From positions 1 to 61,235 of the forward strand of contig CAMYKD010000007.1 in the NCBI GenBank assembly GCA_947258885.1: 61,235 bases of DNA, written 5' to 3'. The position numbers and the translations under genes were made by a program. The stretch comes from an uncultured Kiloniellales bacterium (GTDB lineage Bacteria > Pseudomonadota > Alphaproteobacteria > Kiloniellales > JAKSDN01). Of this stretch, positions 1 to 61,235 are shown piece by piece. Numbering within the stretch: position 1 is the stretch's first letter; every line of letters starts with the position of its first letter. The notes below the pieces were generated by a model, which saw only the letters and a program-made list of their open reading frames with translations, was not told where the DNA came from and did not search any database.

Positions 1-2
1 CG

Positions 3-353
3 GTGCGCTCGATGAAGGGGGGTGCGATCGATTTCGTCGAGAAACCGTTCAACGAGCAGATGATGCTCGAGCGCATTCAGCTATCGATCCTGGAAGACGC
101 GCGGCTGCGCCAGAAGCGGGCCCAGGGAGAGCGGGCGCAAGCCCGCCTGCAGAGCTTGACCCCGCGCGAGCATCAGGTCATGGACCTGGTCATTCTTGGC
201 AAGTCCAACAAGGAGATCGCCCGCGAGCTGGACATCAGTCCCAAGACCGTCGAGGTACACCGCTCGCACGTCATGGCGAAAATGCAGGCGCACTCGCTCG
301 CGGAGCTTGTAACCATGGCGGAACGGGCGGCCGGCACTAAGGGAAAACCCTAG
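3..353 (+). CDS. FixJ-family response regulator, 3' part only (gene starts before the window)
   Basis: This is the C-terminal portion of a two-component response regulator. The first visible residues hold the end of a receiver domain with the conserved Lys-Pro pair (EKPF, residues 13-16 of the visible part). A linker helix follows, then a LuxR/FixJ-type helix-turn-helix (about residues 51-110) with LTPRE at its start and KEIA...SPKTVEVHR as the recognition region. The GTG at position 3 reads as an internal Val by family alignment, so the true start lies upstream. The gene ends at a TAG at 351-353. FixJ-like proteins activate promoters when phosphorylated by a partner histidine kinase, which is not in the window. 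The regulon cannot be deduced. Confidence 0.9.
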   Translation: MRSMKGGAIDFVEKPFNEQMMLERIQLSILEDARLRQKRAQGERAQARLQSLTPREHQVMDLVILGKSNKEIARELDISPKTVEVHRSHVMAKMQAHSLAELVTMAERAAGTKGKP

Positions 354-524
354 TTCCGCTTGGCAATCGACCGGATTCCCGGCGGTTCCAATCCGATTTA
401 TCATATCTTTCACAACTACGGTTCCGGCCGGGACCGCCGTTTGGTCCGCCGGATCTCGCGGTCAGCCGGGCAACAAAAAACAACCCGGGACGAACCGCAT
501 ATTCGCAAGAGCGGAGTGACGGGT

Positions 525-725
525 ATGTCTGTGGCAGTTGGGGATATCGTAAAATTCAAGGACTCTGGTCCTAAAGGGGAAATCGGTCGGGTCTGTAAGG
601 ACAACGGCTTCACCGTGTGCGTGCAGTTCAAGGGCTCGGGCTGCCTGAGGGTGGGCAAGGCGGACCTGGAATTGACGACTGGCAACGCCCCGGAATGCTC
701 GCCCCAATGCAAGGAAGGCGCCTGA
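525..725 (+). CDS. Small KOW-like, cysteine-containing protein (66 aa), unknown function
   Basis: The ATG at 525 follows a GGAG-type ribosome site at about 512-515 and opens a 66-residue frame. The N-terminal half (VGDIVKFKD...GEIGRV) resembles an SH3-barrel or KOW-type fold, with alternating short strands and glycines. Five cysteines are spread along the chain, and two sit in a Cys-x3-Cys pair near the C terminus (ECSPQC). I do not recognise a named family. It lies 170 bp downstream of the FixJ-like gene on the same strand and may be part of its regulon, but nothing proves this. A longer frame from 360 exists but lacks a ribosome site and is less likely. Confidence 0.6.
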   Translation: MSVAVGDIVKFKDSGPKGEIGRVCKDNGFTVCVQFKGSGCLRVGKADLELTTGNAPECSPQCKEGA

Positions 726-809
726 TACGGCCGCGGTGCAACCTTCTTTGCAGATGAAGCATTGCCGGCGGGGCACTCGCCAAGGAGCAAAGCGCTCCTT
801 CAGCGCGAT

Positions 810-1997
810 TCATGATATCGAGCCGATCCCGTAGGCGCCCGTTAGGAGTTCACCCTTTGCGAAACGGCCAAGGCGGTAGGGCGTCAGGTCGACGTCCTGG
901 GGCAGGCCGAGCGCTGTCTGGGCCAGCACCTTGCCCAACGCCGGCGCCAGCTTGAAGCCGTGGCCCGAGAAGCCGTAGGCCAGGACCAGCCCCTCGATCC
1001 CCGGCACCGGGCCGAGCACGGGGTTCCAGTCCGGCGTGATGTCGTAGGCGCCGACCCAGCTCGCGGTCGGCGCCGCCTCCTCGAAGCCCGCCAGGCGCCG
1101 GGCGAGCTGTCCGCCCTGCAGCAGGACGAAATCGTCGTCCAGGTTCTCGTCCATATCGTCGGCCGCGGCCAAGGGGTCGCCGTGGTCGCCCGTGCCGACC
1201 AGCACAACGCCGCCGGTCGCCGGCCGAAAATACATCTTGTTCGCCGTCGTGAGGTCCTTCACCACCGGCAGGTCCCGACCATAAGGCGCGTCGCCCTTGA
1301 AGGTGAGCACGGTATGGCGCGAGATCTCGAGCGGGATTTCCAGGCCCAGCGGGTCGGTGAGCCCCCGGGTCCAGGGCCCCAGGGCGGAAACCACGATGCC
1401 CGCGCGCAGCTCGCCCCTTGGCGTCGCCACGCCGGTGACCCGGCCGCCGTGGAGCAGCAGGCGCTCGGCCGGGCAACCGGTCTTCACGACCGCGCGCCGC
1501 GCCCGCGCCGCCCTCAGAAAGCTCGAGGTGGTCAGATAAGGATCGGCGTAGCCCGACCGCGGCTCGTAGCCGATCAGCCCCACGTCGTCCAAGGCCACGA
1601 AAGGGTGGCGCTCCAGCGCCTCGGCCGGCGACAGCTCGAAGGTCTCGGCGCCGACATCGGACTGCATGGCGAGGTTGGCTCGCATCTTCTCGGCCAGGCC
1701 GCCTTCCGGCGCCAGGATCAGATAGCCCGAATTGACGAAGCCGGATTCGGCCCCGCCATTTTCCAGATAATCCGTGAAGTTGGCGAAGATCTCAAGGCTG
1801 GCGAGTGTGAGCGCGGTGTTCGAGGGCACCGAGTAATGCGAGCGGACGATGGCGCAGGACTTGGCCGTGCCGCCGCTGCACAGCTCTCCGCGCTCGACGA
1901 CGCAGACCTTGAGGCCGCCCAATTTGGCCAGATGGAAAGCGGCCGAGGCGCCCACCACTCCGCTGCCGAGCACGATGGCGTCGAAGGTCTCGCTCAT
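810..1997 (-). CDS. FAD-dependent oxidoreductase, DAO / sarcosine oxidase beta-like
   Basis: The 395-residue product belongs to the D-amino-acid oxidase (DAO) superfamily. It has an N-terminal dinucleotide-binding fold (GSGVVGASAAFHLA, about residues 11-24) and a glutamate (VVERG) that would contact the FAD ribose. A C-terminal FAD-binding element (GFSGHGFKLAPALG) sits near residue 345. Such enzymes oxidise secondary or primary amines of amino acids such as sarcosine, glycine or dimethylglycine, and release imino acid. The substrate cannot be told from sequence. There is no visible signal peptide, so it should be cytoplasmic. It is transcribed divergently from the arsC-like gene and is probably monocistronic. 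Confidence 0.85.
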   Translation of the reverse strand: MSETFDAIVLGSGVVGASAAFHLAKLGGLKVCVVERGELCSGGTAKSCAIVRSHYSVPSNTALTLASLEIFANFTDYLENGGAESGFVNSGYLILAPEGGLAEKMRANLAMQSDVGAETFELSPAEALERHPFVALDDVGLIGYEPRSGYADPYLTTSSFLRAARARRAVVKTGCPAERLLLHGGRVTGVATPRGELRAGIVVSALGPWTRGLTDPLGLEIPLEISRHTVLTFKGDAPYGRDLPVVKDLTTANKMYFRPATGGVVLVGTGDHGDPLAAADDMDENLDDDFVLLQGGQLARRLAGFEEAAPTASWVGAYDITPDWNPVLGPVPGIEGLVLAYGFSGHGFKLAPALGKVLAQTALGLPQDVDLTPYRLGRFAKGELLTGAYGIGSIS

Positions 1998-2158
1998 GGT
2001 TCCCTCCCCCCTGTAGTCAAGCGCCCGGTAGCGAACCTATCCGCCGATCTCGCGGCGTGACAAGCAATTCGCGAAGACCCTCGACAGCGATCGTCTTTCC
2101 CGCCATTTTTCGACCTCATCGCGCCGATCTGTCATTTGGACCAAAGGGCCAGAAACAC

Positions 2159-2506
2159 ATGACGGTCACGATCCTGCACAACCCGCGCTGCAGCAAGTCG
2201 CGCCAAGCCCTGCAACTGTTGAAGGACAGAGGCATCGAACCCGGGATCGTCGAGTACCTGAAAACGCCGCCCGATGCGGCCGAGTTGGGTCGGATTCTTG
2301 ATCTGCTCGGCCTCGCCCCGCGCGATCTCATGCGCCGCAAGGAGTCGGTCTACAGGGACCTCGGCCTCGACGACCCGGCGCTGGGCCGCGCGGACCTGAT
2401 CGCCGCCATGACGGAGAACCCGATCTTGATCGAACGGCCGATCGTGCTGGCCGGCGGCAAGGCCGCACTGGGCCGTCCGCCGGAGAACGTGCTGAGCGTT
2501 CTCTGA
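2159..2506 (+). CDS. arsC: ArsC-family arsenate reductase-like protein (glutaredoxin-dependent type)
   Basis: The 115-residue product has the ArsC/Spx thioredoxin-like fold, with the family N-terminal motif HNPRCSKSR placing the single catalytic cysteine at residue 12. Family members reduce arsenate to arsenite using glutathione and glutaredoxin. No arsenic operon partner (arsR, arsB, acr3) is next to it, so it could equally be a YfgD-type housekeeping homologue. I chose the ATG at 2159 because the conserved N-terminal strand (TVTILHNPRC) begins there. An upstream in-frame extension from 2057 has no family similarity. Confidence 0.85.
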   Translation: MTVTILHNPRCSKSRQALQLLKDRGIEPGIVEYLKTPPDAAELGRILDLLGLAPRDLMRRKESVYRDLGLDDPALGRADLIAAMTENPILIERPIVLAGGKAALGRPPENVLSVL

Positions 2507-2534
2507 AAGCCCTTGCCTGAAGGTCTCGGGGCCG

Positions 2535-3149
2535 TCAAGCGCGCCGCACCAAGGCCAGCCCCAGGCCGGCGCAGATCATCAGGCTGCCCGAGATCCGGTT
2601 GCGCAACAGGATCCCGGACCGGGTCCGCAGAACGTGCCGCGCCCTTCCCGCGACCACTGCCCAGAGCGCCGTGAAGATGTAGGTGATGCCGAGAAAAGTG
2701 ATCCCGAGGACCGTGAACTGGAGCGCCGGCGGCGCGGCCGGGTTCACGAACTGCGGAAAGAAGGCCGCTAGGAAGAACATGCTCTTCGGGTTGGCGACGG
2801 TCACCACGAGCCCCTGAAGGAATAACGAACGGCGGCGAGATGCGGCGGGTACGGAGGCGGTTTCCACCGGCTGCCGCCAAAGCTGGATGCCGAGATAGAG
2901 CAGATAGGCGACGCCCAGCCAACGCAGCCACTCGAACCAATCCGCCAGGACCAGCAGGAGCGACGTCATGCCGACGAGCGTGACGGAGAGCTGTGCGGCA
3001 ACGCCGCAGGTCGCGCCCGCCACCGTGGCGAGCGCCCGGCGCGGCCCGAAGGACAGGCTGTGCGCGACCGTCAGCAGGACGCTCGGTCCCGGCATCAGGA
3101 TCATGATCGTCGTGGCGACGAAGAAAGCGATATAGAGCTCGAGGTCCAA
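2535..3149 (-). CDS. LysE/RhtB-family amino-acid exporter
   Basis: The 204-residue protein has about six hydrophobic segments and the RhtB/LysE signature near its N terminus (MPGPSVLLTVAHS, about residues 20-32). The family exports amino acids such as homoserine, threonine or lysine through the inner membrane in exchange for protons. Length and topology are normal for the family. The gene lies 72 bp downstream of the peptide-transporter ATPase on the same strand, so read-through from that operon is possible. The substrate is not predictable. Confidence 0.9.
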   Translation of the reverse strand: MDLELYIAFFVATTIMILMPGPSVLLTVAHSLSFGPRRALATVAGATCGVAAQLSVTLVGMTSLLLVLADWFEWLRWLGVAYLLYLGIQLWRQPVETASVPAASRRRSLFLQGLVVTVANPKSMFFLAAFFPQFVNPAAPPALQFTVLGITFLGITYIFTALWAVVAGRARHVLRTRSGILLRNRISGSLMICAGLGLALVRRA

Positions 3150-3221
3150 AGCAGCCGATCCCCCCTTACGCCGCCCGGCCGCGCTAGCGCCGCTCGACCG
3201 AGCGCCGAGCCGGTCCGCCCG

Positions 3222-5333
3222 CTACTCCGCGGCCGGCTGGTCTTCCTCTCTGTGCGTCTTGATGACCGGCTCGACCTTGCGCAGCTCCTCCATCGGAATG
3301 TGGCAGGAGATGACGTGACCCGACACATCCTCGACGAAGGGTGGGTCCTCCGTCTCGCAAATGCTGCCGACCTTGCGCTGACAGCGCGTATTGAAGGGAC
3401 AGCCCTTGGGCGGATTGATCACGCTGGGCAGATTGCCCTCCAAAATGATCCGCTTCTTTTCGATCGAGGTGTCCGCAATGGGGACCGCCGAAAGCAAGGC
3501 CTCCGTATAGGGGTGGTAGGGCGGCGAAAAAACCTCGTCGGTCGCCCCCTGTTCGACGATGTGGCCGAGATACATGACCACCACGCGGTCGGCCAGATAG
3601 CGCACCAAGCTGAGGTCGTGGCTGATAAACAGAAGCGTCGTGCGGAAGTCGCGCTGAATGTCCATCAACAGCCCGGTCACGGCGGCCTGGACCGACACGT
3701 CGAGCGCCGAGACCGGCTCGTCGGCGACCACCATGGAGGGATTGCCGGCGAAGGCCCGGGCGATGCCCACGCGCTGCTTCTGGCCGCCCGAGAGCTGCCG
3801 CGGCCGACGCCGCGCGAAGTCCCGCGGCAACTTGACCAGGTCGAGCAGTTCCATCACACGGTGCTCGATCTTGTGCTTGTCGGATTCGACACCGAACTTC
3901 TTGATCACGCGGGCCAGCTGCGCCCCGACCGAATGGCTCGGATTCAGCGTGTCGAAAGGGTTCTGAAAGACCATCTGGACCGAGCCGACCTGCTTCGGCG
4001 TGCGTTTCTGCACCGGGTAGTTCGAGACGTCCTCGCCCTTGAAGATGACCTCGCCGTCGGTCGCGGTCTCCAGCCCCATGAGCACCTTCGCGAAGGTCGA
4101 CTTGCCGCACCCGGACTCGCCGACGATCGCCACCGTCTGGGACTCCATCGCGTCGAACGAGATGCTCTCGTTCGCCTTCACGTAACGCACGCGGTTGCCC
4201 TTGATCAGGGCCGCGATCGAATTATCGTGGATTTCGTAATACTTGCGCATCTTGTTGATCGATAGGACGCGCTCGCCCTCGGTGATGGTCGCGCCGCCTA
4301 CCCCCTCCGGCCGATAGGCGTCCCAGTCGATCTCGTCCCAGCGGCAACACCGCACGCCGTGTCCGGCCTCGCCCGATACGCTGGTCATGTGGATCAGTCC
4401 GCTGTTGCAGCTGCCCTCGGCGAAATGATCGCAGCGCGGGCCGAAATAGCAGCCCGGCGGCCGCTCGTGCGGCAGCGGCAGCTGTCCGCGGATCGGCACC
4501 AGGGGCCGCGCGGTCTTGTCGGCGCCAGGCAGCGGGATCGCACTGAACAGCCCCTTCGTATAGGGATGGCGCATATGGTCGAAGACCTCGTCCACGGTGC
4601 CTTCCTCGACCACCTGCCCCGAATACATCACGTTCACCCGATCGCAGGTCGCCAGGATCAGGCCCAGGTTGTGGGAGATGTAGATCATCGAGGTGTTGAA
4701 CTTCTTTGCGATCTCGGCGATCAGCTCGATGATGCCCGCCTCGACCGTCACGTCGAGCGCGGTGGTCGGCTCGTCGAGCAGCAGCAACGACGGATTGGAC
4801 AAGAGCGCCATCGCGATCACGACGCGCTGCTGCTGGCCGCCCGAGATCTGGTGCGGATAGGAGTTCATGACCCGCTCGGGATCGGGCAAATGCACATCGG
4901 CCAAGATCTTGATCGCCCGGCTGTAGGCCTCTTCCTCGGTGATGTCTTCGTGGCAGAGCGGCACTTCCATGAGCTGCCGGCCCAGGGTCATGCTCGGGTT
5001 CAGCGCCGCCATGGGCTCCTGATAGACCATTGCGATCTCGTTGCCGCGCAGCTGGCGCAGTTCTTCCTCGCTCAGGGTCGCCAGGTCCCGGCCCTTGTAG
5101 ACGATGCCGCCGCCGACGATGCCGCCGTTGTGCCCCATGTACTGCATGATCGCCATGGCCACCGTCGACTTGCCGCATCCGGATTCGCCGACCAGTCCGA
5201 CGCTGTCGCCCTGTCGCAGCGTCAGGTTGAAATCGACCACCGCCGGAATCTCGCCGGCGCGGGTGAAGTAGGAGATGCTGAGGTCCTTGCACTCCAGGAT
5301 CGGACCGTCGTAGTCCTTGCCGTTGGTGGACAT
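3222..5333 (-). CDS. Peptide ABC transporter, tandem ATP-binding protein (DppD-DppF fusion)
   Basis: The 703-residue protein joins two oligopeptide-type ATPases. The first has a Walker A (GESGCGKST, about 49-57), signature ISGGQQQR and Walker [13 protein letters not shown]. The second, in the C-terminal half, has its own [17 protein letters not shown] and [11 protein letters not shown]. Each half ends with the Cys-containing segment typical of OppD/DppD proteins (CYFGPRC and CPFNTRC). It would energise uptake by the two permeases immediately upstream in the operon. The ATG at 5333 starts the first conserved strand; a longer frame to 5909 only shadows the permease. Fused ATPases of this kind are common in alphaproteobacteria. 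Confidence 0.93.
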
Positions 5334-5344
5334 GGGCCGCCTCC

Positions 5345-6229
5345 CTAGTCTCTCAGTGACACTTCGCGCAGGCCGTCGGCCAGCAGGTTGAACCCGAGCA
5401 CCAGCGAGGAGATTGCCAAGCAGGGGAACAGCGCCATGTGCGGAAAGGCCATGGCCATCTGACGGGTCTCGTTGATCATGCCGCCCCAGTCCGGGTCGGG
5501 CGGCGGCAGGCCGAGACCGAGGAAGCCCAACACGCCGATCGTGATGATCACATAGCCCAGCCGCAGGCACGCATCGACGATCAGCGGCCCGCGCGCGTTC
5601 GGCAGGATTTCCACCGCCATGATCCGCCAGGGCGGTTCGCCGCGGGTCTGAGCCGCGAAGACGTACTCGCGGCTGCGCAGGTCCAGAACCAGGCCGCGCA
5701 CGATGCGCATGATGCCGGGGGCCGAGGCGAAGGTCACCGCGACCACGATGTTGACCGCCGATGCGCCGATCGTGGCGATGATGATCACGTAGAGCACCAG
5801 GACCGGGAACGACAGAATGACGTTCGCGACGAAGGACAGGATCTCGTCGGTCAGGCCGCCGACATAGCCCGCCGCCAAGCCCATGGGAATGCCCACCGAA
5901 TAGGCGCAAACGGTCGCAAGCGGCCCATAGATCAGCACCTGACGCGCACCGTGCATGATCCGGCTCAGGATATCGCGGCCGATGTGGTCCGTGCCGAGCA
6001 GGAACATACCGCCGTCCGGGGCCTCGGTGCCCGGCATGACCAGAGGCATGATCGTCGCGTTCGGCGGAAACGGCGCCAGCAGGTCCGCAAAGATCGCCAC
6101 CAGGACCCAGAAAAGAATGATCGCCAGACCGACCATGCCCACCGCGCTCTCGCGCAGCAGCGCCAGGCTCTTGAAAGCAAGCAGAATGGAGGATTCACGC
6201 CGCGGAATTTCGATCGTCTGTTCGCTCAT
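5345..6229 (-). CDS. Peptide ABC transporter permease, DppC/OppC-like
   Basis: The 294-residue inner-membrane permease has an N-terminal cytoplasmic segment and one membrane helix, then the binding-protein-dependent permease domain with about five further helices. The EAA loop is present (AAQTRGEPPWRIMAVEILPN, about residues 189-208). A periplasmic loop with LGTDHIGRDILSR is a hallmark of DppC/OppC. It pairs with the DppB-like permease encoded 12 bp upstream and docks on the tandem ATPase encoded 11 bp downstream. Solute class cannot be decided from the permease alone. Confidence 0.93.
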   Translation of the reverse strand: MSEQTIEIPRRESSILLAFKSLALLRESAVGMVGLAIILFWVLVAIFADLLAPFPPNATIMPLVMPGTEAPDGGMFLLGTDHIGRDILSRIMHGARQVLIYGPLATVCAYSVGIPMGLAAGYVGGLTDEILSFVANVILSFPVLVLYVIIIATIGASAVNIVVAVTFASAPGIMRIVRGLVLDLRSREYVFAAQTRGEPPWRIMAVEILPNARGPLIVDACLRLGYVIITIGVLGFLGLGLPPPDPDWGGMINETRQMAMAFPHMALFPCLAISSLVLGFNLLADGLREVSLRD

Positions 6230-6241
6230 CTCGGGGCCCTC

Positions 6242-7174
6242 CTAGCTGAACCGGATGCGCGGGTTGAGGTAGGTGTAGCCGACGTCGGCGATGGTCTGCG
6301 TGGCCACGGCGACAAAGACGGCCACCATGGCACAGGCCTCGATCACGAAGATGTCCGAGTTGAGCGACGCCTCGAGCAGCAGCGCCCCGAAACCCTTGTA
6401 AGCGAAGTAATACTCGACGACGATCACGCCGGAGAGCAGCCAGTTGATCTGCAGCATGATGACCGTGAAGGGCGTGATCAGCGCGTTGCGCAGGGCGTGG
6501 CGGGCGATCACCGTCTTGTACGGCAGCCCCTTCAGCACCGCGGTGCGAATGTAATGGGTCAACATGACCTCGGCCATCGAGGCCCGCGTCATGCGTGTGA
6601 CATAGCCGAAATCGTAGACCGCCAGGACCATCACAGGCAGGATCAGTTGCTTCAGATCGAAGCCTTCGGACATCCCGCTGGTGCCGGGCAGGATGTCGAG
6701 CAAGAACACGAAGACCGCCGAGAGCAGCACCGCGCTGGCGAATTCGGGGACCGACGTGGTGACGATCGAGGAGACCGAAATCGTCCGGTCCAAGGTCGAG
6801 CCCTCGCGCATGCCCGCGAGGACGCCCAGGATAAGCGACACCGGCACCACAACCCCCAGGGTCGCCAGGGCGAGGATCCCGGTGTTGGCCAAGCGCGGCC
6901 AGAGCACCTCGCCGACCGGGACTTTGAAGCGGATCGAGTCGCCGAAATCGCCGATGACGAAGTTGCCGAGCCAGCGGAAGTAGCGTTCGTAGATCGGGTC
7001 GAAGTAGCCGTGTGCCTCGAGCCAGAGGTTGCGCTGCTCCTCCGAGGAATACGGGCCGAGCACCTTGGTGGCGACGTTGCCCGGCGATATCTCGAGCAGC
7101 AGAAACAGCAGCAGCGATACGACCAGCATGGTGAGCACCATGGTGCCGCATCGCCTCAGAACAAAGATCATCAT
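6242..7174 (-). CDS. Peptide ABC transporter permease, DppB/OppB-like
   Basis: The 310-residue protein begins with the DppB-type membrane helix (LRRCGTMVLTMLVVSLLLF) followed by a large periplasmic loop and five more helices. The EAA loop region (RTAVLKGLPYKTVIARHALRNAL) lies near residues 210-232. It forms the translocation pore with the DppC-like partner. Between it and the binding-protein gene lies a strong hairpin with a T-run, so it is probably expressed at a lower level than the binding protein. Confidence 0.93.
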   Translation of the reverse strand: MMIFVLRRCGTMVLTMLVVSLLLFLLLEISPGNVATKVLGPYSSEEQRNLWLEAHGYFDPIYERYFRWLGNFVIGDFGDSIRFKVPVGEVLWPRLANTGILALATLGVVVPVSLILGVLAGMREGSTLDRTISVSSIVTTSVPEFASAVLLSAVFVFLLDILPGTSGMSEGFDLKQLILPVMVLAVYDFGYVTRMTRASMAEVMLTHYIRTAVLKGLPYKTVIARHALRNALITPFTVIMLQINWLLSGVIVVEYYFAYKGFGALLLEASLNSDIFVIEACAMVAVFVAVATQTIADVGYTYLNPRIRFS

Positions 7175-7235
7175 GGCCGGCTACCCCCTCCCGTTCCCCG
7201 GTCCTTCGGCGGGCGACCTCGCGGGGCCGCCACCG

Positions 7236-7268
7236 AAAAACGGCCGCGGGGGGCCAGCCCCGCGGCCG
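7236..7268 (-). terminator. Intrinsic terminator or attenuator between binding-protein and permease genes
   Basis: A perfect 11-bp GC stem (7241-7251 with 7258-7268) closes a 6-nt loop. On the reverse strand it is followed by five T residues (7236-7240). It sits 10 bp after the stop of the peptide-binding protein gene and before the dppB-like gene. The arrangement should stop or thin transcription after the binding protein and so give the usual excess of binding protein over membrane components. Confidence 0.8.
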
Positions 7269-7278
7269 TTGTGTCTGG

Positions 7279-8988
7279 TCAGGCGAGCCAGATCTTATTG
7301 AACTGGTGGTATTGCGTCGGATGCATCTCGTAGCCGCGCACCTGCTTGGTGGTGGCCGAGAAGACGGCGCGCCAAAGCGGTTGGGCGATGACCGCGTCGT
7401 CCTGCAGGATCTTTTCCACCTTTTCCATGACCTTGCGCCGCTCGCCGGCGTCGAGAATGCCGCCGGCCTCGTCCAGCGCCTTGTCGAAGTCCTTGTTGCA
7501 GTACGCACTCTCGTTCCACGGCACGCCGCAGCGATACCCCAGGTTCAGAACCATGACCCCGAGCGGCCGGTGCGTCCAGGAGGTGAAGCCGAAGGGCGTC
7601 TTGTCCCAGACGTCCCAATAGCTCGCGCCCGGCATGGGGTTGAGCTGCAGGTCGATACCCGCCGGCGCGCACTGCTCCCTGAAGGCCTGCATCGCCGCCA
7701 GGTGCCATGGCTCCGCCGATCCCAGGTCGATCTTCACCTTGAGGCCGTCCTTGTAGCCCGCCTCGGCCAGAAGCGCTTTGGCCTTTTCATGGTCCTGCTT
7801 GAGCTTCGGCAGCTCGAAGTACTCGGGATGGATCGGCGCCACGTGGTGGTTCTCGCCGGCCGCCCCGCGGCCCCGATAGGCGATGTCGAGGATCGCCTTG
7901 TGGTCCATGCAGGCCGCCACCGCCTGGCGCACCCGTCGGTCGTCGAAGGGCTTCTCCGACACGCGCATGCGCGCCACGCCGGTCTGCGCTGTCACCGCCT
8001 GGTGCAGCACGGCGTCGGGCAGACGCTCCACCAGGTCGGTGCTCGTGTTGGCCACCTCGTAGAGCATGTCCGCCTGTTTCGAGGCCAGCGCCGCGACACC
8101 CGCCGTCGGATCGTCGCCGTGATCGATATAGAGAATCTCGTCCAGATAGACGTCGCCGCCCCAGTATGGCTCCGGCCGGCGTTTCAGCACGCACCTCTCG
8201 CCGACCCGGAACTCCGCCAGGGCGAAGGGTCCCGTCCCCACCGGGTTCTTCGACAAATCGCCACCTTCCTCGTCGAAGCGACGGTGCACGATGGCCGTCG
8301 GGTAGTTGTAGAGGTTCTCCGGAATCGACAGCACGGCGGACGTCAGGTGGAGGCGCACCGTGTGGCCGTCGACCTTCTCGACCGCCCCGCCGATCATCCG
8401 CTTTTCCTTGACCGGATTGCCCTTGTCGTCCTTCTTCCCGGTGTCGACCTCCTCGGTCATCTGCGGAAACAGACCCAGGTTGGACGAGCCCGTCTTCGGG
8501 TCGAGCCAGCGCTTGAAGTTGTGCACCACGTCGTCCGCCCCGAAATCGTCCCCGTTCGACCACTTGACCCCCTTGCGCAGCTTGAAGGTCCAGGACTTCA
8601 GGTCGTCGGACGCCTCCCAGCCCTCCGCCAGATAGGGCCGCGTGATGTTGTCCGGCCCCGTGACCGTCAAGTACTCCAGGACATGGCGCGTCTGGTTGGA
8701 CATCTGCGTCCAGTCGTAGGTCGCCGGGTCGTCCATCCGCTGAACGCGCATGGAGACGCGCAGCCGACCGCCTTTCTTGGGCGTCTCGGCCGCGCTCGCC
8801 CCCGGCACCGCCGTTTCGCCGGTGATTCGGCCCGCAAGGCCGTAGGCCGCCGTTGCCGAAACGCCCAGCAAGGTCGCGGTGCGCAAGAACTCTCGGCGGT
8901 CCACCTCGCCCCGCCGAAGAGCCTCACACAGCTCCGGGACATACGGGTGCACCCTCTTCCCGTTTTCGTTCTGCAGTTCCTTCGGCAT
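7279..8988 (-). CDS. Peptide ABC transporter substrate-binding protein (SBP_bac_5), TAT-exported
   Basis: The 569-residue protein is an extracytoplasmic solute-binding protein of family 5 (dipeptide/oligopeptide/nickel class). Near residues 32-55 it has a twin-arginine leader ([13 protein letters not shown] followed by an Ala-rich hydrophobic stretch), so it is probably exported folded by the Tat system. Family features include [20 protein letters not shown] and [10 protein letters not shown]. The ATG at 8988 has a GGGAG ribosome site; an upstream in-frame extension from 9063 has none. It is first in the operon with two permeases and a tandem ATPase. Possible cargos are peptides, opines or glycosides. 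Confidence 0.92.
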
Positions 8989-9445
8989 GTCGTGCTCTCC
9001 CTGTTGAAGGTGTTGTATGGGGCAGGTGTTACGGTTGTCCGTGATCCGGCGTCCGGTGGCCATGCCACCGTCCGTCGCGTCGCGATGCCGACGAATCTAT
9101 TCCTAGACGCGGTGTTGGAGGAGTCCCTCCGGCGGCCTGCATCGCCAAGGCTGGAACGAGTGTCGCACGCCCGTCCCCCATGGAAGCTCGAGACTGTTTC
9201 AACGCCTCCCCCAATTCGCGGCGCCGGCCCTTTCCGGGTTCTGCCGCATCCTTATCCTTAGTTAGTTCGCACTACTGCTTGGAACAGCCTAACAAACTTT
9301 TCGCGGCGGCGTCACCCCCGGTTCCCGACCGTTATTGTTCCATCGCGGACATACTCTAACTGACTCTAAATGATTCGGCCGGTCTTTGGGCGGATTGATT
9401 TTTCCCTCGGACTGGTAGGCACTAAGACTTGTCGGTCGATTCGGC
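8989..9445. other. Intergenic region with no recognisable gene
   Basis: This 457-bp stretch separates the 5' end of the peptide-transporter operon from the 3' end of the hydrolase-OsmC gene. It is less GC-rich than its surroundings around 9240-9400. It must contain the promoter of the reverse-strand transporter operon, but I could not pick a convincing -35/-10 pair. Reading frames here show no family similarity. Confidence 0.5.
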
Positions 9446-10684
9446 CTACATGGTGCCACCGTCACTTGCGAGTTCCGTCTCGATCGCAACCTCGCTTTCC
9501 AGGGTCTTGTGAACCGGACACTTGTCCGCGATCTCGAGCAGCTTTGTCCGTTGCCCGGCATCGAGCGTTCCCTCCAGGATCAGGGAGCGTTCGATACGAT
9601 CTATCCGGCCCTCCTTGGTCTCGCAATCGGCGCAGTCCTCCGCGTGGATCTTCTCGTGGTGCAAAGTCACCGTCACGCGATCGAGCGGCCACTGTTTGCG
9701 CGCGGCGTACATGCGGAGCGTCATGGAGGTACAGGCGCCAAGGCCGGCCAGAAGCAGGTCGTAGGGCCCAGGTCCGCTGTCGTTGCCGCCGAAGTCCTCC
9801 GGTTCGTCGGCCCTGAGCATGTGCTTGCCGGCGGCGATATGCTGGGCGAAGCGGCCTTCTCCGGCCTCCCGGACCACGACGGTGCCCGGGGCCGCGCGGG
9901 GCGCCTCGGGCGCCTCGGCCCGGCCCAGATAACGGGTCGCCCAGGCAGCCAATACCGTAGCGACGTAAACGGCGTCCTCCCGGCGGCTCAACAGGTGGTC
10001 GGCGTCATCGAGCGACACGAAGCTCTTGGGGTGCTTGGCCGCCGTGAAGATCTCGCCCGCGTTCTCGATCCCGACGGTGGCGTCGCGCGGCGCGTGGAAC
10101 ACCAGCAGGGCCTTGCGCAGACCGGCCAGCGTGGCTGCGAGCTTGTGTTTCTCGATGTCCTCCAGGAACTGCTTGCGGATCCGGAAGGGGCGGCCGGCCA
10201 GAAGCACTTCCGCCTCGCCCTTGGCCTCGATCTCGGGCCGCGCCGCCTGAAACAGATGACGGACGTGGGCCGGATCGCCCGGCGCGCCGATCGTCGCCAC
10301 GGCGAGCGCCTCGGGCACCCGCGGCGCCGCCGCGAGCACGGCCGCCCCTCCCAGGCTGTGGCCGATGAGGACCTTGGGCGCCGCGCGGCTTTCGCGCAGG
10401 TAATCGGCGGCGCACACCAGGTCCGCGACGTTGGACGAGAAGTTTGTGTTGGCGAACTCGCCTTCGCTGTGCCCGAGCCCGGTGAAGTCGAAGCGCAGAA
10501 CGGCGATGCCCTGTTCGGCCAGACCGGTCGCGATCCGCGCGGCGGCGAATATGTCCTTGGTGCAGGTGAAGCAATGCGCAAAGAGCGCATAGGCCAGCGG
10601 CGGTCCGGTCGGAAGGTCGAGGCGCGCGGCCAGTTCGACCCCGTCGGCGCCGGTAAAGGTCAGTTTCTCGCTGCTGATCGCCAT
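9446..10684 (-). CDS. Bifunctional alpha/beta hydrolase - OsmC family protein
   Basis: The 412-residue product fuses two domains. Residues 1-250 are an alpha/beta hydrolase with nucleophile elbow GHSLGG (Ser110) and plausible acid Asp201 and base His230. Residues 275-405 are an OsmC-type thiol peroxidase domain with the two reactive cysteines in GACTS (Cys318) and CPVHK (Cys389). OsmC proteins reduce organic hydroperoxides. The hydrolase half might release acyl or ester peroxides, though no substrate is established by the sequence. The ATG at 10684 begins the first hydrolase strand; the longer upstream frame shadows the Nudix gene. This two-domain arrangement is known in other bacteria. Confidence 0.9.
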
Positions 10685-10858
10685 GCCGTGCCTCCCCGAA
10701 TGCCCCGGCCAAAACCGCTTCCCCGCCATGGCAACACGGTCCGCGCACGAAGCGCAAGCCCCGCTTTCAACTTGGTCGCCCTGAGAGGACCGCCCTATTA
10801 TCTGTCCCGGCCGCGGAATCGGTCGGAACGCCCCTGAAACCCTCGTGAGGCAAGGTCC

Positions 10859-11473
10859 ATGGCGTCTAAGAGCAGCTCCGACGATCGGGTGGAGATCATC
10901 CAGAAACGGACGCCCTTCCGGGGTTATTTCCAGATCGACGCCTACCGCCTGCGCCACCGGACCTTCGACGGCGGCTGGACCCGGGAGTTCAGCCGGGAAG
11001 TCTTCGAGCGCGGCCATGCCGCCGCCGTGCTGCTTTACGACCCAGACCGGGACGCGGTGGTCCTGGTCGAGCAGTTCCGCACGGGCGCCCATGCCGCCGG
11101 CCTCGAGCCCTGGCTGATCGAGACCGTCGCCGGCATCATCGAGCCGGGCGAGGAGGCCGCCGAGGTGGTCCGGCGGGAAGCGCTGGAGGAAGCCGGCTGC
11201 GGCGTCGGGGACCTGGAGCCCATCGGCACCTTCATCCTGAGCCCCGGCGGCAGCTCCGAGACCATGGTGCTGTTCTGCGGCCGGGTCGACAGTCGAGGCG
11301 CCGGGGGCGTGCACGGCCTGGATCATGAAGACGAAGATATTCGGGTCGTCGTGCTGCCGACCGACGAAGCCCTTGAACTTCTCCGGGCCGGTCGGATCGT
11401 CAATGCCACCACCGCACTCGCGCTGCAGTGGCTGGCGCTCAACCGCGAGCGCCGGCGCGCCGCCTGGCAGTGA
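10859..11473 (+). CDS. Nudix hydrolase, ADP-ribose pyrophosphatase-like (NudF)
   Basis: The 204-residue protein has a canonical Nudix box beginning at GIIEPGEEA and continuing through REALEEAGC (about residues 96-120), with the metal-binding REALEE core. The upstream QFRTGAH...PWLIETVAG segment is typical of the ADP-ribose pyrophosphatase branch. It should hydrolyse ADP-ribose or related nucleoside diphosphate sugars to AMP and a sugar phosphate in the cytoplasm. It is divergent from the hydrolase-OsmC gene and about 100 bp upstream of cysK. A start at 10859 fits family length. Confidence 0.9.
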   Translation: MASKSSSDDRVEIIQKRTPFRGYFQIDAYRLRHRTFDGGWTREFSREVFERGHAAAVLLYDPDRDAVVLVEQFRTGAHAAGLEPWLIETVAGIIEPGEEAAEVVRREALEEAGCGVGDLEPIGTFILSPGGSSETMVLFCGRVDSRGAGGVHGLDHEDEDIRVVVLPTDEALELLRAGRIVNATTALALQWLALNRERRRAAWQ

Positions 11474-11571
11474 CCTTTGGTATGAGCGCTACGGCTTGAA
11501 ATGCGCCCGGTCGGGCGGCTAGTCTCCGTGACCCCACGAAATTGGTCCCGAGGGCTGGTCTGGAAGGGCAT

Positions 11572-12573
11572 ATGGACATTCGCGACGGATTTATCGGCAC
11601 CATCGGCAACACGCCCCTGATCCGCCTCGCCGGCGCCTCGGAGGCGACCGGCTGCGAGATCCTGGGCAAGGCCGAGTTCCTCAATCCGGGAAGCTCCGTG
11701 AAGGACAGAGCGGCGAAGTACATGGTCCTCGACGCGGAGGAACGCGGCGTCCTCGAGCCCGGGGGCGTGATCGTCGAAGGCACCGCCGGCAATACGGGCA
11801 TCGGGCTCGCGCTTGCGGGCAACGCCCGCGGTTATCGGACCGTGATCGTCATTCCCGAGACCCAGAGCCACGAAAAGAAAGACATGCTCCGGCTCTGCGG
11901 CGCCGAGCTCAAGGAGGTTCCGGCGGTACCCTACCGGGATCCGAACAACTACGTGCACGTCGCCGCGCGCCTGGCCGAGGACATGAAGAAGACCGAGCCG
12001 AAGGGCGTGCTCTACGCCAACCAGTGGGACAACACGGCGAACCGGCGGGCCCACCATGAAGGCACGGGCCCGGAGATCTGGCAGCAGACCGATGGCAAGG
12101 TCGACGGCTTCATCTGCGCCGTCGGCACGGGCGGAACCCTGGCCGGCGTGGCGATGGCGCTGCGCGAGCGGAACCAGGACGTGGTCATCGGCCTTGCCGA
12201 TCCCATGGGCGCGGCACTGTACAGCTACTTCACGACCGGCGAGCTCAAGTCGGTGGGCAGCTCGATCACCGAAGGCATCGGCCAGGGCCGCATCACGGGC
12301 AACCTGGAAGGCCTGGACGTGGACGAACCCTTCCAGATCCCCGACGAGGACGCGGTTTCGACCTGCTTCCGGCTGCTCAAGGAAGAAGGGCTTTGCCTGG
12401 GCGGATCGAGCGGCATCAACGTCGCCGGCGCTATGCGCCTGGCCGAGAAGATGGGCCCGGGACATACGATCGTGACGGTCCTCTGCGACTTCGGCACGCG
12501 CTACCAGAGCAAGCTGTTCAACCCGGCCTTTCTGCGGAAAAAGGGCCTGCCGGCGCCGGGCTGGTTGACCTGA
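11572..12573 (+). CDS. cysK: Cysteine synthase (O-acetylserine sulfhydrylase), PLP-dependent
   Basis: The 333-residue protein is a beta-family PLP enzyme. The PLP lysine is Lys44 in NPGSSVKDRAA, and the substrate loop GTAGNTGIG and phosphate-binding GTGGTLAG are both present. It makes cysteine from O-acetylserine and sulfide in the cytoplasm. It heads a tight run with the alanyl-tRNA editing protein (11 bp gap) and the sulfurtransferase, a grouping centred on sulfur amino acids. I chose the ATG at 11572 because the conserved N terminus (IGNTPLIRL) follows directly. A CysK/CysM distinction is not certain, and the enzyme may use other sulfur donors. Confidence 0.9.
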   Translation: MDIRDGFIGTIGNTPLIRLAGASEATGCEILGKAEFLNPGSSVKDRAAKYMVLDAEERGVLEPGGVIVEGTAGNTGIGLALAGNARGYRTVIVIPETQSHEKKDMLRLCGAELKEVPAVPYRDPNNYVHVAARLAEDMKKTEPKGVLYANQWDNTANRRAHHEGTGPEIWQQTDGKVDGFICAVGTGGTLAGVAMALRERNQDVVIGLADPMGAALYSYFTTGELKSVGSSITEGIGQGRITGNLEGLDVDEPFQIPDEDAVSTCFRLLKEEGLCLGGSSGINVAGAMRLAEKMGPGHTIVTVLCDFGTRYQSKLFNPAFLRKKGLPAPGWLT

Positions 12574-12584
12574 GGGAGGGGGCC

Positions 12585-13289
12585 ATGGAGCCGATCTTTC
12601 GCGACGACGCCTATTGCCGGAGCTGCACGGCGACCGTACTGAGCGCGGGGGCCGAAGGCATCGGCCTCGACCGCACGGTCTTCTATCCCATGGGCGGCGG
12701 CCAGCCGGGCGATACCGGGGTGCTGCGCTGGGCCGGCGGCGAAGCGCGGATTGCCGACACTCGCAAGGGCGAGGGCCACGACGAAGTAGTCCACGTTCCG
12801 GCCGAGGGCGCCGACCTGCCCGAGCCGGGCACCAAGGTCGAGGCCGAGATCGACTGGGAGCGGCGCCACCGCCTGATGCGCATGCACAGCTGCCTGCACC
12901 TGCTCTGCGCCGTGGTGACCGGCGACGTGACCGGCGGCGCGGTTGGCGACGGCAAGGGCCGTCTGGACTTCAACCTGCCCGACACCAGCCTCGACAAGGA
13001 CCATATCGCCGCCGAGCTCAACCGGCTGATCGCGGAGGACCACGAGGTGCGGCCCCGCTGGATCACCGACAAGGAGCTGGAGGCGAGCCCGCAATTGGTC
13101 CGAACCATGTCGGTCCAGCCTCCGAAGGGCGCGGGCAAGGTGCGCTTGCTGGAGATCGGGGGCGTCGACCTGCAGCCCTGCGGCGGCACCCACGTGCGCC
13201 GGACCGGCGAGATCGGCCCGGTCAGGATCGGCAAGATCGAAAACAAGGGCCGGCAGAACCGGCGGGTCAACATCCTGTTTGCGGATTAA
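12585..13289 (+). CDS. AlaX-like alanyl-tRNA editing protein
   Basis: The 234-residue protein matches the free-standing editing domain of alanyl-tRNA synthetase. Zinc-binding residues are visible: H-x3-H at 101-105 (HSCLH) and C-x3-H at 199-203 (CGGTH). AlaX proteins hydrolyse Ser-tRNA(Ala) or Gly-tRNA(Ala) and so prevent mistranslation. The start at 12585 has a GGGAGGGGG ribosome site overlapping the end of cysK. Linkage to cysK and a mercaptopyruvate sulfurtransferase recurs in alphaproteobacteria as far as I recall, but the reason is not known. Confidence 0.9.
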   Translation: MEPIFRDDAYCRSCTATVLSAGAEGIGLDRTVFYPMGGGQPGDTGVLRWAGGEARIADTRKGEGHDEVVHVPAEGADLPEPGTKVEAEIDWERRHRLMRMHSCLHLLCAVVTGDVTGGAVGDGKGRLDFNLPDTSLDKDHIAAELNRLIAEDHEVRPRWITDKELEASPQLVRTMSVQPPKGAGKVRLLEIGGVDLQPCGGTHVRRTGEIGPVRIGKIENKGRQNRRVNILFAD

Positions 13290-13313
13290 GAACGGCAGAG
13301 GGGCGGTTTCTTC

Positions 13314-14177
13314 ATGGCTGATTTCGATAGCGACGCGGTGGTTTCCACCGCTTGGCTGGCCGAGCATCTCAGCGCGCCCGACGTCCATGTCGTGGACGCC
13401 AGCTACTACCTGCCCCACGAAGGCCTGAGCGGTCGCCAGGAGTTCGAGCTGCAGCACATACCGGGCGCGGTGTTCTTCGACATCGACGAGATCGCCGACG
13501 GCGACGATTCCCTGCCGCACATGCTGCCGTCGCCCGAGAAGTTCTCGTCCAAGGTCACCAAGCTGGGGCTGGGTGACGGCGTGCGCATGGTGATCTACGA
13601 CCAGCGCGGCCTGATGAGCGCACCCCGCGTGTGGTGGACCTTCCGCTATTTCGGTCACGACGACGTCGCCGTGCTGGACGGCGGCCTGCCCAAGTGGATG
13701 GCCGAGGGCCGGCCGCTCGAGGACGGGCCGGCGCGGCCGGTCGAGCGGCATTTCACCGCGCGCATGAACAGCTTCATGCTGCGCGACAAGGACCAGGTAC
13801 GGGCCAACCTGTCGAGCCGGCGCGAGCAGGTGCTGGACGCCCGCAGCCAGGGCCGTTTCGAGGCAAGCGAGCCGGAACTCTGGCCGGGCCGCCGAGCGGG
13901 CCACATCCCCGGCAGCCTGAGTCTTCCCTACACCGACCTCCTGGACGCTGAGACCCAGACCCTGCGGCCGGTCGCGGACCTGCGGGCCCGCTTCGAGGCC
14001 GCGGGCCTAGACATAGCCCGCCCGGTGATCACGACCTGCGGCTCGGGCGTAACCGCCGCAGTCCTGGCCCTGGGACTGCACCTCGCGGGGCACAAGGACG
14101 TGGCGCTCTACGACGGCTCCTGGGCCGAGTGGGGCCTTCCCGGCGACACCCCCGTGGACACCGGCCCGGCCACCTAG
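13314..14177 (+). CDS. sseA: 3-mercaptopyruvate / thiosulfate sulfurtransferase (tandem rhodanese)
   Basis: The 287-residue protein consists of two rhodanese domains. The N-terminal domain is inactive, and the C-terminal domain carries the catalytic Cys242 in the loop TTCGSGVTA. The loop sequence CGSGVT matches 3-mercaptopyruvate sulfurtransferases rather than classical thiosulfate rhodaneses (CRKGVT). It transfers sulfane sulfur from mercaptopyruvate, a cysteine breakdown product, to thiol acceptors. It lies 24 bp after the alaX-like gene and 4 bp before the GNAT gene, so all belong to one transcription unit. Confidence 0.93.
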   Translation: MADFDSDAVVSTAWLAEHLSAPDVHVVDASYYLPHEGLSGRQEFELQHIPGAVFFDIDEIADGDDSLPHMLPSPEKFSSKVTKLGLGDGVRMVIYDQRGLMSAPRVWWTFRYFGHDDVAVLDGGLPKWMAEGRPLEDGPARPVERHFTARMNSFMLRDKDQVRANLSSRREQVLDARSQGRFEASEPELWPGRRAGHIPGSLSLPYTDLLDAETQTLRPVADLRARFEAAGLDIARPVITTCGSGVTAAVLALGLHLAGHKDVALYDGSWAEWGLPGDTPVDTGPAT

Positions 14178-14181
14178 GCGG

Positions 14182-15195
14182 ATGGCGCGCAAGTCCAACA
14201 AGGCCGCAAAGCTGGACATCCGGCCCTACCGGCAGGGCGACCGCGACGCCGTGGTTGCGCTGTGGGAGGCCTGCGAGCTGACCCGGCCCTGGAACGACCC
14301 GGACCAGGACATCACGCTGCTCAGCGAGACACCCAACGCCGAGATCCTGGTCGGCGTGGTCCGGAAGAAGATCACCGCGACGGTGATGATCGGACACGAC
14401 GGCCATCGGGGCTGGATCTATTACCTGGCGGTCGATCCGGCCTCGCGTGCCAGGGGAACCGGCGCCGCGATCATGCGCGCCGCCGAGGCCTGGCTGGCCG
14501 AGCGGGGCCTCGGCAAGGTGATGCTGATGGTCCGGCCGGAGAACCTGGCTGTGAAGCGGTTTTATGCCAGCCTCGGCTATCAGGCCGATCCCTGCCACCT
14601 CATGCGCCGTTGGCTGGACGGCCGCGAGGCGCCCGGGATCGAAACGGACCGGGACGACGGCAAGCTGGAGACCACGGTCACCTATCTGGAGATGACCGAG
14701 CGGCCGCCGCACCCCCACTTGGTGCCGCCGCTCGGTATCAAGCTGGCCCTGCTGCGCGCGCGCCCGCCGACGGTCGGGTTCTACCGCTTCCTCTACAATA
14801 CGGTCGGCGGACCGTGGCTGTGGTACGAGCGGCGCGCCCTGGACGACGAGGCTCTCGGCCGGATCATCACGGACGACCGGGTCGAGATCTACGTGCTCTA
14901 CGCGAACGGCGTGCCGGCCGGCTACGCCGAGCTGGACCGGCGCGACCCTCCGGATATCGAGCTGGCCTACTTCGGCCTGATACCGGACTTCATCGGCAAG
15001 GGGCTGGGCCGCTACCTGCTGACCTGGGCGATCGATACGGCCTGGAGCTACGAGCCGGAGCGCCTTTGGGTCAACACCAACTCGCTGGACCACTCCAATG
15101 CCTTGGCGCTCTATCAACGCTGCGGCTTCCAGCCCTACAGGCAGGAACACCGGGTCATCGACGACCCGCGCCTGATCGGGCTGATCCCGGTCTGA
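14182..15195 (+). CDS. Tandem GNAT-family N-acetyltransferase
   Basis: The 337-residue protein contains two GNAT folds. The first (about residues 10-150) shows the acetyl-CoA motif LAVDPASRARGTGAAIM and resembles YpeA-type acetyltransferases. The second (about 190-325) shows IPDFIGKGLGRYLL and the downstream NTNSLDHSNALALYQRCGF helix. The two domains look different enough to be a fusion rather than a recent duplication. The acetyl acceptor is unknown. The gene starts 4 bp after sseA and is followed 31 bp later by the alanine dehydrogenase-like gene. Confidence 0.88.
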   Translation: MARKSNKAAKLDIRPYRQGDRDAVVALWEACELTRPWNDPDQDITLLSETPNAEILVGVVRKKITATVMIGHDGHRGWIYYLAVDPASRARGTGAAIMRAAEAWLAERGLGKVMLMVRPENLAVKRFYASLGYQADPCHLMRRWLDGREAPGIETDRDDGKLETTVTYLEMTERPPHPHLVPPLGIKLALLRARPPTVGFYRFLYNTVGGPWLWYERRALDDEALGRIITDDRVEIYVLYANGVPAGYAELDRRDPPDIELAYFGLIPDFIGKGLGRYLLTWAIDTAWSYEPERLWVNTNSLDHSNALALYQRCGFQPYRQEHRVIDDPRLIGLIPV

Positions 15196-15226
15196 TGCGG
15201 ACCTGAACGCGAGGAGACGAGCTGCC

Positions 15227-16591
15227 ATGGACATCGGCGTACCACGGGAAATCAAGCCGCAGGAAGGCCGAGTCGCCCTGCTGCCGGCCCAAGTCGAGAG
15301 CCTGACCGCGGCGGGCCACCGCGTCCTGGTCGAGCGCGACGCCGGGGGTCTGAGCGGCGCCGGCGACGGAGACTACGCGGCCGCCGGGGCGGAGATCGCG
15401 GCGGCCGGCGCCGAGGTCTATGCGGGCTGCGAGCTGATCGTGAAGGTCAAGGAGATCCTGCCCGAGGAATACGCCGGATTGCGCCGCGAGCATGTCGTGC
15501 TGACCAACCTGCACACAGCGCTCAACCGCGAGCTCACGGACAAGCTGCTCGAGGTCGGCTTGACCGGCCTCTCGGCCGAGGAGACGCACGCCAGCGGCTC
15601 GCCCAACTCGCCGCTCGCCGGCGAGGTGGGCGCCTTCGAGGGCGTGCGCCTCTGCCTCGCGCCCTTCGGCGGCACGGGGCGGCACTTCATGCCGCACTAC
15701 GGCGCGCCGGCCCTTTCGGCCGTGGTGATCGGCCTGGGCGGCGTCGGCCAGGGCGCGCTCCGGACCCTGACCCGTCTCGGCTGCTCGGTGACCGGCCTCG
15801 ACCTCGATGCCGGCGCGCGGTTCCGGACCGAACTGACGTTTTCCGGCGCCAATTTCACGGCCGCGCCGGTCGAGGCCCTTCCCGGCCTGCTGCCCGAGGC
15901 CGACATGGTGGTCAACTGCGTGCTCTGGGACAAGCAGCGCAGCGACCACCTGATTCCCCGCGCCCTGCTGAAGACCATGAAGCCGACCGCGGTCCTGGTC
16001 GACATCTCCTGCGACACCGCCGGCGCCATCGAGACCAGCCGGCCGACCACCTGGTCCGACCCGGTCTACGAGGTGGACGGCATCCGCCACTACTGCGTCG
16101 ACAACATCCCGGGCGCGGTCCCGGCCACCGCCTCGGCCGGCTATGCCCGCGCGCTGCTGCCCCTGGTCGGCGAGATCGCGGCGCTGGGCCCGATCGAGGC
16201 CTGCCGCCGCGACCCCTGGCTCGCCCGCGGCCTGACCTGCGCCGGCGGCACTCTGTTGCTGGAAGAGACGGGCCGCCTGCAGGACCGCCCGTCGATCACC
16301 GACACCAGCCAATCCATGACCACGCGGATCCTGACCAAATCGCGCAGCTCCGGATGGACCATAAGCCATAGTTCCCGCGAGAGCGGGGCCGGCCCGTCGC
16401 CATGGCGTACCAGCCCTGGCTCCCGATCTCCGACAGCCGTCGGCAGCAAGGATTTTCCAAGCCCCGTCTTCACGCTCTGCAGGATCGCTTCGGCATCGTT
16501 GACCATCACCTGCGGCGGCGCCTCGGGATCGCGAATGGCCCGCTCCGCCATCCAGCGGCCTTGCGGCAGGTCCGCCATGCTTTCGTCGTAG
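15227..16591 (+). CDS. Alanine dehydrogenase / PNT-family protein with a non-homologous C-terminal extension
   Basis: Residues 1 to about 355 match the alanine dehydrogenase / pyridine nucleotide transhydrogenase alpha family. The N-terminal IGVPREIKPQEGRVAL, the catalytic Lys of KVKE and His of TNLHTAL, and a Rossmann motif GLGGVGQGAL are all visible. Such enzymes interconvert alanine or related amino acids with oxo acids using NAD. Family similarity stops near 16300 (ETGRLQDRPS). No stop codon follows, and the frame runs on for about 95 residues antisense to the LysR gene. The extended tail is Ser- and Arg-rich and looks like shadow sequence. The substrate could be alanine, ornithine-like or lysine-like. 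Confidence 0.75.
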   Translation: MDIGVPREIKPQEGRVALLPAQVESLTAAGHRVLVERDAGGLSGAGDGDYAAAGAEIAAAGAEVYAGCELIVKVKEILPEEYAGLRREHVVLTNLHTALNRELTDKLLEVGLTGLSAEETHASGSPNSPLAGEVGAFEGVRLCLAPFGGTGRHFMPHYGAPALSAVVIGLGGVGQGALRTLTRLGCSVTGLDLDAGARFRTELTFSGANFTAAPVEALPGLLPEADMVVNCVLWDKQRSDHLIPRALLKTMKPTAVLVDISCDTAGAIETSRPTTWSDPVYEVDGIRHYCVDNIPGAVPATASAGYARALLPLVGEIAALGPIEACRRDPWLARGLTCAGGTLLLEETGRLQDRPSITDTSQSMTTRILTKSRSSGWTISHSSRESGAGPSPWRTSPGSRSPTAVGSKDFPSPVFTLCRIASASLTITCGGASGSRMARSAIQRPCGRSAMLSS

Positions 16592-17139
16592 GTGATCCAG
16601 GGCAGTGGTTCGGTCCGCTTCCCCGAAGGCCCATAAACCGCATAATCGAGTTGGCCGATCCGACACGCGATGGCGCGGACGTCCTTGCGTGGCCGAGCGA
16701 GGCGCAGGGCGATGTCGGCTTCCCGTTTGGTCAAGCTCAGATCGCGGGGCTCGGCGATGAGTTCGACCCGCAACTGAGGGTGATCGCGAAGCAGCGGCGG
16801 CAGGGCGGGCACCAGAAGACGGTTCACGACGATCGGAACCGAGGTTACGCGAACCGAGCCGGCCGCCAGTCTGTCCGCGCCCGAAACGGCGCTCTCCAGC
16901 GCCTGGACTTCGAGTTCGACCCGCTCCGCGCCGGCGACGACGGCGGCTCCCGCCTCGGTCGCATGCAGGATACCGAGGTTTCGCTCGAAGAGACGGGCGC
17001 CCAACCGTTGCTCGGCCTGGGCGATGCGGCGAGCCACCGTGGTGTCGTTGACACCGAGCCGCCGCGCGGCGCTTGCGAGTGACCGGGTCCGCGCCACCGC
17101 CAGGACAAACCGCAAATCGTTCCAGTTCAAGCTCTGCAT
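16141..17139 (-). CDS. LysR-family transcriptional regulator with 3' overlap
   Basis: The product starts with a typical LysR winged helix (LNWNDLRFVLAVARTRSLASAARRLGVN, about residues 4-31). It continues into an effector-binding domain that ends near residue 285 (VVMDWLVSVI). The frame then runs about 50 residues further, antisense to the alanine dehydrogenase-like gene, to a stop at 16141. I prefer the ATG at 17139: it puts the helix-turn-helix at the usual distance and leaves the inverted repeat at 17141-17161 just upstream as an autoregulatory site. Another ATG lies at 17160. It probably also controls the divergent YciI-like gene. Confidence 0.85.
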   Translation of the reverse strand: MQSLNWNDLRFVLAVARTRSLASAARRLGVNDTTVARRIAQAEQRLGARLFERNLGILHATEAGAAVVAGAERVELEVQALESAVSGADRLAAGSVRVTSVPIVVNRLLVPALPPLLRDHPQLRVELIAEPRDLSLTKREADIALRLARPRKDVRAIACRIGQLDYAVYGPSGKRTEPLPWITYDESMADLPQGRWMAERAIRDPEAPPQVMVNDAEAILQSVKTGLGKSLLPTAVGDREPGLVRHGDGPAPLSRELWLMVHPELRDLVRIRVVMDWLVSVIDGRSCRRPVSSSNRVPPAQVRPRASQGSRRQASIGPSAAISPTRGSSARA

Positions 17140-17140
17140 T

Positions 17141-17161
17141 ATTGCAGCTCTGATGTGCAAT
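17141..17161. promoter_or_regulatory. Inverted repeat, probable LysR operator
   Basis: ATTGCA and TGCAAT are separated by 9 bp, giving a 21-bp dyad directly upstream of the LysR start and in the divergent region shared with the YciI-like gene. A second overlapping dyad, TGCATTATTGCA, spans 17135-17146. LysR-type regulators bind T-N11-A inverted repeats in just this position. Confidence 0.5.
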
Positions 17162-17234
17162 CTTTGGCCTCTTATGTTGAAAAATGCAAGGTTATCCTGT
17201 CAGCCGTCAAGCACGGAGAGAGGGAGTCCGGATC

Positions 17235-17531
17235 ATGATGTACGCCGTCTTGTTCGAGGATGATGCCGGCCGCGCGGACATGCGGCCCAAGCACATGCCC
17301 GATCACCTCGCGTTCCTGGAGAGCAACGCGTCGAGGATCCTCGACGCGGGCCCGCTCAAGGACGCTGCAAGCGGCGCTCCGGCGGGCGGTCTCTGGATCG
17401 TGGAGGCCGACAGTTCGCAGGCTGTTCAGGCGCTCGTTGAAGCCGACCCCTTCTGGTCGACCGGCCTTCGCAAATCCGTTCGTATTCTCGAGTGGACCCA
17501 GGTCTTCTCGAAAGGGAGGAGGCGGATCTAG
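17235..17531 (+). CDS. YciI-family protein
   Basis: The 98-residue product has the ferredoxin-like YciI fold pattern: an N-terminal strand MYAVLFED, a helix with the H-x-x-H-containing PKHMPDHLAFLE, and a C-terminal strand with DPFWSTGL. YciI-like proteins are small dimers sometimes linked to dehydrohalogenation or stress, and no reaction can be assigned. The start at 17235 has an AGGGAG ribosome site 8 bp upstream; a second ATG is adjacent at 17238. It is divergent from the LysR gene and probably regulated by it. Confidence 0.85.
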   Translation: MMYAVLFEDDAGRADMRPKHMPDHLAFLESNASRILDAGPLKDAASGAPAGGLWIVEADSSQAVQALVEADPFWSTGLRKSVRILEWTQVFSKGRRRI

Positions 17532-17595
17532 CGACAGACCTCACGTTATCCCTGCCCCACAAGTCCGGCCCTTCGGCTGGTCATGAGCCATGATC

Positions 17596-18396
17596 CTAAT
17601 GGTGCAGGATCTGGCTCAGGAACAGCTTGGTGCGGTCGGACTGCGGATTGTCGAAGAACTCGTGCGGCTCGTTCTGCTCGATGATCTCGCCTTCGTCCAT
17701 GAAGATGACCCGGTTGGCGACTGTCTTGGCGAAGCCCATCTCGTGGGTGACGACCAGCATGGTCATGCCCTCCTCCGCCAGCTCGACCATTACGTCGAGC
17801 ACCTCCTTGATCATCTCCGGATCGAGCGCCGAGGTCGGCTCGTCGAACAGCATGACCTTCGGGCTCATGCACAGCGAGCGGGCGATTGCCACGCGCTGCT
17901 GCTGACCGCCTGAGAGCTGGCCGGGATACTTTTGCGCCTGTTCAGGGATCTTGACCCGCTCCAGATACTTCATGGCGGCATCCTCGGCCTCGGCCTTGGG
18001 GGTCTTGCGCACCCAGATCGGCGCCAGGGTCAGGTTGTCGAGCACGGTCAGGTGCGGGAACAGGTTGAAGTGCTGGAACACCATGCCGACCTCGCGGCGG
18101 ATCTGCTCGATGTGCTTGAGGTCGCCGGTCAGCTCGATGCCCTCGACGACGATCTGGCCCTGCTGGTGCTCCTCGAGGCGGTTGATACAGCGGATCAAGG
18201 TCGACTTGCCCGACCCGGAGGGACCGCAGATGACGATCCGCTCGCCCTTGTTGATGGTGAGATCGATGTTCTTGAGCACGTGGAACTGCCCGTACCACTT
18301 GTGGACTCCGTTCATCTGGATCATGACCTCCTCGGAGACGGTCATCTCCCTGACGGGGTGGCGGATGTCCTCCTCTGCCAAGCCTTCGGTGCTCAT
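17596..18396 (-). CDS. aapP: General L-amino-acid ABC transporter ATP-binding protein (AapP-like)
   Basis: The 266-residue ATPase is of the polar amino acid uptake class. Walker A is GPSGSGKST, the signature is LSGGQQQR and Walker B reads [12 protein letters not shown]. The N-terminal 25 residues before the first strand are acidic and typical of AapP. The ATG at 18396 has a strong GAGGAGGAC ribosome site. It closes the aapJQMP operon, 43 bp after aapM, and would power import of a broad range of L-amino acids. Confidence 0.92.
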
Positions 18397-18439
18397 GTCG
18401 TCCTCCTCGTATCCTGTTCGACCTTGTCCAATCGTCGGC

Positions 18440-19549
18440 CTAGTGGCCGGTGTGCAGTTTCTTCTCCAGGTGCTGGCTGTAGCGCGACATGCCGAAGCAA
18501 AAGACCCAGAAGCCGGCGGCGACGAAGACATAGCCCTCGACGGCAAATCCGAGCCAGTCCGGGTTGGTGCCCGCGAGCTGCACCATGCCGAGGAAGTCGA
18601 AGAGCCCGATAATCAGCACCAGCGTGGTGTCCTTGAACAGCCCGATGAAGGTGTTGACGATTCCGGGGATGACCAGCTTGAGCGCCTGGGGCAGCACGAT
18701 CAGCCCCATCATCTTCCAAAAGCTGAGGCCCAGCGCCTCGGCCGCCTCGTACTGGCCCTTGGGGATCGCCTGCAGGCCGCCGCGCACGACCTCGGCCATG
18801 TAGGCGGCGGAGAACAGCATGACGCCGACCAGGGCGCGCAGCAGCTTGTCGAAGTTCACCCCTTCCGGCATGAACAGCGGAAACATCACCGACGACATGA
18901 ACAGCACGGTGATCAAGGGCACGCCGCGCCACAGCTCGATGAAGGCGACGCAGATCGACCGGACGACCGGCATCTTGGAGCGCCGGCCGAGCGCGAGCAC
19001 GACACCGATCGGCAAGGAGGCGACGATGCCGACCAGGGCGATCACCAGGGTCAGGAACAGGCCGCCCCACAGCGGCGTTTCGACGTGCTCCAGTCCGAAG
19101 GTGTCGCCGACGAACAGGAAAAAGGCGATGATCGGATAGCCGATCAGGAGGAACAGCCCGATCCACTGCTTCCAGCGGAAGCCCGGGATGAAGAGCGGGA
19201 TCGCCGCGGCCACCAGCAGCACATAGGCCGTGTTGATCCGCCACAGCTCCCCGTCCGGGTAACGCCCGTACATGAGCTGCTTGAACCAGACCCTGATGTA
19301 GACCCAGCAGGCGCCTTCGCGGCTGCAGGCGTCGCGCGTGTCGCCGACCCAGTCGGCGTCGATGAACGCCCACTGGATCACCGGCGGCACGAGAAGATAG
19401 ACCAAGTACAAGGCCAACACGGTAAGCGCGACGTCGAGCGGGGTGGCGAACAGGTTCTGGCGCACCCATCCGACAACGCCCACCGTGCTGGCCGGCGGCG
19501 GCAGGTCGGGATGGCTCCCGGGATCGTGGCTGCGGGTTTCGTCGGTCAT
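18440..19549 (-). CDS. aapM: General L-amino-acid ABC transporter permease (AapM-like)
   Basis: The 369-residue protein has an N-terminal membrane helix, a periplasmic loop with several cysteines ([10 protein letters not shown]), then the HisM-type permease core. The EAA loop is [24 protein letters not shown]. It is longer than ordinary HisM-type permeases, as AapM is. The gene begins 3 bp after aapQ. Together with AapQ it forms the heterodimeric channel of the general amino-acid transporter. Confidence 0.92.
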
Positions 19550-19552
19550 GAC

Positions 19553-20743
19553 CTAGCGCTCCACCAGTGCCATCTTCTTGTTGTACCAGTTCATGAAGGC
19601 CGAGATCAGAAGGCTGAGCGTCAGATAGACCGCCATGGTAATCGAGATGATCTCGACCGCCTGGCCGGTCTGCATGAGCACCGTCCCGGCGAACACCAGC
19701 ACGATGTCCGGATAGGCGATGGCGGCGGCCAGGGACGAGTTCTTCATCAGGTTCAGGTACTGGCTGGTCAGCGGCGGGATGATGACCCTGAGCGCCTGGG
19801 GAATGACGACGAGCCTCAAGGTCGGCCCGGGCCGCAGGCCAAGCGAGTAGGCCGCCTCGGTCTGGCCGTGACTGACCGCCGTGATGCCGGCGCGCACGAT
19901 CTCGGCGATGAAGGACGCCGTGTAGGTCGACAGCGCCAGGGCCAAGGCAACCAGCTCGGGGATGACGACCATGCCGCCGACGAAGTTGAAGCCCTTGAGC
20001 TCGGGATAGTTCCAGGACAGCGGAAATCCCGTGACGACGGCGGCCAGCAGTGGCAGCCCGATCAGGATGCCGAGCGAGGTCCAGAACACCGGGAACTGCT
20101 CGCCGGTCCGCTCCTGGCGAGCATGAGCCCAGCGCGCCAGAACGACGATACCGACGATGCCCGCGACCAGGGCCGCCGGGATCAGCCAGAAACCCGCCTC
20201 GAAGACCGGCGCCGGGGAGTAGAGCCCGCGAATGTTGAGGAAAAAGCTATCGAACAACGAGTGGCTGTTTTTCGGCGAGGGCACGTTCCGGAGTACCGCG
20301 AAATACCAGAAGAAGATCTGCAGCAGCAGCGGGATGTTGCGCAAGATCTCGATATAGACGGCAGCCAGATTCGAGATCAGCCAGTTCCTCGACAACCGGG
20401 CAACGCCTATGATGAAGCCGAGGATCGTGGCGAAGAAGATGCCGATGGCCGAGACCAGCATCGTGTTCAGCAGGCCGACCAGAAAGGCCCGGCCGTAGCT
20501 GGACTCTTCGCTGTATTCGACCAGGGTTTGCGAGATGCTGAATCCCGCGGTGGTCTCGAGGAACCCGAAGCCCGAGGCAATGCCCTGCCGTTCCAGGTTG
20601 GCCATCGTGTTGCCGACCAGATATGCGCCCAGCAATATGACGCCACCGAGCACGAGCACCTGGAAGAAGAGGGCGCGATAACGGGGATCGTTCCACACCG
20701 GCGGTTTCGCCGGCGCGACGGCAATTTTCGTCTCCACGGCCAC
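19553..20743 (-). CDS. aapQ: General L-amino-acid ABC transporter permease (AapQ-like)
   Basis: The product is about 396 residues with roughly eight membrane helices and the HisM-type EAA loop (TEAAYSLGLRPGPTLRLVVIP). The likely start is a GTG at 20743, because GGGAGG lies 5 bp upstream; the next GTG is at 20737. An in-frame ATG further upstream at 20815 would cross the intercistronic hairpin and is unlikely. It pairs with AapM. Confidence 0.9.
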   Translation of the reverse strand: MAVETKIAVAPAKPPVWNDPRYRALFFQVLVLGGVILLGAYLVGNTMANLERQGIASGFGFLETTAGFSISQTLVEYSEESSYGRAFLVGLLNTMLVSAIGIFFATILGFIIGVARLSRNWLISNLAAVYIEILRNIPLLLQIFFWYFAVLRNVPSPKNSHSLFDSFFLNIRGLYSPAPVFEAGFWLIPAALVAGIVGIVVLARWAHARQERTGEQFPVFWTSLGILIGLPLLAAVVTGFPLSWNYPELKGFNFVGGMVVIPELVALALALSTYTASFIAEIVRAGITAVSHGQTEAAYSLGLRPGPTLRLVVIPQALRVIIPPLTSQYLNLMKNSSLAAAIAYPDIVLVFAGTVLMQTGQAVEIISITMAVYLTLSLLISAFMNWYNKKMALVER

Positions 20744-20792
20744 GTTCGCCTCCCAAGTATTATGTTTTGGGGCCGGGGGAGGAACGGGGGGC

Positions 20793-20811
20793 GTCCGGCG
20801 CGCGGCCGGAC
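20793..20811 (-). promoter_or_regulatory. Intercistronic hairpin between aapJ and aapQ
   Basis: GTCCGGC and GCCGGAC form a 7-bp stem with a 5-nt GC loop, between the stop of the binding-protein gene and the ribosome site of aapQ. No T-run follows on the reverse strand, so it probably acts by stabilising the aapJ message rather than by terminating transcription. Confidence 0.6.
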
Positions 20812-20843
20812 ACACCCCGAGATGTTACATGCGCAAGCTCAGA

Positions 20844-21857
20844 TCAGCGGACCGGCATGGCGTATTGCAGACCGCCGTCCTTCCACAGGGCGTTCTGGCC
20901 GCGCTCCAGGCCGAGCGACGTCTTCACGCCGACATGGCGCTCGAAGCTCTCGCCGTAATTGCCGACCTGCTTGACGACATTGTAGGCCCAGTCGACCGAC
21001 AGGCCGAGGTTCTTGCCGCCATCGCCCTCGATGCCGAGCAGGCGCCTGACGTTCGGGCTGCTGGAGCCCTTCATCTGGTCGACGTTCTTCGACGTGACGC
21101 CGAGTTCCTCGGCTTCGACCATGGCATAGAGCGTCCACTTCACCGTATCCAGCCACTTGTCGTCGCCGTGACGGACCACCGGCCCCAGGGGCTCCTTGGA
21201 GATCACCTCGGGCAGGATCATGTGGGCGTTCGGCTCTTTCAGCTTGATCCGCTGGGCAGCCAGACCCGACTGGTCCGTGGTATAGACGTCGCAGCGGCCG
21301 GAGTCGTAGGCCGCCACAACCTCGTCGGCCTTCTCGAAGACGACCGGGTTGAACTTCATGCTGTTGGCACGGAAGTAGTCGCTCAGGTTGAGCTCGGTGG
21401 TCGTGCCGATATTCACGCAGACGCTGGCGCCGTCGAGCTCGAGCGCGCTCTTGACCCCGAGATCCTTGCGGACCATGAAGCCCTGGCCGTCGTAGTAGTT
21501 AACGCCGGCGAAGTTGAGGCCGAGCGCCGAATCGCGGACCAGCGTCCAGGTCGTGTTGCGCGACAGCACATCGACCTCGCCGGACTGCAGCGCCGTAAAG
21601 CGCTCCTTGGCCGAGAGCGGCGTGAACTTCACCTTGCCCGCGTCGCCGAGAACGGCGGCGGCCACGGCACGACACACGTCTACATCGATTCCGGTCCAGT
21701 TACCCTGTTCGTCGGGGTTGGAGAACCCGGCCAGCCCCTGGCTGACGCCGCACTGGACGAAACCTTTACCCCTCACGTCGTCGAGCGTTCCGGCCACAGC
21801 CGCGGTCGACAACGTCGTAGCCGCAGCGGCGGCCAAGAGAACCTTGGTGAGTTTCAT
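20844..21857 (-). CDS. aapJ: General L-amino-acid-binding periplasmic protein (AapJ-like)
   Basis: The 337-residue protein starts with a Sec signal peptide (about 23 residues, cleaved after AAVAG). The family-3 solute-binding fold follows, with the AapJ-typical VRGKGFVQCGVSQGLAGFS and the DVLSRNTTWTLVRD segment. It would capture L-amino acids in the periplasm and deliver them to AapQM. It is the first gene of aapJQMP. A palindrome lies in its leader, at 21895-21909. Confidence 0.93.
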   Translation of the reverse strand: MKLTKVLLAAAAATTLSTAAVAGTLDDVRGKGFVQCGVSQGLAGFSNPDEQGNWTGIDVDVCRAVAAAVLGDAGKVKFTPLSAKERFTALQSGEVDVLSRNTTWTLVRDSALGLNFAGVNYYDGQGFMVRKDLGVKSALELDGASVCVNIGTTTELNLSDYFRANSMKFNPVVFEKADEVVAAYDSGRCDVYTTDQSGLAAQRIKLKEPNAHMILPEVISKEPLGPVVRHGDDKWLDTVKWTLYAMVEAEELGVTSKNVDQMKGSSSPNVRRLLGIEGDGGKNLGLSVDWAYNVVKQVGNYGESFERHVGVKTSLGLERGQNALWKDGGLQYAMPVR

Positions 21858-22173
21858 GGAAAAAAACCTTCCCTGCTGGTTTTTGACTTTCTTGTTGTCC
21901 TAAGGACAAAGCGCCATAGCACTGTGTTACCTAGTCCGACAAGATGTAACATATGCCTCGAAAAGGCAACAGGCACGCTTGGACATTCACTCGGGTCCAT
22001 GCCCGAGCGGCACCCCCGCCGCCTGCGGGCGCCCGAATAGCAGAGTCCAGGTCGTTCGGCTAGCCCCTTTCGCGCCCCGGTCGACGCTGGCATAACGGGC
22101 GCGCGCGATCCGGCCGGTCTGGCGCTTCTCGACCATCCAGCCCGCCGATTCCGTGAGATGAGGACCCGATGTC
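21858..22173. other. Divergent intergenic region between aapJ and metC
   Basis: This 316-bp stretch holds the promoters of both divergent units. The half near aapJ (21880-21970) is comparatively AT-rich and contains the palindrome at 21895-21909. The half near metC is GC-rich and shows no family-like reading frame. I could not fix -35/-10 elements with confidence. Confidence 0.5.
21895..21909. promoter_or_regulatory. 15-bp palindrome in the aapJ leader
   Basis: TTGTCCT and AGGACAA flank one central base, a perfect 7-bp dyad about 37 bp upstream of the aapJ start. It could be a repressor site or an RNA hairpin. I cannot name the regulator. Confidence 0.35.
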
Positions 22174-23373
22174 ATGACGAAACGGGACTACAAGGCCGAT
22201 ACCCTTCTGGGCCACCTGGGCCGGGACCCGAAGGCGTTCCACGGAGCGGTCAATCCGCCGGTCTACCATGCCTCGACGATCCTGTTCGACAGCCTGGACG
22301 CCTACGAGGACAGACACCGTTACCTCGAGAAGGGCAAGGTCGTCTATGGCCTGCTCGGCACGCCGACCACCTTCGCCCTGGAGGAGGCGGTGGCGCGGCT
22401 GGAAGGCGGGTCCGGGTGCATCGCCGTATCCTCGGGCCTGGCCGCCATCACCGGCCCCATCCTCGCCCTGGTCGAGTCCGGCGACCACATCCTGGTGAGC
22501 GACAGCGTCTACCAGCCGACCCGCAGGTTCTGCGACCACATGCTCAGGCGTCTCGGCGTGGAGACCACCTACTACGACCCCCTGATCGGCGCCGGGATCG
22601 CCGCGTTGATGCGCCAGAACACGCGGCTGGTGTTCCTGGAATCCCCCGGATCCCTGACGTTCGAGGTCCAGGATGCGCCGGCCATCGCCGCCGTGGCCAA
22701 GGCCGCCGGTGCCGCCGTGCTAATGGACACGACCTGGCCGGCGTCGCTGCTCTGCCGGCCCTTCGAGCTCGGCGCCGACATATCGATCCAGGCCGGGACC
22801 AAGTACATTGTCGGCCACTCCGACGCCATGCTCGGGCTGATCACGACGAACGAGGCGTTCGAGCAAAAGGTCCGGCTGGCGCTCCAGGAACTCGGCCAGT
22901 GCGCGGCGCCCGACGACGTCTATCTCGCGCTTCGGGGCCTGCGCACGCTCTCGGTGCGCCTCGCCCGGCACCAAGAGACCGGTCTCGCCCTCGCACGCTG
23001 GCTGGCCGAGCGCCCGGAGGTCGAGCGGGTGCTCCATCCGGCCCTGCCTGGCGATCCGGGCCACGACCTCTGGCGGCGCGACTTCAGCGGCGCCAGCGGT
23101 CTCTTCGGGGTGGTCCTGCGCGCGCCCTGCTCTCGCGCCGCCGTCGCCGCCCTGATCGAGGGCATGGAGCTGTTCGGCCTCGGCTCCAGCTGGGGCGGCT
23201 TCGAAAGCCTGATGATCGCGGCCTATCCAGAGCGGATCCGCAGCGCGACGACCTGGGACGCGCCGGGGCGGACCCTGCGCATCCACGCCGGGCTAGAGCA
23301 CCCCGCGGACCTGATCGCCGACCTCGAGGCCGGGTTCGAACGCTTCAACCGGGCCGTTCGCGAGAACGCCTAG
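22174..23373 (+). CDS. metC: Cystathionine beta-lyase
   Basis: The 399-residue protein belongs to the Cys/Met-metabolism PLP enzymes. The PLP lysine is in the SIQAGTKYIVGHSDAMLG segment (about residues 205-222), and YGLLGTPTTFALEEAVARLEGG is the usual dimer-interface segment. Wording of the motifs is closest to MetC of proteobacteria, which splits cystathionine to homocysteine, pyruvate and ammonia. Related C-S lyases of the same fold cannot be excluded. The gene is followed 15 bp later by hisI. Confidence 0.9.
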   Translation: MTKRDYKADTLLGHLGRDPKAFHGAVNPPVYHASTILFDSLDAYEDRHRYLEKGKVVYGLLGTPTTFALEEAVARLEGGSGCIAVSSGLAAITGPILALVESGDHILVSDSVYQPTRRFCDHMLRRLGVETTYYDPLIGAGIAALMRQNTRLVFLESPGSLTFEVQDAPAIAAVAKAAGAAVLMDTTWPASLLCRPFELGADISIQAGTKYIVGHSDAMLGLITTNEAFEQKVRLALQELGQCAAPDDVYLALRGLRTLSVRLARHQETGLALARWLAERPEVERVLHPALPGDPGHDLWRRDFSGASGLFGVVLRAPCSRAAVAALIEGMELFGLGSSWGGFESLMIAAYPERIRSATTWDAPGRTLRIHAGLEHPADLIADLEAGFERFNRAVRENA

Positions 23374-23388
23374 CTCTGGAGGCCAGAG

Positions 23389-23793
23389 ATGAGCAACACG
23401 CCTGCCCTGCCCGCCCAACTCGAGGATGCTCTCGCCTTCGACGACAAGGGCCTGGTCCCCGCGATCGCGCAGCAGCACGACACCGGCGAGGTTCTGATGA
23501 TGGCCTGGATGAACCGGGCGGCTCTGGCCGAGACCTTGGCGACCAGCCGGGTCTGCTACTGGTCGCGCTCACGCGGCCGGCTCTGGCGCAAGGGCGAGAC
23601 CTCGGGGCAGGTTCAGCGTCTGGTCGAGCTTCGTATCGACTGCGACGGCGACACCCTGCTGCTCGAGGTCGAGCAGACCGGTGTGGCCTGCCATACCGGG
23701 CGCAGGAGCTGTTTCTACCGCGCCCTCGGGGACGGTGGGCTGGAGGAGTTGATGCCGGTCGAGCGCGACCCGAAATCCCTCTATGGAGTATAG
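23389..23793 (+). CDS. hisI: Phosphoribosyl-AMP cyclohydrolase
   Basis: The 134-residue single-domain enzyme catalyses step three of histidine synthesis. Diagnostic motifs are [16 protein letters not shown], the metal-binding DCDGDTLL and the zinc-site [10 protein letters not shown]. The separate HisE domain is absent, as is usual in alphaproteobacteria. The start at 23389 has an AGGCCAGAG leader. It lies between metC and the modE-like gene with only 3 bp to the latter, an unusual place for a his gene. Confidence 0.95.
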
Positions 23794-23796
23794 GCC

Positions 23797-24156
23797 GTGC
23801 CGCGGCCCCGGCTGCGCGTCCTGCTCGGCTCGGCGACCGCCATGGGGCCGGGCAAGGCCGACTTGCTGGAGGCGATCGAGGCCGAGGGCTCGATCACCGG
23901 CGCGGCGCGGCGCATGGGCATGTCCTACCGCCGGGCCTGGTTGCTGGTCGAAGCCATGAACGCATGCTTCCGCACGCCCTTGGTCGAGACCGCGCGCGGC
24001 GGGCGGCGCGGCGGCGGCGCTCGCCTGACGGCGCTGGGACGCGAGGCGCTGTCGCGCTACCGCGCCATGGAGGCCAAAGCGGTGGCGAGCCTCGAGCCCG
24101 ACATGGCGGCCTACTCCGAATTGCTGTCGTCCCGGGCCACGAAGAGGCTTCGCTAG
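23797..24156 (+). CDS. ModE-like molybdate-responsive regulator, DNA-binding domain only
   Basis: The 119-residue product corresponds to the N-terminal winged-helix domain of ModE. The key segment is DLLEAIEAEGSITGAARRMGMSYRRAW, followed by a wing with ARGGRRGGGARLT. The C-terminal molybdate-binding (TOBE) domains of E. coli ModE are missing, so this is the short, single-domain form. The start is a GTG at 23797. It is followed by modABC after 99 bp, and a probable ModE box sits in that gap. How it senses metal without TOBE domains is unclear. Confidence 0.88.
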   Translation: MPRPRLRVLLGSATAMGPGKADLLEAIEAEGSITGAARRMGMSYRRAWLLVEAMNACFRTPLVETARGGRRGGGARLTALGREALSRYRAMEAKAVASLEPDMAAYSELLSSRATKRLR

Positions 24157-24195
24157 ACCTCCAAGTCCCGCCTCGCCTGGACCAAGCCGGCCAAG

Positions 24196-24220
24196 CGTTG
24201 TATACCGTTGAATATAACCG
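24196..24220. promoter_or_regulatory. Probable ModE operator upstream of modA
   Basis: Half-sites CGTTGTATA (24196-24204) and AATATAACCG (24211-24220) are separated by 6 bp. They resemble the known ModE box, in which CGNTATATA is separated by 6-7 bp from its inverse TATATAACG. The site lies between the modE-like gene and modA, and would let metal-bound regulator shut off modABC. Confidence 0.65.
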
Positions 24221-24255
24221 ATTCCGCCCACGCGCGGCTCATTGCGGAAAACCAG

Positions 24256-25083
24256 ATGCGATCATCGCCGATATCTTCGCTGCCATGCACCAGGCGACTG
24301 TTCGGTATCATCTGCCTTGCCGCCCTGCTCTTCGGCATCGGGGCCGCGCGGCCGCGGGCCGAAGAGGTCACGATCTTCGCCGCCGCCAGCACGGCCAACG
24401 CGGTCAACGAAGTGGTCGAGCGCTATGAGGCGACGTTGGCGGAGCCGACCGGGAACGGCCTTGCCGTGCGGCCGGTCTTTGCCGCCTCCTCGACCCTGGC
24501 CAAGCAGATCGCCCAGGGCGCCCCGGCGGACTTGTTTCTCTCGGCCAGCGTCGCGTGGATGGACTATCTCGCGCAGCGACAGGCGATCACGGCGGCCAGC
24601 CGGATCGATCTGCTCGGCAACCGCCTGGTCCTGATCAGCTCGGCGGAAAGCCCGCTGACCCTGACCATAGAGCCCGAGTTCCCGCTGGCCGAGGCGCTCG
24701 ACGGCGGCCGTCTGGCGATCGGCGACCCGGCGCACGTGCCGGCTGGAATCTATGCGAAGGCGGCCTTGGAGACGTTGGGCGTGTGGCCCACGGTGGCCGG
24801 CAGGACCGCCCGGGCGGCCGACGTGCGCGCGGCGCTCGCCCTGGTGGATCGTGGCGAGGCGGCGGCCGGTATCGTCTACCAAAGCGACACGGCGATCAGC
24901 CGCCGGGTTCGGGTGGCGGGAGTGTTCCCCAGAACTTCTCACCCGCCCATCACCTATCCGCTCGCACTGGTGGCCGAAAGGCCCTCGCCCGCGGTCGAGC
25001 GGTTCTACCGCTTTCTCAGGGGGCCGGAGGCCGCGGCGATCTTCCGCCGGCATGGCTTCCAGAGTCCAGGCGACGCCGGGTAG
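24256..25083 (+). CDS. modA: Molybdate/tungstate ABC transporter, substrate-binding protein
   Basis: The product is about 275 residues from the ATG at 24256. It has a signal peptide with hydrophobic core LFGIICLAALLFGIGAA, then the ModA-type start VTIFAAASTANAVNEV and the oxyanion-binding AASSTLAKQIAQGAPADLFLSA. It binds molybdate or tungstate in the periplasm. Discrimination between the two metals cannot be read from sequence. A TTG-started extension from 24208 would overlap the ModE box and is unlikely. Confidence 0.93.
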   Translation: MRSSPISSLPCTRRLFGIICLAALLFGIGAARPRAEEVTIFAAASTANAVNEVVERYEATLAEPTGNGLAVRPVFAASSTLAKQIAQGAPADLFLSASVAWMDYLAQRQAITAASRIDLLGNRLVLISSAESPLTLTIEPEFPLAEALDGGRLAIGDPAHVPAGIYAKAALETLGVWPTVAGRTARAADVRAALALVDRGEAAAGIVYQSDTAISRRVRVAGVFPRTSHPPITYPLALVAERPSPAVERFYRFLRGPEAAAIFRRHGFQSPGDAG

Positions 25084-25087
25084 GCAT

Positions 25088-25780
25088 ATGCTGGAGCTGA
25101 CGCCGCTGGAGCGCGAGGCGCTCGGCCTGAGCCTCACCGTCGCGTTCTGGAGCGTGCTGGCCAGCCTGCCGCTCGGCCTCGCCACCGCTTGGCTCCTGGC
25201 GCGCCGCGAGTTCTACGGCAAGGCCCTGTTGAACGGTCTGGTCCATCTGCCGCTGGTCGTGCCGCCAGTCGTGGTCGGCTATCTTCTGCTGTTGCTGTTC
25301 GGCCGCAGGGGGCCCCTGGGCGCCTGGCTCTACGATGCTTTCGGCGTGACCGTGGCCTTCACCTGGAAGGGTGCCGCCCTGGCCGCCGCGGTCATGGCCT
25401 TTCCCCTGATGGTGCGGGCCATGCGGCTGTCCCTGGAGGCGGTCGACCGCCGCCTCGAGGCGGCGGCGCGCACGCTGGGCGCCCCACGCTTCGAGGTCTT
25501 CTTGACCGTCACCCTGCCGCTGATGTCGCCCGGCATCCTGGCCGGCACGATTCTGGCCTTCGCCCGCAGCTTGGGCGAGTTCGGCGCGACGATCACCTTC
25601 GTGTCGAACATCCCGGGCGAGACACGAACCCTGCCGCTGGCGCTCTACAGCCTGACCCAGACGCCGGACGGCGAAGCCGGGGCGCTCAGGCTGACCGCGA
25701 TCGCCGTGGCGCTGGCCTTCGCCTCCCTGGCCGCTTCGGAGGTTCTGGCGCGCCGCATCAGGCGCCACATAGGCGTTTGA
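25088..25780 (+). CDS. modB: Molybdate/tungstate ABC transporter permease
   Basis: The 230-residue inner-membrane protein has about five helices. The ModB motif LPLVVPPVVVGYLLL lies near residue 55, and the EAA loop AARTLGAPRFEVFLTVTLP near 125. It forms the homodimeric channel for oxyanion uptake. The ATG at 25088 lies 4 bp after modA, and the next gene starts 5 bp after its stop. Confidence 0.95.
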   Translation: MLELTPLEREALGLSLTVAFWSVLASLPLGLATAWLLARREFYGKALLNGLVHLPLVVPPVVVGYLLLLLFGRRGPLGAWLYDAFGVTVAFTWKGAALAAAVMAFPLMVRAMRLSLEAVDRRLEAAARTLGAPRFEVFLTVTLPLMSPGILAGTILAFARSLGEFGATITFVSNIPGETRTLPLALYSLTQTPDGEAGALRLTAIAVALAFASLAASEVLARRIRRHIGV

Positions 25781-25785
25781 CGGAC

Positions 25786-26910
25786 ATGCTCGAAGTCAGC
25801 GCCCGAAAACGTCTGGCCGCATTCGATCTCGACATGAGCTTCTCATGCGAGAGCGCTGGCGTTATCGCCGTTTTCGGACGGTCCGGGGCCGGCAAGACTA
25901 CGCTGGTCAACATGCTGGCCGGCTTGCTCCGACCGGATTCCGGCCGGATCGCCGTCGGCGGCCGCACACTGTTCGACTCGGCGAGCGGCGTCGACGTGCC
26001 GCCGGAACGTCGCCGCCTCGGCTACGTGTTCCAGGAAGGCCGCTTATTTCCGCACCTGACCGTTCGCGGCAACCTGGGCTATGGCTTGAAGCGCGCACCG
26101 CCGGACGAGCGCCGCATCAACCTGGAGCACATCGTCGACCTGCTCGGCCTCGAGGCCCTGCTGGCGCGCCGGCCGCACGACCTGTCCGGCGGCGAGAAGC
26201 AGCGCGTCGCGCTCGGCCGGGCTTTGCTGGCGAACCCGCGGCTTCTTCTCATGGACGAACCCCTGGCCGCCCTGGACCAGCAGCGCAAGGCGGAGGTCCT
26301 GCCGTTCATCGAGCAACTGCGCGACGACCTGGGCATTCCGATCGTCTACGTCAGCCACGCCATGGAGGAAGTGATCCGCCTGGCCGACACGCTGGTCCTG
26401 GTCTCCGACGGGCGCACGGTCGCGGTCGGAGCGGTCGACGAGCTGACCAGCCGCCTGGACCTGCGCCCCTTGACCGGGCGCTACGAGGCCGGCGCCGTGA
26501 TCGAGGCGCGGGTCGTCCGGCACGACGAGGAGTTCGAGCTCAGCGAACTCGCCTTTCCGGGCGGCACCTTGCGCGTGCCGGGCCTCGACCTTGCTCCCGG
26601 CGCCGACCTGCGCATCCGAATCCGCGCCCGCGACGTCGCCCTGGCCCTCGAGCCGCCCAAGGACATCAGCATTCTCAATGTCTTTCCCGGCGAGGTGCGG
26701 GATATCGGCGCCGAGCCGGGTGCGCAGGTCGACATCCTGCTCGACCTCGGCGGCACCGCGCTCTGGGCCCGGATCACGGCCCGCTCGCGCCAGGACCTGG
26801 GCCTGACCGTGGGCTCCCGCGTCTACGCTCTGGTCAAGGCCGTGGCCATCGACCGACACGCGCTCGGCCGCAGCGCCGGCCGTCCGCGCTTCCTGTCCAG
26901 ACCGGGCTGA
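25786..26910 (+). CDS. modC: Molybdate/tungstate ABC transporter ATP-binding protein
   Basis: The 374-residue ATPase has Walker A GRSGAGKT (31-38), the ModC-type Q-loop YVFQEGRLFPHLTV, the signature LSGGEKQR and Walker B LLLMDEPLAALD. A C-terminal TOBE-like domain (about 295-365) probably binds oxyanion and gives trans-inhibition. The ATG at 25786 starts the first strand (a longer upstream frame shadows modB). It ends the modABC operon. Confidence 0.95.
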   Translation: MLEVSARKRLAAFDLDMSFSCESAGVIAVFGRSGAGKTTLVNMLAGLLRPDSGRIAVGGRTLFDSASGVDVPPERRRLGYVFQEGRLFPHLTVRGNLGYGLKRAPPDERRINLEHIVDLLGLEALLARRPHDLSGGEKQRVALGRALLANPRLLLMDEPLAALDQQRKAEVLPFIEQLRDDLGIPIVYVSHAMEEVIRLADTLVLVSDGRTVAVGAVDELTSRLDLRPLTGRYEAGAVIEARVVRHDEEFELSELAFPGGTLRVPGLDLAPGADLRIRIRARDVALALEPPKDISILNVFPGEVRDIGAEPGAQVDILLDLGGTALWARITARSRQDLGLTVGSRVYALVKAVAIDRHALGRSAGRPRFLSRPG

Positions 26911-27073
26911 GCCGAAGGCCACCCAAAGGTTTGCCAACACTCAGAGAGTAGGTCACGTCGGCCGGAGTGGTGGATTAGGAGTTCGCCCGTACTGCATCCG
27001 TGTTGCATGGATTTCCCGGTACGGAACGGGAAAGCCCGGCTCATGGCGAGGTAACTCATCTAGCCATGAAATC

Positions 27074-27150
27074 TGGCGACCCCGGCAGGATTCGAACCTG
27101 CGACCTGCGGATTAGAAGTCCGCTGCTCTATCCAGCTGAGCTACGGGGTC
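27074..27150 (-). tRNA. tRNA-Arg (anticodon TCT)
   Basis: On the reverse strand a complete cloverleaf can be folded. The acceptor stem is GACCCCG/CGGGGTC, with D arm and T arm (GGTTCGAATCC). The anticodon loop is CTTCTAA with TCT at 34-36, decoding AGA. The discriminator is G and CCA is encoded (27074-27076). It lies 34 bp downstream of the NDUFS4-like gene on the same strand. Confidence 0.96.
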
Positions 27151-27184
27151 GTGGCGGGCCGCGCCCGGCCCTTCATCGGGCCCG

Positions 27185-27490
27185 TCAATGGGTCCAGCGG
27201 CCGAGGCGGTCGGACCGGAAATTGTCGGCATAGGCCTTGGGCCGGAACACCTTCTCGCGCGGCGTTTCCAGCGTGTACATGAAACCGTGACTGCGGGCGA
27301 AAGCCACCGCCTCCTCCGAGCTGTCGAAGCGCAGCCGGACTTGGCCCTTGGTGTCCCGCGACGAGGTCCAGCCCATGAGCGGCTCGACCTGGCGGGCCGC
27401 CTCCGGCTCGAACTCCAGCACCCAGCGCTGGGTGTTCGCCCGACCGGACTGCATCGCGGTCTTCGACGGCTGATAAATGCGAACCTGCAT
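27185..27490 (-). CDS. NADH dehydrogenase accessory subunit, NDUFS4-like (ETC complex I conserved region)
   Basis: The 101-residue protein starts [16 protein letters not shown] and contains WVLEFEP and the GWTSSRDT segment, both hallmarks of the 18-kDa NDUFS4 subunit of complex I. In alphaproteobacteria and mitochondria this peripheral subunit stabilises the NADH-oxidising module. Its gene normally lies outside the nuo operon, as here. The ATG at 27490 has an AGGGA ribosome site; longer frames upstream lack one. Confidence 0.92.
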
Positions 27491-28005
27491 CGTCGTCCCT
27501 TTCGAAACGGTCCGGCCCGGACCCCGGGCCGCCCGACCGATACCCCCGAGGGCGGCACCGGGAAAGCGTCTCCAGACCCGGTCCAGGGCGGAAAATACGG
27601 GCATTTGGGCCCCCATGCAAGCCACGCCGGACCTTTTACCCCCGGCAGCGTCAGGACGCTCCTGAACGCTCTGAACCGCCTGGGCACGCCGAAGAACCGT
27701 CCCGAGAAACCTAGGCATATGATCCGGCATCCGCAGGCGCGGCAATTACCGCCTGTCAATGGGCCGAAAGACAAAACATGGCGTCAAGCCAATTAGTTAA
27801 CTATAGAAATTCATCGTACTTGCTATATGAAGCTATTTTGTCGAATCTCCCCTCGAGGCTTTGCATCCTATGCAGCGAGGAGGACATGGGATGCCGATCG
27901 GCCGGTGCGAGATTCCGATCGTGCCGCCTTGGCCCGGCGTGGTGGGCTGGAAGGACGTTGGGGCCCCAACCTTGGCTTAACCCTGCAACGAACGATGGGT
28001 TCGCA
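27491..28005. other. Intergenic region, no gene recognised
   Basis: The 515-bp gap lies between the NDUFS4-like gene and the 3' end of the GGDEF/EAL gene. Its middle (about 27765-27860) is clearly AT-rich against the genome background and is the likeliest place for the promoter of the NDUFS4-like gene. Reading frames across it show no family similarity, and I see no inverted terminal repeats. Confidence 0.5.
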
Positions 28006-29736
28006 TCAGACGGCTATAGGCCGTTTCCACGAGGTAAGCCAACTTGCGAAATCCCGGGACGGGAGGGGCTGGCTGAACAGGAAGCCCTGCAACTCGTCGC
28101 ACCCCTTGCTGCGCAGGTAGGTCACCTGCTCTTCCAATTCCACGCCTTCGGCGATGACCTTGAGGTTGAGGCTGTGCCCCATCTTGATCACGGCTTCGGT
28201 GATCGCGGCACCGTCGGGCTCGGTGGTCAGATCCCGGACGAAGGACCGGTCGATCTTGAGGCGGTGCACGGGGAACCGTTTGAGATAGGCGAGCGACGAA
28301 TACCCGGTCCCGAAATCGTCGATCGATATCTCCACGCCGAGGTCGTGAATCAAGTGGAACTCGTCGATGACCTGCTCGGTATCCTCCATCATCATGCCTT
28401 CGGTGATCTCCAGTTCCAGCAATCGCGGATCCAGGCCGGTCTCCTGAAGGGTCCTCTTCAAGGCGGCGACGAAGTCGCTGTCCCGGAACTGACGGGCGGA
28501 AATGTTCACGGCCACCGGCAATGAGGGGAAGCCGCTGTCCTGCCAGGCCTTGGCCTGCTCGCAGGCGGCACGGAGCACCCATTCGCCCAAGTGTACCATC
28601 AGATCGCTCGACTCCGCGATCGGGATGAAGTCGCCGGGGGACACGATTCCACGCGTCGGGTGACGCCACCGGACCAGCGCTTCCGCGCCCGTGACCCGTC
28701 GGCCGTCGATGCAAAGCTTGGGCTGATAGAACAGCTCGAACTCATTGCGGACCACCGCCAGACGGAGGTCGGCTTCGAGGACCTTGGCCGCTCGGGCCGG
28801 GGCGTCCATGATCTCGTCGTAGAGGCGATAGGTTCCGCGGCCGGTGCCCTTTGCGGCCTCGAGGGCCGTGTCGGCCTTGCGGATGAGTTCGTCGGGATCC
28901 GTGTCGTCACGCGGATAGAAGGCGATCCCTATGCTCGCCCCGGTTCTCAGAAGAGAGCCCTCCAGGGTCACCGGCTTCGACAGATCGGCGAGAATTCGTG
29001 CCGCGAGGCCGCGAATAGCGTCGGGTTTTTCCAGCCCGACCATGACCACCGCGAACTCGTCACTACCCAGACGGGCTACGGTGTCGCCTTTGCGGGTGAC
29101 CTTCTCGAGCCGCCTGGCGACGTGCTTGAGCAGCGCATCGCCTATCGTATGGCCATAGTTGTCGTTGACGCTTTTGAAACCGTCGAGGTTCAAGACCATC
29201 AGCGCAACCAGGCAACCGCGTTGCGCGGCGCTGCGAAAAGCCTCCTCCAGACGCCGGTGGAACAGGTCCCGGTTCGCCAGTCCGGTCAGCCCGTCGTTCA
29301 GCGCCAACTCGCGGATCGTTTCCTCGGCCCGTCTGTGCTCGGTGAGATCGCGAACGACGGCAACCTTCATCGCTTCTCCGTCAATCGTCGCCTGGGACAG
29401 ATTGACGACCATCGGGAAGGCCGTGCCATTGCTGCGGCGACCGGTCAGCTCGTCGCCACACGCGACGCCCTCTGCCTGCCCCGGGGCGGCCTTGCCGGTC
29501 TGCCGGATTCCCGTCAAAGGCATCAGGGAGGATGCGTCCCGACCGATCAGCTCGGATGCCTTGCACCCGAAGATGGTCTCCACGGCCGCGTTCATCGCCC
29601 GGACATGCCCGTTCTGGTCGATAACGATGACCCCGTCGAACAGGCTGTCCAGCAGTGCCTGCAGCAGATCGTCCTGCTGCGGCACCTGCCCTTCAAGCCG
29701 CTCTTCGAGTTGCTCGAACAAGGATCGCGCGGACAT
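28006..29736 (-). CDS. PAS-GGDEF-EAL cyclic-di-GMP signalling protein
   Basis: The product is about 576 residues: a PAS sensor (about 25-140), a diguanylate cyclase domain (about 155-315) with site LGSDEF near residue 225, and an EAL phosphodiesterase domain (about 330-570). The EAL motif EALVRWRHP and catalytic segments such as ELEITEG and DDFGTGYSSL are intact. The cyclase motif deviates (GSDEF for GGDEF), so phosphodiesterase activity seems more certain than synthesis. No membrane helix is seen, so it is probably cytoplasmic. The ATG at 29736 has a GGGAG site; a GTG at 29787 is less likely. Two PilZ domains are encoded 5 kb away. Confidence 0.92.
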   Translation of the reverse strand: MSARSLFEQLEERLEGQVPQQDDLLQALLDSLFDGVIVIDQNGHVRAMNAAVETIFGCKASELIGRDASSLMPLTGIRQTGKAAPGQAEGVACGDELTGRRSNGTAFPMVVNLSQATIDGEAMKVAVVRDLTEHRRAEETIRELALNDGLTGLANRDLFHRRLEEAFRSAAQRGCLVALMVLNLDGFKSVNDNYGHTIGDALLKHVARRLEKVTRKGDTVARLGSDEFAVVMVGLEKPDAIRGLAARILADLSKPVTLEGSLLRTGASIGIAFYPRDDTDPDELIRKADTALEAAKGTGRGTYRLYDEIMDAPARAAKVLEADLRLAVVRNEFELFYQPKLCIDGRRVTGAEALVRWRHPTRGIVSPGDFIPIAESSDLMVHLGEWVLRAACEQAKAWQDSGFPSLPVAVNISARQFRDSDFVAALKRTLQETGLDPRLLELEITEGMMMEDTEQVIDEFHLIHDLGVEISIDDFGTGYSSLAYLKRFPVHRLKIDRSFVRDLTTEPDGAAITEAVIKMGHSLNLKVIAEGVELEEQVTYLRSKGCDELQGFLFSQPLPSRDFASWLTSWKRPIAV

Positions 29737-30097
29737 TGGTCCCGTCTCCCAGGTACTAGGCATCCACCGGCGATACGCCATCGCCACGAGATCAATATTA
29801 GCAGTTTTGGACTAATCTTAAGTAAATATACGGCGTTAAGCAGTCGTAAAGGCCTGGATTCAGCCTGAACTTGCCGCCCGTTCTGCGGCCGATCTTCGCG
29901 GCTCTCACCTGGACCTACTGCAGGGGTGCGGCCCACCTACCGCATCCCTTTCTTCTGTTCCATGCTCGAGCGCGACCCCGCGCGCTTTGCCGTCACATAG
30001 CTATCGCCGAGACCGAGGACGGCGGCGTGTCCGGGTTCGGCCCGTCGGCGGGAACGTTCACGCTGGCCGCGGCAGGCGAGAGCACGCGTCATTGAGA
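29737..30097. other. Intergenic region between the GGDEF/EAL gene and tRNA-Pro
   Basis: The 361-bp stretch has an AT-rich block (about 29790-29850) just upstream of the GGDEF/EAL start, likely holding its reverse-strand promoter. No gene, repeat or attachment-like duplication of the tRNA end is visible. Confidence 0.45.
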
Positions 30098-30174
30098 TGG
30101 TCGGGGCGAGAGGATTCGAACCTCCGGCTTCCTGCTCCCAAAGCAGGCACTCTACCAGACTGAGCTACGCCCCG
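30098..30174 (-). tRNA. tRNA-Pro (anticodon TGG)
   Basis: The reverse strand folds into a cloverleaf. The acceptor is CGGGGCG/CGCCCCG with discriminator A, the anticodon stem is CCTGC/GCAGG and the loop TTTGGGA puts TGG at 34-36. The T loop is GGTTCGAATCC. CCA is encoded at 30098-30100. It decodes CCA and, by wobble, other Pro codons. Confidence 0.96.
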
Positions 30175-30239
30175 GCACCGGGAATTCGCGGAAAATAGGG
30201 GGTTTGGTCGCACCGCGCAAGCAGCCACGGCAGGCGGCG

Positions 30240-31061
30240 TCAGTACACACCCGGGATGAACCGCCGAGTGCGCAGCTTGTAGGCCTCGTACTCGGGGAAG
30301 GCCTCGCTCAGGACGCCCTCCTCGTTGCGCGCACGTTGGATCTGGCATGCGATATGGACGGCCAACAGCAGGACCGCGAGCGGCGAGAAATTGATCACGA
30401 TGGCCCCGAGAACCGCGATCTCCTCGGCAACGTAGAGCGGATGGCGGACGAGCGCATAGACGCCGGTCGTCACCAGCTCGCGCGCCTCGGCCATGATGCT
30501 GAACGAGCGGCCGAGGAAGCTGACGGATACGACCGAGAGGATGCTGCCGGTGCAGATCAGGACCAGACCCGCGATGCTCTGCGCCAGCGCGGGCTCCGGC
30601 GCCGGGATCAGCACGACGAGCATGACCATGAAGGTCCCCGCGATGGCGGTGACCCTGGGCAGCAGGCCCTTGGCTTTGTTGACCGGTTGTCTGCGGAACA
30701 GCAGCAGGGCCACGAGGAGCGAAAGGAACATGATCTTCGAGATCGTCGCCACCAGCCAGGCATGGAACGCGGCGTCATACGCAGAGGTCTCGGGAAGGTA
30801 GAACGCCCGCGAGAGACTGTGGAATTCCAGGATCAGGAGCCAGAAGAACACCGCGGCCAACAGGGGACCGCTGAGGGCGTTATAGGCCCGGCTACCGCCG
30901 ATCCGCCGGCAGAAGCCGAAGAAATCCCCCGCGGCCCGCCCTGCAGCGGGCCCGGCTTGTTGTCCCTCCGCTGTGTCGTCCAGCGTCGAAACTGCGCCGT
31001 TGCGGCCGGGCTGCTCTGCTGTTTGATACCCCATCCTGGCCTCCCCGGTTCGGGTCGACAT
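30240..31061 (-). CDS. Isoprenylcysteine carboxyl methyltransferase-like membrane protein
   Basis: The 273-residue protein has five or six membrane helices. Its C-terminal ICMT/PEMT signature reads LVTTGVYALVRHPLYVAEE (about 207-225), followed by RARNEEGVLSEAFPEYEAYK, the S-adenosylmethionine-binding segment of this class. Bacterial members methylate lipids or small carboxylates, and substrates are mostly unknown. The start at 31061 has a GGAGAGG site. It is divergent from the soluble O-methyltransferase. Confidence 0.82.
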   Translation of the reverse strand: MSTRTGEARMGYQTAEQPGRNGAVSTLDDTAEGQQAGPAAGRAAGDFFGFCRRIGGSRAYNALSGPLLAAVFFWLLILEFHSLSRAFYLPETSAYDAAFHAWLVATISKIMFLSLLVALLLFRRQPVNKAKGLLPRVTAIAGTFMVMLVVLIPAPEPALAQSIAGLVLICTGSILSVVSVSFLGRSFSIMAEARELVTTGVYALVRHPLYVAEEIAVLGAIVINFSPLAVLLLAVHIACQIQRARNEEGVLSEAFPEYEAYKLRTRRFIPGVY

Positions 31062-31221
31062 TTGCCCGGACCTCTCCAGAGTCGAGGATAAGTTGACAAT
31101 ACTAATAGGGATTTAAACGAGGTCCGGGGACAGCCGCGCGCGGTCCGGTCCGGCACGGTTGAGTGGCTAGGCCCCCGACACCTATAGTGCGTCTCGCCAA
31201 CATGCCCTGGAGTTTCGCCGC

Positions 31222-31884
31222 ATGGCCAGCCGAACCCTGCCCCTGACCGAGCCGCTCTACGACTATCTGCTGAAGGTCTCGTTGCGCGAGCCGCCACTGC
31301 TCGCCCGGCTGCGCGAGGAGACCGAGGCACTGCCGCTGGCGGTCATGCAGATCTCGCCCGAGCAGGGCCAGTTCATGGCTTTGCTGGTCGAGCTGATCGG
31401 CGCCCGCCGCATGCTCGAGGTCGGCACCTTCACCGGCTACAGCGCGCTCTGCGTCGCGCGCGCCCTGCCCGCGGAGGGCCAAATCGTGGCCTGCGACGTC
31501 AGCGCTGAATACACCGACATCGCGCGCCGTTACTGGGCCGAGGCCGGCATCGCCGACAAGATCGACCTGCGCCTGGCGCCGGCGCTCGACACGCTGGACG
31601 CGCTGCTCGACGACGGCCAAGCGGGAACCTTCGACTTCGCCTTCATCGATGCGGACAAGGAAAACTACAACGGCTATTACGAAAGGTGTCTCGCGCTGCT
31701 CCGAAAAGGCGGGCTCGCCGCGGTCGACAACGTCCTGTGGAACGGTGCCGTGGTCGACCCGGTCAAGCAGGATTCGGACACGAAAGCCATCCGTGAGCTA
31801 AACCTCCAGTTGCATACAGACCAACGGGTCAGCCTGTCGCTCGTTCCGATCGGCGACGGCCTCACACTCGCCCGCAAGCGATAG
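31222..31884 (+). CDS. SAM-dependent O-methyltransferase (catechol/caffeoyl-CoA type)
   Basis: The 220-residue protein has the class I methyltransferase fold. The SAM motif VGTFTGYSAL (about 72-81), the acidic strand ACDVS and the metal-binding FIDADKENYNGYYE (about 140-153) place it in the divalent-metal-dependent COMT/CCoAOMT family. It would methylate catechol-type hydroxyls. The natural acceptor is unknown. It stands alone. Confidence 0.9.
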   Translation: MASRTLPLTEPLYDYLLKVSLREPPLLARLREETEALPLAVMQISPEQGQFMALLVELIGARRMLEVGTFTGYSALCVARALPAEGQIVACDVSAEYTDIARRYWAEAGIADKIDLRLAPALDTLDALLDDGQAGTFDFAFIDADKENYNGYYERCLALLRKGGLAAVDNVLWNGAVVDPVKQDSDTKAIRELNLQLHTDQRVSLSLVPIGDGLTLARKR

Positions 31885-32045
31885 AAGGAGGCTTCGCGGC
31901 ACACGCCCGGCCCGCGCTGGTCACTATACAAGGATTAAGCGAATTTTAACTTGGGTTTAAGGTGATCTTTACGCCTTCCTGCGAAACTGGATAGCTCGGT
32001 CATGGTGTTCTTGGCCATCTGGTTGTTCAACGCACGAGGCAAGCT

Positions 32046-32345
32046 ATGTGGAAGACATTATTGCTCGGCACGGCCCTGGCGGTCTTCTCGTCAGCTGCTG
32101 GAGCGCAGAGTCAAAGCCAGTGTAACACCCGCGACAGCGTGCTCTCGCTGCTCGCCAGCAAGTACAAAGAGTCCCCAGTCGCGGTCGGCGTCACCAATAC
32201 CGGCGGCCTGGTCGAAGTCCTGTCCACCGGCGACGGCAACACCTGGACGATCATCGTCACCACGCCGCAGGGCATGAGCTGCCTGGTCGCGGCCGGCGAG
32301 GGCTGGCGCGCGCTCGAACAGGATCTCGTGGAGCCCGAGGCCTAA
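32046..32345 (+). CDS. Small secreted protein (99 aa), unknown function
   Basis: The product has a clear signal peptide (about 20 residues, cleavage after AGAQ or AGA). The short mature domain has two cysteines (about 26 and 79) that could form a disulfide. The body reads as alternating strands (VAVGVTNTGGLVEVL, NTWTIIVTT), suggesting a small beta protein in the periplasm. I do not recognise a named family. It is convergent with the DUF192 gene. Confidence 0.7.
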   Translation: MWKTLLLGTALAVFSSAAGAQSQSQCNTRDSVLSLLASKYKESPVAVGVTNTGGLVEVLSTGDGNTWTIIVTTPQGMSCLVAAGEGWRALEQDLVEPEA

Positions 32346-32371
32346 GGCAAAGCGAACGCCAACACCGGGTT

Positions 32372-32866
32372 CTACGACCCGGATTCGAAAGCATCGTAGA
32401 GAACGCGGTCGCCGCGTTTTAGACCCAACCGCGCCGCGGTCCCTCCGTTCAACTCCAGAACCCCCCGCACCGGCTGGCCCGAAGAGATCGTCTTGAGCGA
32501 CAAGGGCACCGTGCGCTCGACGATCCTAGCGATCACTCCGTCGTCCGCGATGAACAGCATGTCGAGCGGGATGTACGTATTCCTCATCCACATGGACACC
32601 AAACGAACCCGACTGTAGACGAACAGCATGCCGGCGTCGGCAGCCAAGTCGCGGCGAAACATCAAGCCCTGCTGCTGCTGTTGCGGAGACGTCGCCAGCT
32701 CTATGCGGATGTCGTGGCGCGCGCCCTCGGCGGTCTCTATTATCAGCCGGTCCTGCTCGAAACTCGTCAGACCGGTTTCGCCCAGCGCCGCACGGCCCGG
32801 GACCAAGGCCGTGAGGACAACCAGCAGGAGGATCTTCAGGAGGCGCGCAACCAGCGTTGGAGTCAT
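32372..32866 (-). CDS. DUF192 family secreted protein
   Basis: The 164-residue protein has a signal peptide or anchor (LLKILLLVVLTALVPG) followed by the DUF192 domain. Family markers are QQQGLMFR, GMLFVY, MWMRNTYIPLDMLFI and the C-terminal LELNGGTAARLGLKRGDRV. The function of DUF192 is unknown. Start at 32866 by signal-peptide position; longer frames shadow the neighbouring gene. It follows the HDAC-like gene after 29 bp on the same strand. Confidence 0.9.
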   Translation of the reverse strand: MTPTLVARLLKILLLVVLTALVPGRAALGETGLTSFEQDRLIIETAEGARHDIRIELATSPQQQQQGLMFRRDLAADAGMLFVYSRVRLVSMWMRNTYIPLDMLFIADDGVIARIVERTVPLSLKTISSGQPVRGVLELNGGTAARLGLKRGDRVLYDAFESGS

Positions 32867-32895
32867 GCTGCACTCATAGCGCGCGCTTGCGCCGC

Positions 32896-34134
32896 TCACA
32901 AGCCGCCCGTCGACACGAGCACCGCGCCGGCCACGGCATGCACCTCTGGCCGGATCGGCCCCGGCCGGGGCTGATCGGCAAGCGTCGTGAACCAATGGTC
33001 CGGCGGCCTGCGCCCGCGGCTGTGCCGCCAGGTGAGGCCGCGCAGCACCGCTTCCCCGGCGGCCGGAACCCGGTCGGGAATGTCGAACCCGTTCAGCGTT
33101 CCCCAGACGCCGGCCCAGCACCGGCCCACGGACCAGGGATTGTAGCCGCCGCCGCCCAGCACGAGCAGCCGCGGCGCCATGTCCTTGGCGGCGCCTACCA
33201 CCTGCCAGAGCGCCAGGTTGGAAAGCGAGAGCCTGCTGAGCGGGTCCTCTTCGAGGGCGTCGGCGCCGCACTGCAAAACCACCGCCTCCGGCTCGAAGGC
33301 CTCGGCCAGCGGCAGGATTGCCGCATCGAGCAGAAAGGCCATCTCGCTGTCGTTGAAACCCCATGGAACCGGCAGGTTGCGCGCCATGCCCCCGGCCCGG
33401 TCCGCCGCGCTGCCGCTCACCGCCCCGCCGGCGGCCAAGGCGCTCTTCTGCCCCGCCGCCGACATGGGCCAGCGGCCGGCCTCGTGGACGGAGACCGTGA
33501 GCACCCGGCCGTCCTCGGCAAAGGCGGCCTGGACGCCGTCGCCGTGATGCGCGTCCACGTCGAGGTAGAGCACCCTCTCGAGCCCGCCGTCGAGGAGCGC
33601 GAGGATGGCCAGCACCGGATCGTTCAGGTAGCAGAACCCGCTGGCCCGGTCCGGGCGTCCGTGGTGGGTGCCGCCGGCCGGATTGTAGGCCACGCCGCCG
33701 TCGCGCACGAGCCTGGCTCCCAGGATCGACCCGCCGCAGGCGGTCGCCGGGCGTCGGAAGATTTCGGGAAAGATCGGGTTGCCGTCGCGTCCGATGTTGA
33801 AGCGCCGGCGAACGGCGGCCGGCGGGCGCTGGCTGCGCTCCGTCTCGATCAGCGCCTCGATGTAGGCGGGGTCGTGGAAGCGAGCGAGCTCGGCCGGCGT
33901 GGCCCGGGGGCTGTCGACGTAGACCTGGGCCGGCAGCCAGTCAAGGGCACGGCACAGGTCGATGCAGGTCGAGACCCGCGGTATCGCCAGGGGATGGCGC
34001 GCGCCGTAGCTGGATGTCCGGTAGATATCGCTGCCGATGAACCGCGCGGTTCCCGCCCGTTCGGGGTCAGCCGGTGGTCCGGCGCAACGCCGGCGCCGCG
34101 TCGCCGAAGATCTCTGCGATATCCCCTGGATCAT
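32896..34134 (-). CDS. Histone-deacetylase-family (acetoin utilisation-like) amidohydrolase
   Basis: The protein has the arginase/deacetylase fold. Zinc and catalytic residues are visible in PAGGTHHGRPDRASGFCYLND and YLDVDAHHGDGVQ, and the Gly-rich GGGGYN loop lies later. It should remove acetyl groups from lysine or polyamine-type amides. The conserved N terminus (ARFIGSDIY) lies about 30 residues after the only usable ATG at 34134. That ATG overlaps the PilZ gene by 68 bp, and there is no ATG, GTG or TTG between the PilZ stop and the conserved start. The true initiation site is therefore uncertain. Confidence 0.85.
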   Translation of the reverse strand: MIQGISQRSSATRRRRCAGPPADPERAGTARFIGSDIYRTSSYGARHPLAIPRVSTCIDLCRALDWLPAQVYVDSPRATPAELARFHDPAYIEALIETERSQRPPAAVRRRFNIGRDGNPIFPEIFRRPATACGGSILGARLVRDGGVAYNPAGGTHHGRPDRASGFCYLNDPVLAILALLDGGLERVLYLDVDAHHGDGVQAAFAEDGRVLTVSVHEAGRWPMSAAGQKSALAAGGAVSGSAADRAGGMARNLPVPWGFNDSEMAFLLDAAILPLAEAFEPEAVVLQCGADALEEDPLSRLSLSNLALWQVVGAAKDMAPRLLVLGGGGYNPWSVGRCWAGVWGTLNGFDIPDRVPAAGEAVLRGLTWRHSRGRRPPDHWFTTLADQPRPGPIRPEVHAVAGAVLVSTGGL

Positions 34135-34708
34135 CGCGAAACCTTATGCCAAGAAAATCCTCATACCGCCAGAGCACGTCGCCTGGAAATACGCCGAAGC
34201 GATCGATCCTGAGGCTGACCACGGAGGCCGGCTCGAACGGTTCCAGGAGGCGAATCTTCACTCCCCGGGCCGAAATGTTCAGGATGCGGCAATCGGCCGA
34301 CCGGCCGTTGGTGCTGATCTGGCCCGACCACAGGACCGAGGACCGTGGATAATGCCTCTGCTCCTTGTTGGTCTCGGGATTTTCTAGGACGTCCCCGACA
34401 AATCGGGCCGTCTGGTCGGGATCGCAGACAAACTCCATGCCCAGGTGCTGACCGTTCTGCCACGCCACCCGCCCGGGCAAACTGCCATGGGGCTCGACCG
34501 TAAGGAGTAACTCTGCGCCCGGATCCAGCGGTGTCCGGAAGCGGAGCTTCGCGCCACCAACCGAGATGTCGAGAACCTCGCAATCCCAGCTATGCCCTCT
34601 TGCGACCAGCTTGGCCGAGCAAAAGACTGCTGTCCGCGGTTCTTTATGCCGCTCCGGCAATTCGTCAGTGCCGCCCGTCTTGCCGGTTGCTGCGCCACCA
34701 TCACCCAT
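34067..34708 (-). CDS. Tandem PilZ-domain protein
   Basis: The 213-residue protein holds two PilZ-like domains. The first has RHKEPR and DISVGGAKL; the second has RHYPR, a true R-x3-R motif, and NISARGVKI, in which Asn replaces the usual Asp of the D-x-S-x2-G motif. PilZ domains bind cyclic-di-GMP. The second copy keeps the Arg motif best, while the first keeps the D-x-S-x2-G motif. It is probably a cytoplasmic effector. The 3' end overlaps the HDAC-like frame. Confidence 0.85.
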   Translation of the reverse strand: MGDGGAATGKTGGTDELPERHKEPRTAVFCSAKLVARGHSWDCEVLDISVGGAKLRFRTPLDPGAELLLTVEPHGSLPGRVAWQNGQHLGMEFVCDPDQTARFVGDVLENPETNKEQRHYPRSSVLWSGQISTNGRSADCRILNISARGVKIRLLEPFEPASVVSLRIDRFGVFPGDVLWRYEDFLGIRFRDDPGDIAEIFGDAAPALRRTTG

Positions 34709-34946
34709 TTTCGATCGGAGTCCTCGCGGTTTGAGGTCATCCTCGACCCCGTTGGCGAAACACGTCCAGACTCTTAGCAGAAGACAACAAACTATGTGTA
34801 AAGATTAGGCATAAAAGACTAATTATTCGCTCGCAGCACCGATCGCCGACGCTCTGGTTCCGCGGCTGCCTTGCTGTGCTACGGTGAAGACCTGAACGCG
34901 TCCTGGGACCCGATTCGCCCAGGACAGGTGTAGCAAGGGTGACACG

Positions 34947-35723
34947 CTGTCCGAGACCCCGATACCACCGACGAGCGGTGATCCCGCCCCATCTCTCCAC
35001 GTCCACGCTGCCGGCTTGGCGTTCGAGGACCGAGTGCTGTTCGAGAAACTCGATCTCGAGCTTCCGGGCGGACTGATCACCTGTCTGCTCGGTCCTTCTG
35101 GCGTGGGAAAGACCAGCTTGCTGCGCCTGATCGCCGGCCTGGCTCACGGTGCCAAGGGCAGTGTCGCCGATCACCGGGCCACGCCGGTCGCCGGCCGCAT
35201 CGCCTATATGGCCCAGCAGGACCTGCTTCTGCCGTGGTGCTCGGTTCTGAACAACGTCCTGCTGGGTGCGCGCCTGCGTGGCGAAGCGACGACCGGTGCG
35301 ATCGAGGCGCGCGCCCGGGAGCTCCTGGCGCGCGTCCGGCTCGCCGACAGCGCATTGGCCCGTCCGGCGCAGCTGTCCGGCGGCATGCGCCAGCGCGCGG
35401 CCTTGGCGCGGACCCTGATGGAGCAGCGTCCGATCGTCCTGATGGACGAACCCTTCTCGGGCCTCGACGCCATCACGCGCTACGAAATTCAGGCCCTTGC
35501 CGCCAGACTGCTGGCCGGCCGCACGGTGCTGCTGGTCACCCACGACCCGCTCGAGGCGCTGCGCCTCGGCCACCGGGTCCAGGTCATGTCGGGCCGGCCG
35601 GCGAGGCTCGACGCGGCGCTCGAGCCGCCCGGCGAACCGCCGCGCGACCCGGCCGACCCCGCACTGCTGACCCATCAGGCAGAGCTGCTGAAGCGCCTGG
35701 CGCAGGCCCGGGAGGCACCGTGA
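34947..35723 (+). CDS. ABC transporter ATP-binding protein (ThiZ/SsuB-type), possible CTG start
   Basis: The ATPase has Walker A GPSGVGKTS, signature LSGGMRQR and Walker B VLMDEPFSGLD. The family's first strand (LHVHAAGLAFEDRVLFEKLDLEL) begins well before the first standard start, a TTG at 35016. The frame is open upstream, and a CTG at 34947 with AAGGG 8-12 bp ahead would give a normal 258-residue protein. The 3' end overlaps the permease start (GTGA). It resembles the ATPase of putative hydroxymethylpyrimidine (ThiXYZ) importers, but taurine or sulfonate-type systems are close relatives. Confidence 0.85.
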   Translation: MSETPIPPTSGDPAPSLHVHAAGLAFEDRVLFEKLDLELPGGLITCLLGPSGVGKTSLLRLIAGLAHGAKGSVADHRATPVAGRIAYMAQQDLLLPWCSVLNNVLLGARLRGEATTGAIEARARELLARVRLADSALARPAQLSGGMRQRAALARTLMEQRPIVLMDEPFSGLDAITRYEIQALAARLLAGRTVLLVTHDPLEALRLGHRVQVMSGRPARLDAALEPPGEPPRDPADPALLTHQAELLKRLAQAREAP

Positions 35724-36475
35724 GCCTGCTCCGCCCGGTGATCATCCTGCTGGCCCTCGCCGGCCTATGGCAGGCGGTGGTCTGGATCAGCGACGCTCCG
35801 GCATACATTCTGCCGGGGCCGGCCCGGGTGGCCGCCATGCTGGCCGCGCGCTGGCCGGAGCTGTTGGAGCACGGGGCCCTCACCCTTGCGGAGATTGTAC
35901 TCGGCCTGGTCCTGGGAACCCTGCTCGGCACTACAAGCGCCTTGATCATCGCCTGGTTCCGTCCGGCCCGGCATTGGCTGATGCCGGTCCTGGTGGTCAG
36001 CCAGGCCATTCCGGTCTTCGCCCTGGCGCCGATCCTGGTGCTGTGGCTGGGCTACGGCATGGCCTCGAAGGTCGCCATGGCGACCCTGATCATCTACTTC
36101 CCGGTGACCGCCGCCTTTTTCGACGGGCTGCGCCGGACCGAACCCGGCTGGCTCGACCTGGCGCGGACCATGGGCGGCTCGCGCTCGAGCATCCTCCGCC
36201 ACATCCGGATACCCGCGGCCCTGCCCGCGCTAACCTCGGGTCTCAGGGTCGCCACCGCGGTCGCCCCGATCGGGGCGGTGGTCGGCGAGTGGGTCGGCAG
36301 CAGCGGCGGTCTGGGCTATCTCATGCTGCAGGCCAACGCACGCATGCAGATCGACCTGATGTTCGCTGCCCTTTTCGTCCTCGGTGTCTTCGCGGTGGGC
36401 CTCTATTACGCGGTCGACTGGGCGCTGCGCCGGGCCCTGCCCTGGCAGGCCGACGACGCGGGACCGACCGATTGA
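35720..36475 (+). CDS. ABC transporter permease (ThiX/SsuC-type)
   Basis: The 251-residue permease has six membrane helices and the EAA loop LARTMGGSRSSILRHIRIPAA (about 152-172). Its C-terminal half (APIGAVVGEWVGSSGGLGYL and ANARMQIDLMFAALF) resembles permeases annotated as hydroxymethylpyrimidine transporters in alphaproteobacteria, to my recollection. The GTG at 35720 overlaps the ATPase stop by 4 bp. No binding protein is encoded next to it and no thiamine riboswitch was found upstream, so the substrate stays open. Confidence 0.85.
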   Translation: MSLLRPVIILLALAGLWQAVVWISDAPAYILPGPARVAAMLAARWPELLEHGALTLAEIVLGLVLGTLLGTTSALIIAWFRPARHWLMPVLVVSQAIPVFALAPILVLWLGYGMASKVAMATLIIYFPVTAAFFDGLRRTEPGWLDLARTMGGSRSSILRHIRIPAALPALTSGLRVATAVAPIGAVVGEWVGSSGGLGYLMLQANARMQIDLMFAALFVLGVFAVGLYYAVDWALRRALPWQADDAGPTD

Positions 36476-36480
36476 GACCC

Positions 36481-36502
36481 TGCCGCGGTGTTGCCGCGGT
36501 GT
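36481..36502 (+). repeat. Tandem duplication of an 11-bp unit
   Basis: TGCCGCGGTGT occurs twice without interruption (36481-36491 and 36492-36502), just after the permease stop and ahead of the Mrp-like operon. It may be a replication-slippage product. Confidence 0.8.
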
Positions 36503-36606
36503 TAAGGAGTCTTTCACCACCCGAATCGCCGCGCTATCATGCCGCGCTGAAGGAGTCGGGGTTCGCGTGGAGCGCACCGGATAGCGCGTGCCATAGCGAC
36601 CAAAGG

Positions 36607-37101
36607 ATGATTTGGGGGGCGAAATTGATACGCGCGGTCAGCCTGTCGGTGGTGCTTTATATCCTGTGGCTGCTGCTCTCCGGACATTACGGGCCGCTGC
36701 TCCTGGTCTTGGGCGCCGTGTCCTGCGTATTCGTCGCCTGGGTCGCATACCGCATGGACGTGGCCGACCGCGAAGGCCACCCCGTACACCTGACCTGGCG
36801 CTCGCTCGTCTACTGGCCCTGGCTGTTCTGGGAGATCGTCAAGGCCAACGTGGAGGTGGCGCGCCTTATCCTCTCGCCGCGCCTGGCGATCAGCCCCACG
36901 GTGATCAAAGTGAAGGCCAGCCAGCCCGATGACTTGGGCCACGTGATCTATGCCAACTCGATCACGCTCACGCCAGGCACCGTCTCGATCGACGTGCGCA
37001 ACGCCACAATCGAGGTGCATGCGATCACCCGCGAGATGGCCGAAGGTCTTGCGACCGGCGAGATGGACCGCCGGGTGACCCAGATGGAGGGCGCAGGCTG
37101 A
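36607..37101 (+). CDS. mnhE: Mrp-type Na+/H+ antiporter subunit E (MnhE/MrpE-like)
   Basis: The 164-residue protein has two or three N-terminal membrane helices and the MrpE-specific cytoplasmic domain. Its markers are NSITLTPGTVSIDV and the preceding conserved LILSPRLAISPTVIKV. It is the first gene of a ten-gene operon with overlapping starts and stops. In Mrp antiporters subunit E is needed for assembly. The ATG at 36607 has an AAAGG ribosome site only 2 bp upstream; a longer upstream frame is not family-like. Confidence 0.9.
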   Translation: MIWGAKLIRAVSLSVVLYILWLLLSGHYGPLLLVLGAVSCVFVAWVAYRMDVADREGHPVHLTWRSLVYWPWLFWEIVKANVEVARLILSPRLAISPTVIKVKASQPDDLGHVIYANSITLTPGTVSIDVRNATIEVHAITREMAEGLATGEMDRRVTQMEGAG

Positions 37102-37391
37102 TGATGTTCGCGGCGGCCTCGGCGGGAATACTGGTCTCCATGGCCCTGGCGCTGACGCGCGCGCTTCTGGGGCCGACCGTCTATGATCGGATTCTCGCGG
37201 TCAACGCCTTTGGCACCAAGACGGTTCTGCTGGTCGCGGTCTTCGGCTTCCTGACCGACCGGCCGGATTTCCTGGACATCTCGCTGCTCTACGCTCTGAT
37301 CAACTTCGTCGGCACGATAGCCGTTCTGAAGTTTTTCGAATACCGCGACCTCGGTCACGCCGGGCCAAGCGACGAGGAGCGACGCGGATGA
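37101..37391 (+). CDS. mnhF: Mrp-type antiporter subunit F (MnhF/MrpF-like)
   Basis: The 96-residue protein has three membrane helices. It shows the MrpF pattern RALLGPTVYDRILAVNAFGTK followed by DISLLYALINFVGTIAVLKF. Its ATG overlaps the stop of mnhE by one base. In the Mrp complex it packs with subunits E and G near the putative sodium path. Confidence 0.92.
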   Translation: MMFAAASAGILVSMALALTRALLGPTVYDRILAVNAFGTKTVLLVAVFGFLTDRPDFLDISLLYALINFVGTIAVLKFFEYRDLGHAGPSDEERRG

Positions 37392-37723
37392 TGGACCTGG
37401 GGCTCGATGTTCTGAGCTGGCTCTGCCTGGTTGCCGGCGCGCTGTTCGGCATCGTCGCGGGCATCGGCTTGGTGCGCCTGCCCGATCTTTTCACCCGAAT
37501 GCATGCCGCCGGCATCGGCGACACACTGGCGGCCGGCCTGATCGTGCTCGGTCTCATGCTGCAGGCGGGGCTCACCCTGAACCTAGTCAAGCTCGCGCTG
37601 ATCATGGTGTTCATCCTCTTCACCAGTCCGACATCGACCCACGCGCTGGCCAAGGCCGCGCTGCACGGCGGCGTAAAACCACTGCTCGACCCCGGCAAGG
37701 ACGGTCCGCCATCGAAAACCTGA
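37388..37723 (+). CDS. mnhG: Mrp-type antiporter subunit G (MnhG/MrpG-like)
   Basis: The 111-residue protein has three membrane helices and the MnhG signature GIGLVRLPDLFTRMHAAG (about 24-41) plus FILFTSPTSTHALAKAA. It overlaps mnhF by 4 bp. Its C-terminal codons overlap the probable beginning of the next gene. Confidence 0.93.
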   Translation: MMDLGLDVLSWLCLVAGALFGIVAGIGLVRLPDLFTRMHAAGIGDTLAAGLIVLGLMLQAGLTLNLVKLALIMVFILFTSPTSTHALAKAALHGGVKPLLDPGKDGPPSKT

Positions 37724-38259
37724 TCGATATATCGCTGCTCGGCTTCCTGGCAGTCGTGGCGCTGGCTATCGTGCGCCTGCGGCACCTCTTTGCGGTGGTC
37801 ATGCTGTCCGGGATCTACAGCCTTCTGTCGGCTGGCATCTTCGTCCAGCTGGACGCCGTCGACGTCGCATTTACGGAGGCGGCGGTCGGCGCCGGCATCA
37901 CGACGATACTGATGCTGGGCACGCTGGCGCTCACCACCGATATCGAGCGCCCCCCGGTCCAGCGGCAGTGGCTGCCCCTGGTGGTCGTGCTCGCGACCGG
38001 AGCGGCGCTGATCTACGGCACCCTGGATCTGCCCCTGCTCGGCGATCCGAACGCGCCGGCCAACCTGCACGTGGCGCCGCGCTACATAGAGGAGTCCGGA
38101 CAGGAGGTCGGAGTCCCCAACATCGTGACCTCGGTGCTGGCCAGCTATCGCGGCTACGACACCCTGGGCGAGGTGACGGTGATCTTCACCGCCGGCGTCG
38201 GCGTCTTGGTGCTGCTGGGCGGGACAAGGCGGCGCAGGCAAGGGAAGGACCGGACATGA
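37711..38259 (+). CDS. MbhD-MbhE-like subunit (detached C-terminal part of MrpA, DUF4040)
   Basis: The product matches the DUF4040/MbhD segment (LRHLFAVVMLSGIYSLLSAGIF and DVAFTEAAVGAGITTI). An MbhE-like part follows (NIVTSVLASYRGYDTLGEVTVIFTAG), which in Mrp systems forms the C-terminal end of the large MrpA protein. Here it is a separate gene. The conserved first helix begins before the first standard start (GTG 37756). An ATC at 37711, 6 bp after AAGGACGG, would initiate a protein like its relatives, so a non-AUG start is likely. It would be 182 residues from 37711. Confidence 0.85.
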   Translation: MENLIDISLLGFLAVVALAIVRLRHLFAVVMLSGIYSLLSAGIFVQLDAVDVAFTEAAVGAGITTILMLGTLALTTDIERPPVQRQWLPLVVVLATGAALIYGTLDLPLLGDPNAPANLHVAPRYIEESGQEVGVPNIVTSVLASYRGYDTLGEVTVIFTAGVGVLVLLGGTRRRRQGKDRT

Positions 38260-38681
38260 GACATCATCTGGTCCTGCGGGTGGTCGCCAAGCTGCTGATC
38301 CCGTTCATCCTGGTCTTCGCGCTCTACGTCCAGTTCCACGGCGACTACGGCCCCGGCGGCGGCTTCCAGGCCGGTGTGATCTTCGCCGCGGGGTTCATCC
38401 TCTACGGTCTGATCTTCGGCCTCGACCAGGTAAAGAAGGTGGCGCCGCCCGTACTGATCGAGATTCTGATCGCGGCCGGCCTGCTTCTCTATGCCGCAGT
38501 CGGCGTCGCCGGCATTCTGCTCGGCAGTACCTACCTCGACTACGACGTGCTGCGCCAGGATCCCGTGGCCGGTCAGCACCTCGGCATCCTGCTGATCGAG
38601 TTCGGCGTCGGCACCACCGTCGCAGCCGTCATGATCACGATCTTCTACAACTTCGCTGGCCGCGGCCGGGAGGACCGCTAG
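38256..38681 (+). CDS. mnhB: Mrp-type antiporter subunit B (MnhB/MrpB-like)
   Basis: The 141-residue protein has four membrane helices and the MnhB hallmark HGDYGPGGGFQAGVIFAAGF (about 29-48), with LGILLIEFGVGTTV later. It overlaps the previous gene by 4 bp and its TAG directly abuts the ATG of mnhC. Confidence 0.95.
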   Translation: MRHHLVLRVVAKLLIPFILVFALYVQFHGDYGPGGGFQAGVIFAAGFILYGLIFGLDQVKKVAPPVLIEILIAAGLLLYAAVGVAGILLGSTYLDYDVLRQDPVAGQHLGILLIEFGVGTTVAAVMITIFYNFAGRGREDR

Positions 38682-39035
38682 ATGATCGAGCCCGGTCTCT
38701 ACAACTACTGGATCGTCGTGATCCTGATGATGGCGGGGTTCTTCATCGTCATGTCGCACGGCAATCTCGTGAAGAAGATCGTCGGGCTCAACATCTTCCA
38801 GACCTCCGTCTTCATCCTGTACATTTCCTTGAGCAAGGTCTCCGACGCCACGGCGCCGATCCTGGACGAGGCCTACAGCGAGTATTCCAACCCCCTGCCC
38901 CACGTCCTGATCCTGACAGCGATCGTCGTCGGCGTGGCCACCTCGGCGCTCGGCCTCGCGCTCATCGTGCGCATCCGCGAGGCCTACGGCACCGTCGAGG
39001 AGGACGAGGTCATCGCCCAGGATCCGGACTTGTGA
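38682..39035 (+). CDS. mnhC: Mrp-type antiporter subunit C (MnhC, NuoK-like)
   Basis: The 117-residue, three-helix protein is homologous to NuoK of complex I. It contains KKIVGLNIFQTSVFIL and the typical DPLPHVLILTAIVVGVA-like segment (here NPLPHVLILTAIVVGVATSA). The stop overlaps the GTG start of the next gene. Confidence 0.95.
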   Translation: MIEPGLYNYWIVVILMMAGFFIVMSHGNLVKKIVGLNIFQTSVFILYISLSKVSDATAPILDEAYSEYSNPLPHVLILTAIVVGVATSALGLALIVRIREAYGTVEEDEVIAQDPDL

Positions 39036-40513
39036 TCGCGGACCACCTTCCCGCCCTGCAAGTCGTGATACCGCTGCTGGCGGCGCCGCTCTGCGTGCTG
39101 CTGCGCTGGCCGGGACCGGCTTGGGCGCTGGCCACGGCGGCGAGCTGGGCGACCTTCGGCGTCGCCGTGCTGCTGCTGATCGCGGTCCTCGAGCAGGGCG
39201 TGCTCAGCTATCACCTCGGCGGCTGGGAGCCGCCCTGGGGCATCGAATACCGGATAGACCTCGCCAACGCCTTCGTTCTGCTGATCGTCGCGGCGATCAG
39301 CGCGGTTGTGCTGCCCTTCGCGCGCAGGAGCGTCGCCGTCGAGATTCCCGAAGACAAGGCCTACCTCTTCTATTGCATGTACCTGCTGTGCCTGACCGGC
39401 CTGCTCGGCATCGCGGCCACCGGAGATGCTTTCAACGTCTTCGTGTTCCTCGAGATCTCGTCGCTTTCGTCCTACGTGCTGATCAGCCTGGGCAAGGACC
39501 GCCGCGCGCTGACCGCGGCCTTCCAGTACCTGATCATGGGAACGATCGGAGCCACCTTCTACCTGATCGGCGTCGGCCTGCTCTACGCCATGACCGGCAC
39601 GCTGAACATGGTCGACCTCGCCCAGCGCATCCCGGCGGTCGCCGATACCCGCACGGTACAGGCCGCCTTTGCTTTCCTGGTCATCGGCATCGGGGTGAAG
39701 GCCGCGGCCTTTCCACTTCACCTCTGGTTGCCCAACGCCTATTGCTATGCGCCCTCGGTGGTCACGGCCTTTCTCGCCGCAACCGCGACCAAGGTGTCGA
39801 TCTACGTCGCCCTGCGCATCCTGTTCACGGTCTTCGGTCCGGCGTTCTCCTTCGAAACGCTCGAGATCGATATCGTGACGGTTCCCTTCGCCCTGATCGC
39901 GATGCTTTTGGCATCGACCGTCGCGATCTTCCAAACCAACGTGAAGCGGCTGCTGGCTTACTCGAGCGTGGCGCAGATCGGCTATATGGTGCTCGGCATC
40001 AGCTTGGGCACGGTGACCGGCGTTACGGCGGGCATCGTGCACCTGTTCAACCACGCCATGATCAAGGGCGGCTTGTTCCTCGCGCTGGGCTGCGTTTTCC
40101 TGACCCTGGGATCGGTCCAGCTGCGCGATATGGCCGGCCTCGCCCGGCGCATGCCCTGGACCATGGCGGCCTTCGTGATCGGCGGCCTGAGCCTGATCGG
40201 CGTACCGCTGACCACGGGTTTCATTTCCAAATGGGTGCTGATCCAGGCGACCCTGGAGAAGGGCCTTTGGTATTTCGCGGTGCTGATCTTGGCGAGCTCT
40301 CTATTGGCCGTTGTCTACGTCTGGCGGGTGGTCGAGGCGGCCTATTTCCGCCCGGTGCCCGAGAGCGCAGCGGAGGTTTCCGAGGCACCGCTGGCGTTAC
40401 TGGTCCCGACCTGGCTGTTGATCCTCGCCAATGTCTACTTCGGCGTCGACACCTCGCTGACCCTGGGCGTCGCGCGGCGCGCCGCGGAGACCTTGCTGGG
40501 AGCTGCCGCATGA
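39032..40513 (+). CDS. mnhD: Mrp-type antiporter subunit D, first antiporter-like subunit
   Basis: The 493-residue protein has about fourteen membrane helices and the proton-translocating domain shared with NuoM/NuoN. The conserved glutamate in helix 5 (FLEISSLSSYVL) and lysine in helix 7 (GVKAAAFPLHLWLPNAY) are both kept, together with VKRLLAYSSVAQIGYMVLG and the FNHAMIKGGLFLALG helix. It starts with GTG at 39032, overlapping mnhC by 4 bp. It should conduct protons or exchange them for cations. Confidence 0.95.
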   Translation: MIADHLPALQVVIPLLAAPLCVLLRWPGPAWALATAASWATFGVAVLLLIAVLEQGVLSYHLGGWEPPWGIEYRIDLANAFVLLIVAAISAVVLPFARRSVAVEIPEDKAYLFYCMYLLCLTGLLGIAATGDAFNVFVFLEISSLSSYVLISLGKDRRALTAAFQYLIMGTIGATFYLIGVGLLYAMTGTLNMVDLAQRIPAVADTRTVQAAFAFLVIGIGVKAAAFPLHLWLPNAYCYAPSVVTAFLAATATKVSIYVALRILFTVFGPAFSFETLEIDIVTVPFALIAMLLASTVAIFQTNVKRLLAYSSVAQIGYMVLGISLGTVTGVTAGIVHLFNHAMIKGGLFLALGCVFLTLGSVQLRDMAGLARRMPWTMAAFVIGGLSLIGVPLTTGFISKWVLIQATLEKGLWYFAVLILASSLLAVVYVWRVVEAAYFRPVPESAAEVSEAPLALLVPTWLLILANVYFGVDTSLTLGVARRAAETLLGAAA

Positions 40514-41973
40514 GCCCGGAAACCGCCGTGTGGCTGGCGCCCGCCATCCCCTTGGCAGGGGCACCACTGATTGCGCTGGCCGGCCGCAGCCCCAACCTAC
40601 GCGAGGCCGTCACGCTGATCACCGCCGCCTTGCTGTTCCTGGTCGTCCTCCAACTGGTCCCCGAGGTCATGGCAGGCGGACGCCCGGCCGTCACGGTCCT
40701 GGAAATGCTGCCCGGGCTGACCCTGGCCTTCGAGGTCGAGCCGCTGGGCATGGTTTTCGCCGTGGTCGCCAGCTTTCTGTGGATCGTCACCTCGATCTAT
40801 TCGATCGGCTACATGCGCGGCCATCACGAAAAGGATCAGACGCGATTCTACGTCTGCTTCGCGCTGGCCCTCTCCTCCGCCGTGGGGGTCGCCTTCGCCG
40901 GCAACATGCTGACCCTGTTCATCTTCTACGAGGCCCTTACGCTGACCACCTACCCTCTGGTGACACATTCGGGCACGAAGGAGGCGGTCGCCGCCGGCCG
41001 CACCTATCTGGGCATCCTGCTCGCGACCTCGATCGGCCTGCAACTCCTGGCCATCGTCTGGACCTGGACCCTGACCGGCACCCTCGACTTCACCACGGGC
41101 GGCATCCTTCAGGGCCGGGCAAGTCCGACGGTGGCGGCCGTACTCTATGCCCTGTTCCTGTTCGGCATCGGCAAGGCGGCGCTGATGCCGCTGCATCGCT
41201 GGCTGCCGGCCGCGATGGTCGCGCCGGTGCCGGTCAGTGCCCTGTTGCACGCCGTGGCCGTGGTCAAGGCCGGCGTGTTCACGGTTCTCAAGGTCAGCAT
41301 CTACCTGTTCGGCATCGACTTCCTGGCCGAGGTGGGGGCAAGCCAATGGCTAATGTACGTCGCCGCCGCCACTATCCTGATCGGATCCCTGGTCGCCCTA
41401 AAGCAGGACAACCTCAAGCGGCGGCTGGCCTATTCGACCGTCAGCCAGCTCTCCTACATCGTGCTGGGCGCGACTCTCGCCAACAGCCTGGGTGCGATCG
41501 GCGGGGGCATGCACATTGCCATGCACGCCTTCGGCAAGATCACCCTGTTCTTCTGCGCCGGAGCCATCGACGTCGCCCTGCACAAGAAGCAGGTCAGCGA
41601 GATGCGCGGAATCGGCCGGGCCATGCCCGTCACCATGACCGCCTTCCTGATCGGCAGCCTCAGTATTATCGGCCTGCCCCCCTTCGGCGGGCTGTGGAGC
41701 AAGTGGTATCTCGGGTTGGGAACGTTGGAGGCCGGCGAGTATGCCCTGCTGGCGGTGCTGATGATCTCTTCGCTTTTGAACGTGGCCTATCTGTTGCCGA
41801 TCCCGATCCGGGCGTTCTTCAGCACCGCCGAGCAGGGCAACGAAACCCCGGGCCTCAAGGAAGCGCCCTTGCCTTGCGTCCTGGCGCTCTCGGTTACGGC
41901 GCTCGGCTGCCTGTTCCTGTTCTTCTTTCCCGAACCGGTCTTCCGAGTGCTCTCTCTCATGGTGCCCAGCTAG
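40510..41973 (+). CDS. Second antiporter-like (NuoL/MrpD-type) membrane subunit
   Basis: The 487-residue protein has about fourteen membrane helices. The helix-5 glutamate is in FIFYEALTLTTYPLVTHSG and the helix-7 lysine in GIGKAALMPLHRWLPAAM. A channel lysine and histidine follow in LLHAVAVVKAG and in LKRRLAYSTVSQLSYIVLG. It is more similar in pattern to the N-terminal part of MrpA or to NuoL than to its neighbour. It overlaps mnhD by 4 bp, so the MrpA-like core and its C-terminal MbhDE part are encoded apart in this operon. Confidence 0.92.
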   Translation: MSPETAVWLAPAIPLAGAPLIALAGRSPNLREAVTLITAALLFLVVLQLVPEVMAGGRPAVTVLEMLPGLTLAFEVEPLGMVFAVVASFLWIVTSIYSIGYMRGHHEKDQTRFYVCFALALSSAVGVAFAGNMLTLFIFYEALTLTTYPLVTHSGTKEAVAAGRTYLGILLATSIGLQLLAIVWTWTLTGTLDFTTGGILQGRASPTVAAVLYALFLFGIGKAALMPLHRWLPAAMVAPVPVSALLHAVAVVKAGVFTVLKVSIYLFGIDFLAEVGASQWLMYVAAATILIGSLVALKQDNLKRRLAYSTVSQLSYIVLGATLANSLGAIGGGMHIAMHAFGKITLFFCAGAIDVALHKKQVSEMRGIGRAMPVTMTAFLIGSLSIIGLPPFGGLWSKWYLGLGTLEAGEYALLAVLMISSLLNVAYLLPIPIRAFFSTAEQGNETPGLKEAPLPCVLALSVTALGCLFLFFFPEPVFRVLSLMVPS

Positions 41974-41983
41974 GAAGCGCGCG

Positions 41984-42232
41984 ATGGAGAAAAAACACTT
42001 CCTCGACAAACCGGAGAACGTCAAGCGGCTGCTGTGGATCTTCTATGCGATCTGTGCCGCCCTGTTTCTAATTGACGCCGTCTTCCACCGCCACGTCATT
42101 CACGCCTGGGAGAATCTCTTCGGCTTCTACCCCGTCTTCGGCTTCGTCGCCTGCGTGGTCCTGGTGCTGGTCGCGAAGGAGATGCGCAAGGTGCTGATGC
42201 GCAAAGAGAATTATTACAATGATGACCGCTAG
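41984..42232 (+). CDS. Small membrane protein (82 aa) inside the Mrp-like operon
   Basis: The product has two predicted membrane helices (about 16-34 and 46-64) and charged ends. A C-terminal tail is rich in Lys, Arg, Asn and Asp. It sits between two antiporter-like subunits, 10 bp after the second and overlapping the third by 14 bp, so it is surely co-translated. I do not match it to a canonical Mrp subunit (A-G). It may be an assembly or gating subunit, or it may bridge two antiporter-like modules. Confidence 0.8.
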   Translation: MEKKHFLDKPENVKRLLWIFYAICAALFLIDAVFHRHVIHAWENLFGFYPVFGFVACVVLVLVAKEMRKVLMRKENYYNDDR

Positions 42233-43913
42233 CGTGCATCCGGCGCTGATCTTCTTCCTGGGGGCGCTAGTCGTCGCCCTGCTGCGTGGGAAAGCCCAGT
42301 CGGTCGCCCTGGTGCTGGTTCCCGTCGCCGGTGCGCTCAACCTCCTGGGTTTGGCCGAGGGGGAGGTGGCGCGGCTGACCATTTTCGATTACACGCTGAC
42401 GCCGCTGCGCGCCGACCGGCTGGCCCTGCTGTTCACCTACGTGTTTCATCTGGCCACCTTCATCGGCGTGATCTTCGCTCTGAACGTACGCGATACTGGC
42501 CAGCACGTGGCGGCCCTGCTCTATGCTGGCAGCGCCCTGGGCGCGGTCTTGGCCGGCGACCTGATCACGCTCTTCATATTCTGGGAGCTTCTGGCGGTCA
42601 CGTCCGTTTTCCTGATCTGGGCCCGGCGTACGCCCCGGGCCATCGCTGCGGGATTCCGGTACCTGATCATCCAGGTCGGCTCGGGCCTCGTGCTGCTGGC
42701 CGGCGTCCTGGTGCACGTCCACCAGACCGGCTCGTTCGCCTTTGAGTTCATCGGCCTCGACGGGCTCGCGTCCTGGCTGATCTTCCTCGCTTTCGGGGTT
42801 AAGTGTGCCTTCCCCTTCCTGCACAACTGGCTGACGGATGCCTATCCCGAGGCGACGCCGAGCGGCACGGTGTTCCTCTCCGCCTTCACCACCAAGGTGG
42901 CGGTCTACGCCCTCGCACGTGGCTTCCCGGGCACCGAACTGTTGCTCTACATCGGCGCGGCAATGACCGCTTTCCCGATTTTTTTCGCGGTGATCGAGAA
43001 CGACCTGCGCCGAGTGCTGTCTTACAGCATCATCAACCAAGTCGGCTTCATGGTGACCGGCATCGGCATCGGCACCGAGATGGCCTTGAACGGAACGACC
43101 TCCCATGCCTTCGCGCACATCATATACAAGGCGCTGCTCCTGATGTCGACCGGGTCGGTGCTGCTCATGACCGGCCGGATCAACGGCTCTGACCTGGGCG
43201 GGCTGTACAAGACCATGCCGTTTACTGCCGGCTTCTGCATCGTCGGCGCCGCCTCGATCTCCGCCTTTCCGCTGTTCAGCGGCTTCGTCGCCAAGTCGAT
43301 GGTGATGACCGCCGCGCTCGAGGAAGGCCACGGCTGGATCTGGCTGGTCCTGCTCTTTGCCTCCGCCGGGGTGTTCCATCATGCCGGCATCAAGGTCCCC
43401 TTCTTCGCTTTCTTCGCGCACGATTCCGGACTTAGGGCAAAGGAGCCGCCGCTCAACATGCTGGTCGCCATGGGCCTGGCGGCATTCCTCTGCGTCTTCA
43501 TCGGGGTTTATCCCTGGCCGCTCTATGACCTGCTGCCCTTCCCGGTAGAGTATCATCCCTTCGACAGCACCCATGTGGTGGCGCAAACGCAGCTCCTGTT
43601 CTTTTCGGCCCTGGCTTTCACGTGGTTGAAGCTGACTGGTCTCTACCCACCGGAGTTGCCGTCGGTCAACATCGACGTCGAATGGCTCTACCGGAGAGCC
43701 GCGCCTCGCCTGATTACGGGCCTGATCGGGTTCATCGCTCCGATCGATTTGGCGTTCAGGCGGATTGCGCTCGTGCGCGTGGAGCGGGCGATCGACGGGA
43801 TCTTCTGGGTGCACGGTCCGAGGAGCCGGATCGCGAGAACCTGGGAGACCGGCAGTAAGATCCTGACGGTAGTGCTGCTGTTCGTGATCGTGCTCGTGTT
43901 GACCTACCTCTAG
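42219..43913 (+). CDS. Third antiporter-like (proton-conducting) membrane subunit
   Basis: The 564-residue protein has about fourteen helices plus a C-terminal extension of about 80 residues, with an amphipathic part and a last membrane helix (LTVVLLFVIVLVLTYL). The glutamate in FIFWELLAVTSVFLI and lysine in FGVKCAFPFLHNWLTDAYPEA are intact, as is LRRVLSYSIINQVGFMVTG. It ends the operon. Its TAG overlaps the reverse-strand stop of the DauA-like gene by four bases (CTAG). Three channels of this type in one Mrp-like operon is more than the two of canonical Mrp. Confidence 0.92.
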   Translation: MMTASVHPALIFFLGALVVALLRGKAQSVALVLVPVAGALNLLGLAEGEVARLTIFDYTLTPLRADRLALLFTYVFHLATFIGVIFALNVRDTGQHVAALLYAGSALGAVLAGDLITLFIFWELLAVTSVFLIWARRTPRAIAAGFRYLIIQVGSGLVLLAGVLVHVHQTGSFAFEFIGLDGLASWLIFLAFGVKCAFPFLHNWLTDAYPEATPSGTVFLSAFTTKVAVYALARGFPGTELLLYIGAAMTAFPIFFAVIENDLRRVLSYSIINQVGFMVTGIGIGTEMALNGTTSHAFAHIIYKALLLMSTGSVLLMTGRINGSDLGGLYKTMPFTAGFCIVGAASISAFPLFSGFVAKSMVMTAALEEGHGWIWLVLLFASAGVFHHAGIKVPFFAFFAHDSGLRAKEPPLNMLVAMGLAAFLCVFIGVYPWPLYDLLPFPVEYHPFDSTHVVAQTQLLFFSALAFTWLKLTGLYPPELPSVNIDVEWLYRRAAPRLITGLIGFIAPIDLAFRRIALVRVERAIDGIFWVHGPRSRIARTWETGSKILTVVLLFVIVLVLTYL

Positions 43914-45049
43914 GAAATGCTGCCGATCAGACGGCCCGGGGCGAGCACCGCCGCATCCAGCCCGGCCCCTTGATTTTCGCGCAAGACCGGGTTCCTGCAG
44001 ATCAACGCGGCGGCGAGCCTGGCCGCCGCCGGCGCGGTCTGGATGCCGTAGCCGCCCTGCCCCGCCAGCCAGAAGAACCCCTCCGCGCGCGGGTCCCAGC
44101 CGATGACCAGGGTGCCGTCGGGCGCGAAGGTGCGCAGGCCGGCCCAGCTGTGCTCGACCCGGCGCACCGGAAGGTCCATGGCCTGCTCGAAGCGCTCCAC
44201 GGTCACCGCAATGTCCAACTCGTCCGGCCGAATGTCGCAAGGCGGCACCGGCGTCTCGTCGCCCGGCGAGACCATGAGCTTGCCCCCCGCCTCGGGCTTG
44301 AAATACCAGGTGTTGTCGCCGATGTCCGCGACCACCGGCCAAGCGGAACTGTCGCAGGCCTCGCCCGGACCGTCGACGATGATCGCCGTGCGCCGCTTGG
44401 GTACAAGACCGAGCGGCTCGAGACCGGCCAGGGCCGCGACCTCGTCCGCCCAGGCGCCCGCCGCGTCGACGACGACCGGGGCGGTAAAGGGGCCCGCCGT
44501 CGTTTCGACGATCCATCCCGCGGCACGCCGCTCCAAGCCCTGCACCCGGGCCTTGGTCACGATACGGCCGCCCCGGGCCTTGAGGCCCTGCACGTAACCG
44601 CTGTGCAGGGCATGGACGTCAATCTCCCGGGCGTCTGCTTCATAAGCGGTGGCGGCCAAGTACTCGCGCCGCAACAGCGGCACCTTGGCCAGCGCCGCCT
44701 CCGGCGATATCGCCTCGACCCCCTCGCCTTCGGCAACAAAGGCCTCTATTCCCCCTTCCTGGCCAGTCCGGGCCACGGCCAGAATGCCGCGCGGCCCGAC
44801 CAGGGGATGCTCGCAGAAGCCCTCGGGCGGCGTCTGGAAGAACATGCGGCCGGCGGCGGTCAAGGCACGCACCGAGGGCGGCCCATAGTTCAGTATGAAC
44901 ATCGCCGCCGAACGGCCGGTGCTGTGGTAGGCGAGCTGATCCTCCGCCTCCAGCAGCAGGACTGACGACGGCTCGGCGGCCAGCTCGTAGGCCGCCGATA
45001 CCCCGGCGATGCCGCCGCCGATCACGATGATGTCCGCGCTCTCCGTCAT
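43910..45049 (-). CDS. FAD-dependent D-amino-acid dehydrogenase, DauA-like
   Basis: The 379-residue protein has the DAO fold with N-terminal IGGGIAGVSAAYEL. It shows stretches very close to Pseudomonas D-arginine dehydrogenase: YHSTGRSAAMF, VRALTAAGRMFF, GFCEHPLV and VEHSWAGLRTFAPDG. DauA oxidatively deaminates D-arginine and other D-amino acids to 2-oxo acids, passing electrons to the respiratory chain. The ATG at 45049 has a GAGAGG site. It is divergent from the TRAP transporter operon, with an operator-like region between them, which suggests linked regulation. Confidence 0.88.
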   Translation of the reverse strand: MTESADIIVIGGGIAGVSAAYELAAEPSSVLLLEAEDQLAYHSTGRSAAMFILNYGPPSVRALTAAGRMFFQTPPEGFCEHPLVGPRGILAVARTGQEGGIEAFVAEGEGVEAISPEAALAKVPLLRREYLAATAYEADAREIDVHALHSGYVQGLKARGGRIVTKARVQGLERRAAGWIVETTAGPFTAPVVVDAAGAWADEVAALAGLEPLGLVPKRRTAIIVDGPGEACDSSAWPVVADIGDNTWYFKPEAGGKLMVSPGDETPVPPCDIRPDELDIAVTVERFEQAMDLPVRRVEHSWAGLRTFAPDGTLVIGWDPRAEGFFWLAGQGGYGIQTAPAAARLAAALICRNPVLRENQGAGLDAAVLAPGRLIGSIS

Positions 45050-45182
45050 TGCCCGCCTCTCTGGATCCCCCGACACCGGCACAGCGGTCATAGCAGACCG
45101 CCGCGAGGGCGTCGCCTGTTTCGCTGGGTCCGGAGTTTGCACCAAGTTCGTCGCTCGGCACTTTGCCCTGTGTTATTTCTTG

Positions 45183-45248
45183 GCGTGAATGGCGCTATTT
45201 GGATTAGACTGATCCGAATTCACGCACTTACTCGCTCACAAAGCGAGT
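45183..45248. promoter_or_regulatory. Two stacked inverted repeats in the DauA-like / TRAP divergent region
   Basis: GCGTGAAT (45183-45190) and ATTCACGC (45218-45225) form an 8-bp dyad around 27 bp. Five bp further on, ACTCGCT and AGCGAGT (45230-45236, 45242-45248) form a hairpin with a 5-nt loop. Both lie upstream of the TRAP binding-protein start (45284). They are candidates for a regulator site controlling the divergent pair. Confidence 0.45.
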
Positions 45249-45283
45249 CATGCTGATCGTAATCCAATCACAGGGAGGTAGAT

Positions 45284-46285
45284 ATGCGTTTCCTGACCGC
45301 CGCCGCAGCCGCCGCGGTACTCGCCTTCACGGTCAATCCCGTTCTCGCGTCCTGCGAGGACGGCGAGATCGTCATCAAGTTCAGCCACGTCACCAATTCC
45401 GACAAGCATCCGAAAGGCATCGCCGCTTCGCTCCTGCAGAAGCGCGTGAACGAGGAGATGAACGGCAAGGCCTGCATGGAGGTCTTCCCGAACTCCCAGC
45501 TCTACAACGACGACCAGGTGCTCGAGGCGATGCTGGCGGGCGACGTCCAGATGGCCGCGCCCTCGCTGTCGAAGTTCGAGAAGTTCACCAAGAAGTTCCG
45601 CCTCTTCGACCTGCCGTTCATGTTCGACGACGTGGCTGCCGTCGACCGCTTCCAGACCTCCGCGGACGGGCAGAAACTGCATAATTCGATGAGGCGTCGC
45701 GGCCTGCAGGGCCTCGCCTTCTGGCATAACGGCATGAAGCAGATCTCGGCCAAGAAACCGCTGATCGTGCCGGCCGATGCCGCGGGCCTCAAGTTTCGTG
45801 TCCAACCATCCGACGTGCTCGTCGCGCAGATGGAAGCCTTGAAGGCCAACCCGCAGAAAATGGCCTTCTCCGAGGTCTACGGCGCGCTGCAGACCGGTGT
45901 CGTCGACGGACAGGAGAACACCTGGTCCAACATCTACGGCAAGAAGTTCTTCGAGGTGCAGGACGGCGTCACGGAGTCCAATCACGGTATCATCGACTAT
46001 CTAGTTGTGACCTCCACCGAATGGTGGGGCGGGCTGTCGGATGACGTGCGCGGCCAGCTCCAGACCATCGTCGACGAGGTGACCGCAACCCGCAACGCCG
46101 AGTCGACCCGGGTGAACGAGGAGGCGAAGGCGGCCATCATCGCCGCGGGTGGCGTAGTGCGCACGCTGACGTCCGAGCAGCGGGCCGCGTGGGTCAAGGC
46201 GATGAAGCCCGTCTGGGCCAAGTTCGAGAAGGACATCGGCACCGACTTGATCTCCGCCGCACAGGCCGCAAACGCAACGAACTGA
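45284..46285 (+). CDS. TRAP transporter substrate-binding protein (DctP family), first copy
   Basis: The 333-residue protein has a signal peptide (about 22 residues, cleavage near VLASC). The DctP fold follows, with KFSHVTNSDKHPKG, the carboxylate-anchoring Arg in KFRVQPSDVL and the QENTWSNIYGKKFFEVQ segment. It captures an organic acid in the periplasm for sodium- or proton-driven import by DctQM. The ATG at 45284 has a GGGAGG site. The ligand is not predictable; the divergent DauA-like gene suggests an amino- or oxo-acid. Confidence 0.92.
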   Translation: MRFLTAAAAAAVLAFTVNPVLASCEDGEIVIKFSHVTNSDKHPKGIAASLLQKRVNEEMNGKACMEVFPNSQLYNDDQVLEAMLAGDVQMAAPSLSKFEKFTKKFRLFDLPFMFDDVAAVDRFQTSADGQKLHNSMRRRGLQGLAFWHNGMKQISAKKPLIVPADAAGLKFRVQPSDVLVAQMEALKANPQKMAFSEVYGALQTGVVDGQENTWSNIYGKKFFEVQDGVTESNHGIIDYLVVTSTEWWGGLSDDVRGQLQTIVDEVTATRNAESTRVNEEAKAAIIAAGGVVRTLTSEQRAAWVKAMKPVWAKFEKDIGTDLISAAQAANATN

Positions 46286-46302
46286 GGATTTCCGCGGAAC
46301 TT

Positions 46303-46332
46303 CGGCGCGGCCCGGTCAACCGGGCCGCGCCG
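46303..46332 (+). promoter_or_regulatory. Strong hairpin between dctP and dctQ
   Basis: A perfect 13-bp GC stem (46303-46315 with 46320-46332) closes a TCAA tetraloop 17 bp after the dctP stop. No T-run follows. It probably protects the binding-protein message or slows transcription, giving more binding protein than membrane subunits. Confidence 0.7.
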
Positions 46333-46366
46333 TCCTGTAGGGTGAATCTCGGGCAGGAGGGGGGCT

Positions 46367-47020
46367 ATGCACTTCGAGCCGAAAACGACGCTCGGGCGCG
46401 CGATCAACGAAATCGAAGAGACGCTGATCGCGGTCATTCTCGGCCTCATGACGATGATCACCTTCGCCAACGTCGTCGCGCGCTACGTATTCAACGCCAA
46501 TATTCTCTGGGCCTTGGAGACGACCGTCTTTCTGTTCGCCTGGCTCGTCCTGATCGGCGCGTCCTATTGCGTCAAGGCCCGCGCTCATCTAGGCGTCGAC
46601 GTGGTCCTCAACATGGTGCAACCCGGGTTGCGGCGTCTCTTGGCATTCATCGCCGTGGGCGCCTGCCTCGTCTTCAGCGTATTGCTGATGATCGGCGCCT
46701 GGAATTACTGGGCGCCCTTCGCCGCCCTGCCGATGCTGGACGGGACCCTGAAGGACCAGGCGTGGTACGAGGTCAACGACATTCCGATGCTCGACTTCCT
46801 GCGCTTCATCGAAGGCCCGATGAACCAGGGCGAGGCCTATGAGAAGCTGCCGCGCTTCATCCCCTATGCCGCCTTGCCGATCGGGCTGTTCCTGCTGACG
46901 TTCCGCTTTCTGCAGGCGGCCTGGAGAGTGATCACAGGCGAGATCGACTCCATCATCTCCGGTCACGAGGCCGAGGATCTCGTCGAGGAAGCCGCCGCCA
47001 AGGCGGACAAGGAGGGCTGA
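46367..47020 (+). CDS. TRAP transporter small permease (DctQ family)
   Basis: The 217-residue protein has four membrane helices. The DctQ pattern FANVVARYVFNANILWALETT (about 42-62) and the conserved ARAHLGVDVVLN loop are present. A periplasmic segment between helices 3 and 4 is longer than usual. It has a GGAGGGGGG ribosome site and lies 3 bp before the large permease gene. Confidence 0.92.
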   Translation: MHFEPKTTLGRAINEIEETLIAVILGLMTMITFANVVARYVFNANILWALETTVFLFAWLVLIGASYCVKARAHLGVDVVLNMVQPGLRRLLAFIAVGACLVFSVLLMIGAWNYWAPFAALPMLDGTLKDQAWYEVNDIPMLDFLRFIEGPMNQGEAYEKLPRFIPYAALPIGLFLLTFRFLQAAWRVITGEIDSIISGHEAEDLVEEAAAKADKEG

Positions 47021-47023
47021 CCC

Positions 47024-48397
47024 ATGGATGTCGTCTTCCTCTTCGCGATGGTGGTCGGTCTTCTGCTGATCGGCGTTCCGATCGCCGTGTCGCTGGGTCT
47101 CAGCTCGATCATCTTCCTGCTGGTCTTTTCCGACAGCTCGCTCGGGTCGATCGCGCAGACCCTGTTCAACGCCTTTGCGGGGCATTTCACGCTGCTCGCG
47201 ATCCCATTCTTCATCCTGGCCTCGACCTTCATGTCGACGGGCGGCGTCGCCCGGCGGATCATCCGCTTTTCCATCGCCTGCGTCGGCCACTTCCAGGGCG
47301 GACTCGCCATCGCCGGCGTATTCGCATGCATGATGTTTGCGGCGCTCTCGGGCTCGTCGCCCGCCACCGTGGTCGCGATCGGCACCATTGTCATCGCCGG
47401 CATGCGCCAGGTCGGCTACACCAAGGACTTCGCCGCGGGCGTGATCTGCAACGCCGGCACGCTCGGCATCCTGATTCCGCCCTCGATCGTGATGGTGGTC
47501 TACGCCTCGGCCGTGGACGTGTCGGTCGGCCGAATGTTTCTGGCCGGTATCATCCCCGGTTTACTGGCCGGCCTGATGCTGATGGTGGGCATCTATGTGG
47601 CGGCGAAGGTCCGCAATCTGCCGGCGCAGGACTGGGCCGGCTGGGGCGAGGTCCTGGCGGCGGCCCGCGATTCGGCCTGGGGGCTGTTCCTGATCGTCAT
47701 CATCCTCGGCGGCATCTATGGCGGCATCTTTACGCCAACCGAGGCGGCGGCGGTCGCCGCTGTCTATGCCTTCTTTATCGCCAACTTCGTCTACAAGGAC
47801 ATGGGCCCGCTCAAGGGCGAAGGCGATCAGCGCCGCAGCTTCCGCTCGTATCCCCAGAGCGTGATCACCGTCTTCTTCCATCCGGACACGAAGCGGTCCT
47901 TGTTCGAGGCCGGCAAGACTACGATCATGCTCTTGTTCATCATCGCCAATGCGTTGATCCTGAAGCATGTCCTGACCGAAGAGCAGATCCCCCAGACGAT
48001 CGCAGGTGCCATGCTCGACGCCGGATTCGGACCGATCATGTTCCTGGTCATCGTCAACCTGATCCTGCTGATCGGCGGCCAGTTCATGGAGCCCTCCGGC
48101 CTTATCGTCATCGTCGCGCCCTTGGTGTTCCCGATTGCCATCAGCCTCGGCATCGATCCGATTCATCTGGGCATCATAATGGTCGTGAACATGGAGATCG
48201 GCATGATTACCCCGCCGGTGGGCCTGAACCTCTTCGTCACCTCGGGCGTCGCAGGCATGTCCATGATCCGCGTGGTCAGGGCCGCCTTGCCGTGGCTCGG
48301 GATCCTGTTCGTGTTCCTCATCATGGTGACCTACATTCCCTGGCTGTCGACCGTCGTGCCGACGGCGCTGATGGGCCCGGAGATCATTGTGAAGTGA
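47024..48397 (+). CDS. TRAP transporter large permease (DctM family)
   Basis: The 457-residue protein has about eleven to thirteen hydrophobic segments. The DctM signatures ALSGSSPATVVAIGTIVIAGM and GTLGILIPPSIVMVVYAS are clear, with NMEIGMITPPVGLNLFV near the C terminus. It forms the cation-coupled elevator that moves the substrate. A soluble loop (about 262-295) is a little longer than usual. Confidence 0.95.
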   Translation: MDVVFLFAMVVGLLLIGVPIAVSLGLSSIIFLLVFSDSSLGSIAQTLFNAFAGHFTLLAIPFFILASTFMSTGGVARRIIRFSIACVGHFQGGLAIAGVFACMMFAALSGSSPATVVAIGTIVIAGMRQVGYTKDFAAGVICNAGTLGILIPPSIVMVVYASAVDVSVGRMFLAGIIPGLLAGLMLMVGIYVAAKVRNLPAQDWAGWGEVLAAARDSAWGLFLIVIILGGIYGGIFTPTEAAAVAAVYAFFIANFVYKDMGPLKGEGDQRRSFRSYPQSVITVFFHPDTKRSLFEAGKTTIMLLFIIANALILKHVLTEEQIPQTIAGAMLDAGFGPIMFLVIVNLILLIGGQFMEPSGLIVIVAPLVFPIAISLGIDPIHLGIIMVVNMEIGMITPPVGLNLFVTSGVAGMSMIRVVRAALPWLGILFVFLIMVTYIPWLSTVVPTALMGPEIIVK

Positions 48398-48434
48398 CCT
48401 GGAATCGCAAAGTGCAAACTCTGCGGAGGCACAA

Positions 48435-49481
48435 GTGAACCGAATTCGAGGGAAATATCGTAGGCAGAAGGGTTGGCAGCTCTTCGGGCTTGCCCTTTGT
48501 GGATGGTTCCTTTGCACGATTGTCGCTGGATTTCCGATTGCGGTGGAAAGCGCAGAACCGATCCTGATCCGTTTCTCGCATGTTGTCAGCGAGAGCTCGC
48601 CAAAGGGCATTGGCGCCAAGCGATTCAAGGAACTGGTTGAGCAACGGCTCGCGGGCAAGGTGCGGGTGGAGGTCTATCCGGGTGCAAGCCGTTACGATGA
48701 CGATCGTGCGATACTCGCGCTGCTGCTCGGCGATCTCGAACTGGCGGCACCGTCCCTTTCCAAGTTCAGACCCGTTTCGAAGAGATTGCAGATTTTCGAC
48801 ATTCCCTTCCTGTTCCAGGACCTGGACCACTTGAAGCGTTTCCAAGAGAGCACGTCCGGCAAACAGGTTCTCAAGTCGATGGAGGCCCGTGGTATCACGG
48901 GCTTGGCCTACTGGGACAACGGCCCACGTGTCATTGCGACCGCCCGACCCGCCAGGCTGCCCAGTGATCTGAAGGGGGCCGTTTTCCGAATTGAACCCTC
49001 CGACGTTACCGCCGCGCAATACCGGCAGCTCGATGTCGTGCCGCTCGCTATGCCGTTCAGCCGCGCGCGAGACGCCGCGATCACGGGGCTTGTCAATGGC
49101 CAGGAGAACGCGTGGTCGAACATCGCTTCGAAAAGGCTTCAAGATCACCTCCCTCACCTGATCGAACTCGAACACACGTTTCTTAGCTACATGTTGGTCA
49201 CGCGCGCGTCCTTTTGGAACGACCTCCCTGCGGACGTGCGCCGCGAGTTGGAGAATATCGTGGCCGAGGTGACGGCGGAGGTGAACAGGCTCGCGCTTGA
49301 GAAGAATGCTGCGGCGCGCGCCGCGATCGCGGCGAGCGGCAAGGCACGAATTGCCAAACCAAGCTCTGAGCAGAAGTCGGCTTGGCAGGCGGCATTGGCG
49401 CCGGTTAGAGAGGAATTTGCCGACATGATCGGTCGCAGCCTCATCGAGGAAGCGGTCAAGAGTGCCACACCATCGAACTAG
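48435..49481 (+). CDS. TRAP transporter substrate-binding protein (DctP family), second divergent copy
   Basis: The 348-residue protein starts with GTG at 48435 after a GGAGGC site. It has a signal segment (LFGLALCGWFLCTIVAGF) and the DctP fold with RFSHVVSESSPKG, FRIEPSDVT and NGQENAWSNIASKRL. It is a paralogue of the first binding protein in the same operon but clearly divergent, and it uses less GC-rich codons than its neighbours. It may widen the substrate range of the single DctQM pair, or it may belong to a permease elsewhere. Confidence 0.9.
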   Translation: MNRIRGKYRRQKGWQLFGLALCGWFLCTIVAGFPIAVESAEPILIRFSHVVSESSPKGIGAKRFKELVEQRLAGKVRVEVYPGASRYDDDRAILALLLGDLELAAPSLSKFRPVSKRLQIFDIPFLFQDLDHLKRFQESTSGKQVLKSMEARGITGLAYWDNGPRVIATARPARLPSDLKGAVFRIEPSDVTAAQYRQLDVVPLAMPFSRARDAAITGLVNGQENAWSNIASKRLQDHLPHLIELEHTFLSYMLVTRASFWNDLPADVRRELENIVAEVTAEVNRLALEKNAAARAAIAASGKARIAKPSSEQKSAWQAALAPVREEFADMIGRSLIEEAVKSATPSN

Positions 49482-49491
49482 GTCCGCGCAG

Positions 49492-49854
49492 TGTGAGGTG
49501 CTCGAGCGCGCCTTCGACGCCCGCGTGATCCCCTTGGTCGCCTATACCGACCCCGAGGTCGCCTGGGCCGGCGCTACCGAAGACGAGGCCAAGGGCTTGA
49601 AGGTCGGCAAGGGCGTCTTCCCTTGGGCGGCCTCGGTGTGGTTTCGGTTATTGGGCCGGAACGAGGCCATGACCAAGGTGCCGTTCGACGCGCAGACGGA
49701 TCGCGTGATCGGCGCCGGCATCGTCGGCCCGAATGCCGGCGACTTGATCGCCGAGGCGGCCGTAGCCATCGAGGTGAGCCGCGAGGCGACCGACATCGGC
49801 CATACCATCCACCCCCTCCCGGCCCTCTCGGAAAGCGCCGACTTCGCCGCCTAG
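49492..49854 (+). pseudogene. Remnant of dihydrolipoamide dehydrogenase (C-terminal domain only)
   Basis: The frame corresponds only to the C-terminal dimerisation domain of Lpd (RVIPLVAYTDPEVAWAGATE through GAGIVGPNAGDLIAEAAVAIE). The FAD- and NAD-binding two thirds are missing; their place is taken by the second TRAP binding-protein gene, which ends at 49481. The active-site H-P-T-L-x-E motif is degraded to LPALSE, with the catalytic His replaced by Leu. There is no plausible own start or ribosome site. I read it as a decaying fragment left by a rearrangement. Confidence 0.8.
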
Positions 49855-49908
49855 ATGTCCCAGGAAACCATTACCGACCTCATGCCACCCAAGAGAAAGA
49901 GCTAGCTC

Positions 49909-50337
49909 ATGTACAAGAAGATTCTGTTGAGCATCGACCTCAATGACGAAACGTCGTGGACCGCAACATTGGAGACGGCCCTGGTTATGTGCCGCACCTT
50001 CGATGCCTCCCTTCACCTGGTCCATGTCCTTGCGGGAGTGCCCGACGCGGTGGCCCAACTGTACCTTCCGGATGACAGTAAGGAAAAACTCGTCAAAGAA
50101 TTCACCAAGATGATGGATGCTTTCATTGACGAGAATATTCCCAAAGAGCACGAAGCCTCCGTTCACCTCAGCAGGGGGAGCATCTACGCGGGTATCCTTG
50201 AAACGGCCAAGAAAGTGGATGCCAACCTCATCATCATCGGCGCCCACCGCCCGACGATGGGCGATTTTCTGCTTGGCCCCAATGCCGCGCGTGTCGTTCG
50301 TCACGCTGAATGCTCGGTCTTGGTCGTGAGGAGTTGA
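49909..50337 (+). CDS. UspA-family universal stress protein
   Basis: The 142-residue single-domain protein has the Usp fold, with N-terminal KKILLSIDLND and C-terminal LIIIGAHRPTMGDFLLGPNAARVVRHAECSVLVV. The glycine-rich ATP-binding loop is only partly conserved. Usp proteins accumulate under starvation or stress, and their biochemistry varies. The gene stands alone between the lpd remnant and the Liv-type operon and has somewhat lower GC than the surrounding DNA. Confidence 0.92.
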   Translation: MYKKILLSIDLNDETSWTATLETALVMCRTFDASLHLVHVLAGVPDAVAQLYLPDDSKEKLVKEFTKMMDAFIDENIPKEHEASVHLSRGSIYAGILETAKKVDANLIIIGAHRPTMGDFLLGPNAARVVRHAECSVLVVRS

Positions 50338-50405
50338 CGACAAGAACGCCTGCCCGCCGCTGCCGCACCTGGCGCGACCCAGTTTTGCGGTCCTTCGTTC
50401 CGGGC

Positions 50406-50433
50406 TTGCGCCATGGCGACAGGTCGCTATGAT
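50406..50433 (+). promoter_or_regulatory. Candidate sigma-70 promoter of the Liv-type operon
   Basis: TTGCGC (50406-50411) and TATGAT (50428-50433) are spaced by 16 bp, about 75 bp upstream of the binding-protein start. The -10 matches five of six consensus bases. This is a weak assignment because alphaproteobacterial promoters are loosely conserved. Confidence 0.35.
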
Positions 50434-50507
50434 CCCGGGCCTAACCTGTGGCCGATACCGACCGGGCCGCGGACAAAGAACACGGTAGAGCAGGAGGACA
50501 GAAGCCC

Positions 50508-51755
50508 ATGAAATACATCAATAAGTTCGCCGGGATGGCACTCGGGATGGCCGCGCTTTCAGTGGCCGCCGCGGCGCCAGCCTCGGCCAAGGTCGAAGGC
50601 GACACCATCGTCCTCGGCTCCGCCATCTCGCTGACCGGCAAGTACTCGACCAACGGCGTCCACGCCCAGAACGGCTACGAGCTGGCGGTCAAGCGGATCA
50701 ACGAGATGGGCGGCGTCAAGGTCGGCGGCAAGTCGTACAAGCTCAAGGTCGTCTACTACGACGACGAATCGACCCCGGCCCGCGGCGCCCAGCTGGCCGA
50801 GCGCCTGATCAAGCAGGACGGCGTCAAATACATGCTTGGACCGTACAGCTCCGGCATGACGAAGGCGATCGCGCCGGTATCCGAGAAATACCGGATTCCG
50901 ATGGTCGAGGCCGAAGGCGCCTCGCGCTCGCTCTTCACCCAGGGGTACAAGTACCTCTTCGCCGTGCTCTCGACGTCGGAGCAGTATCTGGCGAGCTCGA
51001 TCGGGCTGGCGGCCGAAATCGCCGAAAAGAACGGCAAGAAGCCGTCCGAGGTCAAGGTCGCCTTGGCGTTCGAGAACGACCCCTTCTCGCAGGACGTGCG
51101 GGCGGGCGTGCTGGACGACGCCAAGAAATACAACATGAAGATCGTCATCGACGACAAGCTGCCGCGCGACCTCTCCGACATGTCGACGACATTGACCAAG
51201 GTCCGCGCGGTCAAGCCGGATCTGCTGGTGGTTTCCGGTCACTCCAAGGGTGCGGCCACGGCGGCGCGTCAACTCAAGGACATGCAGATCGACGTGCCGA
51301 TGGTGGCGATCACCCACTGCGAAGCGGCGGATATCATCGGCAAGTATGGCGCCGAGTCGACCGAGGGCATCCTGTGCCCGACGCAGTGGGCCGAGACGCT
51401 GTCCTATGAGGACAACTATTTCGGCACCGCCGCGGAGTTCGACGCACTCTTCAAGAAGACCTATCCGACCTACAACACCGTGCCCTATCAGGCGGCCCAG
51501 GCTTCGGCCGCGGTGCTGGTTTGGAAGGACGCGTTCGAGCGTGCGAATACCTTCGATCCCGACAAGGTCCGCGACGCCATCGCGGCGACCGACATGCAGA
51601 CCTTCTACGGCGGCATCAAGTTCGCGGCGGAAGGCAACAACATCGCCAAGCCGATGGTGCTGCGCCAGATCCAGGACGGCGGCTACAATGTGGTCGCGCC
51701 GTCGAAATGGGCGTCTTCGGAAGTCCGCTGGCCGCGCAAGCCCCCGATGAACTGA
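50508..51755 (+). CDS. Liv-type ABC transporter substrate-binding protein
   Basis: The 415-residue protein has a signal peptide (about 25 residues, cleaved after ASA). The periplasmic binding fold of the branched-chain amino acid class follows (IVLGSAISLTGKYSTNG, YDDESTPARGAQLAERLI, YMLGPYSSGMTKAIAPV). Relatives bind leucine-type amino acids but also aromatic acids, amides and urea, so the ligand is open. The start at 50508 has a CAGGAGG site. It leads an operon with two permeases and two ATPases, upstream of coxG-like and aorABC genes. Confidence 0.9.
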   Translation: MKYINKFAGMALGMAALSVAAAAPASAKVEGDTIVLGSAISLTGKYSTNGVHAQNGYELAVKRINEMGGVKVGGKSYKLKVVYYDDESTPARGAQLAERLIKQDGVKYMLGPYSSGMTKAIAPVSEKYRIPMVEAEGASRSLFTQGYKYLFAVLSTSEQYLASSIGLAAEIAEKNGKKPSEVKVALAFENDPFSQDVRAGVLDDAKKYNMKIVIDDKLPRDLSDMSTTLTKVRAVKPDLLVVSGHSKGAATAARQLKDMQIDVPMVAITHCEAADIIGKYGAESTEGILCPTQWAETLSYEDNYFGTAAEFDALFKKTYPTYNTVPYQAAQASAAVLVWKDAFERANTFDPDKVRDAIAATDMQTFYGGIKFAAEGNNIAKPMVLRQIQDGGYNVVAPSKWASSEVRWPRKPPMN

Positions 51756-51809
51756 TCGCGATGTGCCAGCGCCTCTATCGACAGGCGCCGGAAATACCTT
51801 TCTCGGCAG

Positions 51810-51838
51810 CGTCCGCCCCGTCTCCGGTGGGGCGGACG
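51810..51838 (+). promoter_or_regulatory. Hairpin between the Liv-type binding-protein and permease genes
   Basis: A perfect 10-bp stem (51810-51819 with 51829-51838) closes a 9-nt loop, 55 bp after the binding-protein stop. Only two T residues follow, so it is probably a message-stabilising or partial-termination element. Confidence 0.65.
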
Positions 51839-51881
51839 TTAGCCATGCCAAGCCTGGACCCGGCATCGGATAGGAGCGAAC

Positions 51882-52784
51882 ATGCTCTCCAATTTCCAAC
51901 TCCTCGTCGATTTTCCGGCTACCAATGTCCAGCTTTTGCTGGACGGATTGATGATCGGCGGAATCTTCGCGCTCGCGGCCTACGGGTTGGCGCTGGTCTG
52001 GGGCGTGATGAACGTCAAGAACCTGGCGCAGGGCGAATTCGTCATCATGGGCGGCTACATCGCCTTCTTCATGTACAGGGATCTGGGCATCAATCCGCTC
52101 TGGGCCCTGCCGGTGGCTGGCATTGTCATGTTCGGAATCGGCTGGCTTCTTTATGGACTCGTCATTCGCTGGGTGATCGGCCGTGACCTGTTCACCTCGC
52201 TGCTCGCCACATTTGGCATGGCCATCGTCATTTCGCAGCTCCTCAACCTTGTCTTCGGGCCCGATGTTCAGACAGCCAATTCAGGGCTGGGAACGAGGCT
52301 TTTCCTCGGCAGTGTGACCATTCAGGAAATCCGGGTCGTATCCCTCGTCGTTGCCGGCGGTCTGGCGCTCATGGTGATCCTGTTCATGAAGAACAGCCGC
52401 ATGGGCCAGGCGATCAGGGCCACGGCCCAGGACCCGCGGGCGGCCAAGATCATGGGTATCGATACCGATCGGGTCTATGCCTTCACCTATTCGCTGAACG
52501 CCGCGATCTGTGGCGTGGCTGGCGTGCTCATCTCGATGATCTGGGTCATCCAGCCCTTCTACGGAATCGCGCACTCTATCCGGTCCTTCGTCATCGTCGT
52601 GGCGGCCGGCCTCGGAAACCTGCCGGGCGTCATCGTCTCCGCGCTGGGCCTCGGCGTACTGGAGCAATACGGCGGCTTCGGTTTCGGCACCGAATTCCAG
52701 CAGGCGATCGTCGTCGGCCTGTTGGTCCTGGTGCTCGTCATTCGCCAGATCATGCAGGCACGGCACAGGCAGGTGGTGCAATGA
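51882..52784 (+). CDS. Liv-type ABC transporter permease (LivH-like)
   Basis: The 300-residue permease has about eight helices and LivH-type segments: YGLALVWGVMNVKNLAQGEFVIMGGYIA, RATAQDPRAAKIMGIDTDRVY and VVVAAGLGNLPGVIVSALGLG. It has a TAGGAG ribosome site and overlaps the next permease by 4 bp. It is one half of the membrane channel. Confidence 0.93.
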   Translation: MLSNFQLLVDFPATNVQLLLDGLMIGGIFALAAYGLALVWGVMNVKNLAQGEFVIMGGYIAFFMYRDLGINPLWALPVAGIVMFGIGWLLYGLVIRWVIGRDLFTSLLATFGMAIVISQLLNLVFGPDVQTANSGLGTRLFLGSVTIQEIRVVSLVVAGGLALMVILFMKNSRMGQAIRATAQDPRAAKIMGIDTDRVYAFTYSLNAAICGVAGVLISMIWVIQPFYGIAHSIRSFVIVVAAGLGNLPGVIVSALGLGVLEQYGGFGFGTEFQQAIVVGLLVLVLVIRQIMQARHRQVVQ

Positions 52785-53833
52785 GCATAAGCCGGAGAAC
52801 CCTCGGCCTTTACGGCGGCATCGCCATTGCGTCGCTCGTCGCGCCGTTCGTCTTCGACACTTACATCTCGCAGCTGACGGTCCTGTGGGTGATGGTGCTC
52901 TTCGCCATTACCTGGGACGCCATGGGCGGCCAGATGGGCTACAACTCGCTGGGCAATATCTTCTTTTTCGGCGCCGGCATGTACATCAGTGCCGTGGTGC
53001 AGATCGGCCTGCATTACGATGTCGCCCAATACACGGCCGCCTATGGCGCCATCAAGGTGGACTTCACGCAGGCTCAGTATCACGTCGGCCTGGTGCTGGG
53101 AACAATCGTGGCGGCGCTCGGATCTGTCGTGCTGGCGGTGGTGTTGAGCTGGGTCGTGTTCGGCTTGCGTGGGCCCTATTTCGCGATCGGCACGCTCGGC
53201 ATCGCGCTGGCGGCGGGCGAGCTCGTCGGTGCATGGGAGTACGTCGGCGCGGGCAGCGGGATCTCGCTTCCCGTGTTTCCGGGCGAACCGGAGGTGGGCG
53301 AACGGTTCTTCTATTTCGCTTTCTTCATTGCCGCCGTGCTGTCGTTCTTCTTCTTCCGCTGGCTATACGGCACCCGCTTCGGGCTGGCGATCAACGCGAT
53401 CCGCGACGACGAGGAAAAGGCCGAGGCCATGGGAATCCGCACCATGCGCTACAAAACCATCACCTGGGCTTTATCGGCCTTCTTCCTCGGTATCTGCGGC
53501 TCGCTGTTCGGCAATTACAACATCTTCATCGAGCCGCTGGAGGTCGCCTTCGCCACGGTGGTGTTCGGCATACCCATGGTCGTCATGGCATTGCTGGGCG
53601 GCAAGGGCACGCTCTGGGGCCCGGTTATCGGCGCCATTCTGTACCATGTCATCAAGGAAGCGACCTGGAAGTATTTCCTTGGCTGGCAGTGGGTCGCGCT
53701 CGGTCTTCTGATCGTCGTCACCGTTGTCTTCTTCCAGCAGGGCATCATGGGCTGGGCCCAGGACAAATGGCCCGAGCTGTTCGGCATCGAAGTCGAAGAG
53801 GACTCCGCGGAAGGCGACCGGGAGGCGGCGTGA
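52781..53833 (+). CDS. Liv-type ABC transporter permease (LivM-like)
   Basis: The 350-residue permease has about ten helices. The LivM segments MGYNSLGNIFFFGAGMY, GLRGPYFAIGTLGIALA and AINAIRDDEEKAEAMGI are present, and it ends with an acidic C-terminal tail. It overlaps the upstream permease by 4 bp and the ATPase start by one base. Confidence 0.93.
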   Translation: MSISRRTLGLYGGIAIASLVAPFVFDTYISQLTVLWVMVLFAITWDAMGGQMGYNSLGNIFFFGAGMYISAVVQIGLHYDVAQYTAAYGAIKVDFTQAQYHVGLVLGTIVAALGSVVLAVVLSWVVFGLRGPYFAIGTLGIALAAGELVGAWEYVGAGSGISLPVFPGEPEVGERFFYFAFFIAAVLSFFFFRWLYGTRFGLAINAIRDDEEKAEAMGIRTMRYKTITWALSAFFLGICGSLFGNYNIFIEPLEVAFATVVFGIPMVVMALLGGKGTLWGPVIGAILYHVIKEATWKYFLGWQWVALGLLIVVTVVFFQQGIMGWAQDKWPELFGIEVEEDSAEGDREAA

Positions 53834-54576
53834 TGGCGGCGATGATCGAAGTCCGGAACGTCTCCAAGGCGTTCGGCGGTGTCCAGGCCAACCGGGGTAT
53901 CAGCTTGGACGTGGCCAAGGGAAGGATCACCGGTTTGATCGGACCCAATGGCTCGGGCAAGACGACTCTGTTCAACTCGATCGTCGGCTATCATCCGATC
54001 GATGAAGGCTCCATCAAGTTCGAAGGCCGGGAGATCTCGAAGCTGAGGGTGCCGCAAATTGCGCGGCTCGGCATGCTGCGAACCTTTCAGCAGACCCGTA
54101 TCTACGGCAAAATGAACTGCATCAAGAATATGCTCATTTCCGTGCCGCACCGGAGCATGGGGCTTGTCGAGATCTTCGGCGACCACTCTGCCCAGGAACT
54201 CGAGAAGGCCGAGCACCTGCTCGAGTTCGTCGGTCTTTACGCCAAGCGCAAGCTGCAGGCCGGCGACCTATCGTTCGGGCAGCAGAAGCTGCTCGAGTTT
54301 GCTATGGCCTTGATGAACCAGCCCCAGATCCTGTTGCTCGACGAGCCCACGGCGGGCATCAATCCGACGCTGATCAACGGCCTGATCGACCGTCTGAAAC
54401 GGGCCAACACCGAGTTCGGTATCACGCTCTTCGTTATCGAGCACAACATGCGGGTGATCATGAACTTGGCCGAAAACATCTACTGCCTGGCGCACAGCGA
54501 GCTTCTCGCCGAGGGGTCGCCGGAAACGATCCAGAAGGACAAGCGCGTGATCGACGCCTACCTGGGGGCGCACTGA
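53833..54576 (+). CDS. Liv-type ABC transporter ATP-binding protein (LivG-like)
   Basis: The 247-residue ATPase has Walker A GPNGSGKTT and Walker B ILLLDEPTAGINPT. The signature motif LSFGQQKLLE is the Liv-type variant of LSGGQ. The C-terminal IEHNMRVIMNLAENIYCLAHSELLAEGSP is typical of LivG. The ATG at 53833 overlaps the stop of the preceding gene. It pairs with the LivF-like ATPase. Confidence 0.93.
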   Translation: MAAMIEVRNVSKAFGGVQANRGISLDVAKGRITGLIGPNGSGKTTLFNSIVGYHPIDEGSIKFEGREISKLRVPQIARLGMLRTFQQTRIYGKMNCIKNMLISVPHRSMGLVEIFGDHSAQELEKAEHLLEFVGLYAKRKLQAGDLSFGQQKLLEFAMALMNQPQILLLDEPTAGINPTLINGLIDRLKRANTEFGITLFVIEHNMRVIMNLAENIYCLAHSELLAEGSPETIQKDKRVIDAYLGAH

Positions 54577-55457
54577 TGGCCGGACAGGAAGACACGGCGA
54601 AAGATAAACAGGGCAAATCGGTCGGCTATCACGGCGGCACGGTCGACACGGTCATCTCGGTCGACGAAGTCAACCGTCAAGCGGCCGCCTTGGCCGAGGC
54701 CGGTGTCGCTCCCGAGCGCATCGCCGAACTGGGCGGGCCCGAGCCCTATGTCAAGATCGAGCACCTGCGCGCCGGCTACGGCAAGATGGAGATCCTGCAC
54801 GACTTCAACCTGCAGGTCGGCCGCGGCAAGTCCTTGTGCCTGATCGGACCGAACGGCGCCGGCAAGTCGACGATCCTGCATTCCATATTCGGCTTCACCA
54901 ACATCTACGGCGGCGCGATCTCGATCGACGGGCGGGACGTCACACGGATGTCGTCCAACGACAAGCTTCGGCACGCCGGCGTCGCCTACATCCTGCAAGA
55001 CAAGTCGGTCTTCCCCGGCATGACCGTGGAGGAGAACCTGTGGATGGGCGGCTACCTCATGGAGAAGCCGGCCAAGGCCAAGGCCAAGGCAGAGGAGATC
55101 TTCGCCAAGTACAGTCGTCTGGCCGAAAGGCGCAGGCACCCGGCAAGGGTCCTTTCCGGCGGCGAACGGCGGCTGCTCGAAATCTCCCGCGCCCTAGTGA
55201 TGGAACCGGAGGTGCTGCTGGTCGACGAACCCTCGATCGGTCTGGAGCCGCGCTTCATCGACATGGTCTTCGAGATCCTCGACGACCTCCAGAACGCCGA
55301 GGGCAAGACGATCATCATGGTCGAGCAGAACGCCAAGAAGGGCCTCGAGTTCGCCGACATCGGCTACGTCCTGGTCTCGGGCCAGCTCGCCATGGCCGGT
55401 CCGGGCAAGGAGCTCCTTGAAAACCCGGAGGTCGGGCGGCTGTTCTTGGGCGGCTGA
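54576..55457 (+). CDS. Liv-type ABC transporter ATP-binding protein (LivF-like) with N-terminal extension
   Basis: The 293-residue ATPase has Walker A GPNGAGKST, signature LSGGERRLLE and Walker B VLLVDEPSIGLEP. About 60 extra residues precede the usual first strand (PYVKIEHLRAGYG). They are charged and include EVNRQAAALAEAGVAPERIAELGG, which may form a short helical hairpin. The normal LivF is about 235 residues. The start at 54576 overlaps the preceding stop by one base, so the extension is probably translated. Confidence 0.92.
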   Translation: MAGQEDTAKDKQGKSVGYHGGTVDTVISVDEVNRQAAALAEAGVAPERIAELGGPEPYVKIEHLRAGYGKMEILHDFNLQVGRGKSLCLIGPNGAGKSTILHSIFGFTNIYGGAISIDGRDVTRMSSNDKLRHAGVAYILQDKSVFPGMTVEENLWMGGYLMEKPAKAKAKAEEIFAKYSRLAERRRHPARVLSGGERRLLEISRALVMEPEVLLVDEPSIGLEPRFIDMVFEILDDLQNAEGKTIIMVEQNAKKGLEFADIGYVLVSGQLAMAGPGKELLENPEVGRLFLGG

Positions 55458-55498
55458 ACCGCCACCACCGACCAAGACTGTACGGAAGGGCAAGCGCC

Positions 55499-56095
55499 AT
55501 GCAGATGACCGGCGAATACCGCATCGAGGCACCGCGCGAGACGGTCTGGGCGGCGCTCGTCGACCCGGACGTGCTGAAACGCTGCATCCCGGGCTGCGAG
55601 GAGTTGGAACAGACCTCGGAGAGCGAGTTCACCGCCAAGGTCAAGGCCAAGGTCGGTCCCGTCTCGGCCAAGTTCGCCGGCGCGGTGTCGCTGAGCGACC
55701 TCAACCCGCCCGAGAGCTACAGGATTTCCGGCGAGGGCAAAGGCGGTGCGGCGGGTTTTGCCAAGGGCGGCGCCATGGTGACCCTGGCCGAGGATGGCGG
55801 CGCCACGATGCTGGCCTACGAGATCGACGCCCAGGTCGGCGGCAAGCTGGCCCAGATCGGCCAGCGCCTCATCGCCGGCACGGCCAAGAAGATGGCCGAC
55901 GACTTCTTCGGCCGGCTGGTCGAGGCGATCGGCGCGCCGGCCGAGGCCGTGGCGGCGCCCGCGGAAGCCGCGGCCGAGCTGGCGCCGGCACGGCCGAGCG
56001 ACGCGGATGTCGGCGCCGGCGCCCGGATCGGTGTCTGGGTCGCCGGAACCATCCTCGCCGTCCTGATCCTGCTCGCAATCTTCGGCCTTGGCTGA
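55499..56095 (+). CDS. CoxG-like SRPBCC protein with C-terminal membrane anchor
   Basis: The 198-residue protein has a START/SRPBCC domain (residues 1-145; RIEAPRETVWAALVDPDVLKRCIPGCE and KVKAKVGPVSAKFAG). An Ala/Pro-rich linker follows, then a C-terminal membrane helix (GVWVAGTILAVLILLAIFGLG). CoxG anchors carbon monoxide dehydrogenase to the membrane, and homologues accompany other molybdenum hydroxylases. No coxMSL genes are near, so here it may serve the neighbouring tungsten enzyme or bind an acyl ligand. It lies between the Liv-type operon and aorA. Confidence 0.88.
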   Translation: MQMTGEYRIEAPRETVWAALVDPDVLKRCIPGCEELEQTSESEFTAKVKAKVGPVSAKFAGAVSLSDLNPPESYRISGEGKGGAAGFAKGGAMVTLAEDGGATMLAYEIDAQVGGKLAQIGQRLIAGTAKKMADDFFGRLVEAIGAPAEAVAAPAEAAAELAPARPSDADVGAGARIGVWVAGTILAVLILLAIFGLG

Positions 56096-56173
56096 CCGCG
56101 CATCGTTGTCAGTTGAAATCACCGCCGATTGTCCTATTATCGCTGGAGAAAAATGAACACGGGGAAGAGGCTG

Positions 56174-56653
56174 ATGCAAAAATCACTGCACATTGACCCA
56201 GGAAAATGTACCGGGTGTCTCCAATGCGAGATCGCCTGCTCCCTGGACAACGAGGGCGCTTTCAATCCGGCCAAGTCGCGGATCAAGGTGTTCGATTTCC
56301 ACGTCGAAGGGCGTTTCGTGCCCTACACCTGCACCCAGTGCGCCGAGGCTTGGTGCATGAAGGCCTGTCCGGTGGACGCCATTTCCGTCGATACCCTGAC
56401 AGGCGCGAAGGTTGTCTCCGACGCGCTCTGCGTCGGGTGCAAGGTGTGCACGATCGCCTGTCCCTTCGGGACCATCAACTACAACCAGACCACCGGGAAG
56501 GTCCTCAAATGCGACCTCTGCGGCGGCGATCCGGAATGCGCCAAGGCCTGCCCGACGAGCGCAATCACCTTCATCGACGCGGACTGGACGGGCTTGGAAA
56601 GAATGCGCGACTGGGCGTCGAAGACCGACTCCGGCACGCGCGCCGAAGCGTAG
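56174..56653 (+). CDS. aorA: Electron-transfer subunit with four [4Fe-4S] clusters (AorA-like)
   Basis: The 159-residue protein carries sixteen cysteines in four cluster motifs: CTGCLQCEIAC near the N terminus, CTQCAEAWCMKAC, CVGCKVCTIAC and CDLCGGDPECAKAC. This pattern matches the small subunit of the tungsten aldehyde oxidoreductase of Aromatoleum, which forms a wire between the large and FAD subunits. The ATG at 56174 has a GAAGAGG site and begins at the first conserved strand. It lies 12 bp before aorB. Confidence 0.88.
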   Translation: MQKSLHIDPGKCTGCLQCEIACSLDNEGAFNPAKSRIKVFDFHVEGRFVPYTCTQCAEAWCMKACPVDAISVDTLTGAKVVSDALCVGCKVCTIACPFGTINYNQTTGKVLKCDLCGGDPECAKACPTSAITFIDADWTGLERMRDWASKTDSGTRAEA

Positions 56654-56665
56654 GGAGGAAACGAC

Positions 56666-58513
56666 ATGGCATGGGCGAGGAAGCTGCTGCGGGTCGACCT
56701 GACGAAGGGGACCTGTACATCCGAACGACTCAACATGGACTGGGCGCAGAGGTACCTGGGTCAACGCGGCTTGGCGACGAAGTACCTGACGGAAGAGATC
56801 GACCCGAAGGTCGACCCGCTCTCCCCTGACAACAAGCTGATCATGACGACCGGTCCCTTGACGGGCACCTGCGCCTCGACGGCCGGCCGTTACTCGGTGG
56901 TGACCAAAGGGGCGCTCACCGGGGCGATCGCCTGCTCCAACTCGGGTGGATTCTTCGGCAACGAGATGAAGAACGCCGGCTGGGACATGATCATCTTCGA
57001 GGGCAAGTCGGCCAAGCCGGTCTATCTCTTCGTGCAAGACGACAAGGCCGAGCTCCTCGATGGGGGCGAATTCTGGGGCACCTCGGTCTGGGACACCGAG
57101 GAGAACATCAAGAAAAAGCATCAGGACCCGATGATCCGGGTCGCCTCGATCGGCGTCTCGGGCGAGAAAGGCGTGAAATTCGCCTGCGTGGTCAACGACA
57201 TGCACCGCGCGGCCGGCCGCTCGGGCGTCGGTACCGTGATGGGGTCGAAGAATCTCAAGGCGGTGGCGATCCGCGGCACCCTCGGTGTCAAGGTCAAGGA
57301 CGTCGGCGCGTTCATGACGGCGACCGCGAACGGCAAGGCGGTCCTCGCCGAAAACGCGGTCACCGGCCAGGGCCTGCCGACCTACGGTACCCAGGTGCTG
57401 ATGAACGTGATCAACGAAGTCGGCGCGCTGCCGACACGCAACCACCGCGACGTGCAGTTCGAAGGCGCGGGCGAAATCTCCGCCGAGAAGATGCACGAGA
57501 AGCGGGCCAGCGACGGCAAGTCGAACCTGATCACCAACGGCGCCTGTTTCGGCTGCACGATCGCCTGCGGGCGCATCTCGCAGATCGAGCGCACCCACTA
57601 CACGGTGGTCGACCGCCCACAATACCAGAAGGCCTCGGGCGGCCTGGAGTACGAGGCGGCCTGGGCACTGGGGGCGGCCACGGGCGTGGACGACATCGAC
57701 GCGCTGACCTTCGCGAACTTCATCTGCAACGAGCAGGGCTACGATCCGATCTCCTTCGGCGCGACCGTCGGGGCGGCCATGGAGCTGTTCGAGACGGGCG
57801 CCATCACCACCAAGGAGACCGGCGGTATCGAGCTCAAGTTCGGCAACACCAAGGCGCTCACCGAGCTGGCCGAGCAGACCGGGCTCGGCGAGGGCTTCGG
57901 GGCCGAAATCGGCCTCGGTTCCAAGCGGTTGTGCGAGAAGTACGGCCATCCGGAGATGTCGATGTCGGTCAAGGGCCAGGAGTTCCCGGCCTACGATTCA
58001 CGCGGCATCCAGGGCATGGGACTGACCTATGCGACCTCCAACCGCGGCGCCTGCCACCTGCGCAGCTACACCGTCGCTTCGGAGATCCTGGGCATTCCGG
58101 AGAAGACGGACCCCTTGGCTACGGAAGGCAAGGCGGGCCTGGTGAAGGCCTTCCAGGACGCAACGGCGGCCTTCGACTCCGCGGGCCTGTGCATCTTCAC
58201 GTCCTTTGCCTGGACCCTGGAGGACGTCGCGCCCCAGCTCGATTCGGCCTGCGAGGGCGACTGGTCGGTCGAGAAGTTGCTCGAGGTGGGCGAGCGGATC
58301 TGGAACCTGGAGCGCCAGTTCAACCTGGCCGCCGGCTTCACGGGCAAGGACGACAACCTGCCCGCGCGTCTCCTGAAGGACGCGGCGAAGACCGGACCCG
58401 CCGAGGGCAAGGTCAATGGACTGGGCGAGATGCTGCCGGAATACTACCAGCTTCGCGGCTGGACGGCGGAGGGCGTGCCCAGCAACCAGACCGTGGAGCG
58501 CTTGGGGCTCTAG
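56666..58513 (+). CDS. aorB: Tungsten-dependent aldehyde:ferredoxin oxidoreductase, large subunit (AorB-like)
   Basis: The 615-residue enzyme belongs to the AOR family. It contains the [4Fe-4S] ligands Cys294, Cys297, Cys301 (CFGCTIAC) and Cys509 (GLCIF), in nearly the same spacing as in Pyrococcus AOR. The N-terminal RVDLTKGT and GTVMGSKNLKAVAIRG segments are family hallmarks of the bis-tungstopterin site. It oxidises aldehydes to acids, and some members also reduce acids. The ATG at 56666 has a GGAGG site. With the ferredoxin and FAD subunits it forms an aorABC unit. Confidence 0.95.
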   Translation: MAWARKLLRVDLTKGTCTSERLNMDWAQRYLGQRGLATKYLTEEIDPKVDPLSPDNKLIMTTGPLTGTCASTAGRYSVVTKGALTGAIACSNSGGFFGNEMKNAGWDMIIFEGKSAKPVYLFVQDDKAELLDGGEFWGTSVWDTEENIKKKHQDPMIRVASIGVSGEKGVKFACVVNDMHRAAGRSGVGTVMGSKNLKAVAIRGTLGVKVKDVGAFMTATANGKAVLAENAVTGQGLPTYGTQVLMNVINEVGALPTRNHRDVQFEGAGEISAEKMHEKRASDGKSNLITNGACFGCTIACGRISQIERTHYTVVDRPQYQKASGGLEYEAAWALGAATGVDDIDALTFANFICNEQGYDPISFGATVGAAMELFETGAITTKETGGIELKFGNTKALTELAEQTGLGEGFGAEIGLGSKRLCEKYGHPEMSMSVKGQEFPAYDSRGIQGMGLTYATSNRGACHLRSYTVASEILGIPEKTDPLATEGKAGLVKAFQDATAAFDSAGLCIFTSFAWTLEDVAPQLDSACEGDWSVEKLLEVGERIWNLERQFNLAAGFTGKDDNLPARLLKDAAKTGPAEGKVNGLGEMLPEYYQLRGWTAEGVPSNQTVERLGL

Positions 58514-58536
58514 CCACGCTTGAGCGGGATCGAGGC

Positions 58537-58568
58537 GGACCCGATCGTCCCTGCGGGCGATCGGGTCC
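58537..58568 (+). promoter_or_regulatory. Long hairpin between aorB and aorC
   Basis: An 11-bp perfect stem (58537-58547 with 58558-58568) encloses a loop that itself can pair CCC with GGG. It lies 24 bp after the aorB stop with no T-run. It may set the AorB:AorC ratio or protect the upstream message. Confidence 0.6.
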
Positions 58569-58699
58569 CGTCTCATTCCCGAAACGGTTGGTCGAAACCA
58601 TGGACAGCGCAGTCGCCTAGCCGTCATCCCAAGATCGGCGTCTTGCGGTCTTCTGTCCGGGTCCCGGAATCGGGAAAGCAATTCGGGGAGCGGAAACAC

Positions 58700-59944
58700 A
58701 TGGCCCGTTACGTCATAGTCGGTGCCGGCCCGGCCGGTGTAATCGCGGCGGAAACGCTGCGCCAGCAGGACGCGGACGGAGAGATCGTCCTCCTTGGAGA
58801 AGAACCCGAGCCGCCCTATTCGCGGATGGCCATTCCCTACTACCTGACCGGGGGCATTGAGGAATCGGGAACCTATCTGCGCAAGGCCCGGGACCATTAC
58901 GCCAAGCTGGAGATTGAGATTCGCCAGGTTGCGGTCAGCAAGGTCGACACCGGCGCCGACAAACTGGTTCTGGCCGACGGCTCGGCCCTGCCCTACGACC
59001 AGCTTCTGCTGGCAACGGGTGCCAGCCCCGTGCAGCCGCCGGTGCCCGGACTGGACCTCCCGGGTGTGCATCACTGCTGGACGCTCGAGGACGCCCGCCA
59101 AATCGCGGACCTCGCGGACCGGGGCGCCAGCGTGGTCCTGATGGGGGCCGGTTTCATCGGCTGCATCATCCTGGAAAGCCTCCTGGCACGGGACGTAAAG
59201 CTGACCGTCGTCGAAATGGAGGACCGCATGCTGCCGCGCATGATGGACCAGACCGGCGGCGCCATGATCAAGCGGTGGTGCGAAAGCAAGGGGACGAGCG
59301 TCCTGACCTCGACCAAGGTCACCGAGATCAAGGCGGCGAACGGCGGCGGCCTGCAGGTGGCCCTGGACAGCGGCGAGCAGGTGCCCGCGGCCTTGGTGGT
59401 CGTGGCGACCGGCGTGAAATCCAACGCCGAGCTGGTCCAGGACGGTGACGTCGAGGTCGATCAGGGCATCGTCGTCGACAATCATTTGCGGACCAGCGTG
59501 CCCAACGTCTACGCGGCCGGCGACGTCGCGCAGGCGCCGGACCACTCGACCGGGGGCTGGTCGGTGCTGGCGATCCAGCCGACGGCGGCCGACCACGGGC
59601 GCGTCGCCGCCCTGAATATGGCCGGGGTGGAGACGACCTATAAGGGGAACCTGGCGATGAACGTGCTCGACACAGCCGGGCTGGTCTCCGTGTCCTTCGG
59701 CCGCTGGGACGGCGGAGACGGCTGCGAGACGGCCGAGTCCGTGGACGCGGAGAACTTCCGCTACATGCGCCTCGTATTCGAGGAGGACCGTGTCGTCGGC
59801 GCCCTCAGCCTCGGCCACACCGACCATGTCGGGGTCCTGCGCGGCCTGATCCAGGGCGACGTTCACCTGGGCGACTGGAAGGAGCGCCTCCAGGCGGACC
59901 CCTGCCGGATCATGGAAGCCTATCTCGGGTCCACGCTGAGCTGA
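58700..59944 (+). CDS. aorC: FAD/NAD-dependent oxidoreductase, AorC-like subunit
   Basis: The 414-residue flavoprotein has an N-terminal FAD-binding GAGPAGVIAAETL (residues 8-20), a second dinucleotide fold VVLMGAGFIGCIILESL near residue 150, and the FAD-closing VYAAGDVAQAP near 271. No redox-active Cys pair is seen. In Aromatoleum AOR the equivalent subunit lets the enzyme use NAD as electron acceptor. The ATG at 58700 has a GGGGAG site. It follows aorB after 186 bp and is convergent with the MoaD-like genes. Confidence 0.9.
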   Translation: MARYVIVGAGPAGVIAAETLRQQDADGEIVLLGEEPEPPYSRMAIPYYLTGGIEESGTYLRKARDHYAKLEIEIRQVAVSKVDTGADKLVLADGSALPYDQLLLATGASPVQPPVPGLDLPGVHHCWTLEDARQIADLADRGASVVLMGAGFIGCIILESLLARDVKLTVVEMEDRMLPRMMDQTGGAMIKRWCESKGTSVLTSTKVTEIKAANGGGLQVALDSGEQVPAALVVVATGVKSNAELVQDGDVEVDQGIVVDNHLRTSVPNVYAAGDVAQAPDHSTGGWSVLAIQPTAADHGRVAALNMAGVETTYKGNLAMNVLDTAGLVSVSFGRWDGGDGCETAESVDAENFRYMRLVFEEDRVVGALSLGHTDHVGVLRGLIQGDVHLGDWKERLQADPCRIMEAYLGSTLS

Positions 59945-59981
59945 GCCCGGATCCGGGCGGCACCCGGCCGCGGGCCTGTCC

Positions 59982-60305
59982 TCAGACGACTGGCGCCCCG
60001 TATCCGTAGCTGTACGGCACCGCGCCGGAAAAGGCGACGACGTCCCCGTCCTCGATCAGGTGGTAGTCCTTGATATCGCCGCCGACCAGGCCTGGCGTGA
60101 TGTCGCGCCCGTTCACCAGGACCAGGAACAGCTCGTCGCGCGGGATCCGCAGCCGCTCGGCCAGTTCGCCGACCGTCGTGCCGGCCGGCAGCGCCAGTTG
60201 GCGCCGCGGCCCCTCGGCGTCGGCGTATTTCACTATGCTGTTGAAAAGCCGGACTTCGACCTTGACGACTACGTCCTGGGAGTTGTGTCCGATCTGAATA
60301 TTCAC
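59982..60305 (-). CDS. MoaD/ThiS-like beta-grasp protein without terminal Gly-Gly
   Basis: The product, about 107 residues from a GTG at 60305 with a GAGG site, has the MoaD/ThiS beta-grasp pattern (VKVEVRLFNSIVKYA, LPAGTTVGELAERLRIP, FLVLVNGRDI, LIEDGDVVAFSGAVP). The C terminus ends YGAPVV instead of Gly-Gly, so it cannot be activated in the usual way unless processed. It may instead be a scaffold or inhibitor. An ATG at 60383 would add 26 residues without family similarity. It is the last gene of a three-gene reverse-strand set facing aorC. Confidence 0.8.
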   Translation of the reverse strand: MNIQIGHNSQDVVVKVEVRLFNSIVKYADAEGPRRQLALPAGTTVGELAERLRIPRDELFLVLVNGRDITPGLVGGDIKDYHLIEDGDVVAFSGAVPYSYGYGAPVV

Positions 60306-60433
60306 CGTATCCTCTGCTCCAAGTGCGCTCCACCAAAAGCCAGGATACCCTGTCTCCCGCCCCCTGCATTTGACCGTCGTCAAATGCCCGAGTCAGATCG
60401 TGCGGAAAGCACGCCGTGCAGGCAGGATTTCCG

Positions 60434-60718
60434 CTAGCCGCCGGCGCGCTGGAAAACCCGGTCGAAGCGCTGCAGGAAATCGGCCTCTTCCTCTGTGCTG
60501 TAGCCGCGAAACGCGATGGTCACCTGGGCGCGCGGCAGGGACAGCAGGCCGCTCAGCCGGCGCGGCGGCAGGGGCTCGATCGAGATCGAAATTCCCCTCT
60601 CGGCCGACCCGGCCTCGACGCCGTGGTTCTCGACTCGATACTCGCGGCCCTCCATCGCCAGAGCTGCACCCCGGAAAAACTCGTCGGGGGTCAGAGCCAT
60701 GTCCTTGACCGTAGGCAT
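60434..60718 (-). CDS. Small protein (94 aa) ending in Gly-Gly, unknown function
   Basis: The product lies 12 bp after the MoaD-like gene and is co-directional with both beta-grasp genes. Its middle is strand-rich (YRVENHGVEAG, ISISIEPLPPRRL, AQVTIAFRGYS), followed by a helix (EEADFLQRFDRVFQRAGG) that ends in Gly-Gly. I do not recognise a named family, but I recall similar small proteins near AOR genes. The terminal Gly-Gly is shared with the upstream MoaD and may be functional or chance. Confidence 0.75.
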   Translation of the reverse strand: MPTVKDMALTPDEFFRGAALAMEGREYRVENHGVEAGSAERGISISIEPLPPRRLSGLLSLPRAQVTIAFRGYSTEEEADFLQRFDRVFQRAGG

Positions 60719-60730
60719 CGGGCCGTCTTG

Positions 60731-60988
60731 TCAGCCCCCGGCTACCGGCGGCCAGGCGGCAACGGTATCGCCGTCCGCGACGGTACAATCCGCTCGGTGG
60801 CTCGGCGCGATGAAGAGGCCGTTCAACAACACGAGATGGCATTGCTCCATCGGGACCTTGAACTGGGCGAGGATCGCCTCGACCGTGGCCTCGTCGGACG
60901 GCAAAAGCACCTTCACCGCGTTGGCCTTCGCCCCGGCGGGCAGATAATCGGACAAGGACGCATAGAGCTTAACGGTCGCGCTCGCCAT
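60731..60988 (-). CDS. MoaD-family sulfur-carrier protein with C-terminal Gly-Gly
   Basis: The 85-residue protein has the MoaD beta-grasp pattern (TVKLYASLSDYLP, VEAILAQFKVP, LVLLNGLFIAP, VADGDTVAAWPPVAGG) and the terminal Gly-Gly needed for adenylation and thiocarboxylation. MoaD donates sulfur to the dithiolene of molybdopterin, which also makes the tungsten cofactor of AOR. Adjacent position to aorABC fits a dedicated cofactor role, as for aorD of Aromatoleum. It is the first gene of the reverse-strand set. Confidence 0.88.
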   Translation of the reverse strand: MASATVKLYASLSDYLPAGAKANAVKVLLPSDEATVEAILAQFKVPMEQCHLVLLNGLFIAPSHRADCTVADGDTVAAWPPVAGG

Positions 60989-61235
60989 GATCGTTCGGTC
61001 CCACTTTCCCCGCAGCTCGAGCCTTACGGCGCGCTGGTCGCTTCGATGCCCAAAGTAGCGGGATATCGCCCCGTCAACAAGCCTCGCACCGGGTTCTTCC
61101 TCTCAGCCGAATTCCGCGATCTTCCTTGCACGCCCAGGCCGGCGGGTGGCCGGTTGTTGCAAGTGGTGAGGCCTATCGCTATCCCTATCGCAGGAAAGCA
61201 CGTCCGCTTTGTGGAGGTCACCGGGCGCGCTCCTA
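60989..61235. other. Window end, upstream region of the MoaD-like genes
   Basis: This 247-bp stretch should hold the reverse-strand promoter of the MoaD-type set. A short reverse frame (61024-61221) has no family similarity. A run of short CTATC-type repeats occurs near 61174-61192. Nothing else is recognisable. Confidence 0.4.

Follow-up and report, generated by a model that had tools for sequence, protein, structure and literature searches.

AorE, a small protein of tungsten aldehyde oxidoreductase loci with an invariant C-terminal Gly-Gly and a predicted fold other than beta-grasp

The 94-residue product encoded beside the tungsten aldehyde oxidoreductase (AOR) genes of the window, the whole 61,235-nucleotide stretch of DNA that was analysed, belongs to the AorE family, since one profile finds both this protein and a gene in the aorE position of a genome with the AorB of Aromatoleum aromaticum. 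The family ends in an invariant Gly-Gly, is predicted to have a fold other than beta-grasp and very likely has a role in AOR maturation. Slightly favoured is the fuller reading that AorE is a maturation protein of AorABC, paired with the MoaD-type protein AorD, with a tail that is activated by an E1 enzyme and, as a thiocarboxylate, supplies sulfur for tungstopterin. For the thiocarboxylate chemistry on the tail, taken by itself, the odds are about even.

The genes lie together with aorABC inside one 5-kb cluster with opposed strands (Table 1). The plus-strand genes, of which aorA encodes a four-cluster ferredoxin, converge with the minus-strand genes, where a MoaD gene lies upstream of the AorE gene and a third, MoaD-like gene downstream. 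What the earlier note had stated of the sequences holds throughout. A 94-residue product ending in RAGG stands between a MoaD ending in VAGG and a MoaD-like protein ending in APVV. Its suggestion that tail and fold are divided between neighbours does not fit, as the first MoaD has both and the 94-residue protein has its own fold and tail. The AorD-like neighbour is a member of the ThiS/MoaD family (Pfam, 32.1 bits with a cut-off of 22.5). The third protein had been described as a clear beta-grasp protein that had lost its tail; Gly-Gly is indeed absent from its end (...YGYGAPVV), and the fold was not confirmed, with a ThiS score of 22.3 bits, slightly below the same Pfam cut-off, and a poor AlphaFold model (pLDDT 47). 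Genes for a branched-chain amino-acid-type ABC transporter and a CoxG-family gene (51882-56095, plus strand) lead straight into aorA, and CoxG-like genes are found near AOR in two other loci too.

Table 1. Features of the AOR cluster in the window
Feature	Position	Strand	Basis or remark
AorA, 4Fe-4S ferredoxin-type small subunit	56129..56653	+	ORF; true start possibly internal
AorB, tungsten aldehyde oxidoreductase catalytic subunit	56666..58513	+	closest solved relative 8c0z (A. aromaticum)
AorC, FAD/NAD(P) subunit	58520..59944	+	ORF; ATG at 58700 is the likely start
Third MoaD-like protein, 107 aa, GTG start, tail VPYSYGYGAPVV, without Gly-Gly	59982..60305	-	sequence
AorE-like protein, 94 aa, predicted non-beta-grasp domain, C-terminal RAGG	60434..60718	-	end is ...FQRAGG
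Tail codons R-A-G-G (residues 91-94)	60437..60448	-	alignment and tail-less profile
AorD-like MoaD/ThiS beta-grasp protein, 85 aa, C-terminal PPVAGG	60731..60988	-	Pfam

Homologues of AorE were found in two genomes of the same genus (86-87% identity) and in one of the same family (54%). Profile searches added about a dozen across the class and further ones across the phylum, each list including a few weak, probably false matches at its bottom. Homologues were found in 44 of 150 genomes of a family that belongs to another class of the phylum, again with a few weak and probably false matches low in the list, and in 47 of 101 genomes of a second family. The profiles used in these whole-genome searches included the tail. 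A scan of genome contigs gave the two same-genus loci only, and two members of the family found no match in a plasmid collection. No family was assigned to the window protein in Pfam or NCBIfam, and none of 29 members had a convincing Pfam match; MarR-like matches in two loci were dismissed as chance. Long spurious frames are common in very G+C-rich DNA and many are listed for the window, but the idea of a chance frame, or of a gene without constraint, is refuted by conservation of the protein, with its invariant C-terminus, in two classes, and its probability is negligible. The frame is a real gene.

All 81 distinct homologues in the fetched DNA end in Gly-Gly (76 in RGGG, four in RAGG and one in KGGG), which is therefore not a matter of chance, and none runs on beyond it. 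The bodies of these proteins are mostly 21-54% identical to the window protein. When 29 members, with identities to the window protein down to 21%, were aligned, the final two glycines were the only invariant columns, and this alignment bears out the invariance that the earlier note had proposed to check. Column entropy was 0.0-0.2 bits in the final four positions, whereas the remaining columns averaged 2.1 bits. A profile without the tail recovered all 81 homologues at E < 1e-3 and found no tailless relatives, both within the fetched DNA. One genome (G315) has a second, truncated copy distant from its AOR locus, a 68-residue frame consisting of the C-terminal half and RGGG (L044:9312-9518). 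In another (G004), the genes for AorE and the third MoaD-like protein lie on either side of one for a 162-residue protein without a Pfam family (L011:12687-13175, the same as L004:1815-2303).

The gene order Fer-AOR-FAD-MoaD-AorE was found in nearly all loci read, and the start codon of AorE often overlaps the stop codon of MoaD. In five loci the AorE gene has changed strand or moved to the cluster's other flank and yet remains nearby. Among 101 genomes of one family, 46 contained both AOR and AorE, 52 neither, one AorE only and two AOR only; the last two are apparently without AorE, and one of their AOR genes is near a contig end. The P value calculated for this co-occurrence takes no account of relatedness among the genomes and is not meant literally. 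Genes resembling the tungstate transporter TupBCA are directly downstream of AorE in two loci (best matches to TupA 2e-59 and 4e-72 and to TupB 7e-48, all under NCBI's strict cut-offs), and moaA is the convergent neighbour of AorE in three loci of one family. No E1 gene adjoining AorE was found among the neighbours scanned. The earlier note had listed findings that would refute its proposal: a fold unrelated to beta-grasp was found in part, and variable C-termini and missing linkage to AOR clearly were not. One genome has a full aorABCD cluster and AorE was not found in it (G943, locus L155), which makes it a natural test for the dispensability of AorE. One locus encodes an AorD with three residues after its Gly-Gly (AGGNSR; L039:9505-9765, minus strand), overlapping the start of aorE, and a carrier role of this AorD would need trimming.

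The protein had been noted as unrecognised, and this needs correction, as the gene is known from A. aromaticum under the name aorE and described there only as MoaD-like. In one genome of the collection AorB and the 8c0z chain of A. aromaticum match at 100% identity over 615 residues, and an AorE homologue ending in DRAMQRGGG (profile E 1.3e-16) is found directly after aorC and aorD. The assignment of this genome to A. aromaticum rests on that identity. AorE of A. aromaticum EbN1 (WP_041646407, PMC9295118) and AorE of the window are of the same family and have the same partner enzyme, AorABC. They differ in the tail, which is RGGG in A. aromaticum and RAGG in the window, and in gene order: in A. 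aromaticum the gene is directly after aorD, whereas in the window aorABC is on one strand, MoaD and AorE are encoded on the other, and an extra MoaD-like gene follows.

The AorE family has already been named in print and assigned a role in broad terms. MoaD genes linked to AOR have long been known (PMC1779556), and aorD and aorE of the aorABCDE genes of A. aromaticum EbN1 have been called 'proteins resembling' MoaD and putative maturation factors (PMC6365974). In a further report (PMC9295118), AOR activity in A. evansii was 4.5 U/mg with aorABC, 16 with aorABCDE and 85 with aorABCDE and tungstate, the effect of aorD and aorE being given there for the pair together. The W content of recombinant AOR made without extra tungstate is given in the same report as 0.39 with aorDE and 1.06 without. 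Because the W content is lower with aorDE, the gain in activity is not simply one of metal loading. The earlier suggestion of a second carrier or partner protein for the tungsten enzyme fits, and for the aorDE pair that report offers experimental support.

The AlphaFold model of AorE, based on 17 homologues (pLDDT 88.7), has a strand, a helix, four strands and a long C-terminal helix, with the final three residues disordered. The order in a beta-grasp fold is strand-strand-helix-strand-strand. The structure prediction for which the earlier note had asked thus gave beta-alpha-beta4-alpha and not beta-grasp; the AorE profile compared with the AOR-linked MoaD family gave an hhalign probability of 1.9%, and on these two results a beta-grasp reading was rejected. 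An alternative implied by the A. aromaticum papers, in which AorE is a divergent MoaD with a beta-grasp fold, would agree with the published description (PMC6365974) and with the Gly-Gly in common. It is very improbable in view of the modelled order of secondary structure, the hhalign value, the lack of any ThiS or MoaD match in Pfam or NCBIfam, and a link to MoaD that consists solely of the second, non-MoaD domain of the Thermus thermophilus protein 1v8c. The description of AorE as MoaD-like appears to be inaccurate for the predicted fold. AorE resembles the MoaD, ThiS, TtuB and SAMP carriers in being small, in having an exposed C-terminal Gly-Gly as its most conserved element and in its context of cofactor biosynthesis, and differs from them in not being beta-grasp by prediction.

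In Foldseek the first match by E-value (0.0063) was the second domain, residues 87-165, of 1v8c, a 'MoaD related protein'. The model and this C-terminal domain superimposed with an rmsd of 2.1 over 77 residues and a Z score of 8.4. KA1, START and other beta-alpha-beta4-alpha domains gave Z scores as high or higher; as the fold class is this common, the fold alone is not proof of kinship. KA1, START/PYR and phosphoglucomutase C-terminal domains, many of them in the Foldseek and VIA lists, were set aside as sharing the fold arrangement and not as relatives. In sequence, 1v8c was the only PDB entry matched by the 29-member profile at E values up to 10 (residues 124-168), with a match that is weak in itself (E 1.5 over the whole library). 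Its score was reached by six of about 19,400 composition-matched shuffles with the tail excluded and by one of about 19,900 with the tail included. Weak PDB matches to MotB linker domains were gone with the larger profile. The 1v8c C-terminal domain, which we take to be Pfam DUF1952 (PF09189), was matched by one of the 29 members at E 0.12 only, under the Pfam cut-off, and the PF09189 model had no match at the window locus.

The MoaD domain of 1v8c ends in PPVAGG at residues 82-87, the second domain follows at once, and RGGG at 165-168 is the C-terminus. This domain thus resembles AorE in the predicted fold over the whole domain, in a weak but specific sequence match, in RGGG and in a MoaD directly upstream; in Thermus it shares a chain with MoaD, whereas AorE has a gene to itself in the window. 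Since 1v8c consists of MoaD and then the second domain, AorD- and AorE-type domains are fused in a single Thermus chain, and, going by that sequence, the glycines of its MoaD are internal and those of the AorE-type domain free. Such a fusion could be cut after the internal PPVAGG like a ubiquitin precursor to yield a pair of proteins with GG tails; aorD and aorE as separate genes would then be the pre-cut version, and one or both products could also be conjugated to proteins. The canonical PPVAGG with the second domain immediately behind it is in line with this, as are ubiquitin-like conjugation and a JAMM peptidase in T. thermophilus (PMC3980101) and the ubiquitin-like proteins of Thermococcus kodakarensis, one encoded beside an AOR gene, that are sulfur carriers as well as modifiers (PMC11323500). 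The recombinant 1v8c chain that was crystallised covers both domains uncut, however, and such processing is decidedly unlikely.

In the mechanism proposed here, AorE would be a dedicated maturation protein of the three-subunit AorABC, paired with the AOR-specific MoaD, AorD, and its C-terminal helix would run into the exposed, invariant R-G/A-G-G tail. As nothing else in AorE is strictly conserved, the tail is presumably the functional element, which speaks against an enzyme; the conserved working part would be this tail and not a catalytic site. The terminal glycine would be adenylated by the MoeB/ThiF-type E1 of the cell, like that of MoaD, and the sulfur of the thiocarboxylate would be used to make or complete the tungstopterin cofactor of AorB. 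AorD would be the partner carrier or docking module, and the Thermus fusion and the coupled genes suggest that AorD and AorE act as a complex. By analogy with MoaD, a Gly-Gly that belongs to a cofactor pathway and is obligately C-terminal would most simply serve for E1 activation and sulfur transport. We infer both for AorE, with the genome's single MoeB/ThiF-type E1 probably as the activating enzyme. There is a precedent for one E1 serving several carriers, since a single E1 of T. thermophilus thiocarboxylates TtuB, MoaD and ThiS (PMC3980101), and several ubiquitin-like proteins contribute to the tungsten cofactor in T. kodakarensis (PMC11323500). The narrower proposal, that AorE is an E1-activated protein without a beta-grasp fold that carries a thiocarboxylate (or is conjugated) and acts in series with MoaD to complete the tungsten cofactor, is tentative and falls somewhat short of an even chance.

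The absence of an E1 gene among the scanned neighbours, the lower W content with aorDE and the two AOR genomes apparently without AorE count against a carrier. AorD has a Gly-Gly of its own, so that a second carrier is not obviously needed. E1 enzymes recognise the beta-grasp fold besides the tail, and we know of no carrier of Gly-Gly adenylation or thiocarboxylate chemistry that is not beta-grasp, both of which also count against AorE as a carrier. AorE could instead be a scaffold or specificity subunit of AorD that carries nothing, the RGGG tail being a recognition element, for example in the E1 or in the molybdopterin-synthase pocket, that is never activated. The predicted fold and the missing E1 gene are in keeping with such a role, and the MoaD fusion in Thermus and the tight aorD-aorE gene pair argue for a complex. 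Docking alone, however, needs no exactly C-terminal glycines, yet no homologue extends past them, and since the MoaD Gly-Gly is internal in Thermus, the AorE-type tail is the sole free one there unless the fusion is cut. This alternative is unlikely, though not to be neglected.

If activation of the tail is true, ubiquitin-type chemistry would have in AorE a new scaffold and a second structural solution beside beta-grasp; if the tail is never activated, AorE would be an AOR-specific accessory domain. To our knowledge, the Gly-Gly carriers of the ubiquitin, MoaD and ThiS class all share the beta-grasp fold. An RGGG just as invariant on a different fold, and nearly always with its own MoaD alongside, would mean that the tail chemistry can move to another scaffold. 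AorE would also offer a handle on what sets the tungsten cofactor of AOR apart from the ordinary molybdenum cofactor. It links the second domain of the Thermus MoaD structure, of which little has been described, with the unexplained boost of activity by aorDE, and the model would correct the simple label 'MoaD-like' that AorE has in print. No description of the invariant tail, the predicted non-beta-grasp fold or the identity with the Thermus second domain was found in the searchable literature, where absence is not proof.

The genome of the window has two more AOR-family genes, on contigs C31 and C108. The AOR on C31 is accompanied by Fer, FAD and MoaD genes of its own, the MoaD ending in PPLKGG, and no AorE was detected at this locus. 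The genome also has a separate canonical MoaD after a moeA-like gene and one ThiF/MoeB-type E1. The third MoaD-like protein is a member of a small family with the near-invariant tail VPYS[YW]GYG[AS]P[VI]V in place of Gly-Gly. Strong matches to this family across the class are almost all in AorE-bearing genomes and mostly unlinked to AorE, and in one genome the gene adjoins a second AOR paralogue and transporter-like genes.
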